Source: Bettongia penicillata ogilbyi (taxonomy: Eukaryota; Chordata; Mammalia; Diprotodontia; Potoroidae). Taken from it: a stretch of DNA of 64,000 bases. The notes under the pieces are model-generated. The model was not told where the DNA came from. It saw only the letters and a list, made by a program, of their open reading frames with translations, and searched no databases. A program made the translations under genes and the position numbers. Positions 1-64,000 of the stretch are shown here, piece after piece (within the stretch, counting starts at the first letter, position 1; every line of letters begins with the position of its first letter). The stretch is taken from positions 6,638,215-6,702,214 of the forward strand of contig JAJHZJ010000008.1 of assembly GCA_023548195.1 (NCBI GenBank), given 5' to 3'.

Positions 1-325
1 CAATGCAAGGACTTTGAAAAAATCCCCAATGGTTTTAGGCAAAATGACTTCCACATCCAGAGAAAGAACTATGGAATTCAATTGCAGAATGTAGGAGATC
101 ATTTTTGTGTTTATGTGTTTGGTTTGCGTTTTGGTTTGTTAGATGATTTCTTCCACTCATTTTAATTCTTCAACACAGCACGACTATAATGTATGTGTAG
201 AACCTATACAAAATTGTATGCCATCTCAGGGAGGGAGCAGGAAGGGAGGGGAAAATAATAATCTAAGTTATTTGGTAGTTATTGTAGAACACTGAAAATA
301 AATAAAATTAATTAATTAAAAAAAA
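1..325 (+). mobile_element. L1 LINE 3' end (3'UTR and A-rich tail), cut by window edge
   Basis: The stretch carries the order typical of marsupial L1 3' ends: a ttccacatccagagaaagaa block, a T/G-rich stretch, a ctataatgtatgtgtagaacc block, a gggagggagcaggaaggg purine stretch and a terminal A-run at 318-325. The same blocks recur at other L1 ends in this window. The 5' part lies outside the window. Non-coding. Confidence 0.75.
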
Positions 326-1130
326 TTATAGTATCTGAATAAAACAGAACATTATTGTACATTTAGAAACTATTAATAGGGAGAAATAAAGGCAACGGGA
401 AGATGTGTATGAAATGCTGCATAGAGAGAAAGTAGAAGCAGAAAAACTATTTGAAGAATGTAATATAAACTAAACCAACAATGAAAAACATTAGAATTCT
501 GATCAATGCAATAACTGTGACATCATTGAATTGGTGGTGAAGTATACTTCTCTCTTCTGGGTAGAGACTAGACCTATGAAATCGTGTACATAGTGCCAGA
601 TTGGGCTAGTTCAGTGATTTCTTTTGCTCAAAGATTTGTTAGGAGTATTTACCACCTCCTGATATAGGGATGAAGCACATATAATTTTTGGACATAACCA
701 AAAATTAGTTTTGATCAACTAAATGTTTGTAATGATTTTCTCCCCTTTTAGTTCACAAGTTGAGAGGATAAAAGATGAGAAGACAGATTTTTGCTGATTG
801 AAAAGAAATGTAATTTTTAAAAATTTAATGAGAAAATTTGTACTGTGATAGGGAGTCACTACAAATCAACAGTAAAGGTTTAAATAAAAGCACTAATAAA
901 ATATTTGTTTTAAAATTACAAAATAAAATTACTGAAAAAAAGGAGGAAGTAGTTAGTCTGATTTGAGCCCTAGTTTTGGAGAGAACTTTTTAAAAGGGTT
1001 CAGAGCATACCCAGGATCCTACAGACTAAAATTCTATGGACTAAGTCAGCTCAGGAAGTATCATTCTGATTTCTAATTAGGCAATAAAGCGTAAACATAT
1101 GCTTGAAATAGTAGTGGATTGGAGTTCTAA
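326..1130. other. Unassigned AT-rich DNA, possible weak L1 3'UTR trace
   Basis: No gene seen. About 470-600 contains gaattctgatcaatgcaata, which recurs in L1 3'UTRs (compare 6810), so a decayed L1 3'UTR fragment is possible. The rest shows no recognisable repeat or reading frame. Confidence 0.35.
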
Positions 1131-1137
1131 AAGAGGT

Positions 1138-1280
1138 CAGAAGGAAGCTAGGTAGTGTAGTTAGATCGAGAACTGACCCTGGAGTCAGGAGAACCTGAGT
1201 TTAAATCCAGCCTCAGACACTTACTATATGTGTGACCCTGGGCAAGTCACTTAACCCTGATTTACTGGAAAAAAAAAAAG
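1138..1280 (+). mobile_element. tRNA-headed marsupial SINE, head and body only, with A-tail
   Basis: The copy has the body of the family: gctaggtagtgtagt, gagtcaggagaacctgagtt, cctcagacacttac and gtgtgaccctgggcaagtca, ending in an 11-A tail. Flanking aagaggt at 1131-1137 and 1282-1288 fits a target-site duplication. It lacks the longer tails of other copies in the window. Pol III-transcribed type, non-coding. Confidence 0.85.
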
Positions 1281-1321
1281 TAAGAGGTGATCCCAAAGAT
1301 TACTACCACTCACCATATTCT

Positions 1322-1415
1322 GACTTACAGAAATGAAGTGATTTTCCCAAGGTGACATAGCTATCTAGAAGACTCTTCAAATTCTAAATCTAATGCTCTT
1401 TTCATCACAATACCT
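1322..1415 (-). mobile_element. MIR-like SINE fragment, antisense
   Basis: Reads ttacagaaatgaagtgattt then cccaaggtgacatagctat and aatctaatgctcttttcat, the antisense order of MIR core and 3' blocks. Decayed and short. Confidence 0.55.
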
Positions 1416-2880
1416 TTTGGGGATTGTTTCTAATTCCTGAGAGAATGGGATGCATTTTGAATGATAACTGAATGAATGAATGAGCTTTTTGGGGCGATTT
1501 TTTCGAATTCTGAGAATCATGGTACATATGTCTATATAAACCTCTATTGAGGGTGTGGGAAATAGTCTTGTTAAAATAGATGCAATCCACTCAAATGAAT
1601 GAAGTGTATATGTACATATTTTTCTACAGTCTTACCATAGCTATACAGAGAAAAAACATTTCCATATGGATAGAACTTTTCTATCTAATCTTTTCTATCT
1701 AGCTACTAATTTTCTATTAGTAGCTAATTTTGGTGTTATGTTCTATGAGAACTCAGCTCTAATTTTTAAAAGCCTTTTTTGGTGTGACTTATACAGAAGC
1801 AAATGAAGAAGTTATTCAGGCCTGGTAGGTTGACTTTTAAGGTCAAGGTAAGGTCTGCTAAATGGGAGTGTGTGATTTAACAAATGGAAAAATGAACAAA
1901 ATTAAAATAATTTTCAGAGCTTTGGGAAATCACTTTCTTTACCAGCTTTCAGAGGCATAGGGTCTGGGATCCCTAAATTTATTATGAACCTTTATATTTG
2001 GCAATATATTCAAGGCATGATGCAATGCTATGCTGTTTTCCTCTCAGCTCTCATACACAGTCTTGAAGTTAACTCTAAAGCTCATAAGAGGTCTACAAAG
2101 GAAAATATTTTGGTTGAAAGTAATACTGCTGATATTTAAGTTGAAAATTATTTTCATCTGCGTTGTTCTGAAACCAATCCTCCAACATCATACTAAGAAT
2201 ATAATGCTGCTTTCAGAGCCAATGCTTAAGGGCTCATTATTAGATTTTGGAATTGGGAGGGAAAGGAGTTCTGTTCTGCATGTGTAGACTCCATCCATTT
2301 GCTCAGCTGGTGTAATCTCTCTATATGGACACTATGAAGACTGCTTCTGGGAGAACCAGGCTGACATGGAATGGAAGCATCTTAGAGACACTGTAGAACA
2401 TGAGTAGATGGTCTGTAACTGGTTTTGGTTAGTCAATAATGTGGGAAAGTTTTATGATTGACTTGCAAGACATCCCAAGCTACTTCAGCTTTGAGTACTT
2501 CAGCTACTTCTTCTTTGTTTTATTCTCATCTGAGGAACTTCTTGACTCTTTCATTCATGGTATCAAGTGATAGAACATACAGAGGTCTGAGGCCATATAG
2601 CTCCAAGCAATACTTGGTGCTATCCTTGATCTTTTCCTTTGCTCTTTTCTGTTCTGAGTGAACGACTTATCTCCAACTACTTGTCAGTTTCATAGCTCGA
2701 GGGAGCAAACCGCAGGAATCTGGGAGTTAGAATCCAGAATGGGTTTTAGAGCCAGCACACCATCAATGTTCTAAGGAACAGGGAACTCTATTTGGGAGTG
2801 ACCTTTGAGAACCAAGTCCAGATCTCACATAGCAGGCATGCCATAACTGAAAACAAATTTGTGGGGTCAATCCCATAGAA
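1416..2880. other. Long stretch with no recognised feature
   Basis: I see no repeat family, RNA gene or convincing coding exon in about 1.46 kb. The open frames here are short (under 90 codons), lack similarity I recognise and are crossed by stops in neighbouring frames. A unique-sequence assignment is provisional. Confidence 0.4.
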
Positions 2881-2883
2881 CTT

Positions 2884-3100
2884 TTTAAAGTCTGCAAAGC
2901 ACTTTACAAGATCTCATTTTATCCTCACAACAGCCTTGGGAGGTGTGTATCGTTATTCCCATTTTACAGATGAGGAAACAGAAGAATACAGGAGATGACT
3001 TACTTGCCCAGGGTCATATGGATAGAAAGTGCCTGAGGCAGGATTTGCACTCAGGTCTTTCTGATTCCACACCCAGAATTCCATATGCTATGTTATGTCT
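2884..3100 (-). mobile_element. MIR SINE, antisense
   Basis: Antisense MIR order: gcaaagcactttacaagatc, catttta-tcctcacaacagcc, gttattcccattttacagat, gaggaaacagaa, cttgcccagggtcat, then gatttgcactcaggtctttc. The complete core is present, with scattered substitutions consistent with an old insertion. Confidence 0.8.
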
Positions 3101-3417
3101 ACTTAGGCTAAATACTGGAGAATCTTCTAAAAAATATCCTTTCTACTCTATAGTTAAGTAAGCCTCCTTTTGTTAACTGCTGAATGACTTATGGATGCCT
3201 CACCTCATTCCAACATCAAATCTGAAATTACTGGGTACCAGCATAAATTGGATGTTCCCCTAACACATAGTGACACAATGAAACCACAACAAAGCTAAAT
3301 TATTATTCAATAGCATCAACATAAATATGGCTAATGAATTTCCCCCCTAACATATCATCATATTCTGAACTCTGCCATGGGTATTTATGTCCACAAAATC
3401 AACCTCTGCCATATTAT
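3101..3417. other. Short unassigned interval
   Basis: About 315 bases between a MIR and a CR1/L3 LINE. Nothing recognised. Confidence 0.4.
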
Positions 3418-4622
3418 AGAATCATAGGATCTCAGAGTAGGTAGGAATCACAGAGATCATCTAGCTCACATTGTACCAGAGCAAGGATCCCTTCTCCTCT
3501 ATTTCTGACAATTGCTCACCTAAGGCATCCCAACCCCTTGGGTATCTCTACTTTTTGGGAATTTTCCCTTTCATAAATCCTAAGTCAATCTCTTTGCAAC
3601 TTTTACCTAATGCTTTTTGTTCCATCATCTAAATATGAATGGAACTTATGCTAATCTCCCTTCTCTACAACAATACTTCAGATACTTGAAGACAACTGTC
3701 ATGTACCTCCTCAGACTTCTAACCAGCTAATTCCTAAATTCCTTCAACCATATTGCATGTAGCTCTTTATCATTAAGATTACCTCCATCTGGGTGATAGC
3801 CAACTTATCAATATCTTCCCTAAAATGTACTACTCAGAACTGAACACAATACACCAGATATGATGTGTCTAGAGCAGAGTACAGTAAGATGATCACTTAC
3901 CTAGAACCGGATAATCTTGCAGCTCTTTGTTCAGCCTAAAGACTTCATTGACCTTCTTAACTATTGCCATCAATTCATACTGACATTGTGGCCCATGAAA
4001 TCTCCCACATCTCTTTTCAAATGAGCTGTTTTCTAGTCAAGCCAACCCCATTTTATTTCCAGTTTCCTTCCAAACTCCTCTCATGAATCATTTTCTATAT
4101 CAGACCTGTGTTGATCTGCCAGCCACTAATCTTTCCAAAATAAATTTTGTATTTATTTCACATATATTTTGTGTTCACAGTGTATCCCAAAGGTCATAGT
4201 GCATCTTAAAGCTTCAATAGCTTACTTGGGACATCACATACTTAAATATGTATATTTTGATTCCCACAAGTAGAATGTAAAGTCTTTAGAGGCAGGGAAT
4301 ATTTCATTTTAGACTTTGTATCCCTCGTGCCTAGTGGAGCGTCTGGCATGTAGCCGAGGTTTAAAAAAGTCTTATCGGTTGATCAGTTAGTTGACTGTTA
4401 AGTCAGGCTTTTTAAAAAAATCTATAAGGTGACTGAATTTCACTTTATTAGATTTGACTTAGTGTTCTAGCCTGTCAGGATCCTTCTGAATCCTGACCTG
4501 TCTCACCAACTTGTAGGCACCCTCCTCCTTAACATATGGACATAGCTTTGTATCAATTGCAAGTTTGATAATTATGCCATCTATGCCTTTATTTAAGTCA
4601 TTGATTAAAAATGTCATATCAA
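3418..4622 (-). mobile_element. CR1/L3-type LINE 3' part, antisense, split by an L2 end
   Basis: The 3' end (atagaatcataggatctcag) lies at the left and the sequence reads antisense through blocks typical of CR1/L3: atacttgaagacaactgtca, ctcagaactgaacacaatac, gagcagagtacagta, then after an interruption at about 4100-4395 agtgttctagcctgtcagga, caattgcaagtttgataatt and cctttatttaagtcattgat. The last blocks correspond to the region coding the end of the reverse transcriptase. It ends where an L1 begins at about 4622. Many indels and stops; an old relic. Confidence 0.75.
4100..4395 (+). mobile_element. L2-type LINE 3' end inserted in the CR1/L3 element
   Basis: Blocks follow L2 3'-end order: cacatatattttgtgttcac, agtagaatgtaaagtctttagaggcaggg, ctttgtatccctcgtgcctag, ggcatgtag and a ttgatcagttagttgac end. 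It interrupts the CR1/L3 LINE, whose homology stops before it and resumes after it. Confidence 0.6.
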
Positions 4623-4795
4623 AGCAAAGAACTGGAAACAAAGTAGATGCCCATCAACTAGAGATTGGCTAAATAAAGTATGATGCATAGATGTGATGGA
4701 ACACTCCTGTGCTGTATGAAACGTTGCATTTGATTATTACAGAGAAGCATGGAAAGACATATAAACTGATGCAGAATGAAGTAAGAACAGCCAAG

Positions 4796-4798
<3 letters not shown>

Positions 4799-4883
<85 letters not shown>
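4799..4883. repeat. (TC)n dinucleotide microsatellite, 85 bp
   Basis: Uninterrupted TC repeats, about 42 units, inside an L1 3'UTR. They create Ser-Leu or Arg-Glu repeat frames on the two strands that are not genes. Likely length-variable. Confidence 0.97.
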
Positions 4884-4885
<2 letters not shown>

Positions 4886-4895
4886 TTTTCTCTCT

Positions 4896-4985
4896 CCCTG
4901 TATATATGTATATAATATACACATATATAGTCACACATACATATATATGTATGTGTATAAATGTGGTGTGCATGTGTGTGTATGT
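4896..4985. repeat. Imperfect TA/TG/CA-rich microsatellite
   Basis: Alternating pyrimidine-purine DNA (tatatatgtatata, acacatatatag, tgtgcatgtgtgtgtatgta) adjoining the (TC)n tract. Confidence 0.8.
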
Positions 4986-5340
4986 ATAATGACCACCACA
5001 GTACAAATGGAAAGAACCACCACAAAAAAAATCAGAAGTGGTTGTTACAAAATTGTAAAAAAACAAACATTGCCTCAAAGAAGAGAAATAAGTAGATATT
5101 TCTCTGCACTACTCTTTTTTTACAGGTGGGAGGTCCATGAGTATAGAACAATTCATATGTTTTGAGATTTTTTTCAATTTATTGATGAATTTTGCTGATT
5201 TTTCCTTTGTTTTTGTCTTTAAAACTTTTATTTTTTTCTATTTGTTACTTGTTATATGTGATGGCTCTTTTGGAGGGGGAGAGGGACACTGGGAGAAATT
5301 CATATGACATAAACAAAAACTAGTTACATTTTTTTTGAAA

Positions 5341-5924
5341 TACATTATGTTGGAAAATTTTAGTAAATGGTTTTACTTGATGACTGGGTTTATGTCTTCT
5401 GAGGATTGTCCATTTTGAACATTTTGAGCTGTGACGGTTTATTGGACTACCAGTTAAGACTTAGAGGCCTTTCAATCTGTAACAACTGAGGAAGTGCCCA
5501 GATGGATAAAGTCATAAATCATTAAAAATTTTATTATGTAAATTTCAATATACATGTTTGAGAATTTCAGTATATGCCGATACACACATATCACTCTCCT
5601 ATCATAAAATAGCATTCCAATTTCATTGATTCTTTTATTGCCAGGTTCCATATGTTTTGCACTTGGGTTCCAACATGAAGCCTTGCCTTTTCCAGGATTA
5701 TATTTTATACTCTAGGAAGTGTGCATAATTACTTGTAAAGATCTACACAATAATATATACTATAGACATGTCTCCACTGGCAAAGAATGAATTCTGTAAC
5801 AAAGTGTCCTTAAGTCATAAAAACACTGTTAGAAAAGACCTTGAAGATAAATTCTTGCCTACTTACTGAATGGAAAATAAGTAGCAAATAACTGTTTTGG
5901 AATAACAACAGAAACAACCATGAT
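5341..5924. other. Unassigned AT-rich interval
   Basis: About 580 bases between L1 fragments. No family, RNA or exon recognised. Confidence 0.4.
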
Positions 5925-6420
5925 TTCATTGTTAAAGATTGAGTTGCAAAGAAACGTTAAGTTATAGGAAGAAATAAGAAAACTGTGATAGTGGGGGACC
6001 TCAACTCAACCTTCTTAGACCTAGAGAAATAAAACCAAAGAAAAAGAGAAGTTAAGGATCTGAATAAAATTTTAGAAAAGTTAAATATAATAGCTTGTTG
6101 AAGAATATTGAATGGAAATAGAAGTATACCTTTTTTTCTCAGCTATACATGACACATTTACAAAAATTGACCATCTATTAGGGCATAAAAATCTCACAAA
6201 CATTCAGGAAAGCAGAAATATTAAATACACCTTTTACTGACCATAACCCAATTATAATTACATTCAATAAGGTGCCTTTGAAGAAAAGATTATAAATTAG
6301 TTGAAAACAAAATAATTTAAATGTGAAGATTGCATAGGTCAAAGAACAATCTACACACACACATGTACATATTACTATTTGGTCTATAACTCAAAGAGAT
6401 AAAAGAAAGTATGAACATAT
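5925..6420 (+). mobile_element. L1 ORF2 endonuclease-domain fragment
   Basis: At about 5986 the frame reads T-V-I-V-G-D-L-N-S, matching the G-D-[LF]-N motif of the L1 APE-type endonuclease that nicks target DNA. Downstream ttgaccatctattagggcat and aaccttttactgaccataac blocks fit the same domain (I-D-H-L-L-G-H). Stop codons and indels break the frame. The fragment precedes L1 C-terminal and 3'UTR sequence, so both may be one internally deleted L1. Confidence 0.65.
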
Positions 6421-7090
6421 ATGTAGCAATTCTTTTTGAGGTGGTAAAGAATTGGAAATTGAGGGGATACTCATCAATTATGGAATGATTGAACAAATTA
6501 TATTAAATGTGATAAAATACTATTGTGCTATATGAAATAATGATGGGGACAGCTAGGTAGTGTAGTGGACAGAGCACTGGCCCTGAACTGAGGATGAGCT
6601 GACACTTATTAGCTGTGTGAATCTGGGCTTGTCACTTAACTCCTACTGCCTCCAAAAAGAATGATGATGGAGATAGTTTCAGAAAAAAAAAACTAAGAAG
6701 ACTTGTATGAACAGATACAAAGTAAAGTGAGTAGAATCAGAAGAATTTGATGAGGATCTACGTAGTAGCAACAATGTTGTAAAGTGAATGAACTTTGAAA
6801 GCCTTAGTAACTCTGATTAACCCAATGATCAACTTAAATTCCAAAGAATTCATAATGCAACGTGTGTTTAAAAATGCTCTTCACTTTTAGATGGAAAAGT
6901 AATGGACAGAATTAAAATGAAAGCATGTATTCTTCTATTTCTTTTTTTTGGACATGACTAATGCAGGAATTTATCTTGCATGACTATAAATACAGGTAAT
7001 GGATTTTGTTTTTCTTGTCTTCTCAATAGATGGAGGAGGGAATGGAGAAAGAGGATTTGGAACTGAAAATAAAATAAAAGCAATTTAAAA
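6421..7090 (+). mobile_element. L1 ORF2 C-terminal end and 3'UTR, host of a nested SINE
   Basis: Blocks gaattggaaattgaggggat and tactattgtgctatatgaaa mark the ORF2 end. After the SINE, gacttgtatgaacagataca, aaagtgagtagaatcagaa, ttgtaaagtgaatgaacttt and a gaggatttggaactgaaaat end follow, closing with aaataaaagcaatttaaaaaaaag. The A-run is the element's end. Confidence 0.7.
6547..6659 (+). mobile_element. Truncated tRNA-headed SINE nested in L1
   Basis: Begins ggacagctaggtagtgtagt and runs to the gtcacttaactcctactgcc block, ending without a family tail. It is flanked by aataatgatgg (6536-6546) and aatgatgatgg (6660-6670), a target-site duplication with one mismatch, and clearly interrupts the L1 3' sequence. 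Confidence 0.85.
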
Positions 7091-7867
7091 AAAAGATTGA
7101 ATTGTTAAACAAAAATATGTGGACTGGAAAAATGTTTGCAATTATGTACAAGGACAAGGATGTCTTAGAAGGAATTTAATCCAGTCACAGACCTACTACA
7201 CATCCCTACATTGTTAGCACACATTGCTAACTTTGGTACTTGAAAATGGAAAATCAGATATGTGGGCCAAGCTGTTGTAGCATTATTTCCTTTTCCAGGG
7301 GTTTATGCTGAGACATCTACATGTCCCCTGGAAATACATGGCTCTGACCCGTTCTCCATGGTAGTTGAACTGGTACAGAACGGGTCCTGCCTCATTCAGT
7401 AAATTGTATACTCTCCATTTATGAATAACATCTTTGAGCTAAGACTTTTGTCAAATGCAAACAAGTTGACAAATTGTTCTGTCAGGATTCACTTTCAACC
7501 ACAGCTTGCCTTCTTTTTTTAAAAATGAGGATTGATCATTTACCTACTTTCTTATTTACAGGCTTAGAATTGTCTAAACCCAGGAAATGTTTTTGGCTTT
7601 AGCAAAAAGTATATAAAAACCCTCTATGGAACCTCAAACCTCACCTCAGTATTACCTAATGGTTATGTTGACTTACTAACCCTTTCAGACTATCCTGATT
7701 TTGTGACTTATTCTCTGTTCTGGTACATGTAGGTACATTAATCTTTGCCTTTCCTGCTTGGAAACCTGACCTGATGTTTGCTTTTATCTCTAGGGACTTC
7801 ACTGCCACTAGCTCTCACTATCCATGAAGCCTTTCTATCTTTTTTATTGTCTATGGTCCTAGGCATA
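7091..7867. other. Unassigned, probably unique DNA
   Basis: About 780 bases with no repeat family or coding exon recognised. It leads directly into a purine tract. Confidence 0.4.
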
Positions 7868-8208
7868 ATTTGACAATAAGACAGAGAATAAGGAGTGGGG
7901 AGAGAGGAGAAGAAAAGGGGAAAGAGAAAGAGGGAGAGAGAAGCAGGAAAGAGTAGAGAGAGGGAAAAGAAGAGAAAGATGGAGAGGGAAAGAAGAAAGA
8001 AAAAAGAAAGAGAGAGAAAGAGAGAGAATACAGAAGAAAAGGAGAAGAGAGATAGAAGCAAAGGAGGAGAGGAAGAGAGAAATGTGAAGAGACATAATAA
8101 AATAGAGAAAAGAGAGGAGGGAAAGGGGTAGAGAAAGAAGAGGGAGAAAGAGACAGGGAGAAGGGGAAAGGAGAGAGGAGCAGGAGAAGGAGGGAGACAG
8201 ACAGAGAT
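7868..8208. repeat. Purine-rich (GA/GGA/GAAA) low-complexity tract, about 340 bp
   Basis: Almost entirely A and G on the plus strand, with imperfect gaga, gggaga and gaaaga units and no fixed period. Frames of up to 166 codons on the minus strand (Ser/Leu/Phe-rich) are compositional artefacts. Long mirror-like purine runs of this kind can form triplex DNA. Confidence 0.93.
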
Positions 8209-10369
8209 GATACCACAGGAAACCCTATATAAAAGCAAAGATTCATTCTCTAGTCAGAATTACTGGGATCAGAAAATAATTTTGAACAGTGAATTAACAT
8301 CTGAGTTTGAAGTTAGTTGGCCTCAGAGTGATACAATTTTCATCCCTAGTGAGTTACAAAGATTGTCTGCCAAGGGATAGGGCTTTTGTTCTCCATCAGT
8401 AGAGGAAGTACCCACATTGATGAAATCACAGATGCTTGAAGTTTTGAAATATTCACAATTTAAAGATGTGACAGACTTCTACTGCAAGTCTGTCAGGATG
8501 TGGCGACTTCTGACTGCTGATGTTAGTAGTTTGGCATCTTGTAGGACTGGGAAGGGGAAAGGGGGTAAGGTTAGTCCCTCCAGCAAAATGTCTGACTGAC
8601 TGACTGATGACCACTAGATCAGCAAGACCAACCTAGAAATTCTCCTGACTTTAGATGTGTCCTCCAAGCAGGATCAGAGTAGGTAGTGCCCAGATTAGGA
8701 CTATTGGCAGTAGCTGCTGCTTTTCTTCTTCTGGCTTTCCCAGATATTATTGGTGTAGGATTTTCTACCTGAAGATGGGAGGCTAAGTGGTAGACCAATC
8801 CTTTGCGTGTGTTACTCACTTCATGCTGAAATTACAAATGTTAACCTCCATTTTTGGAGACTCTTTCCCTAAGTCAAAGAAATGTTTATATGACATATGT
8901 ATGTTGAGTTGATAGTTTTCTTTGAAGCATCACCATTTGTAACCTCATGGTTTATATGCTAAATGTTCAACTTTCCCCCTCATTTCTTTGTAGCTTTTAT
9001 AAGAAGCTGAGTGAATTTTACTTCTTGCTTTCTCCTCTACCCTAAGCTCATCCTCCAAAGTCACTCTCCACATAATTACAGTAACTGAATTGAACAGATT
9101 GGCCACCCTGAGATAATAGCTGCACTCCTAGGTCACTGACAATATGTCATTCTTAGGCTAATTACAAAAGCAGGGAAAAAAAAGCCCAGTTACAGACCTC
9201 CTCTGCAGATAACAATAACTTGTTACTGAGGCCATTGAATGTCTTGAATGTGTACCAAGGTTAAGGTTCCTGAAAGACCAGTTATGATTTCAGAATAAAC
9301 TAATGAACCCCAAATTTAGCCAACTATGCCTTGGCCAACTAATGCTTCAAAAACTTCTAGGTCGATCAAAAAATGAGATTTGATTAGTCAGTAATATATG
9401 ATTTTACTCTAAAAAAGCAAGAACAATTCAGTCTCAGATTTCATTTCTGTCGAAGACTGCCTTTGACCTCTGCGATGATGTTTATACTTCTATTAACACG
9501 TTAAAAGTTGCAGAGGGTCATTTCCACAGGAGCGTGTCTCTCACCTGGAAGTATCTGAGGAGGCCTGGTAACCTGAGGAGGTTTTGCATCAACTCTATCC
9601 AGGCACCTGTGCACACTCTAACAAATCCTTTAAAAAGCCCTTTCAGAACATAATTCAGCTGTGTATTGAGTTTTCTTTATTGTATATTTTGAGTTTGGTA
9701 GTAATATTTACCATATAAACATATAGTTAGATAGAATTTACTGTTAAATTTTGGGAAATGGAAGACTGATTATTTTTTCAACTCTTAAAATTGGTCCTTT
9801 GAAGCAAGGAAAAGAGCCCTTACTTCATGATCTTAGTAACACTATGGCACTAATGAATAAAGAGACCAATTTAATAAAAATCCTCTACAATCACATGTAA
9901 TATTTAAAGTTAAGATGAGCAAGAATAAGGACTGAAAACAGCCAAATATATCACTGGAAATTATGATAAATTGTATATAAGAAGGGTGACAACAATGTTA
10001 TTCACCTTATTGAACTTAGGTGAGTTAATATTTTAAAGTAACAGCCATATTGTACAATTTTCTGAAAGCTTTCTGTAGAAGATTTCATAAGGGCAAACTT
10101 TGTATTTTTTCTTTAATACATAATTATTGATTTTGTTAATGTAGATATGTTCTCCTTTGAAACACATGACCACCCCTCCACTTTGAAGATGACCATCAAC
10201 AGTATGGCCAGCCTCCAGGAAGTGTGCCTCTCCACACTAACCTAGGCTGGCTCATCAATAAATTATCAAATATTTGTGTTACAGCTTTTGATTTTGGTGT
10301 GAGAAATACAGAGACAACAGTCTCTACCTTCAAAAAGCATATCTTGTATGTGTTGCATATATTAAAATT
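8209..10369. other. 2.2 kb of apparently unique sequence
   Basis: No interspersed repeat recognised, unusual for this window. A tgactgactgactga run lies near 8590. The 9040-9670 part has balanced composition and a low density of simple sequence, as conserved noncoding elements often do, but conservation cannot be seen from one sequence. No frame beyond 66 codons. Confidence 0.4.
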
Positions 10370-10890
10370 GAACTGTTTACATTCTTACATGGAAAGATAA
10401 CATTTATAACCCATGAGATCATTCTCAGTATTAGGGAATTTGGAGGGTGAGTTGAATATGAAGGGATGATATCTAAAAAATAAAATTACGGGGTGAGAAG
10501 AATGTATTGGGAAGAGAAAGGGAAAGGGAGAATAAGGTAAATTATCTCACCTAAAAGAGGGAAGAAAAAACTTTTACAATGGAGGGGAAGAATGGGGAGG
10601 TAAGAGGGAATGAATGAACCTTACCCCTATCGAATCTGGCTTAAGGAAGGGAATAATATACACATTCAATTGCATATGAAAATCTATCCTACCCTACAGG
10701 AAAGTAGAGGGGAAGGACATAAGTGGGGGATGGTGGAAGGGAGGACAAATAGGGGGAGGAGGTAATCAGAAGCAAATATTTTTGAAGAGGACAGGGTCAA
10801 AGGAGAGAAGAGAATAAAGATATATAATAAATAAAACAACAAATCAAGATATATGATAGAGATGTGCAATAAGTCAGAGATGTTGAAATG
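10370..10890 (+). mobile_element. L1/HAL1-type fragment: region downstream of ORF1
   Basis: Parallels 26330-26880 in the better preserved element: gaactgtttacattcttaca tggaaaga, a gggagaataaggtaaatta block, cttttacaatggagggga, aaccttacccctat, a cacattcaattgcatatgaa block, ctatcctaccctacaggaaa and a gaggacagggtcaaagg block. Order and spacing match, so this is a diverged copy. No ORF1 is attached. Confidence 0.7.
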
Positions 10891-12519
10891 TAAAGGAGAA
10901 CGCCTTTGTACATAACTAAACCTTCTGTATTTTAGAAAGGGTCTGAACTTGAATAGCTCAGTCACCTAAGGCACTGAGAGACTGCCCCTGCCCATCAGAG
11001 ATAGAGCTCTGGGAGTCTGGGGAATCCATCTATCAAGCAGAGACGCTGCACCCTGAAAGAAGGTAGTATCTGAGCAACCTACCCAGCCCAGTGAGAGTTG
11101 CCCAGAGGCAGGGCAGTATGCCTGACTAAACCTGGCAGCATCTTAATGGTTGAGGCACTTATCCAGACAAACCTAACATCAGATATGTCTATCAGCCAAG
11201 TAATCTGCCTGGTTTAGCCCAGCAGTATATGGAACCATCCAACAGACACTGCACTCTGTGAACTGCTAGTCCAGGTAAGCAGCAGAGTGACTTGTCCATC
11301 ACCAGTACCATACCCAGATATTTTCTTTGTGAGGACTCTCTGGAGAAAGAAAAGGGGCACTAAGGTCCTGCAGTTCCCCAAGTTGCAAGTGGCTTTCACA
11401 CTATGTAGTCCCTACATGTACCTCACTACCAATGTATTTTAAATTTGTTCCTATTTCTGACTCCCACAGACTTTCTATGTATTGATTGTTGGTGGAAAAT
11501 GTTTTGGAACTAATGTTCTTGCTATGCCTTTTGAACAAATTTCTTTGCTGGAACTAACTGAGTCTACTGACTGATTGTTAAGAGTAAAATCTTGGATGAG
11601 GGCCTATGAATTAGTGTTAAAAGGATACCCACCCAAAGAGTTACCCCTAGAACCTTTAAAGAAGTAGTATTCATCCTTCTAGGGACTCAACCTTCTAATG
11701 CCAATTGGAGTAGAGGGGAGTAAACCCTTAGGAGGTATTTTACAGGATATATAAAAAATAAATTGTCGGTGTTGGGGCATTAAAAACTAGGGGGAATTAG
11801 GAAAAGAACAAGAGGTATACGATCTATCACTGGACCCATATTAAAATCCTTCCCAACCTTGTAGCATGTGCACAAACGTTATTAGCCTTAAATAAAAATT
11901 CAATTCAGTAAATATTTGTTAACTTCCAATTGCATCATCTCTCTAATTATAAAACATTCAAAGGTGACTCAGGAGAAGGATCCTACTCCTTACCTTTTCT
12001 TACCTTTAGGAAATTAGTCTAATCATGCCATAACACCTGCATTTTCTATTATTTTGTACTCATAGAGTCTTTCTGAAGTAATCATTCTCACACTTGGCTG
12101 AAAATAGTCATCTACCCAGAAAATAAATGGTTAAAAGGATATTTATGTAGATCATCTTTGTTTTTATTTTTGGACAAATTAAAATGGAAGTATCAATAAA
12201 TTCCAAAGGACATTCCTTCTCAAGAACAAATTTATTTTAAATTGCATGATGTCAATTTTTCAACAAAAGGCAAATAATACTCAGAAAGGTATAAAGTTCA
12301 TGGAAGAACCTTAGAAATAGAATATCCTGGCTTAGATTGTTTTTACTAAAAATTAAATTCTGCACTTGAAATTTATCATCAAGTGACCCAAACATATTAA
12401 TCTTAAATGCAATTGAATATACTTCATCCTCTTTTAAAATCAGGTACAATATATTAAAATGTGCAAAGTCTTCATTTTAATTCACATGGGAACTCCATTC
12501 ACCATAGTATTTTGAAGTG
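10891..12519. other. 1.6 kb unassigned
   Basis: No confident family. 10960-11400 has higher GC and could be part of an old retroelement 5' region, but I found no decisive motif. 11400-12520 is AT-rich and featureless to my reading. Confidence 0.35.
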
Positions 12520-12650
12520 CATCTATGTCTTAAATTAGTCCTAAGGGGTTGCTTGAGGCTCAGATGGTAAATGACTTTTCCAGGTTCACTCGGCTAATAA
12601 GTGTCAGAAGTTGAACTTGATTTGAACTTGAGTTCTTGATTGCTTTACTC
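12520..12650 (-). mobile_element. MIR/SINE fragment, antisense
   Basis: Antisense SINE order: gaggctcagatggtaaatga, cttttccaggttcact, ctaataagtgtcagaagttg, tttgaacttgagttcttg. Decayed. Confidence 0.6.
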
Positions 12651-13807
12651 TAGATTTTTACTGATTAATCTGAACAGGAAGATGAAATCAAATGTAACTT
12701 TTCTGAAGTCTATTTTGCATCCCTCAAAGTTCTTTTAAGAATCGTGACTATGCTGGCTGCTGTCTCTGCCACTTTTCAAGATACAAATAGTAGGAGTAAA
12801 GATTAGGATGACATTTTGCTATGAACAACGAAATATAGGAGATCTAAATAGTCTCAGTGTATATAGAAATCAACGTATCCCACTTGCTGCTTTTTTAGGT
12901 AAACACCAAAATAGATCATGATTATGTAAAATATGATTATACAGAAATGACACAGAGCAGACATTATTATTTAAGTTTTATGGTGGGTTGTTTTCTTAAA
13001 GTGGCTGAAAACCTTGCTCATCATTTCAAGGATTCTGAGGCAAACAATAAATGTTGGACAAGGGTGGGAACCCTATCATATTTCTGTGAGGCAGGATAGA
13101 AACAAAGGTCATGGTTGGGGAGAGATGGGGGTTAAAGAACAGAGAGACCAAGATGTTTAAAGATGTCAGGAGTCTAGGTAGACAAGACTGGGAGCTAGGT
13201 ACTGAACTGATGAGATAGAAAGAAGAGTGACTCGAAAGTCCATAGATGACAGCAACAAGCATCTTGACAGATGGACCTCTTTAAACATTCTGGTCTCTCT
13301 GGTCATGGTACCTATTTGGGGCCAGATCTGACTCAGTGGTTCAGGTTCAAGATTGGAATGGTTCAAAGTTGTTATAGTATAGACCGCATAACATTTAACA
13401 AAGGATTTTTATTCAATAATAGCAAGGAAAGAATCCTTAGCAAGGATATTCATTGGTTCAGTTGGCTCTGCTCATGCCCTTCCTCACATCATTCACTATC
13501 TGGTTCACACCTTGACTTGCTCATCAATGGGGAATCCATTTATCCCATGTTGACCAGGCTACTCCTGTACTTAGCCTTTATGCCTTAAACAACTGGGAAG
13601 CTACAATCAATATTTTCAGTTTTAGCCTCCAGAACCAATCAAGTCTTGAAGATGAATAATTTTCTTTTAAAAGCATGGGTGATTAATTTCCAAGTGCACA
13701 ACAAGGTTGACTGATTAAGTTCCTAACCAGATTAGAGCTATTGCTCCTACCTATAATACCTTAGTACTCATCACCACTCATTCACTACCTGAGTACTAGA
13801 ATTTCTA
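12651..13807. other. Unassigned interval
   Basis: About 1.15 kb. A frame of 105 codons on the plus strand (13271-13588) has no recognisable domain. No repeat family identified. Confidence 0.35.
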
Positions 13808-14233
13808 GAACTGAGTCCTGAACTACCAAGCATTCAAACTCTACTGCAGAGAGTGCAACTCTGATAGGCTGATTCATGGCTCCAATGTCAATCCAACACT
13901 TTTGTACAAGGCAAGAGTTCACATGGAGGTCAGAAGAACATTCTTCAGGTCTCTCTGAAGAACTTTAGTATGGATTGTGAGACATGGGAGATTCTGGCAC
14001 AGAACCTCCCAGCATTTTGTGACCACATTAAATAAGGTGCAAAGTAGAGTCACAGTAATACAAATGAAATGTGAGTTGCACAAACCCAGAGATATTTCTG
14101 TTCCAAATGTTTCAACAGACTATTTTTTTCTGATCTCATATTGGACTGATTAGCCACAGCCACTGTCACTTTACCTCTGACCCCAACATTGTGATGTCAC
14201 TTGTCCTCTTCAAAAATGAACACTGAACAACAC
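13808..14233 (+). mobile_element. RTE-type LINE 3' end
   Basis: Matches, in order, the blocks of the inverted element at 36.4-37.4 kb: ctgaactaccaagcattcaa, cagagagtgcaact, gttcacatggaggtcagaag, aggtctctctgaagaacttt, gagacatgggag with tctggcacagaacc, then tgattagccacagcc and the terminal cttgtcctcttcaaaaatga with cactgaacaacac. In intact elements this region codes the ORF2 C-terminus with a C2H2-like finger and the short 3'UTR. Frames are broken here. Confidence 0.75.
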
Positions 14234-14739
14234 TAGAATTCCTACTTTCAGCTCACCTAAATTTCTCACCAATGTCAAGGAAGCTATCTTGTTCAGAACT
14301 CATAAAAAAGAAAAGGATTCTTTATCAATGATCAGTTTTTATAGTGCTGTTATGCCTAGAAGATGTTGAACTAATTGAACCATGTATCTTCAACAAAGTT
14401 CCCCACGTTGCAAAAGAGATTGCTCATAGCCATTCACATTTAAAAATAAAGTGGATGAAAATTATCTATTGGCTAGATGGATAGTCTATCCAGTTCCTCT
14501 ATATCCCAAATCCCTGAGTGGGGATTGGGTGCCTTAATGGTCTTTTGCAACACTTAGTAAATGCTCTCTTAATGAGTGACTTTGTGGAAAGTCAATGGCC
14601 ACATAAGCAATGCATAAAGATTATGTATTTGAAGTCAAATTAATTGAGATGAAATATTGAATTGGCTAATATTTGGTGTGAAATGAGTAGGAATATGTCT
14701 GATGAGCAGCTTCTCTTGTTTGGAGTGCATAGTTCCAGG
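14234..14739. other. Unassigned interval
   Basis: About 500 bases without a recognised feature. Confidence 0.4.
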
Positions 14740-15011
14740 ACCATGGGACTGCTGTGAGGGAGCTTGAGTCACATGGCATGGTGGGAAGAGTTTGCCAAAC
14801 TGGTAAAACAGGAAGAGTAGAGAAGTGAGAATGAGGCAGAGCTGGGAGGGAGGCAGAGCTGAGGCAGAGAAGCTAGAATGAGTGAGAGAGGGAGGAATTT
14901 TGCCTGGGGGAACTTGTTTGTGGGCAGGCCTAACAGAGGGAAGGCTTGGGGATGTTGGTACTCCCTGGATTGGTGATGTGTATAAACTTCTTTGTTAGCA
15001 TATACACACAT
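14740..15011. other. Purine-rich block of LTR-like character, unassigned
   Basis: A G/A-rich segment (aggcagagctgggaggg, twice aggcagagct) followed by tattggtgatgtgtataaac-like DNA with a TATAAA at about 14987. The pattern recalls a decayed LTR, but no terminal TG...CA, primer-binding site or second copy was found, so the class is open. Confidence 0.25.
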
Positions 15012-16294
15012 ATCTATCTATATGTATATGAAATTCATTGGTAAGATACTTAGGAAATTTTTTTATACCTTTATTAGCTGCTAGTAAAAGAGGTCTCTAA
15101 ATAAAAGGAATTATCAGTTTATATCCCTCATTTTTTGGATTTAGACTAGTTCAACAATTAAAGTCTCATTAATGAAGCAAACCGGGAAGGCACAGGAATT
15201 TTTAATTTTTTATTTCTCTCGCTGGAAGGAGAAGGAAGGGAAGGATGGCTTGCTTTTTGCCTTGATTGGGGACAGAAAGAACTCTTCTTAATCAAGAGCA
15301 AAATTGCTTAAGCATGCACAGAGTACCATTACTGTCTTAGAAAAGTTAGACTAATGCAAGTGCATATTTTAACAAACATTTCAGCCAAGTAATTACTTTG
15401 GAGAGCAATCTTACCAGTTTTTGAGTGATTCTCTTAGAAAGGAAGAGGTCATTGATGAGTATTCCTGAAATTGGCAACTCATTGTCCTATTGAGCAGGAA
15501 GACTATTGTCAAACATTTCTTCAACTTATCCATCTTATGAAAAAGAAGATTCAATATGAAAAAGGAAATGTGAGTTGAGAGGGTTATTTTGAGAGCAGAT
15601 GTAATAATGCAAACCCTTACCTCTCTCCAATGTGGAAAGTTTAAGAGGGGTGGGAAACTGGTCACACGTGGCCACAGGTTACCCACTCTGGTTTAGAATA
15701 ATGGAGAGCAAATTATGAAAAATATATGAATTTAGAACAATGGAGAACATGAAAAATATGTGGGATATCTTTCGTTCTTGAGATGGCATAGCACATAAGT
15801 TCAAGACAAAAACCTAGGAAATGGGCCAAATCCACACAATATGTATATCTTGAACAGTTGCTGCCCATGAAAAAAGACTTGGGACCTTGAAATAAAAAGT
15901 CACAAATGAAACTGATTCATGTTCATATTTGGAATAGTGAATGGTTTTTCAGGGGTGCTAAATTTTTCACTATCACAAAACCTCCTCTCTTTTAACATTA
16001 TCCTAATGGGATAGAGCAACCTTCTTTTGGAAGAATGAAAAACACAGGTTACCAAAGATGGTGGAAATGTAAGTAGGTTACAGCATATTAATAATGCTGG
16101 TTTTATATTAGAAAGCATATTAAATAAATAATATATAAAATATATTATATATAATATTAAATAATAATTTTATATTAGAAATGAAGATCTGTATAACCTC
16201 AAAGAGATGTGAGTCATAACACAATGAGAATGTGAGACAATGCAAGATTAGTAAAATATGGTATTTCTGGGATTTTAAAAGAACCACAGAAATC
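15012..16294. other. 1.3 kb without a recognised feature
   Basis: AT-rich, with a TA-rich run at 16120-16175. No gene or named repeat. Confidence 0.4.
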
Positions 16295-16375
16295 CCTCCA
16301 TTAGACTTAGCACGGTGCCTGGTACATAGGAAGCTCTTAACAAATGCTGATTCACTGATTGGTTGTGCTGATGGA
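16295..16375 (+). mobile_element. L2/MIR-type 3' tail fragment
   Basis: cttagcacggtgcctggtac, ataggaagctcttaacaaat and gctgattcactgattgg follow the conserved terminus shared by L2 and related elements. Confidence 0.6.
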
Positions 16376-16559
16376 TAATCCACAGAGGATTTACAGAATA
16401 AGAATAATGTAGGATGACATGCTTTTAAGGGTTGTGCTCTGCATGGTGGAAGAATACCCGCAATAACAAAACTGCAAGCCTTTTGAGTATCAACTATCTC
16501 AATATTTTCTTATTGCGTCAACTAATTTTCATTTGTCATTCTTTTGTTAATGATCAAGT

Positions 16560-16850
16560 AATCTATCAAAAAACATGTATTAAGTACTTAGTGCATGCCA
16601 GCTACTGTGCTAAGAGATGGAAGGAAGAAAAACATTTATTAAATACCTACTACTACTACTTATTGTTATTAGTTTTTCTACACCTTTATTATTCTACACC
16701 TAATTATTCTACACCTACTATGTGCCAGGCACTGTGCTAAGTGATGAAAGGAAGAGGGGAAAAAACATTTATCAAATGCCTACTACTAACACTTATTATA
16801 ATTTTCATGATTATTATTATATGCCTACTACATGCCAGGAGCTATACTGA
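16560..16850 (-). mobile_element. Three stacked L2-type terminal repeats, antisense
   Basis: The same terminal motif occurs three times head to tail: tattaagtacttagtgcatg with ctactgtgctaagagatgga (16581 on), tattaaatacctactac and tactatgtgccaggcactgt (from 16638), and tatcaaatgcctactac with ctactacatgccaggagcta (from 16770). Units two and three share the gaaggaag and gggaaaaaac junction. This looks like local duplication or repeated insertion at one site. Confidence 0.6.
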
Positions 16851-17046
16851 GACTATCTCACGTATTCCTTGCTACAATCTGGGGAGGTAGATGCTTTTAT
16901 TACATCGATTTCACAGTTGGGGGAACTCAGAGAGATAAAAGTTAAGTGACTTCTTCAAGGTCACACAGGTAGTAAGTGTCTAAGACTGGATTTGAATTCA
17001 TATCTTCCTGTTTCCAGTTCCAGTTCTCTATCCATGGTGCCACCTA
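16851..17046 (-). mobile_element. SINE with MIR-like tail, antisense
   Basis: atctggggaggtagatgctt, tttcacagttggggg, gttaagtgacttcttcaagg, cacacaggtagtaagtgtct, gatttgaattcatatcttcc and tctctatccatggtgccacc run in antisense SINE order, ending in the tRNA-like head. Confidence 0.75.
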
Positions 17047-17125
17047 CAAATAATGGTAAAAACTATATATCTTTATATATAAGTATATACATATGTGTAT
17101 ATATATATATATTTATATAACACAA
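17047..17125. repeat. TA-rich microsatellite
   Basis: Imperfect (TA)n with tatatgtgtatatatatat. Confidence 0.8.
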
Positions 17126-17129
17126 CTTT

Positions 17130-18052
17130 TTATTGTTGCAATAGATAGATTGAGGACAATTGAATTCTAGAAGGAATTCTCTTTCTTATTCTTCTGTTTC
17201 TTTGAAGTCCCAACATTAAGATAGAGAATTTTTTACATTTTGCATTTTTATGTTGACTCTTTCCATAGAAGAGTACTTTTATTTTCCTTCTCGGCAGGGA
17301 CAAACATTTCCCATTGTGATACATTGTGAGTGCATTCTCTATGTTTGCAGTGAAGTTAATGACTGAGATGTCTCAACTTTGCTGGCAAATAAAGATTTTC
17401 ACCCCCTTTCACTATACACATAATTAACTCTGGGGCTTGGGGATTTGGTTAATTGGAGCCTTGACAGCCTCATGGTGTTAGGGAGAGGTGTTTTCACACG
17501 CACAAAAATCATTCGGAGGCATCATTTTGTCATGAGACTGATGTATTAAGCCCTTGGCATATTCAGATCACTCTAGTCTCAAACACTGGCCATTTTTTTG
17601 TGTTTTATGGGAAGCACTTCACTTATGACTTTCAAGGGTAGGAAATGTAACTATTACTTTCTGAAATCCTAGTTTCAGTCTTGCAAGTGAGATTACATCA
17701 AGTATTTCAGCCATTCAGTCAATTTGGGGAGCTCCACTTTTGGACCCGATAGCACTCTTATTTTTCTGGTCTCCCCAAAATCGAAGACCTCCCCCATCCT
17801 ACATAACACTCTTTCCAGAATTTGGCAACAGTTAGGAGTTGGAGTAAATGAGTTGTTTTTTAGTTTGATGCTCATTCTGATTGGGGATGGCTTTTAGAAA
17901 TGTGACAATACCCTCTAAGTGTGGGATTGATGGTGAGAGAAGCAAGAGGTCAGAGGCAAGAGACAGAAAAACATGCAGAGAGATTGAAAATTATTTTCTT
18001 TTCTTGAGTACTTTACACACTGCCAACTATTCCAAGATCTAGCAACACTGGA
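17130..18052. other. Apparently unique DNA, candidate conserved noncoding stretch
   Basis: No repeat family seen in about 920 bases. 17380-17560 contains paired TAATTA/GGTTAATT homeodomain-type cores (ataattaact, ggttaattgg). Conservation is untested. It ends at the (TTC)n tract. Confidence 0.35.
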
Positions 18053-18399
18053 TTCTTCTTCTTCTTCTCCTTCTTCTTCTTCTCCTTCTTCTCCTTCTTC
18101 TTCTTCTCCTTCTCCTTCTTCTCCTCCTTCTCCTCCTCCTCCTTCTTCTTCTTCTTCTTCTTCTTCTTCTTCTTCTTCTTCTTCTTCTTCTTCTTCTCCT
18201 TCTCCTTCTTCTCCTTCTTCTCCTTCTTCTTCTCCTTCTTCTCCTTCTTCTTCTTCTCCTCCTTCTCCTCCTCCTCCTCCTTCTTCTTCTTCTTCTTCTT
18301 CTTCTTCTTCTTCTTCTTCTTCTTCTTCTTCTTCTTCTTCTTCTTCTTCTTCTTCTTCTTCTTCTTCTTCTTCTTCTTCTCCTTCTTCTTCTTCTTCTC
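18053..18399. repeat. (TTC)n/(TCC)n polypyrimidine tract, 347 bp
   Basis: Near-pure TTC repeats with CTCC interruptions arranged in two similar halves: ctcctcctcc clusters near 18131 and 18259, each followed by a pure (TTC)n run. On the minus strand this is (GAA)n, the sequence class able to form triplex or sticky DNA. Minus-strand frames of 136 and 140 codons (Lys/Glu, Arg) are artefacts. Confidence 0.97.
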
Positions 18400-18722
18400 A
18401 CATAACATTCCATCTCCCAACACTGACCGTTTTCATTGTCCTGGACTCTCTCCCTCCTCATCTCTGCCTCCTACTTTCCCCATTTTCTTTTTAAGTCTCA
18501 GCCAAAATTCCACCTTCTTCAAGGAGTCTTTCTTGATCCATCATAATACTGCTGGCTTCCTCTTGCTGATCAGCTACAATCTGTCCTGTATATACTTTGC
18601 ACATAGTCTTTTGCCTGTTGTCTGCCCCATTAGACTATAAGATCCTTGTGAGCAGGGTCTACTTTTAACCTTTCTTTGTATGGCACATAGCTGGTGCTTA
18701 AAAAATACTAATTGACTGATTG
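18400..18722 (+). mobile_element. L2-type LINE 3' end
   Basis: Reads cattccatctcccaacactg, ctccctcctcatctctgcct, agtctcagccaaaattccac, cttcaaggagtctttcttga, ctgtatatactttgcacata, ccccattagactataagatc, gagcagggtctac and ggcacatagctggtgcttaa, the L2 3' order seen antisense at 38.3 kb. It starts directly after the (TTC)n tract. Confidence 0.75.
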
Positions 18723-19339
18723 CCAAAGGAGATTTGAGAGTAGTTGAGTTAGGAGTAAGAGAGGTTGCAGAGGCTGCATGAGATGATTGAATTGGTGGTA
18801 AGGTAATTACAGCCCACAGCACAAAGCTCCCCTCCACTTTCCCACTCCCATTTCCCCTTCACCCCATACACATATACACACACTATTCTGTAGCTCAAAA
18901 AAGAAAAAAAATATATCTTGTTATATCTTTGGGAATGCCTAAGTTGTAGGTCTTTGGAAGTATCTTTTGTCTTCATTTACTTTACTCTCTATGCTATTAA
19001 AAACCATGGTTAACTATTAAGATATATTTCCTAGAACTTGAATGAGTATGGGAGGGGTGATTGGGGGAGGAATGAAAAGATTCATAGCGGCTTCATCTGC
19101 TATTTCTGGATGGGGGGTTGCAAGAAAAGAAGAAAGTTATCGATCTATTTTAACAACTCCCCAGAGTAGAGAAAACACATTTGCTGTGATTTCTTCAGAC
19201 ATCAATAGATAAATCAGGATGGGACCTTCAGTGAGTCAGGCATCTGTCATTATTGGTGGACTGGTCTAGAAAGGAACCACTCCTCAGAGGGAAAGTATCA
19301 GTGTAGGACAAGAGAGATTACCCTTATCTCAATGGAAAG
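18723..19339. other. Unassigned interval
   Basis: About 620 bases, no feature recognised. Confidence 0.4.
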
Positions 19340-19494
19340 TGTAGCTCAGTCCAGGCATGAGCATTCACTAAGCGCTCATTATGTGGTAGGCGCCATACTA
19401 TATATCATGCTAAGTTAAAATCTGGTCCTTATTCTCAAGGAGCTCACATTCTAATGGAGGAAACATTATGCAAGCAACCATGTGTGTGCATGCA

Positions 19495-19690
19495 TGATAT
19501 ACACACACACATGAACACATATATTGAAATATATTGCATACATACATATAATGAAATGTATATTATATATACATATATAATAATATATAATAAAACATAT
19601 ATATCATGAAATATGTACATATATGTATGTCTGTGTATGTATATATGTATATGATAGGTATGCATATATGCACACACATATATTACATAC
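19495..19690. repeat. TA/CA-rich compound microsatellite
   Basis: Imperfect (CA)n and (TA)n (acacacacac at 19501, then many atatat and tgtatgt units). Confidence 0.85.
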
Positions 19691-19700
19691 ATATAGGGTT

Positions 19701-19951
19701 TGTTGCTCAGTCGTTTTTCAGTCATGTCTGATTGTGACTCCATTTGGGATTTCCTTGGCAAAGATACTAGATTGATTTGCCATTTTCTTTCTCCAGTTCA
19801 TTTTGCAACTGAGGAACTGAGGCAAACAGGATTAAGTGATTTGCCCAACTGGGACCACACCTAGTAAGTGTCTGAACTTCGATTTGAACTCACCGCTTCC
19901 TGACTCTAGGCTCTGAATTCTATGCACTATGCTACCACCTAGCTGTTCCGT
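19701..19951 (-). mobile_element. tRNA-headed SINE, tail type A, antisense, with 10-bp TSD
   Basis: Antisense order: tgctcagtcgtttttcagtc, atgtctgattgtgactccat, cttggcaaagatactaga, aactgaggcaaacaggatta, cctagtaagtgtctgaactt, and at the right the head complement ctaccacctagctgttcc. Perfect atatagggtt copies flank it at 19691-19700 and 19952-19961. Complete copy of about 250 bp. Confidence 0.92.
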
Positions 19952-19987
19952 ATATAGGGTTATTGAAGGTTATCTTAGGTGGAATGC

Positions 19988-20307
19988 AGGGGCAGCTAGG
20001 TGGTGCAATGGGGAGAGCACCAGTGCAGGAGTCAGGAGGATCTGAGTTCAAATCTCACCTCAGACACTTGACACTCATTAGCTGTGTGACCTTGGGCAAG
20101 TCACTTAACCCCAATTGCCTCATCCTGGGTCATCTCCAGTCATCCTGATGAATATGCGGTCACTGGATTCAGATAGCTCTGGAGGAGAAGTGAGGCTGAT
20201 GACCTGTACAGCCCTCCCTCACTCAACACAAAGTCAAGTGCAAGTCATGTCATCATTTCTCTGATGGCATGGTCTTCTTTGGCAACGAAGGATGAACACA
20301 CACACAA
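19988..20307 (+). mobile_element. tRNA-headed SINE, tail type B, complete, with 9-bp TSD
   Basis: Starts ggggcagctaggtggtgcaa, has gagtcaggaggatctgagtt, cctcagacacttgacact and cttgggcaagtcacttaacc, then a distinct tail: ctccagtcatcctgatgaat, ggctgatgacctgtacagcc, ctttggcaacgaaggatgaa and a (CA)n end. Perfect gtggaatgc at 19979-19987 and 20308-20316. The gaaggatgaacac-type terminus resembles the 3' end of the RTE LINE in this window, suggesting RTE machinery moved it. Confidence 0.92.
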
Positions 20308-20879
20308 GTGGAATGCGCTAGCATTGAAGGGCCCTGGGGAAACTTTCTGGCAGATGGAAAGAGTTTAATTGAGACTTGAAGGAAGCCAGGAGAGTTCCAG
20401 GAATGGAGAACAGCAGTGGAAATGACCAGTTTAGAGATGGACTGTCATGTGTGAAGAAGAGGAAGGAGGGTCACTATTGTTGGACTATAGAGCATGCGGA
20501 GGAGGGCAAAGTAAAAGAGGGGAAGGCAGGAAGGAGATGGGTTGTGAAGGGTTTTGAAAGCCAAACAGAGAATCTTAGATTTGATCCTGGAGGTAATAGA
20601 GAGGGAGACGCTGACAAAGTCAGACTTGGACTTTAGGAAGATAATTTTGGCAACTGAGTGGAGGATGGACTTACAACAGGGAGAGACATGAGGCAGGTGG
20701 ATACTCAGGTTATTGGAATAGAGTCCAGGTGTAACGTGATGAGGGCCTGCACCAGGGTGGTGACCTTGGGAGAGGAGAGAAAGGGGCTTGTGGGAGAGAT
20801 GTTTGGAAGCTTCCCTCCCCAAAAGGTGGGGGTGGCAGGGAGGACAAAAATAACTCACATCTTTGCCTACCTGCTCACC

Positions 20880-21090
20880 AGCCCAGTAAGCAATTACACT
20901 ATTAAACTTGTGTCTGTTTTATACATGTTTTTATGTGTGCCTCTATATGTGCATTTTCTCTCCCCCATTAGAGTATTAGCTCCTCATATGTATGGCGTTT
21001 TTCCCTTTTCCTTTGGGTCCCAAATGGCTGCTAGTGCAGTCCTTGGCAGTAGTAGGTGTTTAATAAATATATGTTGCATAACTGATTAAT
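20880..21090 (+). mobile_element. L2-type LINE 3' end
   Basis: ctcccccattagagtattag, ctcctcatatgtatggcgtt, gtccttggcagtagtaggtg and tttaataaatatatgttgca follow the L2 terminal order. Decayed. Confidence 0.6.
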
Positions 21091-21094
21091 AATT

Positions 21095-21784
21095 GTGTCA
21101 GTAGCCTGAAAAAAGCCATTATTGCTTTACAAATAAATCATGGCATGGAAGAATCTACTTCACTGTCTTTCTTGATCACAGCTAAAATCACTTTTGATTT
21201 CACACTTTTTAAACCCATAAATGCCTGATGCATTGTGGAGAAATATTCATAGAGCTATTGGATGTGAAAGAGATACTTAATAAATGAAGACCTGTTGAAA
21301 GGCCCACTTTAAGATATTGATTGTATAATGACGAGAAAACTCGGCATCTTCACTCCAGTGTTTTCTTGGCTCGGTTGCTATATTGACATGAAAGCAAGTC
21401 AGAGGTAAAAGGGGTGAAAAAAATTCTCTAATAAAGTCTATGGAAATAAAAGGGCACTATGGGAATTGAAATGAAAGACTTTCTTCAGGCTTCCAAAACT
21501 ACAAATGAAATTCTGCCAAGATTAACAAAGTTTCCATGGAAAGCGGCACTCCATCTGGGTTCATGTCTGTTCAGATATATGTGAATGCAATTTAGCTATC
21601 ATCTCCTTCTCCTCTTTCCTCCACATCTTCCCACCAGACAAGGTTAGTCAGACTATTTCTATTATAGTTAACTGAAGGTGGAGTAACTTAGAGGGAATGA
21701 TTTTGTTTTAAAGTGAAGCATTCGATGACTTTTAATTGAAATTAAAAGATGCCGGCTAGTTACAGTTTAGTCATAAGACTTCAT
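21095..21784. other. Apparently unique DNA
   Basis: About 690 bases with no repeat recognised. Contains ttttaattgaaattaaaag at about 21730, a short AT palindrome-like stretch. Possible conserved noncoding DNA, untested. Confidence 0.35.
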
Positions 21785-21870
21785 ATTTAGCTAATACTTA
21801 ATATTTGAAAAGTATTTTCCACATAACAGTCCTGCAAGGGAGGTAGCTTAAGCACCTGACCTGCTAAGTA
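21785..21870 (-). mobile_element. Decayed MIR-like fragment, antisense
   Basis: atttgaaaagtattttccac, cataacagtcctgcaaggga and ggtagcttaagcac follow antisense MIR order. Confidence 0.45.
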
Positions 21871-21929
21871 AGATGTGAAATCACCGAAGTATTGGAGCAT
21901 ATTGGAGTGAGGGCTAACTGCAGAGTTGA

Positions 21930-22120
21930 GAAATTGAAGTTTTAAGCCCTACCACTGATACCTACTGGTTGGATCATCCTGGGAAAGTTTCTTAGCCTCT
22001 CTTGGTCCCAAGGCAATCTTCTAATAATGTAAGCTGAGGAATAGTTGAAGAATAATTGTTGATCTGCAGCTGTAGAGGGAGTTTCCTTCCTAATTGTCCC
22101 TATACTGGTCAAATCACCTG
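21930..22120 (+). mobile_element. tRNA-headed SINE fragment, tail type D
   Basis: Body trace tggatcatcctgggaaagtt then ggcaatcttctaataatgta, gttgatctgcagctgtagag and ggagtttccttcctaatt, the type D tail also found at 34.1, 45.4 and 59.3 kb. Confidence 0.6.
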
Positions 22121-22299
22121 TCTGGTAAAATGATGATGATGATGATGATAGGGACACAAAAGAAGTCAACCTAATTATCTGCACAGGAAAAGCAAAAGTG
22201 GATAAAAGATGTCCATCCATGTCATTATGTGCAGTTAGGTGGAGAATCTACAGAGCTCAACCACCATTTTGTACATCTTGCATGGCCAATATAACTCTT

Positions 22300-22650
22300 A
22301 AACAATCAATAAACATTTATTAAACACCTCCTATGTGCTAGGCACTGGGCTAAGCATTGGAAATACAAAAATGAAACAATAGTTCCTCTCCTCAAGAAGC
22401 TTACAATCTAATGGGTGAAATGAGATGCAAACAAATACATAAAAACAAGTTTTATATAAGAAATAGTTTACAGAGAAGAGACGTTAGAATTGAGGGGCTG
22501 AAAAAGCTTTCCTACAAAAGATGGGATTTTAACTGAGACTTCAAGAAAACAACAGAAGTCAGTAAGTGGATCTGAGGAGGGAGAGTATTCCCTGTGTAGG
22601 GACAGACAGAAAATGATTGAAGTCAAGAGACAGAATGTCTTAATGGACAT
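22300..22650 (-). mobile_element. L2-type LINE 3' end, antisense
   Basis: aacaatcaataaacatttat, ctatgtgctaggcactgggc, ctcaagaagcttacaatcta, gggattttaactgagacttc and agagacagaatgtctta are in antisense L2 order. Confidence 0.75.
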
Positions 22651-22717
22651 CTAATTGAATTGGAGGAAAAGTGCAAGCTAGATTTTTTTCTTTAAATTGT
22701 TTTTCCTGTTTATCTAT

Positions 22718-22828
22718 TCTTCCTTCCTTCCTTCCTTCCTTCCTTCCTTCCTTCCTTCCTTCCTTCCTTCCTTCCTTCCTTCCTTCCTTCCTTCCTTTCT
22801 TCCTTCCTTCCTTCCCTCCTTCCTTCCA
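22718..22828. repeat. (TTCC)n tetranucleotide microsatellite, about 110 bp
   Basis: About 27 TTCC units with three single-base interruptions near the right end. Pro-Ser-Phe-Leu and Arg-Lys-Glu-Gly repeat frames across it are artefacts. Confidence 0.97.
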
Positions 22829-23249
22829 GGTTGCCTTCCAGAAATTGCATGATACTTTCAACAACTCCAAGCTTCTCTCTGAAACAAAGACTTATTATCA
22901 TCATTATTATTTTTTTTTAAATATCAACCTTCTTCTGGAGATCTTGGCTGAAAACCAAGAATTTCTAAAGAACAAAGCTCTCAGGTTACCCACAAAGCAA
23001 TGGAGACATAAATGGTGAATGTAAGCAGTCTGCAACATATTATTATGAAGAATTTCACATGGGGCAAGTGGGGAAAGGAACATCAGGAGAAATATGTATG
23101 ATAGGAAAAGAAGGTGGACCAGTCATTTAGAAAGCATTAGAGGTAGCTGAAGGACACCCATGTGTTCAGTTGATATTTATGCAATGTCAAGATGTGTAGA
23201 AGGCCTAGAGAGTCATGGAAACCTCCACCCCTGCCCTGAGGACAAGGAT
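22829..23249. other. Unassigned interval
   Basis: About 420 bases; part could be decayed L2, but no diagnostic block is clear. Confidence 0.35.
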
Positions 23250-23310
23250 AAGATCCAATAAATCCAATAAATATTTATTAAGGGCCTACTATGTGCAAAA
23301 AACAAAAGAA
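23250..23310 (-). mobile_element. L2-type terminal fragment, antisense
   Basis: aataaatccaataaatattt, attaagggcctactatgtgc. Confidence 0.55.
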
Positions 23311-23649
23311 GACTAGAAAACAGGAAGTTGGGAGGTGGGTGGGACATCAAGTGGTACCTTGATCCATGAAATCAGATAGGGTAGCAGATGCTGAAGAGAT
23401 GAAAGCTGCCTAGGATGAAAAAGCATGGATGGATTTTAATCTGTACCACCAGAATGAGTATCCCCATGGATAAGATCACAGATCTATTAAAATTCTAGAC
23501 TATTAAAGTACCTTAATTGCATTTTCAACATATCTAGGAGGAGAAAAAGAAAGGACTATAGAATATTGCCTTGTACCCATAACACTGGCTAATATGGGAA
23601 GAGGGGATAAAATCCACTGTTATCATTACTGTGACAAACCAATTTGAAA

Positions 23650-24095
23650 GTAGAGCTAGAGCTCTACTCTGTTGGTAGGGCTGTAAACTGGTTCCACTTT
23701 TTAGATGTGGAGGAATTAAACAAGGAAATTGACCACAATATGTATACCCTTTAATCCCTTAGTCCTGTTACTACTAGTTTTATACTCCAAGGACTTTATT
23801 AACAGGAAAAGAAAAGACTTATTGTACAAAAGTATTCCTAGCATCACTATTTGTAATAGCAAAAGCAAAAGCAAATAAAAGTTATACCTAGAAATAAATT
23901 TTATACTTAATTATTTTGGAATGGATAAATAAATTATGGCATATTAATATAATAGAATATTAAGATGCCATGACAATTTCAGAAAACTATGGAAACACAT
24001 ATGAAGTTATTCAGAATGAATAAAACAGAATGAAATGCATAATATAAACAATAAATACAACTAGATGAATCAAGTCATCAATATCCATGTTAATC
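23650..24095 (+). mobile_element. L1 ORF2 C-terminal fragment
   Basis: Starts in ctctactctgttggtagggc and tgtaaactggttcc, the Cys/Trp-rich C-terminal part of ORF2, continues through tataccctttaatcccttag, aaaagtattcctagcatcac, agaaaactatggaaacacat and ends in L1-type 3' sequence. Multiple stops; relic. Confidence 0.65.
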
Positions 24096-24331
24096 TCATT
24101 CATTGACTTCATTATTTCCTTCTTTGTTAACAAGTTAAGAATAAATACAACTTTTGTTTCTTTTAACAACTGATAAATAACATGTGTACCTATATGTACA
24201 TATGCAAAATTATTTAATCTTGAAAATCACAAAGAATAGTTTTACTGTTTTCCATTCTTTTATTTTGTTTATTTTCTTAATGTTCACAGATTTGAATGCT
24301 TATAATAGTTGATAGGTATTTGAAAAAAGAA

Positions 24332-24398
24332 AAAAGAGAGAGAAATGGAGAGAGGGAGAGAAAGGGGGGAAGAGAGAGAAAAAGAGAGAGAGAGAGAT
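24332..24398. repeat. GA-rich simple repeat just upstream of the HAL1-like element
   Basis: Purine run of gaga/gggaga units ending 32 bases before the element's 5' end. Confidence 0.85.
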
Positions 24399-24430
24399 TT
24401 AGGATCCTTTTCCTTTAAAAAAATTTACAT

Positions 24431-25166
24431 GGGGAGCCAAGATGGCGGAGTAGAAAGACTCATGTATGCTAGCTCCGAACCCACAGCCCATATACTTCCT
24501 GCAAGAAGAACTCCCCACAAATTCTGGATCACTGCAAGGCATGCAGAAACACAGTGGAAAAGATTTCTGTTCCAGAGAGCCCTGGAGAGCCCTCCTCAGG
24601 GGTCCGTTGCACCCCAGAAAGCAGAGCCCAGCCTGTGCTGCCCTGGCCATGGCCCCAGAGGAGCAGATCTGAGCAGGCTTCAGGGACGGAATCTCCGGTG
24701 TCTGGGAAGGTCCCTCTGCCCACAAACGTTACAGGTCAGTGAGAGAGACGTCTGAGCTGGCTGAGAGGGGAGCGGGGTGTTTCTGTGACTCGGGCCCCCT
24801 TGGAAGGCAGTGGCGGAGGGAGCGGCAGAGGCAGTGGCAGAAGTAGTGGCGGTGGCAGTGGAGGCAGCCCGGGACTCCCCGAGCAAGCAGAAGCTCCATT
24901 ACTGAAGGTCTCTGCATAAACCTCCTGAGGGAACTGAGCCTGGGAGACAGCCCTGCCCCCCCTTCCCCATTACTGAAGGTCTCTGCATAAAGCCCCTGAG
25001 GGAACTGAGCCTGGGAGGCAGCCCTGCCCCCACCTGAGCACCAGAACTTAAGCTCACATTGAATAGCAGCCACGCCTGCTGTGGAAAGCCCATTTGAATT
25101 GCAGACCCCAAGCACTAGCTGGGCAGATCTAGGCGGGGGTGGACAGGAATCGCAGAAGTCAAGTAA
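24431..25166 (+). promoter_or_regulatory. HAL1/L1 5'UTR and internal promoter region with YY1-type site
   Basis: The element opens with ccaagatggcgg at 24437-24448; AAGATGGC is the YY1-type core that positions initiation in L1 5'UTRs of other mammals. The region is GC- and CpG-richer than its surroundings, contains an imperfect GGC/AGC stretch (24806-24868) and two tandem 71-bp units. Promoter function is inferred from position and family. Frames of 60-136 codons here on both strands have no recognisable domain. Confidence 0.6.
24896..25037 (+). repeat. Two tandem 71-bp units in the HAL1/L1 5'UTR
   Basis: Unit one starts ccattactgaaggtctctgc at 24896 and unit two repeats it at 24967. The units stay aligned through gaactgagcctgggag and agccctgccccc, with few differences (acctcc against agcccc). 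The arrangement recalls the tandem 5' monomers of rodent L1 promoters. Here there are only two. Confidence 0.85.
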
Positions 25167-26279
25167 ATGACTGGGAAAATTCCCAGAAAAGGGAAGAAAA
25201 ATAAGACTATAGAAAGCTACTTTGAAGGGGTACAGATGCTCCCGCCTTTCAATCCTGATGACGAGGAACTTTTCTTACCATCAGGGAAAGACGTGGAGGT
25301 CAGGGCCTCTGTATCCCAGAAATCCCAGGTGGATGTCCAATGGGCTCAGGCCATGGAAGGGCTCAAAAAGGATTTTGAAAATCAAGTTAGACAGGTGGAG
25401 GAAAAACTGGGAAGAGAAATGAGAGAGATGCAAAAAAAGCATGAAAAACGGGTCAATACCTTGCTAAAGGAGACCCCAAAAAATGTTGAAGAAAATAAAA
25501 CCTTGAAAAATAGGCTCACTCAATTGGCAAAAGAGGTTCAAAAAGCCAATGAGGAGAAGAATGCTTTCAAAAGCAGAATTAGCCAAAGGGAAAAAGAAGT
25601 TCAAAAGCTCACGGAAGATAATAGTTCTCTTAAAATTAGAATGGAACAGATGGAGTCTAATGACTTTCTGAGAAACCAAGAAATCACAAAACAAAACCAA
25701 AAGAATGAAAAAATGGAAAAGAATGTGAAATATCTCATTGGAAAAACAACTGACCTGGAAAATAGATCCAGGAGAGACAATTTAAAAATTATGGGACTAC
25801 CTGAAAGTCATGATCAAAAAAAGAGCCTAGACATCATCTTTCATGAAATTATCGAAGAAAACTGCCCTGATATTCTACAGTCAGAGGGCAAAATAAGTAT
25901 TGAAGGAATCCATCGATCACCGCCTGAAAGAGATCCAAAAAGAGAAACTCCTAGGAACATTGTGGCCAAATTCCAGAGTTCCCAGATCTAGGAGAAAATA
26001 TTGCAAGCAGCTAGAAAGAAACAATTTCAGTACTGTGGAAATACAGTCAGGATAACACAAGATCTAGCAGCTTCTACATTAAGGGATCGAAGGGTGTGGA
26101 ATAGAATATTCCAGAAGTCAAAGGAACTAGGACTCAAACCAAGAATCACCTACCCAGCAAAACTGAGTATAATACTTCAGGGGAAAATATGGTCTTTCAA
26201 TGAAACAGAGGACTTTCAAGCATTCTTGATGAAAAGACCAGAACTGAAAAGAAAATTTGACTTTCAAACACAAGAATGA
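25167..26279 (+). pseudogene. L1-type ORF1 (RNA-binding chaperone), one premature stop
   Basis: One frame runs from ATG 25167 to the stop at 26279 and is broken only by TAG at 25989-25991 (codon 275); 274 codons precede it and about 95 follow. ORF1p is a trimeric nucleic-acid chaperone that coats LINE RNA. Residues 1-50 are a basic, then acidic N-terminus; about 55-195 is a Lys/Glu-rich coiled coil; the RRM starts with the family signature D-L-E-N-R-S-R-R-D-N-L at 196-206 and includes I-H-R-S-P-P and P-R-N-I-V-A-K-F near 248-269. After the stop come R-I-T-Q-D-L-A-A-S-T-L and Y-P-A-K-L-S, hallmarks of the C-terminal domain. About 370 residues is slightly longer than primate ORF1p (338). No ORF2 follows. 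Confidence 0.9.
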
Positions 26280-27326
26280 GAAGAAGCATGAAAAAGTAAA
26301 CAGCAAAGAGAAGTCATAAGGGACTTACCAAAAGTGAACTGTTTACATTCCTACATGGAAAGACAATATTTCTAACTCTTAAAACTTTTCAATATCTGGG
26401 TAGTCGGTGGGACTACACACACACATACACACTCACGCACACACACATACACACGTGTGTGCACACACATACACACATGGACGCACACACAGAGACAGAG
26501 AGTACAGAGTGAATTGAACAGGATGGGACCATATCTTAAAATAAATTAAGGTAAATGGTGAGAGAGAAATATAGTAGGAGGAGAGAGGGTGAAATGGAAT
26601 GGGATAAATTATATCTCGTTCAAGAGGGAAGCAGGAGACTTTTTATTGGAGGGAAAAAGAGGAGAGCTGAGAAAAAACATGAAGGTTACCCTCATCACAT
26701 TCAACTAAAGGAAGGAGTAAAATGCACACTCATTTTGGTATGAAAACCTATCTTACAATTCAGGAAAGTGGGGGAGAAGGAGATAAGCAAGGAGGGGGAT
26801 GATGGTAGGGAGGGCAATGGGAGGAGGGAGCAATTTGAAGTCAACATTCGGGGAGGGACAGGATCAAAAGAAAAAATAGAAACAATGGGAGTCAGGATAG
26901 GATGGGGGGAAATACAGTTATTCTTACACAACATGACTATTATCGAAGTCATTTGCAAAACTGCACAGATATGGCCTATATAGAATTGCCTGCCTTCCCA
27001 AAGGGAATAGGTGGGGAGGGAGGGATGGGGAGAATTTGGAACTCAAAGTTTTAGGAACAACTGTTTAGTATTGTTGTTGCTACTAGGAAATAAGAAATAC
27101 AGTTAATGGGGAATAGAAAGTCATCTGGCCCTACAGGACAAAAGAGAAGATGGGGACAAGAGAAGGGAGGGATGATAGAAGAGAGGGCAGATTGGTGATA
27201 GGGAAAATTAGATTGCTTGGTGTATTGGGGTGGGGGAAGGGGATAAAAGGGGAGAAAATTTGGAACCCAAAATTTTTTGAAAATGAATGTAAAAAGTTAA
27301 ATAAATGCATTTTTATTAAAAAAAAA
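26280..27326 (+). mobile_element. 3' region of the HAL1-like element
   Basis: Begins with a tgaactgtttacattcctac block also found after ORF1 in the antisense L1 at 48.4 kb and at 10.37 kb, so it derives from the L1 region that follows ORF1. It includes a (CA)n run, several Gly/Arg-coding purine stretches and ends gagaaaatttggaacccaaa, aaatgaatgtaaaaagttaa, ataaatgcatttttatt plus A-tail. An AATAAA-like aaataaatgc precedes the tail. Confidence 0.75.
26416..26490. repeat. Imperfect (CA)n microsatellite within the element
   Basis: cacacacacatacacac repeated with gcac and cgtgtgtg interruptions. Confidence 0.88.
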
Positions 27327-28009
27327 TGTATATGGATCAGTAACACTATATTCTTTCAAAACCAGTAACAGCCCTTCTAAGGTGAAAGAAAACTTAGTGC
27401 TTAGAAAACAAGGTCACCTGTTAGACCTAGAATCCTTTAGTATGCCAGAAAGGAATTAAGGGGAGAAATAAACTATGGTGTTGACAGTAACTCTGCTGTA
27501 TGGTACCTGATCGACAGCATCTCTGTAATCAATACTCATTCTCATTAGCACAAAGTCTAATCTTGCTTTGTGTACGATTTTCCGTTCAATGCTTGGTTAT
27601 TGTCCGTTGGCTGAGAGAGATCAGGCAAGTGATATTAGGTGGAATGACCTCATTCCTCTGAAGTACAGGTTTGAGCCAGAAATTGAGGTTATCTGCAAAG
27701 TGAAAATGTCTTGAGGGGAGAAAGTGCAGAGATTTCTGTAGTCAATGATGGTGTTATACAGAGCAAAGTTCTAAAACATGAATTGCCTCAAAATGCATAT
27801 TGACATCATTTTTAAGGGTAATTAACAGGTGGTTTATTTCCAAATTGGAGCAGTTAGCTATAATGCGTATTTGTAATGAAGAGAAGAAGGCTTTTTGGCA
27901 GTTTGATTTGTTGAACATTATATCAAATGAGTTTAATTTTTATTGAAATTTAATGCTTAATTAGGTCCCCATAAAACATATACTCTGAAATGACTCAAGA
28001 ATTATTAAA
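27327..28009. other. Apparently unique DNA, best candidate for conserved noncoding sequence
   Basis: About 680 bases free of recognisable repeats. 27780-27990 is AT-rich but complex, with several homeodomain-type cores (ggtaattaac, cttaattagg). No coding exon. Function is not shown by the sequence. Confidence 0.35.
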
Positions 28010-28190
28010 AGAGGCAGTTTGTGGTACAGGGTGATAATCATCAGCTTTGGAGCCAGGAGACCTTGGCACAGGGGAAAGAACTCCTTTGTTGGGAATGAGG
28101 ACATCTGGCTTTGTTTTACCTTTCCCTATTAGCAACATGGCCTCTCAGGGTCTTCCTCTTCTCATTTACAAAATAAAGGAGTTAGAATAA
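28010..28190 (+). mobile_element. MIR-like SINE fragments
   Basis: tttggagccaggagaccttg, then ggaatgaggacatctggctt and tcttctcatttacaaaataa in sense MIR/SINE order; two partial copies may be joined. Confidence 0.5.
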
Positions 28191-28454
28191 ATCGCTGATT
28201 TTCAACCTTTTCAAAAATCCTGCAAAGCTTCACTTGCAAGTAGGTGCATTATAACAAGCATATTTTATTAGCCCTAAATAAAGATAACCATGGCAATACT
28301 TACTGCAAAGATCAGTTTCTGGACTTATAATGCATCTAGATCCCCTCAGAAGTCCGTGGTCTGCTAGATGGGAACTTAGATAGATCAAATTATGTCCATG
28401 GTCTTTTCTCAGGTCTGACATTCTATAAGCAGAATTTACATCAGTGTCTTGTAG

Positions 28455-28825
28455 CCTAATACTGTGTGATCTTAAGTAAATTATATAACTTTTTTCTGCC
28501 TCAGTTTTCTTATTTGTAAGAAGGGGGATAATTGTATATGTGCTACCTACCTCAGTAGGTTATTAAAAAATTTATTAAAAAATTATTTTTTTAATTTATG
28601 GAATAAAACAAGCATTTTATAACAGTATAATTAAAAAGATGATTGCACATGAAACTGCAAATCTATTATGTACAATGTGCCATTCCTTTTAAATATGTAA
28701 TAAAGTTATCATGTAAATTTCTTTTTTTTCTTCCCTCCAGTTTGCTGTAGGAATAAAATGGGATAATTTCACTAAAGCACTTGGCACATTACTAAAGTAT
28801 CATATAAGTGTCAGCTACTTTTAGT
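28455..28825 (+). mobile_element. MIR-type SINE split by a 170-bp AT-rich block
   Basis: Left part: atactgtgtgatcttaagta, ctgcctcagttttcttattt, gtgctacctacctcagtagg. Right part after 28740: gctgtaggaataaaatggga, taatttcactaaagcacttg, tatcataagtgtcagc in outline. The two halves abut in the family, so 28566-28740 is an insertion. Confidence 0.65.
28566..28740. other. AT-rich block inserted in a MIR, class unknown
   Basis: Contains gaataaaacaagcattttat, aaaagatgattgcacatgaa, actgcaaatctattatgtac and aataaagttatcatgtaaat, ending in a T/C-rich stretch. It reads like a discrete sequence unit, but I cannot name the family. No TIR or clear TSD. Confidence 0.45.
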
Positions 28826-29059
28826 GTGGAAAAAGCATAGAATTTTGTTCCATCCAAATAAGCTCCCCAACAAACCTGACGAACATATAGAAAGGTAAGC
28901 CTTTGCCTAGCATCTTAGAAAGCAGCTCTCTTTGTACTGTATGGGCATGCCATTGGCAATTAAGAGGACCAAAGAACTCTTGATTAGGTTGTAGAGCTGA
29001 GGTTGCCTTAAGATGAGTCGGCTGGGTGTGGAGCAACCCCTCCTCAGTATCTATTATGT

Positions 29060-29177
29060 TAATGACTTTGGGTGGCCCAGGTTAGCTCCTAAACCTCTCT
29101 ACACCTCAATTTCCTCATCTGTAAAAAAAAAAAGATTGAACTTGATGAACTCTAAAATCCTCTAAATCTATGATCCT
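29060..29177 (+). mobile_element. MIR-type SINE fragment
   Basis: cctctctacacctcaatttc, ctcatctgtaaaaaaaaaaa, gaactctaaaatcctctaaa, tctatgatcctt. Confidence 0.65.
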
Positions 29178-29939
29178 TTTACCTATGTAGGAAAACAAGA
29201 TATATTCAGAGAGATTGGATTAAAATTCCCCAACCAAGCAAGTCAGACTAGCAGTACTAGTTGTAATAATTGGTCATAAGTAGTAATAACAGTTAATAAT
29301 AAATAACTAAAATTACTTTTTTACAAAAACCCAAATTTTTCTAAGACTTAATTAAGTTTTACTAAGTTCTTTCTGCACAATAACACAGTGAGTCAATAGG
29401 ATTTTTTGTTGGGGGGCAGATTTAAGATTTCATTGGGTAAGAAGAGCTCCTGGTAAAGAAACCTCCTTTGCCCATGCAGGGTTGGCATTTGCTCAGCAAC
29501 TGATGACTTCTAGAAGTATGTGAAACTTAACGATTGAGAAAGATGTCAATATATAGGTTATAGACCAAGGTGAAGAGACTATGCTGGCCTGCTTTATTAG
29601 AGAGGTCACTCATCAGTATTAGAGGGAGAGCTTGGACCTTGGCTGTCCTAACGTACCTAGACCACTCCTCTGTTCCATACACTAAATAATAAATTGAATA
29701 TTATCTGTTTTATAAATTAAAACAAGAGCATCAAATCAAAGACATTATGTTTTGCCCATGTTCATATAATTCATTATTGCTACAGTGCTGAAATTGAATT
29801 ACAGAATTGTAAGGTCCTTCCATGGCCATGGAGTCAAAAAACTGTGCCTGGCAAACAAGGCCCTCTAAAACACTCCCCTCTCCAACTGTCAACCAACTTG
29901 TGCTACACAGTCTTCAGAGAGGAGGGAGCTACATCCAGA
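29178..29939. other. Unassigned interval
   Basis: About 760 bases; nothing recognised. Confidence 0.4.
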
Positions 29940-30035
29940 AGAATAGAAGTTATTTGAGGGCAAGCACTGTTTAATTTTGTCTTTGCATCCCCAGCTATTC
30001 TCAATGTTTTGCACAAAATGGGTATTGAAAGATGT
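29940..30035 (+). mobile_element. L2/MIR-type 3' tail
   Basis: gaagttatttgagggcaagc, actgtttaattttgtctttg, catccccagctattctcaat, gggtattgaaagatg. Confidence 0.6.
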
Positions 30036-30254
30036 TTTTTGAAGTCTGAGGGGAGAGCTGGTCAAGTTCCAACATGGTCAAAAGGAGGAAAGGTGGGGGG
30101 AGACGGAGACAGAGACAGGCTACTTCCCACTCCTCTATCATGGCAACCAAAGGATCCTAGGGACTAGAATATGTCATTAGAAGTAGCCTGAGCATGGGGT
30201 CTACCAAAAGGGAAAAGGATGCAGTCTCAGCTCCATTACCCCTGTTTTTAATCT

Positions 30255-30690
30255 CAAAATCTCCATTATCCTCTTCTAGATGCTGATTGCCTTTCAACTT
30301 CTCTAAAACATCCAATTTTCTAAAATATGGCACATAGAACACTATACTGCAGATATGGACTGACCAGGGAAGAATACTGTAGGAATCTCACCTCCTCTGC
30401 TCTGAATACTGTATTGAGTTTAATGTACTCTTGGACAGTTTTGAACATTTTTGGGCTGTCATGTGATGCTTACTAAAATTGGACCTTCATTCATTTTGCC
30501 AGGAACTGTTTTCTAGCCACACCCTCTACAGCTTATCCTTTTGAATTTTGAAGAGTTATACCCAAATGTAGAACTCCTTTTTCTTCAAGGCCCTAGCTTT
30601 TTACATTAAGCCACCTTACCTTTCACATCCTATTGTACTCATTTTCTATCGTATCCCCATCAATGATCTCCACATTCTATCATAAAACTT
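30255..30690 (-). mobile_element. CR1/L3-type LINE fragment, antisense
   Basis: In order: tatggcacatagaacactat, actgcagatatggactgacc, gggaagaatactgtaggaat, aaatttgg-type block, then gaactgttttctagccacac and tacccaaatgtagaactcct. The same order holds at 3.8-4.0 kb. Confidence 0.65.
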
Positions 30691-31199
30691 TATAGACATA
30701 TGGGAGACTTTAAAATCAATATGGTTTCACTGAGGTACCATCTTGATATAGTTGATTTTTTTTTTACCAAAATGGTCAAATTTTTAAGGTCATGGGATAT
30801 GTTAATGTTTAAAATTTATATACCAGTTTTACTTATTTCTCTTCTTGTTTTTTTTAATCTCTGGAAGATATTCCACTATTTTTCCAGATAATGGTATGTA
30901 CCACTTTTTCATGACTATCAATACTGACAACTCTATGGTGTCATTAATGTGAATATTCTCTCCATAATCATACATTATAATACTTATATGACATAGAATA
31001 CTGTTTGATGTGCCCAAAGACTTTATCATCTGGTGTCCAGTTTCATAAATTTTTGTTTTGTTTTGTTTTGTTTCACAACTATTCTTGTCAAAGATTTTAT
31101 TTTCATCATTTTTGCCATCATTGAAGCTGAGAGGAAGGTCCAATAGGAATATCTTTCAAGGTGGTTCAACACATCTATCCTTTCTCCATGTTCATCTAA
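30691..31199. other. Unassigned interval with a short (GTTTT)n
   Basis: Mostly AT-rich unique DNA. Four to five GTTTT units lie at about 31052-31074. Confidence 0.45.
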
Positions 31200-31325
31200 T
31201 GTAGGATTATAGCACTTAGACTTGGAAAGGCAGTTAGAAATTTGTGGTCCAAACCCTTTATTTCACAAATGAGAGAGCCAAGGCACAGATACTTAGAGAC
31301 TAAGTCTCTAGTAACCTTTTGTAGG
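31200..31325 (-). mobile_element. MIR-type fragment, antisense
   Basis: tagcacttagacttggaaag, aaaccctttatttcacaaat, gagagagccaaggcacaga. Confidence 0.5.
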
Positions 31326-31464
31326 GAGGCATTCTGGGTCACAGTTTGGCTTGTCCCAAGGTAAGGCCTGTCCTAAATTGTTCAAAACCTACCTCTAGAC
31401 ATTATATAAAGTAAAAAAAATGAAAGTCTTTTCCTTCAAGAGCTTATATTTGATAGCTAGTATG

Positions 31465-31850
31465 CTAGCTAGAGCATTTATTAAGTACTATATGCTAGGC
31501 ACTGTGTTATGGAAGGAGACAAATATATGAATGTAAATGTATATATAAATAAAAAATAATAAAGTGCAATACATATAATGACACATTAAGTGATATATAA
31601 TATATATTTATATAATATATAGTTACATATTATGTATATAATAATATAGTTACATATAATAACACATATAAGTATATGGAAATATATAAGAATATATACA
31701 TACAAATACAAATAAATAGAAGGCAAAATACAAGGGAGCATTTGACAAGGGCACTCCCAATAGAGGGAAGATGGGGATCACAGAAGACTTCATGTAGAAA
31801 ATAATGCTTGAGTTGTATTGCAACATTATGGAATCCTTTACAATCCTTCC
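31465..31850 (-). mobile_element. L2-type LINE 3' end, antisense, with internal TA-rich tract
   Basis: Left: agcatttattaagtactata, tgctaggcactgtgttatgg. Right (31695 on): ggagcatttgacaagggcac, tcatgtagaaaataatgctt, gagttgtattgcaaca. 31536-31690 between is TA-rich simple sequence. Confidence 0.6.
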
Positions 31851-32271
31851 TGAAGACAATGTTGTATATAGCTTTAGTGTTTGTTGCATCTGTAGAGATC
31901 TACCTGCTCAGGCAACCCCTCTAAGAGATGATTTATGAACTACAAAGCCACAAGAATGTGAAAAGGTCTCAATACTTCTATTAGTAGTCCACCAAAGGAT
32001 AAATATTACTTTCTAACCTCATCACTGAAGGTGATGATTACTATTATCTTAGTCATAAGGTTTACTATAGTCATACATGAATGCATATGTACGTAGGGAT
32101 GGGGTTAAGCACTGGACCTGTGATTTCACTGGAAAAGGGAACTCTTGGATGAAGAAATTCTTTCTGAAGATGCAGGCCAGCATGTTCTCTGCACTTTATA
32201 GTAATAATATATATATGTGTATGGTTTTTCAATTACGAAGCACTCATTTTCCCTACCCCCTCCCTCCACAA
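31851..32271. other. Unassigned interval
   Basis: About 420 bases, no feature recognised. Confidence 0.4.
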
Positions 32272-32492
32272 GAGAGAAGAACAAGAAGAAGAAGAAGAAG
32301 AACAAGAACAAGAAGAGGAAGAGGAAGAAGAAGAAGAGGAAAGAGGAAGAGGTGGAGGAGAAAGTGAAGAAGACAGAGAAGAAGGAGAAGGAGGATAAAG
32401 AGAAGGAAAAGAAGGAGAAGGAGAAGAAGGAGGAGGAGAAGGAGAAGGAAAGGAAAAAGGACGGGGAAAGAAGGAGAGAAGGAGAAAGGAAT
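32272..32492. repeat. Purine-rich (GAA/GGA)n tract, about 220 bp
   Basis: Imperfect aagaag, gaggaag and ggagaag units, nearly all purine on the plus strand. Lys/Glu-rich and Arg-rich frames across it are artefacts. Confidence 0.93.
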
Positions 32493-32574
32493 GACCCCCG
32501 TGTCACAAAAGCACAATCAAGCACAGCATATTGCAGATTGGTCATGTCCCAAAATGCATTTCTTATTCTGTTAT

Positions 32575-32860
32575 GATGTGAATTGTATTCTTCTTTATGA
32601 GTTTTCTGGAATCATGGTAAATAATTTAGGTGATCAGAATTCTTAAATATTTAATTTTTTTTGCTTTCATAATATTGATGTTGTAGTAGAAATTTTTCTT
32701 GTCTCTGCTTACTCTACTGTTTATCCACTCATATAAGGTTTTCCATGGTTAAAACCTTTCCGGCACAATTTATTCATCCAGTCCTCATTGGATGGGCATT
32801 CCCTTAGGTTATAGTCTTACACTGCCTAACCACAAAAAGGGGTTGCCTTTTGGAACCCTT
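32575..32860 (-). mobile_element. L1 3'UTR/ORF2-end fragment, antisense
   Basis: gtgatcagaattcttaaata, tcataatattgatgttgtag, tttatccactcatataaggt, ggatgggcattcccttaggt parallel 46.79-47.05 kb in the antisense L1. Confidence 0.55.
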
Positions 32861-33577
32861 AGCCTAGAGCATTGAGAGGCACCCAGAGTCTCATAGTCAA
32901 CCTGTGTCAGAAATCGAATTTAACGTACCATATGTATCTGGGGCTCTGTCCTATTTACATAAGACCCTCCTCATTGGTGGAGAATTAATATTTGGTGCTC
33001 CATGCCTGTATGAGAGGTGGAATTGGTACAAGCTTGAGAGAAGAGATGTCCTGTCTTTCTGGCTTCCAGCTTTAAGAGAGTAGTTCCAGCCTCTCTTCAG
33101 GGAGAAGTCCCTGAAGGGAGAGAAAGACCCTGGGACAAAGCTCACATGGAAGGGATTGACTTGGGCCCACACAGTAATACACACATACATGCAGGTATGC
33201 ACAAATACAAGCATATATTTACACATTCAGTTTCATAGGTTGATAGCTTATGAGAAATACTCTATCTTCTTTGGCTTTATTATTTTAACTTCACTACTTT
33301 ATTACTCTATATGAATGCTCTCTCCAATGATCCATATAACCCCTCTGTACTTCAGTAAGTCATCATGAATTGGTGTGGCCAAACACATTTGAACCAGTAC
33401 TCTAACAAGGAACCTCTCCAAATGTTTCCATGCTTATCCACGTATAAAAGAGTCAGAATCTCTTACCAGGACTTTATTGGAAGTCTTTCCAGTTTCTTGG
33501 GAGCTATTGTAATTTGCATTTGCCTTTAATATAGCCTGGATCAGAGCTTTCAAGAGCCCAGGGTCATCTATACTTGA
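32861..33577. other. Unassigned interval
   Basis: About 715 bases. A weak MIR-like trace is possible at 32820-32930. No gene. Confidence 0.35.
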
Positions 33578-33834
33578 TTGCTAGGTGGTACAGTGGATAG
33601 AGTCCTCTCTCTCCTTGAGGTGAAGAGGATCAGAGTTCAAATCTTGCCTCAGACGATTATTATCTATATAACCTTAAGCAGGCCATTTAACCTCTGGGAG
33701 TTTCTTCATCTGTAAAATGAGGATAAAAATAGAGCCTACTTTATAAGGCTATTGATAAGATCAAATGAGTTAACATGTATAAAGTGTTTTACAAATCATA
33801 AAGCACTATATAAATCCTAGCTATTATTATGTTG
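33578..33834 (+). mobile_element. tRNA-headed SINE, tail type C (MIR-like), complete
   Basis: Head ttgctaggtggtacagtgga tagag, body cagagttcaaatcttgcctc, then tcatctgtaaaatgaggata, atagagcctactttataagg, taaagtgttttacaaatcat, aaagcactatataaatccta gctatt. The tail is that of MIR joined to the marsupial tRNA-like head. Confidence 0.85.
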
Positions 33835-33989
33835 TCACAATGAGGCATCAGAGTAGGATGTTAGTGGAAGCAAAACTCCTTTGACCAGGAAAGTCAATTC
33901 TATGGAATCTGAGACCTTGGGAGTCTACATGGAAAATTAGAGGAAATTCTAGCCTTGAAGTAAGAAAGATTTGGGTTAAAGTCCTTCCT

Positions 33990-34530
33990 TGGGCACGTAT
34001 TATCTGTGTGACCTTGAGAAAGTCACCGAATCTCTCACCATTCCCAGCAAACTCCATAGAGTCATAAGCCTTGGGTTCAAATCCTGCCTCTGACCCATGC
34101 CGTTTCTGTGACCCTGGGAAAATCACTTAACTTCTCAGTATTCTTGGCAATGTTCTAAGACAGAGGCGCAGAAAAGGTGCTGACCTGAATTGGCAGAGGA
34201 ACTTTCCTCACCTGAGAATTTCCCTTTTGTTGTTGAGTCATTTTTCAGTTATATCTGGCTCTTTGTGACCCCATTTGACCTTTCCTTGGCAGAGATACCA
34301 CAGTGGCTTGCCATGCCCTTCTCGAGCTCATTTGACAATTGAGGAATTGAGGCAAACAGGGTTAAATGACTTGACCAAGATCACAAAACTACTAAGTATC
34401 TGAGACCAGATTTGAACTTATGATGAGTCTTCCTGGTTCCAAGTCCAGTGCTTGATCCACCCCATCACCTAGCTGCCACTGGGAATTTCCAATACCAATG
34501 AAATCAGAGGTCCGGTCTCTATGCCCTCTG
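33990..34530 (+). mobile_element. tRNA-headed SINE, tail type D, split by a nested SINE
   Basis: A partial body at 33990-34045 is followed by a second body (gggttcaaatcctgcctctg, gtgaccctgggaaaatcact) and the type D tail tcttggcaatgttctaagac, gtgctgacctgaattggcag, cctcacctgagaatttcc. The tail continues after the nested SINE with gggaatttccaataccaatg and aaatcagaggtccggtctct. Gain of the second body by partial duplication is possible. Confidence 0.75.
34224..34482 (-). mobile_element. tRNA-headed SINE, tail type A, antisense, nested with 8-bp TSD
   Basis: Left end ttttgttgttgagtcatttt, then ctttgtgaccccatttgacc, cttggcagagataccacagt, aggcaaacagggttaaatga, and the head complement catcacctagctgcc. 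gaatttcc at 34216-34223 and 34483-34490 flanks it and lies in the type D SINE it interrupts. Confidence 0.88.
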
Positions 34531-34654
34531 CATTGCTTGAGGAAGTTACCTTACTGGGAGTTGCTTAGACAAATGAAATTACCCAAAGAATGAAGTCCTA
34601 TCAGTGGTTACAGGATCTTCCCCTTCTTCTGCTTCTCACCTTCCCTGGTGGAAT

Positions 34655-34850
34655 GGAATGGATTTGGAGTCAAAGGGACTGAGCTTGTATCCTAGCTATG
34701 CTATCATCTGTATGACCTCATAAGTAAAAACCTGTTTAGGCTTTCATTTTGTCATTTGTAAAAGAAAACAGTATGAGTTAGATAATCTCTAAGGTTCCTT
34801 TCAGCTCTACCATTCTATGCTCCTGTGATCCGCATACATGATGGAAATTA
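34655..34850 (+). mobile_element. MIR-type SINE
   Basis: ggatttggagtcaaagggac, ctgtatgacctcataagtaa, catttgtaaaagaaaacagt, gataatctctaaggttcctt, tcagctctaccattctatg. Confidence 0.65.
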
Positions 34851-35685
34851 GGTTAGACAGAAAATCAAAATGGCAGGCTGGGAGCTAGGAGATCACTCTC
34901 CCTTTCCTTACCCAGATTTGTGTAGGTTCCTCAGTGTATCCAGCACCAATTTCCTGGATTACTAGGACAGGGTAGTGATATTGGGCTGCTGTGAGTCACA
35001 GCTAAAGCAAGCCTCTGTTGGTACTAAAAATAAAGACATGAAAAGACTCTTTCTCTAAGGCTAAGCTCTTATGCCATCTTAATAGTTTATTTAAAAACTT
35101 CTTTAATGCTCCTTAAGATTTGTTTCTTTCACTACAAGTTGACATTTTCCCTGCTTGGCGTTAGCATAATCCCTTTGCAAGTTGTTATGATAGTGATGAT
35201 GTTACCTGGGAGAACATATCAAATTGATCTTTTTTAAAAAAAATGTTTTCTTTAGGTTTATGGAAAGGCCATGAGTGAGTTCATCTAGTCCTAGGAGTCA
35301 AAATAAGTTTTGAAGTAGCTTCTGGAATCTTCTCTGAGGACATTGGAGAGGCCACATTTGAGAAAAAATCCATTACACGGTGATCTTGGGCTGGCATCCA
35401 ATTCAAAGACTTAGGTTCACCAACTCAGAGTTCTAACTGGACTGTGCCAGTCTACTGCATGGACACATATGAATACTGGAAACATCTCCAAGGGGGAAAA
35501 TCAAAATTATTTACCTATTACCTATTACTGTTATATATGATTGATTACTGTTATATAATGATTTTGATTTTTATCCTGGGTGATGATTTCTTTCTCATAT
35601 GAATAGTATAAGTAATATAGCAAATAGGTGCTCAGCAAGGAATCATAAATTTGCTTTTTTTTCCCCCAGATTTGATGGCATGTGT
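34851..35685. other. Unassigned interval
   Basis: About 835 bases with no recognised repeat or exon. Confidence 0.4.
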
Positions 35686-35803
35686 GAGAGAGAGGAAGAA
35701 AAAATGAGAGTGGGAGAAAGAGAAAGAGACAGAGACAGAGAGAGACAGAGAAAGACAGAGAGAGAGGAGAGAGAGGAAAAGAGGGAGAGAGAGGGAGACA
35801 GGA

Positions 35804-35840
<37 letters not shown>

Positions 35841-35874
35841 GAGGGAGGGAGGGAGGGAGGGAGGGAGAGAGGCA
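35686..35874. repeat. (GA)n/(GGGA)n purine tract with a poly-G core
   Basis: agagacagagacagaga units, then pure (GA)n, an 11-G run at about 35831, then (GGGA)n. Minus-strand Ser/Leu/Pro-rich frames are artefacts. The G-run next to GGGA repeats could fold as a G-quadruplex. Confidence 0.95.
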
Positions 35875-35984
35875 GAGTCCTTTTAAAATTGAGCCTGATC
35901 AAAAATTCCAAACTATTATTAGAGATAGTTCACTCCGTTGTGAATTACTAAATATTAGGAAGTTTTGCTTTATATCTAAGGCCC

Positions 35985-36160
35985 TGAAAGGGCCCTCTGA
36001 AAACATCTAAGCCTCCCCTTCAATTTCCAGATGAACAGATAAAGAAACTGAGGCCCAGTTAGGTTATTACTTGTTCAAAGATATACTGATGGTAAATATT
36101 AGAGACTGAATTTGAACCCCAGTTCTCTGACCCCAGAACCGATATTCTTCCCACATGCCC
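35985..36160 (-). mobile_element. MIR-type SINE, antisense
   Basis: ccttcaatttccagatgaac, agataaagaaactgaggccc, gactgaatttgaaccccagt, tctctgaccccagaacc. Confidence 0.65.
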
Positions 36161-36169
36161 CTGACTTTG

Positions 36170-36400
36170 TCTTCTGGGGCCATGTAAAACAAGATTACTC
36201 AGTTTTTCCACATGACACCATTTCAAAGAATTGAAGACTGCTGTTATGTTCCTTCAATTGGCCATTGTATATCATGATCTCCAGACCTTTCATATCCTGG
36301 TCCTGTAATGGACCAAGCAAGCTTCTAATTATCCATTTCCTGAAAATATGGCACTCATAACTGGTATTACAGGTATGGTTTGACCTTATAATCTTTCTCA
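36170..36400 (-). mobile_element. CR1/L3-type LINE fragment, antisense
   Basis: ggggccatgtaaaacaagat, ccacatgacaccatttcaaa, gaattgaagactgctgttat, catgatctccagacctttca, gtatggtttgacctta. Confidence 0.65.
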
Positions 36401-36417
36401 CTCTCTGCTAAAAAAAT

Positions 36418-37425
36418 AGTTGTTGTCCTTCGTCTTTGAAGACGACCAAAATGACATCACCATTGTAAAGTGAAATTTCAGTGTGTTAGACTGTGGCTAA
36501 TCAGACCAATATGAGCTCGGAATGCTCTAGCACAGGTTTGGAACGCATAGTGGTTGTGAATATTTGGGGTAGATATCCCAAATTTGCGCATCCCGCATTT
36601 ACTTTGTGCTGTCTCAATTCTGCTTTGCTCAAAGAGCACAGCCCCTTTTCTTATGTGGGCATGCCATGCTGAGTGGTCCTGTGCCAATATCTCCCATGTT
36701 GCACAGTCAAATCTAAAGTTCTTAAGAGAGACCTTAAGAGTGTCCTTGTATCATTTCTTCTAGCCACCACGTGATCACCTGCCCCATGCCAGTTCTCCAC
36801 AAAATAGTCTTTTTGGCAGATGATTGTGCACTCAATGCAGCCCCTGAAGCTGAGATGTAACTAAGTATGGATCACTTCTCTGCTGCCTGTGCTAATTTTG
36901 GCCTAATAAATAACACCAAGAAAACACAGATGCTCCATCAGCCACCACCACACCATCCAGATGTGGAACCATTGGTTACAACAAATGGAAACGTTTTGAA
37001 CGCTGTGGATTAGGTTCACTTACTTTGGTAGTGTACTTTCCAGGGATGTATACATTGACAATGAGGTTGATGCATGCATTGCCAGAGTTAGCTCAGCGTT
37101 TGGGAGGCTCCAAAGAAAAGTTTGGGAGAGAAGAGGTATTAGACTGACTACCAAATTGAAGGTCTACAAAGCCGTTGTGCTGACCTCATTGTTGTATGCC
37201 TGTGAAACACGGACAGTCTGCCAGTGCCATGCCAGGAAACTGAATCACTTCCATTTGAACTGTCTTAGGAAGATTCTAGGCTCACCTGGCAGGATAAGGT
37301 ACCAGACACTGAAGTATTAGCTGGAGCTAAACTACCAAGCATTCCAACTATGCTTCAGAGAGCGCAACTTCAATGGGCTGGCCATGTTGTTCGAATGCCA
37401 AATGTACGCTTGGCTAAAGACTAAA
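36418..37425 (-). mobile_element. RTE-type LINE 3' part with a 5' inversion
   Basis: 36418-36815 is antisense and holds the 3' end (gttgttgtccttcgtctttg is the complement of the terminus). Its minus-strand frame at 36478-36687 codes the ORF2 C-terminus, including R-A-F-R-A-H-I-G-L-I-S-H next to H, a C2H2-like finger whose first Cys appears replaced. 36816-37425 is sense and codes the upstream reverse transcriptase: A-D-D-C-A-L-N-A-A-P-E-A-E-M at 36816 on, then a thumb region with L-T-T-K-L-K-V-Y-K-A-V-V-L-T-S-L-L-Y near 37140-37200. In source order the sense block directly precedes the antisense block, so this is one insertion with its 5' part flipped. The clade name RTE is from memory. Stops throughout. 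Confidence 0.8.
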
Positions 37426-37539
37426 GACCACTCTCTGCTAGCCGAAAACAAAAACCCAAATCCAGAGAAGTCAGCCTACCTGTCCAAGGTCATACAGAGA
37501 GTAAGTAAAAGGCCCATAAGAATGACTGTAAAAAATAGT

Positions 37540-37797
37540 AGCAATAATAATATCTTGTATTTATTTAGCACTTTGATTTGCAAAGCACTTGAAGTCTCAT
37601 TTCATTTGGTTGTTATAACTATCCTGTCAGGTAGGTGCTTTTTATTATTCCCCTTTTACAGATGATGAAACTAAGTCTGGGAGAGGTTAGATGAATTTCC
37701 CAGTGTCATATAGCTAGCGAGGAAGCAGTGTCTGAATTCAGTTTTTCCTGAATCCAGGTTCAGCACTTTAGCCACTACACCACCTAGCTGTCAATCA
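37540..37797 (-). mobile_element. tRNA-headed SINE, tail type C, antisense, complete
   Basis: aataataatatcttgtattt, gatttgcaaagcacttgaag, gtaggtgctttttattattc, ccttttacagatgatgaaac, atagctagcgaggaagcagt, ctttagccactacaccacct agctg. Mirror order of the copy at 33.6 kb. Confidence 0.85.
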
Positions 37798-37802
37798 TAT
37801 GC

Positions 37803-37945
37803 TTCTGTTCAGTCGTTTCAGCCATGTCTGACTCTTCATGACCCCATTTTCTTGGCAAAGACATTGGAGCAGTTGCCACTTCTTTCTCCAACTGCTGACA
37901 ATATACCAGACACTTAATAAATGCTTATAAATTCATTGATTCTGA
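37803..37945 (-). mobile_element. Type A SINE tail fragment (antisense) abutting an L2-type tail
   Basis: tctgttcagtcgtttcagcc, atgtctgactcttcatgacc, cttggcaaagacattggagc at 37803-37895, then accagacacttaataaatgc at 37908, a plus-strand L2-type terminus. Confidence 0.7.
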
Positions 37946-38320
37946 TATGAAGTCCAGTATTCTTTCTACCACTGTTTCCTGAAACACAATGGTCTATTAC
38001 AATTCAGTTCGGCTATTCTTGGGATTGTTTAGGTTTTATTGACCAAGAAGAATAGTGACTACACCTAATTGTTCATTGATGTTGAAATCTTTGGATTGAT
38101 AAATGGATTCTTATCTCTTTTGCCATGACTAAACTCTGTTTGATCATGAGTCTATTTAAAAAAAGAAAAATTCTACTCAGTGAATTTCATTCTCTCTAGG
38201 CTTCCTTTGCACCTATTTTTTTCCCCATCACATACCTCTTGGAATCTTCTAGGTCTTATTAGAACATGTGACTGAAACTTTCCATCCTTTTTTTTTTTTT
38301 ACACATGTATTCAGGCAATC
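37946..38320. other. Unassigned interval
   Basis: About 375 bases; a T-run at 38288-38300 precedes the L2 end. Nothing else seen. Confidence 0.4.
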
Positions 38321-39620
38321 AGCAAGCATTTATTAAGCACCTACTATATACTAGGCACTGGGATTACAAAGAAAGGCCAATACGAGTACTTGCTCTCAAA
38401 GAGCTCACAATTTAATGGCAAGACAACATATGAACATAGACAGGATAAATTGGTGATAATCAACAAAGTGAAGACATTATTAGTATTAAGGCTTCTTGCG
38501 GAAGGTAGTATTTTTTTCTAGGCTTTGTAGGAAGCCAGAAACAAAGAGAAAGAGATAAAGAGGGAGAAAGTTCCAGGCATTGAATAAAGTCAGTGAAAAT
38601 GTGCTAATTCAGGAATGTCTTGTGTGAAGATGACCTAGGAGGCCAGTGTCCCTGGACCATATGGTACATGGGAGTGAAGCAAGGTGGAAGAAGACTGGAA
38701 AGGTAAGGGGGGGATCAGGTTATAAAAGACTTTAAACTCCAGAATATTGATTCTGGAGGTAACAGGATGCCACTGAAATATATTGAATAGGAGTGAGGGG
38801 TGTGTGACACGATCACACCTAAGCTTAGGAAGATGATAGCTGAGCAGAGAATAGACTTGAGGCAGCTAGAATAACCAGTAAGGTATTGTAGTAATCTAGG
38901 TATGAGATGATGAGGGCTTGGATCACATTGGTGGCAGAGTTAGAGGGGAGAAGGGAGTATATACAGGAGATATTACAAAGGAAGAAATGACAGAACCTGA
39001 CAACTTATTAGATATGGGGTGTAAGAGACAGAGGGAGGAATTGAAGATAATTGTTGAAGTTGTGATGAGTTGAAGATAGGCTGTGAGACTGGATGACTGG
39101 GAGTATAGTGACATTCTCAAAAGTAGTAGGAAAGTTAGCAAGAAGGGAGAGGTTTGGGGAAAATACAATGAGTTCTATTTGACATGTTGAGTTAAAGATA
39201 TCTATGAGACTTTTAACTTGAAGATGCCCAACAGATAGTTGGAGATGTGAGATTGGAGGTTGGTAAAGATTCGTGTTGAATAAGTAGAACTGGGAACTAT
39301 CAACATAGAGAAATAGAATATATGGGAACTAATGACATGAAGAAAATAGTTTAGAGGGAGAAGAGAAGAGGGCCCCAGATAGAGCCTCAGTGGACACTCA
39401 CTATAAGTGGGCATGACCTAGATGAAGATTCAGCAAGGGAAACTGAGGTTTGGACAGAGGGGTAGGAAGAGAACCATGAGGACATCACAAAAAACTAGAG
39501 AAAGTACGAAGGAGAAGAGGTTGATCAATAGTGTCAAAGGCTGCTGAGAAGTCAAGAAGGATGAGAACCGAGAAGAGACAGATTTGAAGATGAAGATATC
39601 TTGGTAAATATAGAGTAGTT
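38321..39620 (-). mobile_element. L2-type LINE, about 1.3 kb, antisense, reaches RT motif A
   Basis: From the antisense terminus (caatcagcaagcatttatta, ctactatatactaggcactg) the element is continuous: gcttcttgcggaaggtagta, gatgacctaggaggccagtg, gattctggaggtaacaggat, cttgaggcagctagaataac, gatgagggcttggatcacat, gttgagttaaagatatctat, gggcatgacctagatgaaga. At 39521-39562 the minus strand codes L-L-D-F-S-A-A-F-D-T-I-D, reverse-transcriptase motif A with its catalytic Asp. The frame is interrupted elsewhere. This is the longest contiguous L2 copy here. Confidence 0.82.
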
Positions 39621-40200
39621 TAAGTTAAACAATGAAGTCAGAAACTAGACAACACAGAAGAAAGTGAGGGGAAGAACACACTGCTATAGAGAGCCTCTTT
39701 TATAAGTAGAAAGCTCCAAAATGATGAGTTTAAATTATCCCTTGTTGTTTTCAACAAACCTTGATAATTTCCTCTAAATGAGTGCAGTGTGAGACCCAAG
39801 GATATAATATTCAAACCCATTCTGGTAATTGATCAATGGGTCTATAACAATGAAGAGAAAAACACTCCCATAGACAGTGACTCAGAAAGCTTTTATCTTG
39901 CAATAGTACAAACATGGAACTCTTTGTCAACTTATTCAACCTTGGAATTTTTAAAAATTGCTTTAATCAAAACCTTTACACAACTAGGGAGATATTAATT
40001 TGTTGAGGTTATATGAGAATTTTACAGTGAACTAGGTCTTTGTTATTAAACAATTACTTTAATTATGATTCATTTCAGGAGGACTCAATGTGATTGAAGA
40101 ATTAAATAAATACTTCATCTAGGACTTAAAAAGAAGCAAACACCCAGGATTGTAGTTCTGGGAGGATTTTTATGAAGGTTGCCTAAGCTTTCCCCTGACT
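39621..40200. other. Unassigned interval
   Basis: About 580 bases, AT-rich, no feature recognised. Confidence 0.4.
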
Positions 40201-40204
40201 AGAA

Positions 40205-40370
40205 GATTTTAAGTGGTATTGTAGAAAGGGGATTGGATTTAGAATCAGGAGACCTAGATGTTGATTCAAGTTATTAACTCATGGGCAAGTATTACCAATT
40301 CTCCAAGTCTCATGTTCCTCATCTGTAAAGTGGAAATAAGATATGTTTACTAATTGACAAGAATTTTGTG
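40205..40370 (+). mobile_element. MIR-type SINE
   Basis: ggattggatttagaatcagg, agacctagatgttgattcaa, atgttcctcatctgtaaagt, ggaaataagatatg. Confidence 0.65.
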
Positions 40371-40477
40371 AAGAAAGGGAAAGGGAAATGGATTGGACCT
40401 ACAGTTCCATTGACATTGGGAACTCCCAATTGATAAAAATCCCTCTATCAACACAGGTCTTCACTAGAACTTGCTGA

Positions 40478-40692
40478 TAGCAAGGTAGCACAGTAGATAG
40501 AGTACTGATCTTAGAGTCAGAGAAGACCCAAGTTCAAATCTAGCTTCAGACATTGACTGTATTGCCTTGTATAAATCAATTTATGTTGCTTGTTTCAGTT
40601 TGCTCATCTGTCAAATAGAGATAACAGTAATATCTACCTCCCAGGGTTGTTGTGAGGATAAATGAGATAATATTTGTTAAGTGTTATAAAGG
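40478..40692 (+). mobile_element. tRNA-headed SINE, tail type C
   Basis: gatagcaaggtagcacagta gatagag, gaagacccaagttcaaatct, gctcatctgtcaaatagaga, ctacctcccagggttgttgt gaggata, gataatatttgttaagtgtt. Confidence 0.8.
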
Positions 40693-40704
40693 TTGCCTAT
40701 TTGT

Positions 40705-40812
40705 TTTCAGTCTTAGAGAGTTGCCTAGGCCATTGAGAGTAAATGATTTGCCCAGGTCACACAGTCAGTACATGCTAAAGGAAATATTTGAACCTAGGTC
40801 TTCCTAGATTTG
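40705..40812 (-). mobile_element. tRNA-headed SINE fragment, antisense
   Basis: gagagttgcctaggccattg, agagtaaatgatttgcccag, gtcacacagtcagtacatgc, tgaacctaggtcttcctag. The leftmost block matches the type D tail. Confidence 0.65.
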
Positions 40813-41329
40813 AACTAGTTTTTTTTTAAATTGCATTATAAACATGGTTTATTGTTATTGATCATAAATGCATACCGACTAACTAAGTCCCATATTCTTC
40901 TTCGTTGTAGTTTGCTTACTTAAGGACAGAACACCTGTAGGCATCCCAAGAAAAGAATTTCCAAGCAGAACATGGTCAAACCATTTGCTTCCTCTACGTG
41001 CATCCTGACCATGGATGCTAAGCTGGTGTCATTTTTCCATCTGCCATTATGAGGTGTCCTGAAACCTTTTGGGATTTTTAGTTCCTTTGATTTCATTTAT
41101 TCATCATTCAACATTTTTGAATTGGCCTATTAAATAAATATGAAAAAATAGTAGTAGACACAAGTAACCTATAACATTATTTTAAAAAAATCAAGGAAGA
41201 TGGAATACTGGGGCCATACAAAATTTCTCTTTTTCACTTTTCAGCAGAGATTCCCAGCTGCAGCTTGAGTATTCAATTCACCGCTTAGAGGAGCATAGTC
41301 AGCAGGAATGATGAAATATAGCAAGGATG
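40813..41329. other. Unassigned interval
   Basis: About 515 bases. No feature recognised. Confidence 0.4.
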
Positions 41330-41445
41330 GTGCTGTTACTGTTGCTTGTCCTTCATTCTTGAAGAGGACCATGATGTGAGGGAAGTGATGTCATGACATG
41401 CAAATGAATTGGATTTAAGTGAGGAAGAAAGAGGAAGTGAATTCC
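41330..41445 (-). mobile_element. Type B SINE tail fragment, antisense
   Basis: gcttgtccttcattcttgaa, gaggaccatgatgtgaggga, agtgatgtcatgacatgcaa, tgaattggatttaagtgag. The end matches the RTE LINE terminus. Confidence 0.7.
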
Positions 41446-41484
41446 ATGTTCCTTATCTGTATAAAATGGTGGTCAAGGTAAAAT

Positions 41485-42460
41485 AGGTATATTCTCCTTA
41501 TTAGATTGTAAGCACTTTGAGGGCAGGAATTGGGCTGAATTTGTTGAAACATTTGTTGAGATTTTCTTATAAGTAAAACAATATATTCAGTCCTGAGGGA
41601 GATACAAGAAAGATTTTGTCTTTACCTGGCAAAAGATGATAATCTAGCAGTGGATACAAGATATATTAAAATACCTGTAGTATAAGACAAAATGTCCTAA
41701 GTGCCATAAACTCTGACCTCTGGTGAACATGGTTAATGAGTGGCCCAGATATAGGTGGACAGAGAATCAATCAGAAGCCTAAAAAATTCACAAAGCGGAT
41801 GTTCATTCCCAATGAAGTAATTTGTATGGAGCAAGATTTCAGTGGATATAGTGCTCGGGGGAAGTAGTGGAGGTAGAACTATCCATTTGGAAGTCATGTG
41901 CATATAGTTTATATTACCAAAGGAGAGAAAAGAAGAAGGTTTACATCACAACTGAGAAACACTCATGTTTAAAGAGAGGAGAATGAGGAGCTAGAGGAGT
42001 GACCAGAGAGACAGGAGAGAGATGAGAGTGTGGTACGCTAGGAATTAAGGGAGGAGGAAAGAGTTTTCAAGGAGAGGGTGGTCTGTATTGTAAAATGACA
42101 TAGGGAAGTCATGGAGCATGATGATGACAGAAAAAAATGCCATAGGATTGAGTCATGAATGACTTTGGAGAGATCTGTTTCAGTAGAGTGGTGGGGACAG
42201 AAGCTACATTGCAAGAGGAAGTGAAACCATAGACATAGAGTGTAGCGTTGTGCTTTCTAGAACTTTGGGAAGAAGAAGATAGCTTGCTATAAAGGGTGAA
42301 TCCTAAAAAAGTTCTTTTGGGGATGGGGACACTGAAGTCCATAAACCAAAGATCTTCAGCAGAGCAAATGAATGAAGGAAAAAGTATTTATTACATATGG
42401 ATTATGTGCCAAGTACTATGCTCACTGTAAGGGATACAAATATAAAATCAAGTCAATATT
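41485..42460. mobile_element. Cluster of decayed L2-type fragments
   Basis: 41485-41550 is a sense L2 tail (gattgtaagcactttgaggg caggaattggg). 42010-42260 reads antisense L2 coding DNA (gacatagggaagtcatggag, ggagagatctgtttcagtag, agtggtggggacagaagct). 42365-42460 is an antisense terminus (aaaagtatttattacatatg, ccaagtactatgctcac). Exact joins are unclear. Confidence 0.5.
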
Positions 42461-42489
42461 TATTTTCTCATAAGGGGGGAGAGTGTGCC

Positions 42490-42665
42490 AGAAATTTGTG
42501 CTGGCCCCTGTGCTGTTTAAAATTGTCAGTGACACAAAGAAAGATGAAGTCTTTATGAAATTTCAATGACAAAGCCTGTAAGGCTCTCTGGTAAACAACC
42601 TGGATAACAGAGTTAGGATCCCAGAATAACTTGAGAGTCTAGAGCATTGGACTGAATCTAATAAG
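42490..42665 (+). mobile_element. CR1/L3-type LINE fragment, sense
   Basis: gctggcccctgtgctgttta, ttgtcagtgacacaaagaaa, tggataacagagttaggatc, gagtctagagcattggactg, aatctaataagataaaagg; the sense equivalent of blocks antisense at 4.4-4.6 kb. Confidence 0.6.
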
Positions 42666-43190
42666 ATAAAAGGAAGAAGGAGGATATATGGAGAAATCGA
42701 GGTCAAGAGATACAAAGATAGAGGGTTGAATGAGTCATAGTTTGGCCTCATTTTTTCAGGAAAAAAAAGAGATGAGACTATCCACAGAGAGTTAGGGAGT
42801 GTGGTGGAGTTAGAGACTTGGGGAGAGAAGAGAAGTTTCAGAACAGATGTCTAGGATTTATGAAAGGATTACTATGTAATATTAGAATTGGTTTAGAAAA
42901 GATAAATTTGTAACTGACCCAGGCAGCATATTTTCTTCATCTAAATTAATTGAAAATGACTCCCCAGCAAGATCAGACAAGCCTTTAAGTCCACAAATAT
43001 CTTCACCAGACCACAAAATATAAACTAATTCTGGCCGTATTTACGAATGATATCCCCCCCCTGCTGTTCTGTTCTCCAGATCCAATCTAAGCCTATCCAT
43101 ACAAATTCAGCATTAATCTACAAGCAAAAATTCCATGAAAACCTAAACAAATAGAAGACAGAATATTTCCAATTTGAAATGGGTTTTTCT
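42666..43190. other. Unassigned interval
   Basis: About 525 bases without a recognised feature. Confidence 0.4.
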
Positions 43191-43197
43191 TGGCTCT

Positions 43198-43254
43198 AGC
43201 CTGATTGCCTTGCCTTGCCTTGCCCTGCCTTCCCTTCTCTTCTCTTCTCTTCTC
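43198..43254. repeat. Pentanucleotide (CCTTG)n then (CTTCT)n microsatellite
   Basis: tgccttgccttgccttgccc followed by ttctcttctcttctcttctc. Confidence 0.9.
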
Positions 43255-43547
43255 TGTACATGTCCTCAGAATTGGTGTCCTCACCATATGTACTTTCCGT
43301 GTATATATGTCTTTCATATGACCCCTGAGAATATTTCTTTTTCCCATTAAGGGTGGGTATAATTTGAGAGAATAAACCCTAGGTTTATTATTTTGCTAAA
43401 TTGTATTATAATTTGAACTGTACATCCTCTGGATGACTAATAAAAACAAATACACTGAGAGTGGAGAGTGGTTTGATATAGAGAAGATTCTGACCCATAG
43501 AGAACTATAGCCTGAGATAGCTTTCTGAGGGCACAGTTCACAGAATC

Positions 43548-43865
43548 ATAGATTTTGAGACTTGGAAGGACCTTAAAGTGGCTATTCAGTTCCAAGCCAA
43601 TCATCAAAGGAATCTGTACTATAACACACCCAACAAATTATCGTCCAGTCTCTGCTTGAAGACCTCTAAAGAGGGGGAACCCACCGCCAATTGAAGTAGC
43701 CCATTTCACTTTTGGACAGTTCTAACTGTTAGTCAATTTTTTTTTCCTGGTATAAAGTTTTTACTTTCTTCATCCATTATTACTGGCCTTCAGGTTGACA
43801 GTCCTTCAAATACTTGAAGACAGTTCTCATAATACCCCTGAGTCTTCTCCAGATAGCAGATTTGT
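43548..43865 (-). mobile_element. CR1/L3-type LINE 3' end, antisense
   Basis: cagaatcatagattttgaga, cttggaaggaccttaaagtg, gtctctgcttgaagacctct, aaagagggggaacccacc, ccatttcacttttggacagt, ccttcaaatacttgaagaca. Confidence 0.75.
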
Positions 43866-44149
43866 GGAGGAAAGAGTGTCAGAGATCATTCATAGAATTA
43901 AATGAGGCTTTGGATTTTACCTGAGAGTACTGAGTAGCATCAGACTTATTCATACCCTCACATGGGTTACAATCTATCACAAATCAATAGTAATATACTA
44001 TCAGGTTAGGGTATATTCAGTAAGTGCTTCAAGAATTCAAAGGACAATGTCATCACAAAAGCCTGCAGGTGTAGAGAAGCTTCTTAAAGTTGGTTCTGAA
44101 TCTTCAGAATGTTCAGTTCTTTAGGCAAGACTTTTAGAAGTTAAAATCC

Positions 44150-44335
44150 AAGTGATTAGAGAGTGAATGAGTTGAGGGGTCCGGAAATCCAGATTCTAGA
44201 ACATTTGGGTTTGTGATCCTGGCTAAGTCATTTAGCCTCATCCTTGGCAATTCTTTAAGATGATGTTATATAGTTATTGATTCGCATACTGGATTTCCAG
44301 TTAGAATAGAGGAAGTTCCCTATTCCAACAGAATT
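44150..44335 (+). mobile_element. tRNA-headed SINE fragment, tail type D
   Basis: tgatcctggctaagtcattt, agcctcatccttggcaattc, tttaagatgatgttatatag, gaggaagttccctattccaa. Confidence 0.6.
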
Positions 44336-44629
44336 TTAAGTGTGGTCCTTCCAAAACAAAGCCCCAAATGATCCACTATTTCCATGTCCCCTCTTAAAAA
44401 TTTGCAAATCAATGTAGTAATAATTCCACTCAGGGTTACCACAACAGTATTTCTGAGACTAAGAACTTTTAGGAACATTTTTACACCTTCTGGGAGACAT
44501 CAAATTGTCTTGCAGCTATCCCAATCACACTTCCACCCGTTTTAAGCTTCCATAAAAGGTTACGCCTCTGAGATACCCTCCCACTCTAGATCTTTGATTC
44601 TATTATTCTGCATGGTGTTGGATAAAAAT

Positions 44630-44757
44630 TGCTTTCCCCCCCCCATAAAACTCTGTTATAAATGGCAGCCAACAATTTCCTTCCTTTCTTTTATTCCCCA
44701 TTTAATACATTCATACTTAAAAAGAAAGCTAATAGGCTACACAAAGGACACAAAATT
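44630..44757 (+). repeat. Left arm of a 130-bp inverted repeat
   Basis: Reads tgctttccccccc, taaaactctgttataaatgg, cagccaacaatttccttcct, aatacattcatacttaaaaa, ggacacaaaatt. It pairs with 45549-45678 with one base difference outside the C-run. No transposon family recognised. Confidence 0.92.
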
Positions 44758-45548
44758 ATTTTTCTTGACATAGAGATTTAAAACTCCCAGACCCCACATA
44801 TGTTAACCTTATAAGGGGAATTGTCCAGAGAGAGAGCTTAGCACTTAGGAAGTTGTCTGTCTTTTTGAAGGACCCTGAAATCTCCATGAAGAAGAAAGAT
44901 ACTGTTCTCCATCAGCCTGTGCATTCCAACTTACCCAGAACAGAGGAGAATGCCCTATCAGAGCCCACAGCTAGAAATGATGGGATACTTAGAACTGTCA
45001 ATCTGAAGTCACTTATTCAGTGCTCGTGATCCCAGAAATGCAATTCCTATTTACAGGAATGGGATGTTCCCTTCCTCACTTCAGAAATACATATAGTTGT
45101 CTCATCCCTTAATGTGCAGAGATCATTAGTGCTCTCTACTGGTTGGATATGAGAACTCCAAGCAAGGAATGATGTATTATAGTTAACTGGGAAAACTAAG
45201 TGGAAAGAACTGGTGAGACAAAAACAGCCATTTTTCATCGTCTTAATCAATGAGGATTTAGCAAACTCCTCCTATGTGCCAGGAAGACTTGCAGGAGTTG
45301 AGAACAAAAGCAATCTCCTTATCTTAACCAGTGGCTCCGCTCTAACAAGTGTAGGATTTGTCATCCTGACCAAGCTATTTAACCTTTCAGTACCCTAAGC
45401 AACTCTCTAAGGCTAAAAGTTCCAGGGAATGTGCTGACCTGCCTTGGCAGAGGGAACTTCCTGACTGGGGAGTATTCTAAACCAACAAATGAAATAATAA
45501 TCTGGTCCCTAACCACTATACTATCTTGGGATGAGGAATGGTCACAAC
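44758..45548. other. 791-bp spacer between the inverted arms
   Basis: Contains an antisense L2-type terminus trace (45243-45290, ctcctatgtgccagg) and a sense type D SINE (about 45340-45510: tttaacctttcagtacccta, gcaactctctaaggctaaaa, gtgctgacctgccttggcag, agggaacttcc). No transposase frame; the longest frame is under 70 codons. Confidence 0.6.
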
Positions 45549-45678
45549 AATTTTGTGTCCTTTGTGTAGCCTATTAGCTTTCTTTTTAAGTATGAATGTA
45601 TTAAATGGGGAATAAAAGAAAGGAAGGAAATTATTGGCTGCCATTTATAACAGAGTTTTATGGGGGAGGGGGGAAGCA
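45549..45678 (-). repeat. Right arm of the 130-bp inverted repeat
   Basis: Reverse complement of 44630-44757 from aattttgtgtcctttgtgta to gaggggggaagca. Differences are in C/G-run length and one substitution. Confidence 0.92.
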
Positions 45679-46062
45679 GATGTATGGAGACCAAAAGCTG
45701 TCCTGTTGTCATTGGGCAGATATTGGGCAGCCAGGGGAGGTCCTACAGTATCACCATTTCCTTGGTTAATTAGATATTCACAAGAGGTAGAATCATCAAT
45801 CTAGACCTGAAAAAGGTTCATCTGGCGAAACTCTCCCTTCATTTCCCCATCAGCTGCAATCATTTTAACTTCATCATCATGCAAAATTGGATCAGTCTTG
45901 GTGCTCATGCTTCATCTGAACTCTCAGGACCTTCTGTCCCTCTGACTGGAGAGCAGAATGATGAGCTCCTCTGAGACTTTCTTTTAAGGAAGGGTCCCGC
46001 ATAATCTCTTCCTTTCTTAGACAGGTCTTTGTACATCATCATGCCACTGTGCTGGGGATGAA
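45679..46062. other. Unassigned interval
   Basis: About 380 bases; no named feature. A 76-codon minus frame here has no recognisable domain. Confidence 0.4.
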
Positions 46063-46195
46063 CAGTGGTGTCAAACCCAAAAAGAGACAGATCCCTGCAG
46101 ATCATATGTTGACTTAGAAAACCACAAATTAACATAATCTATGTTGTATTGTATTTTTATTTCATTACATGTATCCATGAGTTTGACATCTATGG
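46063..46195. mobile_element. hAT-type MITE-like DNA transposon remnant
   Basis: Terminal inverted repeats cagtggtgtcaaac (46063-46076) and, read in reverse, ccatagatgtcaaac (46181-46195) have the CAGNGGTGTC-like ends of mammalian hAT elements. The 130-bp interior (catatgttgacttagaaaac, attaacataatctatgttgt) is non-coding. The 8-bp TSD is not clear. Confidence 0.55.
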
Positions 46196-46344
46196 TTTAG
46201 ATCACTCTCCATGATGTAATTTCGATGATTTAAATGTTAAATATTAATATATATTAATTTGCCATATCCATATTTAAGCATGGAAGTTAAAATGAATAAT
46301 CCATATGCAATATATCTGAAGCACTGATATTTAGAAAAGTACAC

Positions 46345-46480
46345 GGAGTCCAACAGAGGGAATAAACATTGATATAGCACCTATTTTGTGACAGTCATTG
46401 TGCTGTGTTTTACAGATATCATCTCATTTGATCCATAGAGTACTCAGTTAAAGAAATACTACCTAGTCCAAAAAATAAAG
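46345..46480 (-). mobile_element. MIR-type fragment, antisense
   Basis: acattgatatagcacctatt, ttgtgacagtcattgtgctg, tacagatatcatctcatttg atcc. Confidence 0.55.
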
Positions 46481-46586
46481 AGATCGAGAGTATTTTATAA
46501 GACAGTGCTGAAAATGTAGATTAAATTGGATTAAAGTTAGGAAGAGAAAAAATACTTAATTAGTTTTCCTTTCTAAAAATTTTGTC

Positions 46587-49500
46587 TTTTTTTTTTAAAT
46601 TTTGCATTCTGGATTCTCTCCTCCATCCCACCCACCTGCCATCCACTAAGAAGGTAAAAAATATATCAATTAAATATGAAACCACATAAAACAATTTTTA
46701 AATTAATCATATCACAAAAAACCAGCAAAAAAGTAAGAAAATTATGCTTCAATTTGCACTCAGAATTTATCAGTTCTCTCTTTGGCGGTAGATAGCATTT
46801 TTTCATCATGAGTCTCGGGCTTGGATCACTGTATTGATTGGCGTGGCCAAGTCTTTCACAGTTGATCATTATTACAACATTGCTATTACTTTGCACAATA
46901 ATCTCCTGGTTTTTTCACTTCACTTTGCATCAGTTCATATAGGTCTTGCTGTCTTTTTTCTAAAAGCACCCCCCTTTGTCACATCTTATAGCATGATAAT
47001 ATTCCATCAATGTTATATGTTCAGTCATTCTCTGATTGATGAGCATCTCAATTTCCAGTGTTTTACCACAACTCAACAAACTGCTATAAATATTTTTGTA
47101 CATATAGGTTTTTTTCTTTTTCTTTGATCTCTTTGGGGTATAGACCTAATAGTGATATTGCTGGATAAAAGGGTAAGTGCAGTTTTGTAGCCCTTTAGGT
47201 ATAGTTTCAGCTTGCTCTCCAGAATGGTTGGACCAGTTCCCTATTCCACCAACAGTTCATTAATGTACCTATTTTGCTTTATCCCCTCCAGCATTTGTCA
47301 TTTCTGATAGGCATAAGGATGTTACCTCAGAGTTGTTTTAATTTGCATTCCTGTAATCAATAGTGAGTCAGAGCATTTCTTCATATAACAATAGACAGCT
47401 TTGATTTTTTTCTTCTGAAAGCTGCCTGTTCATACTTTTTGATCATTTATCAATTGAGGAGTAGCTCTTATTTTTTAATAGCTTTTATTTTTATCAGTTC
47501 CCTACCTATTTGAGAAATGAGGCCTTTATCAGAGAAATTTGATATAATTTTTTTAGAAATATAACTTTATTGTTTATGGTGCCTTTTAGCAAAACATAGT
47601 TTCGCTGAATATCTCTCTCAGTTATGTCTAATTTTGTTTTGGCTTTGTATGGCTTCATGATTGCTATCCTTGCCCTCTTCACTTCAACTGAAGCATAATA
47701 AATTCCGCTCCAGTCCTTCATTTCCACTCTGTCGGTGTCTCTCTGTCTCAACTCTCTGTCTCAAGTGTGTCTCTTGTATAGAACATATTGTTAGATTCTG
47801 ATTTCCAAATCATTCTGCTTTTTTTCCTGGGTTAGTTCATCCCATTCACATTCACATTTATGATCATTAACTATACCTTTCCATTTATCCCATTTTCTTC
47901 TGTTTCTTCTTCTATCTCTCTTTTTTTTATTTTGTCTCTTCTCAAAAATCTGTCTTTCTTTCATGTACTGCCTGCACCAATCTGCCCTCCCTTTTATCAT
48001 ACTGACCACATATCTCTTTTTCCCTTTTCCTCTTATCTCCCTATATGGTAAGATAAATTTCTATATCCAACTGTATATGTATATATATATATATATGCAT
48101 ATCTATACATATATATATTCTTCCCTCTCTGAACCAATTCTGATGAGAGTCTCAAGCATTGCTCACCACTGCCCATTTGCCTTCCACTATAAAAGCTCTT
48201 CTTTGCTTATCTCTTTTATATGAAAAAAATTTCCTCATTCTACCTCTCCCTTCCCCCTCCTCCCAGTGCATTCTCTTTCTCACCCCTACATTCTTTTTTG
48301 GAGATCATTTCAACTAACATCTATACCCTCTGTCTATGCAGACTCTTTCTAACTGTCCTAATAATGATAAATTTCTAAGGGGTTACATGTATCGTCTTCC
48401 CGCATAGGAATGTAAACAATTTAACTTTATTGCATCCCATCTGATTACTCTTTCATATTCAGTTTCATTACTCTTTCATACTTTTTGTGATTCTCTTGAC
48501 TCATCTATTTGCATGTCAATTTGTCTCTTCAGCTCTAGTCTTTCATTAGGAATGTTTGGAAGTTCTCCATTTCATTAAATATCTATTCCCCTCCCCCCCA
48601 AGGTTATACATAGTTTTTTTGGACAAATTATTCTGGTTGTAAGCCTAGCTCCTTTGCCTTCTAGAATATCATATTACAAGCCCTCCAATTCATTGATGTG
48701 GAAGCTGCTAAATCTCATGTGATCTTGACTGTGGATCCACACTACTCTAATTGCTTCTTTCTGGCTGCTGGCAACATTTTCTCCTTGACCTGTGAGTTAT
48801 GGAATTTGGCTATAATATCCCTGGGATTTAGGGATCTCTTTCAGGAGGTGATCAGTGGATTCTTTCCACTTCTATTTTACCCTCTAGATAGAAGATATCA
48901 GGGCAATTTTTATTTATAGTTTATTGAAATATAATTTCTAGGTTCTTCCTTTGATTAGGACTTTCAGGTAGTCCAATAATTTTTAAATTATATCTCCTGA
49001 ATGTATTTTCCAGGTCATATTTTTTTTCCAATTAGAAATTGGAGAACAATCAATTTTCTTTGATTTTTCATTCTTTTGACTTCATTTTTTATTTATAAAA
49101 ATCTCATAGAGTCATTAGCTTCCACTTCTCTAATTCTAATTTTTATGGAATTATTTTCCTCAGTGAGCTTTTGCACCTCTTTTCCTATTTGGTCAATTCT
49201 TCTTTTTAAAGGGTTCTTTTCTTTAGTGAATTTTGTACCTCCTTTTCTATTTGACTCATTCTAATTTTAAAAGAGTTCTTTTCTATAGTGAACTCTAGGC
49301 CAATTCTATTTTTAAGGTGATTTTTTTCTTCAGTTTTTTTGTGTCTCTTTTATGGGACTATTAATTTTCTTTTCAAAATTTTCACATCTCTCATTCCCCA
49401 CCCTCCACCCCCCATCTTTCCTCTCACCCCTCCTATCTCTTCTTTTAACTCTTTTAGAAATTCTTGTAGGCCTTGGGTCCAATTATCTTTTTTATGAGGC

Positions 49501-50040
49501 TTTGCTTGTAGATATTTTCAATGTTGTCTTCTAAGTTTATGTCTTTGTCTTCTCTACTATCATAATAACTTTTTTATAGTCAAGTTATTTTTGTGGTTGC
49601 TGTTGCTTGCTCATTTCCCCAACCTATTTCTTGACTTACTTTTTTATGTAAAGTTGGGGTGGTGAGAAGGCACTATACCAAGTTTCAGACTTTTCTGTGC
49701 TGTTGTTTTCAGAGCTAGTTTTAAGGGTCTTCAAGTTTTTGGAACTTCCAAGGTGGTGTTATCCTGGGAGAGAGATCACTGCTCTCCTGTTTTGTACTCT
49801 GATATCTTTACCCAAGGAGGGTCCCTGCTCCCCTGCAGCCACAAGTACTAGTGCTCATCTTGGCTCTGGAACTATGCCCAAGTGCCCTCCTTTCCTGCAG
49901 ACATAAGTGTTAGGACCTCTCTTGGCCTTGGAACTGTGACCAGGGCCCTTGTTCCCTTGTGATCAACATCCCTCTCTACTCTGGTACTGTGACACAGAAC
50001 TAATTAGGGACAATAGAGTTGCCAGTCAAGGCTAACAAAG
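46587..50040 (-). mobile_element. Antisense L1 with 5'UTR, ORF1 and internally deleted ORF2
   Basis: Minus strand, 5' to 3': 5'UTR about 50040-49560 (ccttgaaccccagg-like GC-rich blocks); ORF1 about 49560-48480, recognised by alignment to the element at 25 kb (the complement of gccttctagaatatcatatt pairs with its ttccagaagtc-aaaggaacta block); post-ORF1 DNA with a tttacattcctatgcgggaa equivalent; an endonuclease piece about 47800-47560; then the ORF2 C-terminus about 47520-46700 (L-I-K-A-S-F-L start, C-terminal Cys/Trp region) and 3'UTR with a poly-T complement tail at 46587-46596. The whole reverse-transcriptase core, roughly 2.5 kb, is missing. Stops in every frame. Confidence 0.75.
48078..48117. 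repeat. (TA)n microsatellite inside the antisense L1
   Basis: tatatatatatatatatatg and following TA-rich run. Confidence 0.85.
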
Positions 50041-51049
50041 GATCCTCTTTAATTTCTTCTTGATCAGCTGTTTGACCACCTTACCATCTCTGTGCTTAGA
50101 GCCCCCAAAGCTGCTACTGCTGTTTTCTATAAATTACCAGAGGTTATAGAGACAATTTTAAAAATTACAGAAAGACAATTTTCAGAGAATGTTTGAAGTC
50201 TGATTATAAAACTTCTCACAGTGGAGGAGAACATGCCTAATAGAGTTAAAAATGATATTGATTAAGGAGAGTATATCTGGAAATAAATTATTAGACTTAA
50301 TTTGGAATAAAAATTCATTTGAAACACAAGATTTGGCTCCAAATTTTAATCAGCTCCCCACATCATAAGCATATTATAATATCACAGTGGAACCATAGCC
50401 CTAAGTTATGATATGCTTCAGGGAAGGAGTCATTGCTGTTGGGAGTGATAAGGATGGGATATTTGAGTTAGAAATGCAAACACTTTACCACAGTGGCAGG
50501 AACCCAAAAGGGAGAAAAGTGGTAAATTGTCAGAAAGTTGTAAACATGCAGCATTTGGAATTATGCAGAATGTAAAAGCTGTAATATTTGAAGTCATCTA
50601 GCAAGAATAATTAGGAGACTAGAAGACAATTTGGTATTGGTGGCACATCCTGATAAGCGTATGCCAATTTTATTCAACATACCATCCAGCATAAAGGCGA
50701 AAGGTCTCTTGAGGTTGTAACTCAAACAGACTGTCAGCTTCCAAAACTGAAGGCAAGAGGAGTCACGAAACTGGAAGAAGCAAATGCCATTAGAATAAAG
50801 AAAGTGCCAAGTATGGTATGGCTGCAGGGGTTGAAAAAATATTTAATTGGTATTGGTTTCTGAACAAAAGATGACAAATTGTGATGAGTTAGAAATGATG
50901 TTCTAATATATTGAAAACTCAATGAATATCCATGCCAGACATTTTGCCAGGTGTGGAATACAGAACCTAAGAAAGGTCAGTTCAGATTGAGGAGATTCAG
51001 TGCCTTGATGGAATTGCAGACCAGGCTACTGGTAAAAGGAAAAGGGGGA
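50041..51049. other. About 1 kb of apparently unique DNA
   Basis: No interspersed repeat recognised. Frames are short. A candidate for comparison with other marsupials. Confidence 0.4.
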
Positions 51050-51075
51050 TGTGTTTGTGTGTGTGTGTGTGTGTG

Positions 51076-51166
<91 letters not shown>

Positions 51167-51170
51167 AAGA
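51050..51170. repeat. (TG)n-(GA)n compound microsatellite
   Basis: (TG)n about 51050-51077, then about 42 uninterrupted GA units to 51162, then gaaagaaaga. The Arg-Glu repeat frame is an artefact. Confidence 0.97.
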
Positions 51171-52094
51171 ATAGGTGAAGAATTAGAATGTTCCACAGAT
51201 ACCCTTAAAATGTCAGGAGGTAAAGAAGGCCTTCAGCATGCTGTGGGGGACCCCTATGGCTACCTAATGGGAGCAGGTGAACAAGAGTTGATCAGAGCTG
51301 AGGCATGGATGTATTGGGATCTTCATGATTGAAGGGGAATTTTCAAATTGATTTGATAATGGCCTTATTACTGTTTTTAAGCAGAAGCCATTTCATTATA
51401 TCTCTTGATTATATCTGCTTGCAGTACATTTTTTCTTCTGAAATTGTGAAAGTGACTCCTACCCTTTTAGAATTAGTTATGCCAAATAATCAATTTTATT
51501 CCAACCCCTCAGTAGAGAAGAAAACTTAGAACTGGCCCTTCAATGGTACTATGAGTTATAGGAAGTGTGCAGGCCCCCCAAAATGAGATCAACTCATCCC
51601 TTTTCAGGGTATCCCCAACTGGTGTAGCACCCTCCCCCAAGTCTGAACAAATGTGCATGTTCCTGACAAGATGAAGTGCATTGTAGGAGCAGGTTGCTCT
51701 CTCTATAGCAACTCAAAGTGCTTTCCCTTTATGGGAAAGCATAAACCTTTTGACATTAAGTACTATAAGCATTGATATCTCTGGGGAGGCTGGGTTCACT
51801 AGAGAGAGAAGTGCTATCTTTACTATTTATGGTACAAGTCCACAGAAGTCAAAATCAGATGTCCTTAGGGTAAATTCTGCGTAGGGACCCATGTCCCAAA
51901 GAGAAATTTTTGTACCATGTCCATGTAAACTCTGGGCTTGGCTTGGAGGTCACAGTCACATAGAAAATGTGGCAGACAGATTACAGCTGGATTACGCTCT
52001 TCCAATTCTGATATTCTATGATGGATTTTATGTTCTGCGGTTTCAGGCTTATTAACTGTCAACTTTTCATATTTTATTTCTGGAAAGAAATAAA
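51171..52094. other. Unassigned interval
   Basis: About 920 bases; no gene or named repeat seen. Confidence 0.4.
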
Positions 52095-52830
52095 TGTGAA
52101 CTGGAATACTAGTGCTGTGTTGGTAGAGATGTGAGTCAGTTCAGCCATTTTGGAAAACAATTTGAAATTATGACCAGAAAGTTACTGAACTGTGCAAACT
52201 TTTTCAACCTGACTATGCCACTATTAGGCCTACACCCCCAAAGGAAATCAAAGAGAGAGGAAAAGGTTCTATATGTACAAAAACATTTGCAGCATGGGAG
52301 CTTTGCTGTTGTCATGATAGCCAAAAAATGAAAATTAAGTACCTATCCTCCTTTTGGGGAATAGCTAAACAAATTATAATAATTGGATGCACTGAATATT
52401 TTAGTGCCATAAGAAATAATGAAATGGGTAATTTCAAAGGAAAGTGAAACTTTTGTGATTGATGCATGGTAAGGGTAGCACAAATGGAACAATTTATACC
52501 ATGATAACGTTATAGAGAAAAACAGCTTTCAGAGACATTAATGCATTGCTAAATAATGATAAACCTTGAGTCCAAAAGAATGAAGATGAAAGAGCATATG
52601 ATTCACCTCCTCACAGAGTGTGATGAACTTAATATTCAGAAAGAATGTACATTTTTGCATATGACTAATTTTGAAGTTTGTTTTTACCAGACCATGTATT
52701 GGGGACTTCATTCATTTTCCCTTCATTTAGATATACAGTAATTTTGCTCCTAGAAAGAAGCATAGTAAGAGAAATAGATTAATTTTTCAAAATATTTTTG
52801 TTACTTGAAAAAAGATAAACTTTTGAAAAT
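52095..52830 (+). mobile_element. L1 ORF2 C-terminus and 3'UTR
   Basis: tttggaaaacaatttgaaat, tatgccactattaggcctac (P-L-L-G-L-H-P in frame), atgtacaaaaacatttgcag, ttttggggaatagctaaac and ttagtgccataagaaataat are ORF2-end blocks. tgataacgttatagagaaaa, cagagacattaatgcattg and cacctcctcacagagtgtga are 3'UTR blocks, closing near aaataaataaatgtat. Frames are disrupted. Confidence 0.75.
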
Positions 52831-52861
52831 AAATAAATGTATTGCATACTTATAAATCTGA

Positions 52862-52940
52862 TCATATACATACAATGCCTACATATATATATGCATATAT
52901 TATATGTGTATATGTGCACATATATGTATATATGTACACT
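52862..52940. repeat. TA/TG-rich microsatellite
   Basis: tatatatatgcatatattat and tatatgtatatatgtac runs. Confidence 0.8.
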
Positions 52941-53310
52941 GTAGTAGATAGAGGGCCACTCTTAGAGTTAGGAAGACCTGGTTTCTAGTTTCATGAATAT
53001 GAGCTAGTCATTGAACTTCTCCATGACTTAGGAAACTTTCCAAGCATCAAAATTTCCCAAAGTAATTGATCGTTTCAATGAAGGAATTTTTTCATGATGG
53101 ACGTTCGTCAGACTAATGAAGTCGCACGTTTGAAGGAGAATATACTTGCAAAGTTTCTGTTATTTCATCAAGCTAGGGAACTAGCTGTGTCAGAACCCAA
53201 TCTACAATTCAGGTTAAGTACTAAAGAGCTACCTGAGGTTTTAGTGATGTTAGGGTCTCAGGCCAGTGTGGATTTGAATCCAAGTCTCTATGAAGTCATG
53301 CCAAACTTCC
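52941..53310. mobile_element. tRNA-headed SINE (sense) followed by a MIR-type fragment (antisense)
   Basis: 52941-53075: gtagtagatagagggccact, gagttaggaagacctggttt, cttctccatgacttaggaaa. 53155-53300: agctagggaactagctgtgt-like DNA, then ctcaggccagtgtggatttg aatcc, in antisense order. The 108-codon plus frame over this stretch is not a gene. Confidence 0.5.
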
Positions 53311-54479
53311 TCTACATACATATATACACACATACATTTAGGGACATGGGCACCCACATGCATATTATTTTCATTTTATATAGAAAGTTTCATGCTCAAA
53401 ATACTTTGAAAAATTATTGATGTTTTCTGTTTCTTTTATCACCATGATAACCCTTTTTTACATTTCCTTTCCCCTCTCAAGGAGCCATCCCATGTGAAAA
53501 ATAGTATATTTATAGAGAGGAAAAAACCAAGATAGTACAACTAATCAGTACACTGAGAAAATCTGAAAACGTGTGCAATGTGTAGCATTTATTGACCTCC
53601 CCCTCCATGAGGGGGTCAATTGGGGGTATTTTCTCATATCTCTTCATTTGGGTGTCACTTGATCTTATAATTTAAAATATTTTTATTAAAATCTATTAAT
53701 TAGATAAGGCTTTGATTTCATATACATGATTATATATGTATATATGAATGTATGTATATGTATATATGAATATATATATAAATATATGTGTACATTTGTA
53801 TGTTTTTCTCAGTCAGAGTAATTATCTAAAGTGGGAAACTCCGTTATCTAATATCTACCAGAAGCCACAACCCTAAAGATGCAAGACAGCAGAGAGAGCC
53901 ATGTTTGGAAGTGAATGAATGTCTGTCTCAGTTTATCTCTATTAGGCAGTTAACCCACATTCCTGGAATCCCATGCCAGCTCTCTTCTTTGCAGATTAAA
54001 GTCCCGGCAACAGAAAGGTATTAAAAAAAATCAAAATCTTAGAATGCACTTTTGAAAATCCTTCTTTAAAGTTTGATGGGCCTAGGATCCTGAAAAGAAA
54101 ATTAGAGAAAGTGAATCATTGCCAGAAAAAAAAGATAAACCGCCAAACATGTATGTGTTGGGGTTTGGTGACTGAGAGGTGAGATGTCAGGAGCATTTCA
54201 GTTCTTTCATGGATGTGAGGATAGATGAGAGTTTGACTTTGCAGATGTTCTTTACAGCTCCTGTCCCCTAGTTCTGTCTCTACATAATTTCTATTGATAC
54301 TTTCCTTTTCCCTTGCTAAGCAATCTAAATCCTTGGTTTTTCAATGGGAATAATAGTTTGTAAGGATGGTCTGAATCTGGATAGGGCACATACTGGAGGA
54401 AGGCAAGGGTTTACAGTGGTAGATTAGCATAGCATCAAGGTCATGTGGCACCAAGAATATACTTCTAGACAATTCATTT
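53311..54479. other. Unassigned interval with a TA-rich tract
   Basis: About 1.17 kb; TA/TG microsatellite at 53715-53800. No gene or family seen in the remainder. Confidence 0.4.
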
Positions 54480-54690
54480 GATAGGATTTTAGAACTGGGG
54501 GGTTACAGTGGAAAGTGGCCTCAGAGGCCATCTAATCTAACCCTATATTTTCAGATAAGGAAATTGAAGCCCAGAGAGATGAAGTGATTTGCCCCAGGTT
54601 AAAAAGGCAGCACATGTCAGAGGCAAGATTTGAACCCAAACTCTAATTCTTGAATCAGGACTTTTTTTTCTATACCATGGAGCAGCTCAA
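54480..54690 (-). mobile_element. MIR-type SINE, antisense
   Basis: gatttta-gaactggggggt trace, gcctcagaggccatctaatc, tattttcagataaggaaatt, gaagcccagagagatgaagt, cagaggcaagatttgaaccc. Confidence 0.65.
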
Positions 54691-54777
54691 GGCACTGGTT
54701 TAGCATTCACTGAATGCTGACAATGTGTGTACCTTTTAACACCGGCAACATAGAGTAGACTAGGCTCTAAAAATGAG

Positions 54778-55215
54778 CTAACTTGTTAGCTCTCCAGATT
54801 TCAGATCCTGGTCAAGGAAGTGAGGACAATGCAAACAACACTGCCGAAATCCCAGTATAACCTTGTTTCCATCTCCTTGCCAATAATTGGATGTCTTAAG
54901 TTCTACTTTTTCCATTGAGAACTCACCAAGCTCCCCTAGGAAGCCATTAAATATGAGGTCACTCAACAGCCCTGCTTCTCGGGCCCAAGTGTTCAGTCCA
55001 GAGAAATCAACAGGGTGCTTTGTCAAACTAATGACTATAAAAATACATTGGCTATTTTTTTCTCCAGTTCTAAGGAAGATACTCTCCACCATTTTCTCTA
55101 ATTCTGCAGATACATTTACAGATGTCCTTTCAACGCCTTCATCACATTGTCCAAAATCTTTTCCTTTATTCATGAAACATTGGGTGAGTTGGAACCTGAA
55201 TTCTTGGCCAACAAC
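54778..55215 (-). CDS. Unrecognised open frame of 131 codons (145 without an ATG)
   Basis: The frame is open from just after a stop near 55219 to a stop at 54778; the first ATG is at 55173. The product is mixed in composition, with no signal peptide, membrane segment or domain I recognise. Notable stretches are A-E-L-E-K-M-V-E-S-I-F-L, T-W-A-R-E-A-G-L-L and a Cys-rich end, Q-C-C-L-H-C-P-H-F. Unlike other long frames here, it lies in DNA without a recognised repeat or simple sequence. It could be an exon, a processed-pseudogene fragment, part of an unnamed retroelement or chance. No clear splice sites or polyadenylation signal support a gene. Confidence 0.2.
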   Translation of the reverse strand, partial: VVGQEFRFQLTQCFMNKGKDFGQCDEGVERTSVNVSAELEKMVESIFLRTGEKNSQCIFIVISLTKHPVDFSGLNTWAREAGLLSDLIFNGFLGELGEFSMEKVELKTSNYWQGDGNKVILGFRQCCLHCPHFLDQDLKSGELTS

Positions 55216-55318
55216 TTAGAAATGAATGTCTAATATACTGAGTCTTAAAAGAAAAAACCTTGTCAGTGTTGGGTTCAAGTGAACAACCCAACTCAAATAC
55301 ATTTCAAACTGAAATGAA

Positions 55319-55440
55319 AGCCAGCAGCATGGTACAGTGAAAAGAACACCAGCTCTGGAGTTAAGGAGAAGTGGGTTCAAATCCAGTCCCTGAAACATGC
55401 AGGTTGACACTGAGTAAATCTCATCTCCTTCTCTTTCCTC
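55319..55440 (+). mobile_element. tRNA-headed SINE fragment leading into a CT tract
   Basis: agcagcatggtacagtgaaa, caccagctctggagttaagg, gtgggttcaaatccagtccc, then tgacactgagtaaatctcat, a decayed body end. Confidence 0.65.
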
Positions 55441-55550
55441 TCACTTTCTTTCCTTTCTCTCTTTGATGCTCTTCTCTCTTTCTATTGTCTTCTCCCTTCT
55501 CTCCTCTCTCCCTCTGTCTTCTTTCTTTCCTCTCTCTCTTTCTCTGATTT
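55393..55550 (+). repeat. Copy A of a 155-bp direct duplication (SINE end plus CT tract)
   Basis: Begins aaacatgcaggttgacactg, ends tctctctttctctgattt. It matches 56896-57049 with a 4-base indel and about three substitutions. Copy A is continuous with the SINE body to its left, so it is probably the source. Confidence 0.9.
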
Positions 55551-55778
55551 TTTTTTCTTTTCTCTCTGTCTCTTTCACATGCACACACAAATTTAATTTC
55601 TCCTTATCTATTAATTTCTTCTCTGCTATCTGCACCATACCCAAGTTGCCACTATTTTAAAAATTCCTTCCACTTTCTTCAATCTCCACTTTTTTTCTCA
55701 GTCAATCTGGTGAAGACTGTTTACCATCATCTTGTCTACACGTCCTCTCCTCTTCTAAACCTTTTTGTAGTCTGGCTT

Positions 55779-55830
55779 CTACCCTCATTGCTTCCCTGAA
55801 ACTGCTACCCTCATTGCTTCCCTGAAACTG
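55779..55830. repeat. Perfect 26-bp tandem duplication within the L2
   Basis: ctaccctcattgcttccctg aaactg occurs at 55779-55804 and again, without mismatch, at 55805-55830. Confidence 0.97.
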
Positions 55831-56004
55831 CTCTCTAAAGTTACCAATGATCTCTTAATTGTCAAATCTGGGGGTCTTTTCCGCCTCAATCTTTCTGCAA
55901 CATCTGACTCTACAGACCACTCATAACTCCTAGACACTCTGTTCTCTGGGATGTTGTGGCATTCCTTTCTCTTTATTCTGTTCCTATGTGTGTTTGTGTG
56001 TGTT

Positions 56005-56297
56005 TGTCCTTCATTGCCGAAGAAGACCATCAGAGAAATGATGACTTGACCTGCACTTGACTTTGTTTTGAGTGAGGGAGGGCTGTGCCCTCACTTCTCC
56101 TCCAGAGCCATCTGAATCCAGTCACCAGATATTCATCATAATGACTGGAGATGAATCCAGTCACCAGATATTCATCAAAATGGCTGGAGATGCCCCAGGA
56201 TGAAGCAATTGGGGTTAAGTGACTTGCCCAAGGTCTCCCAGTTCATCCTGAGTCATGGTCTTCTTCGGCAACCAAGGACAAACACAAACTTCTATCA
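56005..56297 (-). mobile_element. tRNA-headed SINE, tail type B, antisense, with internal 39-bp duplication
   Basis: tccttcattgccgaagaaga, gaaatgatgacttgacctgc, gagggagggctgtgccctca, gactggagat... and caattggggttaagtgactt. gaatccagtcaccagatatt starts twice, at 56114 and 56153, giving two tandem 39-bp units with two differences. Confidence 0.8.
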
Positions 56298-56299
56298 AA

Positions 56300-56527
56300 T
56301 TTTGTTCTTTAGTCATTTCCGGTCATGTCTAACTGTGACCTCATCTGGGGTTTTCTTGGCAAAGATACTACAGTGTTTTGCCATTTCCTTCTCCAGATCA
56401 TTTTACAGATGAGAAAACTGAGTCAAACAGGATTAAGTAACTTGCTTAGTGTCTGAGGCCAGATTTGAACTCAGGAAAATGTCTTCCTATTTCCAAGCTT
56501 AGTGTTCTAGCCACTACACCACCTAGC
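56300..56527 (-). mobile_element. tRNA-headed SINE, tail type A, antisense
   Basis: tttgttctttagtcatttcc, ggtcatgtctaactgtgacc, cttggcaaagatactacagt, gagtcaaacaggattaagta, ctagccactacaccacctag. Directly beside the type B copy. Confidence 0.85.
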
Positions 56528-56895
56528 ATCCTCACCTATCAAATCACTGTGCTCAATCTCCATCCATGGCACAACTCTTACCAATGGGCTAGCCTCTGCC
56601 CAGGAGCTGTCCTGGGCCCTCTTCTATTTTGTCTATGTTCTTTTACTAGGTCTTTTGCCTCTTTTTATATCCCAGTGTTTAGTATGTTTCCTAGCACTTA
56701 ATAAATGTGTATTGACTGACTGACTGATGAGCTCATTAACTCTCATGTGTTCAATTATTATTTTGTTGCCAGTGACTCCCAGATCTAGATAGGTACCCTC
56801 AGTCTCTTTCCTGAGCTCCAATTCTGTGTTTTTACCTGCTGGAATTTTAAATCTAAATATACTCCAGACGTTTTAAACTCGACAAATCCAAAACC

Positions 56896-57049
56896 AAACA
56901 TGCAGGTTGACACTGAGTAAATCTCATCTCCTTCTCTTTCCTCTTTCTTTCCTTTCTCTCTTTGGCGCTCTTCTCTCTTTCTATTCTCTTCTCCCTTCTC
57001 TCCTCTCTCCCTCTGTCTTCTTTCTTTCCTCTCTCTCTTTCTCTGATTT
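56896..57049 (+). repeat. Copy B of the 155-bp direct duplication, inside the L2
   Basis: aaacatgcaggttgacactg to ctctctttctctgattt. L2 coding homology (aactcgacaaatccaaaacc) stops at its left end and resumes to its right (ctagccctccctccacttct), so this copy is an insertion in L2 DNA. Confidence 0.9.
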
Positions 57050-57189
57050 AACTTTCTACCTAGCCCTCCCTCCACTTCTGGACCGTCCCACTTCTGTTCA
57101 GAGCACCACCAGTCACCCAGGTGCACGACCTCGTATCATCCTCAACGCTTCACTCTCACTCTCACCCACCCAACAACCAGTTGCTAAAT

Positions 57190-57450
57190 CTATTGTTCAT
57201 CCTTTCTTCTTGAAGAGGACCACGGCGATGTTTTGATGTGCAAGTGAATTGGATTTAAGTTAGTCAGAGCTGTGCAAAGTCATCAACCTCACTTTCTCAT
57301 CCAAAGTCATCAGAGTCCACTGGTAAGGCCATTGGTGATGGCACAGGATGTAATGGGTAACCTTAGCCTTCTGAAAGGTCTTTCCCAGGTCTCAGTTTAT
57401 CTAAGGCAATGCCCATTCAGTGATTAAGGCCCAGGTAAGAATCAAGACAA
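57190..57450 (-). mobile_element. RTE-tailed SINE (type B-like, longer variant), antisense
   Basis: tttcttcttgaagaggacca, tgcaagtgaattggatttaa, cagagctgtgcaaagtcatc, ggtctcagtttatctaaggc, aatgcccattcagtgattaa. The last two blocks recur at 59.75 kb. Confidence 0.65.
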
Positions 57451-58142
57451 AAGCTAAGTGTTTCTGTAGATATGCCATCTTTTCATTTCCACTCACACAG
57501 TCCTCCTGTTGTAAGGGCATTCAGGCTGTAGTCTCCCTGCCTCAAGTCTCTCATGGCTCCAATCCATCCTCCACACAGCTGACAAAGGGATTTTCTTAAA
57601 GTACATGTCTGAAGTTGTCATCTTCCTACTTAATAAACTTTCAGGACTTCATGTCGCCTCTGGGATCAAATCTAAACTCCTTTACTTGACATATAAAGCT
57701 CTGCACAACCTAGCCCCAGTCTATCTTTTCTTATCCATCCCATCATCTCCATGTACTCTACTGCCATGTCTTCCTTACCTTATGGCTATTCCTCACACAC
57801 TCCACCTGCCATCTCTGAGTCTTTGCACTGATTGTGTCCCATACCCGGAATGTTCCTCCCCCTTTCCTCTTGCATTCCCTGTTTGACTTCAAGACAATTC
57901 ACATGCTACCTTTTTCAACAGGATTTTTCTGGTCCTCCCAGTTGATAGCACCCACCCAGGATACCTCGTATATCTGCTTTGTATGACTCTTTTAGATATC
58001 TGTACATATATGTGTAGGTCCCCTAATAGAATTCAGATTCCCTGAGGGCAGGCACAATTTCCATTGGGCTTTCTATCTCTACTCCCCAGAAGATCAAAGG
58101 GGCTTAATAAATGATTGGTGATTAAGTGTATCAAAAGAACAA

Positions 58143-59195
58143 GTTGAGGATTCTGGGAAGATGGCAGAGTAGGTCAGAAAATTCCAAGTTCTCCATATTT
58201 CCCCCACAAACAAGACAAAGTAGAGCCTCAGGGTGAATGCAGAGAGGTAAAAATAAACAAAAGTTGAGGCAGAACAGTATCCTCCTGGGATAACAGAAGA
58301 GCATCTGAAGAAAAATCCTGGGACCAAGGTTTGATCCCTGTGAAGTATAAATACCTCCAGGTTAGTTCTGCTGAAACAGCAAGAGGTGAGCCCTGGGGCT
58401 AGTTGGATTGGGAGGTAGTTTTGATCCCAGCTGCAGGACTCTTCACTTTCCAGACAGTGTGGGGAGACAGAGTCTGAGGGAGGAAGATTAAGGGACCCTC
58501 TGCTGATAAGGGATACCAGGCCCAGCTGTGCTGCTGATGCAGCCCTGGGTGAGAAGGAACCAGTATATCCCTGGTGAGTGCAGAAGCAGTGGGACTGGGA
58601 TATAAGAGGTCAGCGTTCTTGGTTTTGGTTCTAAGCCAGAGGGGAGAACCAAAGGATGATCTGAGGCCAGAGGCATCGTCCCCCATATCCTAGAACTAGA
58701 GGTGATTACAATAATAAGCTACTACAAAGAAAAGAAAAACAGCAATCAAAGGAGAAAGAACCCAACTCTAGATGGAAACAGAGAAGACCAAGATTTGTCT
58801 TCAGAGGAGGACACTGAAGCAAAAAAAGCTTCTCTTACCCCAAAGAGTAAGGTCAAATAGTCACCTGCCCAAAAAAAATTCAGAGAACAACTTAAAAAAG
58901 ACTTTAAAAATCAAATGAGAGACATCAGAAGTGGGGAAAATAAGTTTTTCCTTGTTGACTGGACTTGGATCTTAGCATTTCCCCCTGTTTTCTCCAAGTC
59001 TTCAATAAACTTGTCTATGTCTAAATACTTCCTGTTACTCTGATGCTTGTAGGGTCCTCCCCTAACTATGGGGTCCACAATTGTGCAACCTACAATAAAA
59101 GAAACTCAGGCAGAAAAAAAAATCAAATGAGATTGAGGACAAATTTTTAAAAATAAGAACAAGATTATCAAGAAAAGCAACCAACTGGAAAAAGA
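58143..59195 (+). mobile_element. L1 5'UTR and start of ORF1, interrupted by an A-tailed insertion
   Basis: Starts ggattctgggaagatggcag agtagg with a YY1-type AAGATGGC core, then a moderately GC-rich 5'UTR to about 58740. ORF1-like DNA follows (L-K-K-D-F-K-N-Q-M-R in frame at about 58890-58920, matching L-K-K-D-F-E-N-Q-V-R of the element at 25 kb), is broken by an insertion, and resumes at 59118 (tcaaatgagattgaggacaa, agattatcaagaaaagcaac) until a SINE at 59196. The rest of the L1 is absent. Confidence 0.7.
58921..59117 (+). mobile_element. A-tailed retroposed insert with 15-bp TSD, source unknown
   Basis: Flanked by aaaaatcaaatgaga at 58906-58920 and 59118-59132. It ends in an A-run preceded about 16 bases upstream by AATAAA (59091 region), the spacing of a polyadenylated transcript. 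An earlier caataaacttgtc and the tactctgatgcttgtagggt, cctcccctaactatggggtc blocks look like LTR R/U5 DNA. It may be a 5'-truncated retrocopy of an LTR-driven or LTR-terminated transcript. No coding frame. Confidence 0.6.
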
Positions 59196-59345
59196 GCTTG
59201 GGTTCGAGTCTTATCTCTGATACATATTGGCTGTGTGGATATGAGCTTGTCATTTAACTACTTAGAATCCTCCAAGATTCTAAATGATGGAAAGTGGTTG
59301 ATCTGCATCTGTGGAGGGAGTTTTCATTCTAGAAGTACTCTAAGT
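59196..59345 (+). mobile_element. tRNA-headed SINE fragment, tail type D
   Basis: gcttgggttcgagtcttatc, tgtgtggatatgagcttgtc, tcctccaagattctaaatga, ggttgatctgcatctgtgga, gggagttttcattcta. Confidence 0.65.
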
Positions 59346-59539
59346 CATTGCAATCATTGCTCATTCCCTTCTCAAAAATGAGAAGGGTACTAATAATTGC
59401 ACCAGCAAATTCAGGGTTGCTCTAAGCAGAATGTTTTGTAAATCTCGTAGCATTATAGAAAGAGGAACGTCCATTGTTGCTGATGCTTTCCTTGCACTAA
59501 ATTACAACGTGAATCGTAGCCGTAAAGCTGATTGTGGTT

Positions 59540-59850
59540 CTGGTTTGTCCTTCTCAAAGAAGGCCATGACATAAAGGAAATGATGAAATGACTTGAAGTT
59601 GACTTTGGTTTGAATGAGTGAGGACTGTGCAAGGTCACTAAGCTCACTTTCTCCTCCAGAGCCATCTGGATCCAGTGGTCAGATATCCATCAGGACTACT
59701 GGAGATGGCCTAGGATGCAATGGGAGACCCTTAAGCTAAGGTCTTTTCAAGTTCTCACTTTGAGTTAGGCAACACCCATTCAGTACATAAGCCTCTTTAA
59801 GAAGCGAGTCAAAGGATGGCCCTTTAATAAAAAAAGAAATCAAACCAGTA
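59540..59850 (-). mobile_element. RTE-tailed SINE (type B-like, longer variant), antisense
   Basis: ttgtccttctcaaagaaggc, gaaatgatgaaatgacttga, ctcctccagagccatctgga, ggagatggcctaggatgcaa, ggtcttttcaagttctcact, acacccattcagtacataag. Confidence 0.7.
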
Positions 59851-59954
59851 ATAAAAAAAGAAATCAAACCAGGAGGGGAAGACCCCCTGGGTTGCTGTCC
59901 AAAAAAGAAATAGTTACTATTTACATTTAGTCGGAGCTGGCAAGGCCCCAAAGT

Positions 59955-60115
59955 AACCATTAAGTGTCATCAAGTTCAACTGCCTCATTTCACAGATAAA
60001 GAAATTGAACCTCAGAAAGAATAAGAACAGGTCCAAAGCCACATAGCTTAGCAAGGGTCTGATGCGGTACTAGACCCCAGACCTTCTGTACTCCATATGA
60101 ACTGCTAGACCCTCT
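59955..60115 (-). mobile_element. MIR-type SINE, antisense
   Basis: catcaagttcaactgcctca, tttcacagataaagaaattg, aacctcagaaagaataagaa, agaccccagaccttctgtac. Confidence 0.65.
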
Positions 60116-60179
60116 GAGGTAATTGGGCCTCTCAGAGATGGGAGAGGGGGCTGGGCAGAGGGAGACAGGAGCAGAAAGA

Positions 60180-60345
60180 AGGAATGACACAGAGAGAGAG
60201 AGACAGAGACAGAGACAGAGCCAGAGAGAGGCAGAAAGAGACAGAGACAGAAAGTGAAAGATCAGACAAAGACAGACAGAGACAGAGACAAAAAGACAGA
60301 GACACAAAGAGAGAGACAGAATGAGAGAGAGAGAGAGAGAGCACA
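60180..60345. repeat. (GACA)n/(GA)n purine-rich microsatellite
   Basis: gagagacagagacagagaca repeated with small interruptions, ending in (GA)n. Minus-strand Ser/Leu/Cys-rich frames are artefacts. Confidence 0.94.
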
Positions 60346-61149
60346 GAAGCCAAGAGTTTCAGAGTTGGGAGAGGACCCCAGATGCCAACTAACCTAACCA
60401 ATGCCTGTAAAAGGATCTCCTGTACTGCAGGTTGGATTTACTCACTGACTGAACATTTGTTTTCTTAATGGGATGGTTGTGTGAGTGTGTAGTGAGACTA
60501 TGGTGTCCCTCAGGCACTACAAAAACCCAGTAGTCAGACAACAGCTGTGAAGGAGTTGGGGGGTGGGCATAGTATGAGACCAGAGGGCCGCTGAGCAGGG
60601 TCACCAGGTGGATTTTCGTGCTGGAATAACTAGAACCATGGGACACTACTGCCAGGGCTGCAGTGGGCTCACACTACCCCCACAAATGAAGGGGGAGTGA
60701 AAAATCATTGTGTAGATCTGTTACACCTTTCTCTACTACCTTCAAGCAGAGGGAGACAGGAGAAACCTTTCATTCCCAATACTTCATTCTACTTCCATTC
60801 TGACTCCATGCAATACAGAGGTTATGATCAGGAAAGTATTTGTAATGTTTTGCTTTGAAATAACTTTCAGCCAGCTCTCAATTTCTTTCCCTTGAGATTT
60901 CCCTCTAAGGTTTGGTTTAGTATAATAGAGTTAGCATTCAATTTACAATGGACTTCTCTTTATTAAGTGACTGCAACCTCTTGAAATGGCAGGGCAGTAC
61001 TTCAGTACAAGGACAAGATGTTCAAAGATATGATGTGTGTCCTGTGAGCCAATGCGGAGCAAATGCCTGGAGCTCACTCAAGCCCCTCCAGTCCCAGCAT
61101 CAGAGACATAAAAGGGCTAAGGAGATACGGGGAATGAGGAAGTTGGCTA
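60346..61149. other. Unassigned interval
   Basis: About 800 bases. No recognised repeat or exon. Confidence 0.4.
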
Positions 61150-61400
61150 TTTAGAAATAATAACAGTAGCAACTGCTAGCATTTATACACTTCTTTACAA
61201 CTTAGAATATGTTTTACAAATATGACTTCATTTTATCCTTATGAAACCCTGGGATGTAAGTGTCAGTATTTTCCCCATTTTACAGTTGAGGAAACAAAAG
61301 CAGACAGAGATTAAGTGACCTATCCAAGGTCACACAGCTAGTGAGGTGAAATATGAATTCATGTCTTCCTGACTTCATGTCCATAAATCTATCCACTTTA
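61150..61400 (-). mobile_element. tRNA-headed/MIR-type SINE, tail type C, antisense
   Basis: actgctagcatttatacact, gttttacaaatatgacttca, accctgggatgtaagtgtca, ccccattttacagttgagga, ccaaggtcacacagctagtg. The tRNA-like head is lost. Confidence 0.75.
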
Positions 61401-61959
61401 CTCACCTGTCTACCTTTGCTATTTCTACCAAATTGTTCAGTAAAGATAAAGGAGATGAAAATAAATCACCACAAACATAATTTATCATAGAATATTTAGT
61501 TCATTCTTTGTTACATACGCCACACACACACTTTTTAATATTAACATTTCCTATTGTTATAGTTCAGATTGAAATATTTCTAAGACTTTTCTATGGGATT
61601 CAAGTCAATAAAACCCATCTTATTTCCCTTTGTAGAGACCATTACATAGGGAGACGGCCTCATGACTTGAATGTCACAGGTGGGATAAAGTAATATTTTA
61701 GGAAAATGTCACAGAGGAAGATATCTTGGATGACAGTTTAATTCCATTTTTCTGGTATCTAATTGCACAATTAGGTACTCCACTATGGTAACAGAAGTCA
61801 CAGTGTGTTTATGTGTGTGCGTGTGTATGTGTTTGTGTTGGGAGGCGGGGCTGACATCTAAATCTGTTATCTTTGTTAGTATGGGTGCTTCAAATGATAG
61901 GGAATGTCATGTTTGGAAATTTGCCCTTACTGAGCCAGATCAGAAACATTTGATTTAGT
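61401..61959. other. Unassigned interval
   Basis: About 560 bases, with a (TG)n-like run near 61805-61835. Nothing else seen. Confidence 0.4.
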
Positions 61960-62068
61960 TGTCTGGGGGTATTTAGTAGTTAAGTGACTTACCCACAGTC
62001 ACACAATTAGGATTTGAACTCAGATCTTTCTGACTCCAAGACTAGCCCCCTAATGCCCATAATGTATT
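61960..62068 (-). mobile_element. MIR-type fragment, antisense
   Basis: gttaagtgacttacccacag, tcacacaattaggatttgaa, ctcagatctttctgactcca. Confidence 0.65.
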
Positions 62069-62729
62069 ATTTCACAGCTCATACATAGACCAAATATATT
62101 TTAAAAATCTGTTTAGAAATACTATGAAGCTCCACTTAACTTTAGGATGAAAAATTTCCAATTCTTGAGTATGCAAAATATCCTCAGGTCTTTGTCATTC
62201 CCATTCTCAATAACCAATAACTTTTTTTTCTAATGGGCTTAATATAAATTTTGGAAAACTTTGCTCTGGCTCTAGAGAGGTCACTGGAGATTCTGTCCTT
62301 GGAGAGGTATGAGCCACAAATCTATCCATGTAGTATTTCTGGGAGCTTATTGCATGCACAAATCTAGATTTTTCATTTGGGAATATGACTTCTTTCCTAA
62401 GCTATTATTTGCTAAATTACCCATCACCCTCCAAGGAATTAAAGGAAATGTATTTTTTCCTGTTCACCTGATAACAGTGCTGCAGCTTTATTTTTATATA
62501 TTTGCTATTGACCTCTTGGGCTTAAATTTCATATGCAAACTGGGGTGAATCTAAATCTGCCACTTGCAAAAATATCTCAGTCTATATTAGTAGCTCTTCA
62601 GCAGAGCAGATAGATGAGAAAGGCATTCAAAAGCCAAAATTCAGATATAGAGCACTCACAGTACCCACTGTTCCATGTGAATGTGTGATCTTGTCTATGT
62701 TAGACAAGCATTAAAAATAAAAAGATGAT
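62069..62729. other. Unassigned, probably unique DNA
   Basis: About 660 bases. A 79-codon plus frame at 62309-62548 has no recognisable domain. Confidence 0.4.
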
Positions 62730-62998
62730 TAATATTAATATACTGGAGAGAATGCTAGACTTGGAATCAGAAAGACCTGAGCTCAAATCCTGCCTTAGTA
62801 ATATGTGTAAGCTGTGTGATCCTGGGCAAGTCACTTAACCTCTGTCTGCCTCAGTTTCCTTATCTGTAAAATGTAAATAATAATAATAATAATAATTGCA
62901 CCTAACTTCCAGGATTGTTATGAAAAATAAATAAGGTGGTATTTGTAAAGAACTTTGCATAATTTAAAGTGATAAATAAATTTTAGTTATTCATATGA
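62730..62998 (+). mobile_element. tRNA-headed SINE, tail type C, containing (AAT)n
   Basis: gaatgctagacttggaatca, gaaagacctgagctcaaatc, gtgatcctgggcaagtcact, cagtttccttatctgtaaaa, aacttccaggattgttatga, aaagtgataaataaatttta gttatt. An (AAT)n microsatellite has grown at 62873-62897 where the family has ggataata. Confidence 0.85.
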
Positions 62999-63409
62999 GG
63001 CAATATAGTAAGGCCACCTGTAAAAACCATAGGAGACTTGGTAAAGGAATTTATATTTGAGTGAGTGATTACTCTGGTCAAGGAACTGTTCTTAGTGATT
63101 GGGAGCTGCCAAAGAAACTTTAATTTGGCTAATTCTTTCATTCCTTTTAGAAGTTGTGAAATGTCACAACTTCTACTTATGTAGAATTTCAGTCTTGGTT
63201 CAGAGGCACTGACTTCAAAAAAAATCTATTTATACTAAAAAAAAATTCAGTTCATTCATTCTTTCATTCCATAGGTCTCTGCCAAACCCCGGGCCCTGCC
63301 ACAAGCAATTAAAAATGAACTAATTCATTTACTTATTCATTCGTTCCACAAATATTTGTTCAGTGCCAGGAGATAAGGTAGCAAAAAATTAATCACTCTA
63401 GTAAGAAGA
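62999..63409. other. Unassigned interval
   Basis: About 410 bases with short (TTCA)n-like stretches at 63250-63270 and 63320-63350. No gene. Confidence 0.4.
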
Positions 63410-63575
63410 CATCAGGCAGGTAAGCAAATCTGGGCTCTGGAATTTCTTAGTTGTGTGACCATGAGCAAGCCTCTCAATATACACTGCATCTATAGAATGG
63501 GCACCATAATATTTGTTCCACCAAGGCTGGTTGAGAGGAAAGCATTTTGTTCAACAAAGTACTATAGAAATGTGA
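63410..63575 (+). mobile_element. MIR-type SINE fragment
   Basis: ctgggctctggaatttctta, gttgtgtgaccatgagcaag, catctatagaatgggcacca, caaagtactatagaaatg. Confidence 0.6.
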
Positions 63576-63852
63576 CCTATCCTTTCTACTGTGAGTTTTG
63601 TAAGGAAGTATGAAGTAGGAAGCTACATCCCAGCAGGAAGGAATTCAAGGACATTAGAAGGAACATGTAGGATGTGGCTATGCTGTTGCTGTATTCTTTG
63701 CATTTTGTCTTCTTACCTGCTTTCAAGTTCATTGCTACAAGTCTTAGAGACTTAGTGAACGTACTTAATGAATTGGTGTGCCATGTCTCCACCCATGTGG
63801 TCTGTTATTACATGAAGACAATGCTACCCAGTTCAATCCAATTATGTTTTAC

Positions 63853-64000
63853 TATTATTTAGTCATTTCAGTCATGTCCAACTCTCTGTGATCCCATCAG
63901 GGCTTTTCTTGACAAAGATACTAGAGTGGTTTCCCATTTCCTTCTCCCACTTATTTTATTCATTCATTCATTCATTCATTCATCCATTTATTTATTTATT
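63853..64000 (-). mobile_element. tRNA-headed SINE, tail type A, antisense, cut by window edge
   Basis: atttagtcatttcagtcatg, tccaactctctgtgatccca, gacaaagatactagagtggt, tttcccatttccttctccca. A (TTCA)n/(TTTA)n microsatellite takes over from 63954. Confidence 0.75.
63954..64000. repeat. (TTCA)n then (TTTA)n microsatellite at window end
   Basis: About seven TTCA units then TTTA units running off the window. Confidence 0.9.

What the first reader, a model, noticed from the sequence alone, without database searches (positions are those of the whole stretch)
24431..27326. Near-intact ORF1-only (half-L1) element with both termini
Seen: an L1-type 5' start, GC-rich 5'UTR, an ORF1 frame of 371 codons with a single TAG, and a 3' region with A-tail, but no endonuclease or reverse transcriptase at all. 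Known: HAL1 half-L1 elements have this layout and depend on ORF2 protein in trans. Inferred: this copy is younger than the other LINE remains here and may belong to a family active late in the marsupial lineage.
Basis: partly seen in the sequence, partly recalled or inferred. Interest (0 to 1): 0.75.

Follow-up and report, generated by a model that had tools for sequence, protein, structure and literature searches.

The report
ORF1-only half-L1 jumping-gene family
This is one damaged copy of a mobile DNA element that kept only half of an L1 jumping gene; the same half-element is repeated tens of thousands of times in this marsupial genome, so it spread as a unit, presumably by borrowing the enzyme of complete L1s.

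Summary
The element (24433-27326) is one copy of a replicating family: 20 of 20 fetched close relatives run from ORF1 past the ORF2-loss junction with no ORF2, and the junction signature occurs 25,560 times in the host genome (reversed-pattern control 0).

Corrections: the junction lies near 26917-26923, not 26280-26340; 26280-~26920 is the ORF1-ORF2 spacer of ordinary L1s. The family start codon (25179) is lost in this copy; its ATG at 25167 and its TAG are private mutations.

The lineage is old: a much more diverged copy has the same junction, and its ORF1p groups with tammar wallaby proteins, apart from the young L1 of the same genome (three copies 99.1-99.7% identical). Typical copies date to roughly 5-33 Myr by marsupial mutation rates. 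Outside CpG sites, shared ORF1 variants show purifying selection (p = 0.013) while private ones look neutral, so ORF1 probably mattered for spread.

Mobilisation by L1 ORF2p in trans is inferred, not shown. HAL1s are a published class, so this is a new member of a known kind.

The parts
24417..24432 (.). 5' flanking repeat (likely target-site duplication), preceded by TTT
   Evidence: 14 of 16 bases match 27320-27335; p = 0.064 against 420 flank swaps
24433..25178 (+). GC-rich 5'UTR with the L1-type 5' end; presumed promoter (not tested)
   Evidence: same 5' end in 19 of 20 relatives; GC 58.6%
24896..25031 (+). 65-bp tandem duplication (24896-24960 and 24967-25031, 95% alike) inside the 5'UTR
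   Evidence: self-match; counted as two copies in the window and 5 of 20 relatives at the cut-off used
25179..26279 (+). ORF1 frame as in the family (366 codons plus stop); here the start codon is ATT and there is an inner TAG at 25989-25991
   Evidence: Pfam Transposase_22 and Tnp_22_dsRBD
26280..26922 (+). former ORF1-ORF2 spacer of the parent L1
   Evidence: aligns to the spacer of old L1s that still carry ORF2 sequence (window 49637-47632 minus, L017:2251-2830)
26917..26923 (+). ORF2-loss junction: spacer joined to the L1 3'UTR
   Evidence: spanned by 40 of 40 scored matches; signature counted 25,560 times
26923..27112 (+). L1 3' end, first unit
   Evidence: aligns to L017:3702-3890, which directly follows ORF2 sequence there
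27100..27215 (+). second spacer-like stretch
   Evidence: against an old L1 spacer 0 of 200 shuffles reach the score; against the window's own spacer 5 of 200
27225..27326 (+). second L1 3' end and A-run
   Evidence: against 26940-27112 0 of 200 shuffles reach the score; against the L017 3' end 9 of 200
27320..27335 (.). 3' flanking repeat, overlapping the A-run

Best explanation
The element is a copy of a HAL1-type (half-L1) non-autonomous retrotransposon family. An ancestral L1 lost ORF2 by joining the ORF1-ORF2 spacer to the 3'UTR. The resulting unit (5'UTR, ORF1, composite 3'UTR ending in A) then multiplied by L1-type target-primed reverse transcription. It most likely made its own ORF1p, which bound its RNA in cis, and borrowed endonuclease and reverse transcriptase (ORF2p) from coexisting L1s. 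Shown here: structure, one shared junction, copy number, flanking repeats at most fetched copies, selection on ORF1 (moderate statistics), and L1s with open ORF2 in the same genome. Inferred: the promoter, cis action of ORF1p and trans use of ORF2p. The window copy cannot make a full ORF1p.
For: 20 of 20 fetched relatives cross the junction without ORF2, 18 of 20 to the common 3' end; 40 of 40 junction-query matches continuous; 25,560 junction signatures, control 0; 31,451 ORF1-start signatures, control 0, about the same number after correction for detection in the 20 copies, 19 of 20 and 15 of 20; flanking repeats at p<0.05 in 12 of 20 relatives; L017 and the window's old L1 show the order ORF1-spacer-ORF2 and ORF2-3' end; six of 20 relatives have ORF1 open to the end; non-CpG shared ORF1 variants 19:16 changing:silent against private 170:54, p = 0.013; about 60 of 150 scored reverse-transcriptase matches lie in a 1298-codon open frame, counted by eye.
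Against: No transcript, protein or retrotransposition was observed. The flanking repeat of the window copy is only p = 0.064 and 8 of 20 relatives show none at p<0.05. At CpG sites, left out of the test, shared variants were 12:5 and private 8:8, the opposite direction, with few counts. Pairs of intact copies gave dN/dS 0.32, 0.70 and 0.67, mostly neutral decay. The 20 fetched copies were chosen by ORF1 similarity. The young L1 found has different UTRs, so the L1 that supplied ORF2p is not identified.
Confidence: 0.88

Rival explanations
1. A private internal deletion of one L1 copy, with no family behind it.
For: The window copy is broken (start codon lost, TAG), and internally deleted L1s do exist here (L017, window 46.6-49.6 kb).
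Against: 20 of 20 fetched relatives and 40 of 40 junction matches share the same junction; 25,560 junction signatures.
Confidence: 0.01
2. The family is a half-L1, but ORF1 is a passenger: sources did not need it and ORF1p also came from L1s in trans.
For: 14 of 20 fetched copies have a stop or frameshift; recurrent CGA to TGA stops at codon 250 (4 of 20) and 308 (3 of 20) could have been tolerated in sources; CpG-site counts do not show selection.
Against: Private changes are already neutral (3.15 against 3.09 expected), so stops can be post-insertion decay; shared non-CpG changes are 1.19 (p = 0.013); half-L1 against L1 ORF1 dN/dS 0.17, though saturated and including the L1 branch.
Confidence: 0.1
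3. A domesticated L1 ORF1 gene, like L1TD1.
For: ORF1-only coding content; a marsupial L1 ORF1 relative bears the name LINE-1 type transposase domain-containing protein 1 (P0015).
Against: Broken frame, tens of thousands of copies, own 5'UTR and A-tail; L1TD1 is reported absent from marsupials (PMC4161310, passages).
Confidence: 0.005

Closest known systems
HAL1 (half-L1) elements, Bao and Jurka 2010 (paper not held; known here through passages of papers that cite it)
   Same: ORF1 only, A-tail, target-site duplications, presumed dependence on L1 ORF2p; HAL1s are said to have arisen independently several times in mammals (PMC5753468, PMC5322556, passages).
   Different: Copy number here (at least 25,560 junction signatures) is above the near 2,100 copies given for human (PMC5322556, passage; the two counts are made differently). 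Junction, composite 3'UTR and lineage were worked out for this family only; not compared with library sequences.
Named marsupial-coded HAL1 families HAL1-3A_ME and HAL1-2a_MD
   Same: Names occur in print as LINE/L1 repeats (passages); that the suffixes mean Macropus eugenii and Monodelphis domestica is recalled.
Tammar wallaby ORF1p-like proteins P0001-P0004
   Same: Same ORF1p clade (100/100); P0001 86% identical over 100%. The P0004 N-terminus resembles a frame of this 5'UTR (by eye).
   Different: Their genomic context, with or without ORF2, is unknown here.
The young L1 of the same genome (L041-L043)
   Same: L1 layout, related 5' end and spacer, ORF1 77% identical over the alignable part.
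   Different: Has ORF2; 5'UTR and most of the 3'UTR not matched by BLAST; its ORF1p groups with a different wallaby protein, P0013 (100/100).

Membership tests
HAL1 (half-L1) | L1-type ORF1 present | tested here: met
   Pfam Transposase_22 and Tnp_22_dsRBD; solved L1 ORF1p chains matched at E 1.6e-29 by a relative, L021
HAL1 (half-L1) | ORF2 (endonuclease and reverse transcriptase) absent | tested here: met
   absent here and between ORF1 and 3' end in 20 of 20 fetched relatives
HAL1 (half-L1) | Derived from an L1 | tested here: met
   spacer and 3' end align to old L1s around ORF2; ORF1 tree
HAL1 (half-L1) | Replicated as a unit in many copies | tested here: met
HAL1 (half-L1) | A-tail and target-site duplications | tested here: met
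   family level: 12 of 20 relatives at p<0.05; window copy alone p = 0.064
HAL1 (half-L1) | Mobilised by L1 ORF2p in trans | not testable with these tools
   only the presence of L1s with open ORF2 frames in the genome was shown
A named Repbase/Dfam HAL1 family of wallaby or opossum | Sequence identity with the library consensus | not testable with these tools
   no repeat library held; names seen in papers only
Autonomous L1 | ORF2 with endonuclease and reverse transcriptase | tested here: not met
   absent in this copy and in 20 of 20 fetched relatives

The most novel reading that the evidence does not exclude
The half-L1 is a long-lived, separately evolving ORF1-only lineage: its own ORF1p is kept by selection and acts in cis, while ORF2p is taken from other, successive L1 lineages; it outlasted changes of the supplying L1, split from the present L1 lineage before this host parted from the tammar wallaby, and reached copy numbers above those reported for human HAL1.
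Probability: 0.5. Interest if true: 0.55.

Novelty: new member of a known kind. Interest (0 to 1): 0.42.

Why it matters
HAL1s are natural experiments on what L1 ORF1p does. A lineage that lost ORF2 long ago, has tens of thousands of copies and still shows signs of selection on ORF1 in its sources supports the view that ORF1p is needed by its own RNA even when the enzyme comes from elsewhere. With L1s carrying open ORF2 in the same genome, cis against trans use of the two L1 proteins becomes testable, as does how a half-element persists while the supplying L1 changes.

Tried and rejected
Subfamilies marked by the 5'UTR 65-bp duplication: no shared variant was clearly tied to it (best p 0.053 among 63 variants). 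A tree of 21 copies plus one old copy resolved almost nothing among the young copies (0 of 19 inner branches starred). Two of four tests of the composite 3'UTR were weak (5 and 9 of 200 shuffles). Pfam PF08333 is not in the library. Not answered, so nothing concluded: a count of spacer-ORF2 borders and a search for the youngest copies starting from L009. Not held: Bao and Jurka 2010 and Gentles 2007.

What was left out of counts: of 81 proteins, 25 went into the tree with three from the own genome, 56 did not. The 20 fetched loci are 20 of 39 other ORF1 matches. CpG sites were left out of the selection test (told in the report). Copy L010, L025 and L026 gave no match in the junction comparison at its cut-off. 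Papers: passages seen of PMC5753468, PMC3183009, PMC4161310, PMC5322556, PMC3403934, PMC7518892, PMC3229502, PMC3478180, PMC13247528, PMC4859970 and PMC8535693; abstract and outline of PMC2666806; otherwise search listings. No claim is made that this family is absent from print.

Full report
OBSERVATION. The element lies at 24433-27326 on the + strand. It has the L1-type 5' end (19 of 20 fetched relatives reach the same end, L013 is cut at 25114), a 58.6% GC 5'UTR in a 37-38% GC surrounding, an ORF1 frame with the two L1 ORF1p Pfam domains, about 1 kb of non-coding sequence and an A-run. A 16-bp repeat flanks it (14 of 16 matches, after TTT, as expected at an L1 endonuclease site; the site rule is recalled). 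Against swapped flanks this alone is p = 0.064; 12 of 20 relatives have flanking repeats at p<0.05 and 8 do not.

IT IS A FAMILY. The host genome (G000, 3.39 Gb, unnamed) was searched with ORF1: 40 scored matches of 6,124 candidates, namely the window copy and 39 others at 95-96%. Of the 39, 20 were fetched with flanks. All 20 run from ORF1 past the ORF2-loss junction with no ORF2; 18 reach 27305-27327, two end at 27061 (L024) and 27135 (L026). A 321-bp query across the junction gave 40 scored matches of 5,771 candidates, all covering at least bases 4-321 at 94-100%. The junction 23-mer with at most one mismatch occurs 12,745 + 12,815 = 25,560 times, and a 25-mer at the ORF1 start 15,506 + 15,945 = 31,451 times, both with 0 in the reversed control. 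In the 20 fetched copies these patterns detect 15 of 20 and 19 of 20, so corrected numbers are near 34,000 and 33,000: no large excess of such ORF1s without the junction, and many copies seem to reach the ORF1 start. The correction rests on near copies and is rough. Among exact places printed for contigs C1-C4, 18 of 57 ORF1-start places have an exact junction 1.68-1.76 kb downstream on the same strand; four further pairs are 2.2, 3.7, 4.5 and 7.9 kb apart.

WHERE ORF2 WAS LOST. An old L1 in the window (49637 down to about 46600, minus strand) has ORF1, then this same region, then the start of ORF2, which also matches the ORF2 start of the young L1 at 69%. In L017 an old L1 has ORF1, the spacer (aligning up to about 26920), the 3' part of ORF2, and then the sequence that aligns from 26917 onward. 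Queried with that L1's 3' end, 17 of 20 fetched half-L1 copies match, 16 from exactly base 183 and L023, which has a small deletion there, from 188; the window copy from 182. L010, L025 and L026 gave no match at the cut-off used. An L1-like copy at L018:356-620 crosses that base without a break. So the unit is 5'UTR + ORF1 + inter-ORF spacer + 3'UTR, joined at 26917-26923. Beyond 27100 the 3'UTR looks composite: 27100-27215 resembles an old L1 spacer (0 of 200 shuffles) and 27229-27289 resembles 27010-27068 (0 of 200); two other comparisons are weaker (5 and 9 of 200). A template jump between two element RNAs is a likely cause (inference).

STATE OF THIS COPY. The family start codon is ATG at 25179 in 20 of 20 relatives and ATT here. 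The ATG at 25167 and the TAG at 25989 are private. In one search four of 20 relatives (L012, L019, L021, L023) had no stop or frameshift; L022 and L028 were marked one base short only because an alignment gap split their stop codon, so six of 20 are open to the end. First stops at codons 250 (4 of 20) and 308 (3 of 20) are CGA to TGA, at CpG.

AGE. The young copies form a star: end branches have a median of 2.9%; private substitutions outside the 5'UTR have a median of 1.2%, range 0.7-2.4%, this copy 1.6%. Yearly rates of 0.87e-9 (koala), 1.27e-9 (Tasmanian devil) and 2.35e-9 (Virginia opossum), from passages of PMC13247528, give roughly 5-33 Myr for typical copies. The host's own rate is unknown and the copies were chosen by ORF1 similarity; whether much younger copies exist did not complete. 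A much older copy, L022:326-2479, has the same junction and composite 3'UTR and groups with the young ones (100/99). L018 shows a young copy inserted in an old one.

RELATION TO L1. Of 150 scored reverse-transcriptase matches (40,005 candidates), about 60, counted by eye, lie in a 1298-codon open frame. Three fetched L1s (L041-L043) are 99.1-99.7% identical over 6.9 kb; two of the three have both frames open. Their ORF1 is 77% identical to the half-L1 over the alignable part. BLAST matches their UTRs not at all; forced alignment shows a related 5' end, spacer and last 115 bases. In a protein tree of 28, half-L1 ORF1p groups with wallaby proteins P0001-P0004 (100/100) and the young L1 with wallaby P0013 (100/100). 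So the half-L1 is a separate lineage, and the two lineages split before this host and the tammar wallaby did. The genomic context of the wallaby proteins is unknown, so that they come from half-L1s is not shown.

SELECTION. Outside CpG sites, private ORF1 changes are 170 amino-acid-changing or stop to 54 silent (3.15; 3.09 expected from the same mutation spectrum), so inserted copies decay neutrally. Changes shared by three or more of 21 copies are 19 to 16 (1.19; Fisher p = 0.013); by two or more 39 to 27 (p = 0.012). At CpG sites, left out of the test, private changes are 8 to 8 and those shared by three or more 12 to 5, the opposite direction; recurrent mutation may explain this. Half-L1 against L1 ORF1 gives dN/dS 0.17, with dS saturated and the L1 branch included; between intact half-L1 copies 0.32, 0.70 and 0.67. 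Together this is moderate support for a working ORF1p in the sources.

MECHANISM. Most likely a pol II transcript from the 5'UTR is translated to ORF1p, which binds its own RNA; ORF2p from a coexisting L1 nicks a T-rich/A-rich site and reverse-transcribes from the A-tail. That pol II transcripts need ORF1p in addition to ORF2p was reported from an assay (PMC2666806, abstract), which would explain why the half-element keeps ORF1. A review says HAL1 insertions keep the internal promoter that longer L1 insertions often lose (PMC8535693, passage), in line with the many copies that reach the ORF1 start. Promoter activity, cis action and trans supply are not shown here.

WHAT IS KNOWN. HAL1s are described as ORF1-only L1 derivatives that arose several times, with poly(A) tails and target-site duplications and nearly 2,100 copies in human (PMC5753468, PMC5322556, passages); young HAL1 families are listed for guinea pig and marmoset (PMC3183009, passages). 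The names HAL1-3A_ME and HAL1-2a_MD occur in print; that the suffixes mean wallaby and opossum is recalled. The present family may already be in such a library. The kind is known; the abundance, junction, composite 3'UTR, separate lineage and selection test are what this work adds.

Noticed in passing
46600-49637 (-): Old L1 with ORF1, spacer and ORF2 start joined to ORF2 3' sequence, i.e. with most of ORF2 deleted.
   Followed up: partly
10364-10882 (+): Fragment of the L1 spacer (matches 26330-26881 at about 76%) with no ORF1 before it and neither ORF2 nor an L1 3' end after it.
   Followed up: no
6369-6535, 6952-7091, 52139-52294: Further short L1 ORF2-3' or 3'-end fragments, 69-71% to old L1 pieces.
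   Followed up: no
17915-18494: Long purine/pyrimidine simple-sequence tract that gives open frames in several readings.
   Followed up: no
L018:5582-9500: A young half-L1 inserted inside an older half-L1 that already has the same junction.
   Followed up: partly
P0014: A protein labelled as from a Bacteroidales genome bin (2,533-base contig) is 52% identical to this L1 ORF1p: probably host DNA contaminating a bacterial bin.
   Followed up: no
P0001, P0015: L1-type ORF1 proteins are annotated as genes in marsupials (20 member sequences behind the wallaby P0001; a Tasmanian devil one named LINE-1 type transposase domain-containing protein 1), although L1TD1 is reported absent from marsupials (PMC4161310, passages).
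   Followed up: no
half-L1 copies, 25167-27310: 63 variants are shared by four or more of 21 copies, yet the tree of the copies is unresolved, as if sources recombined or templates switched.
   Followed up: no
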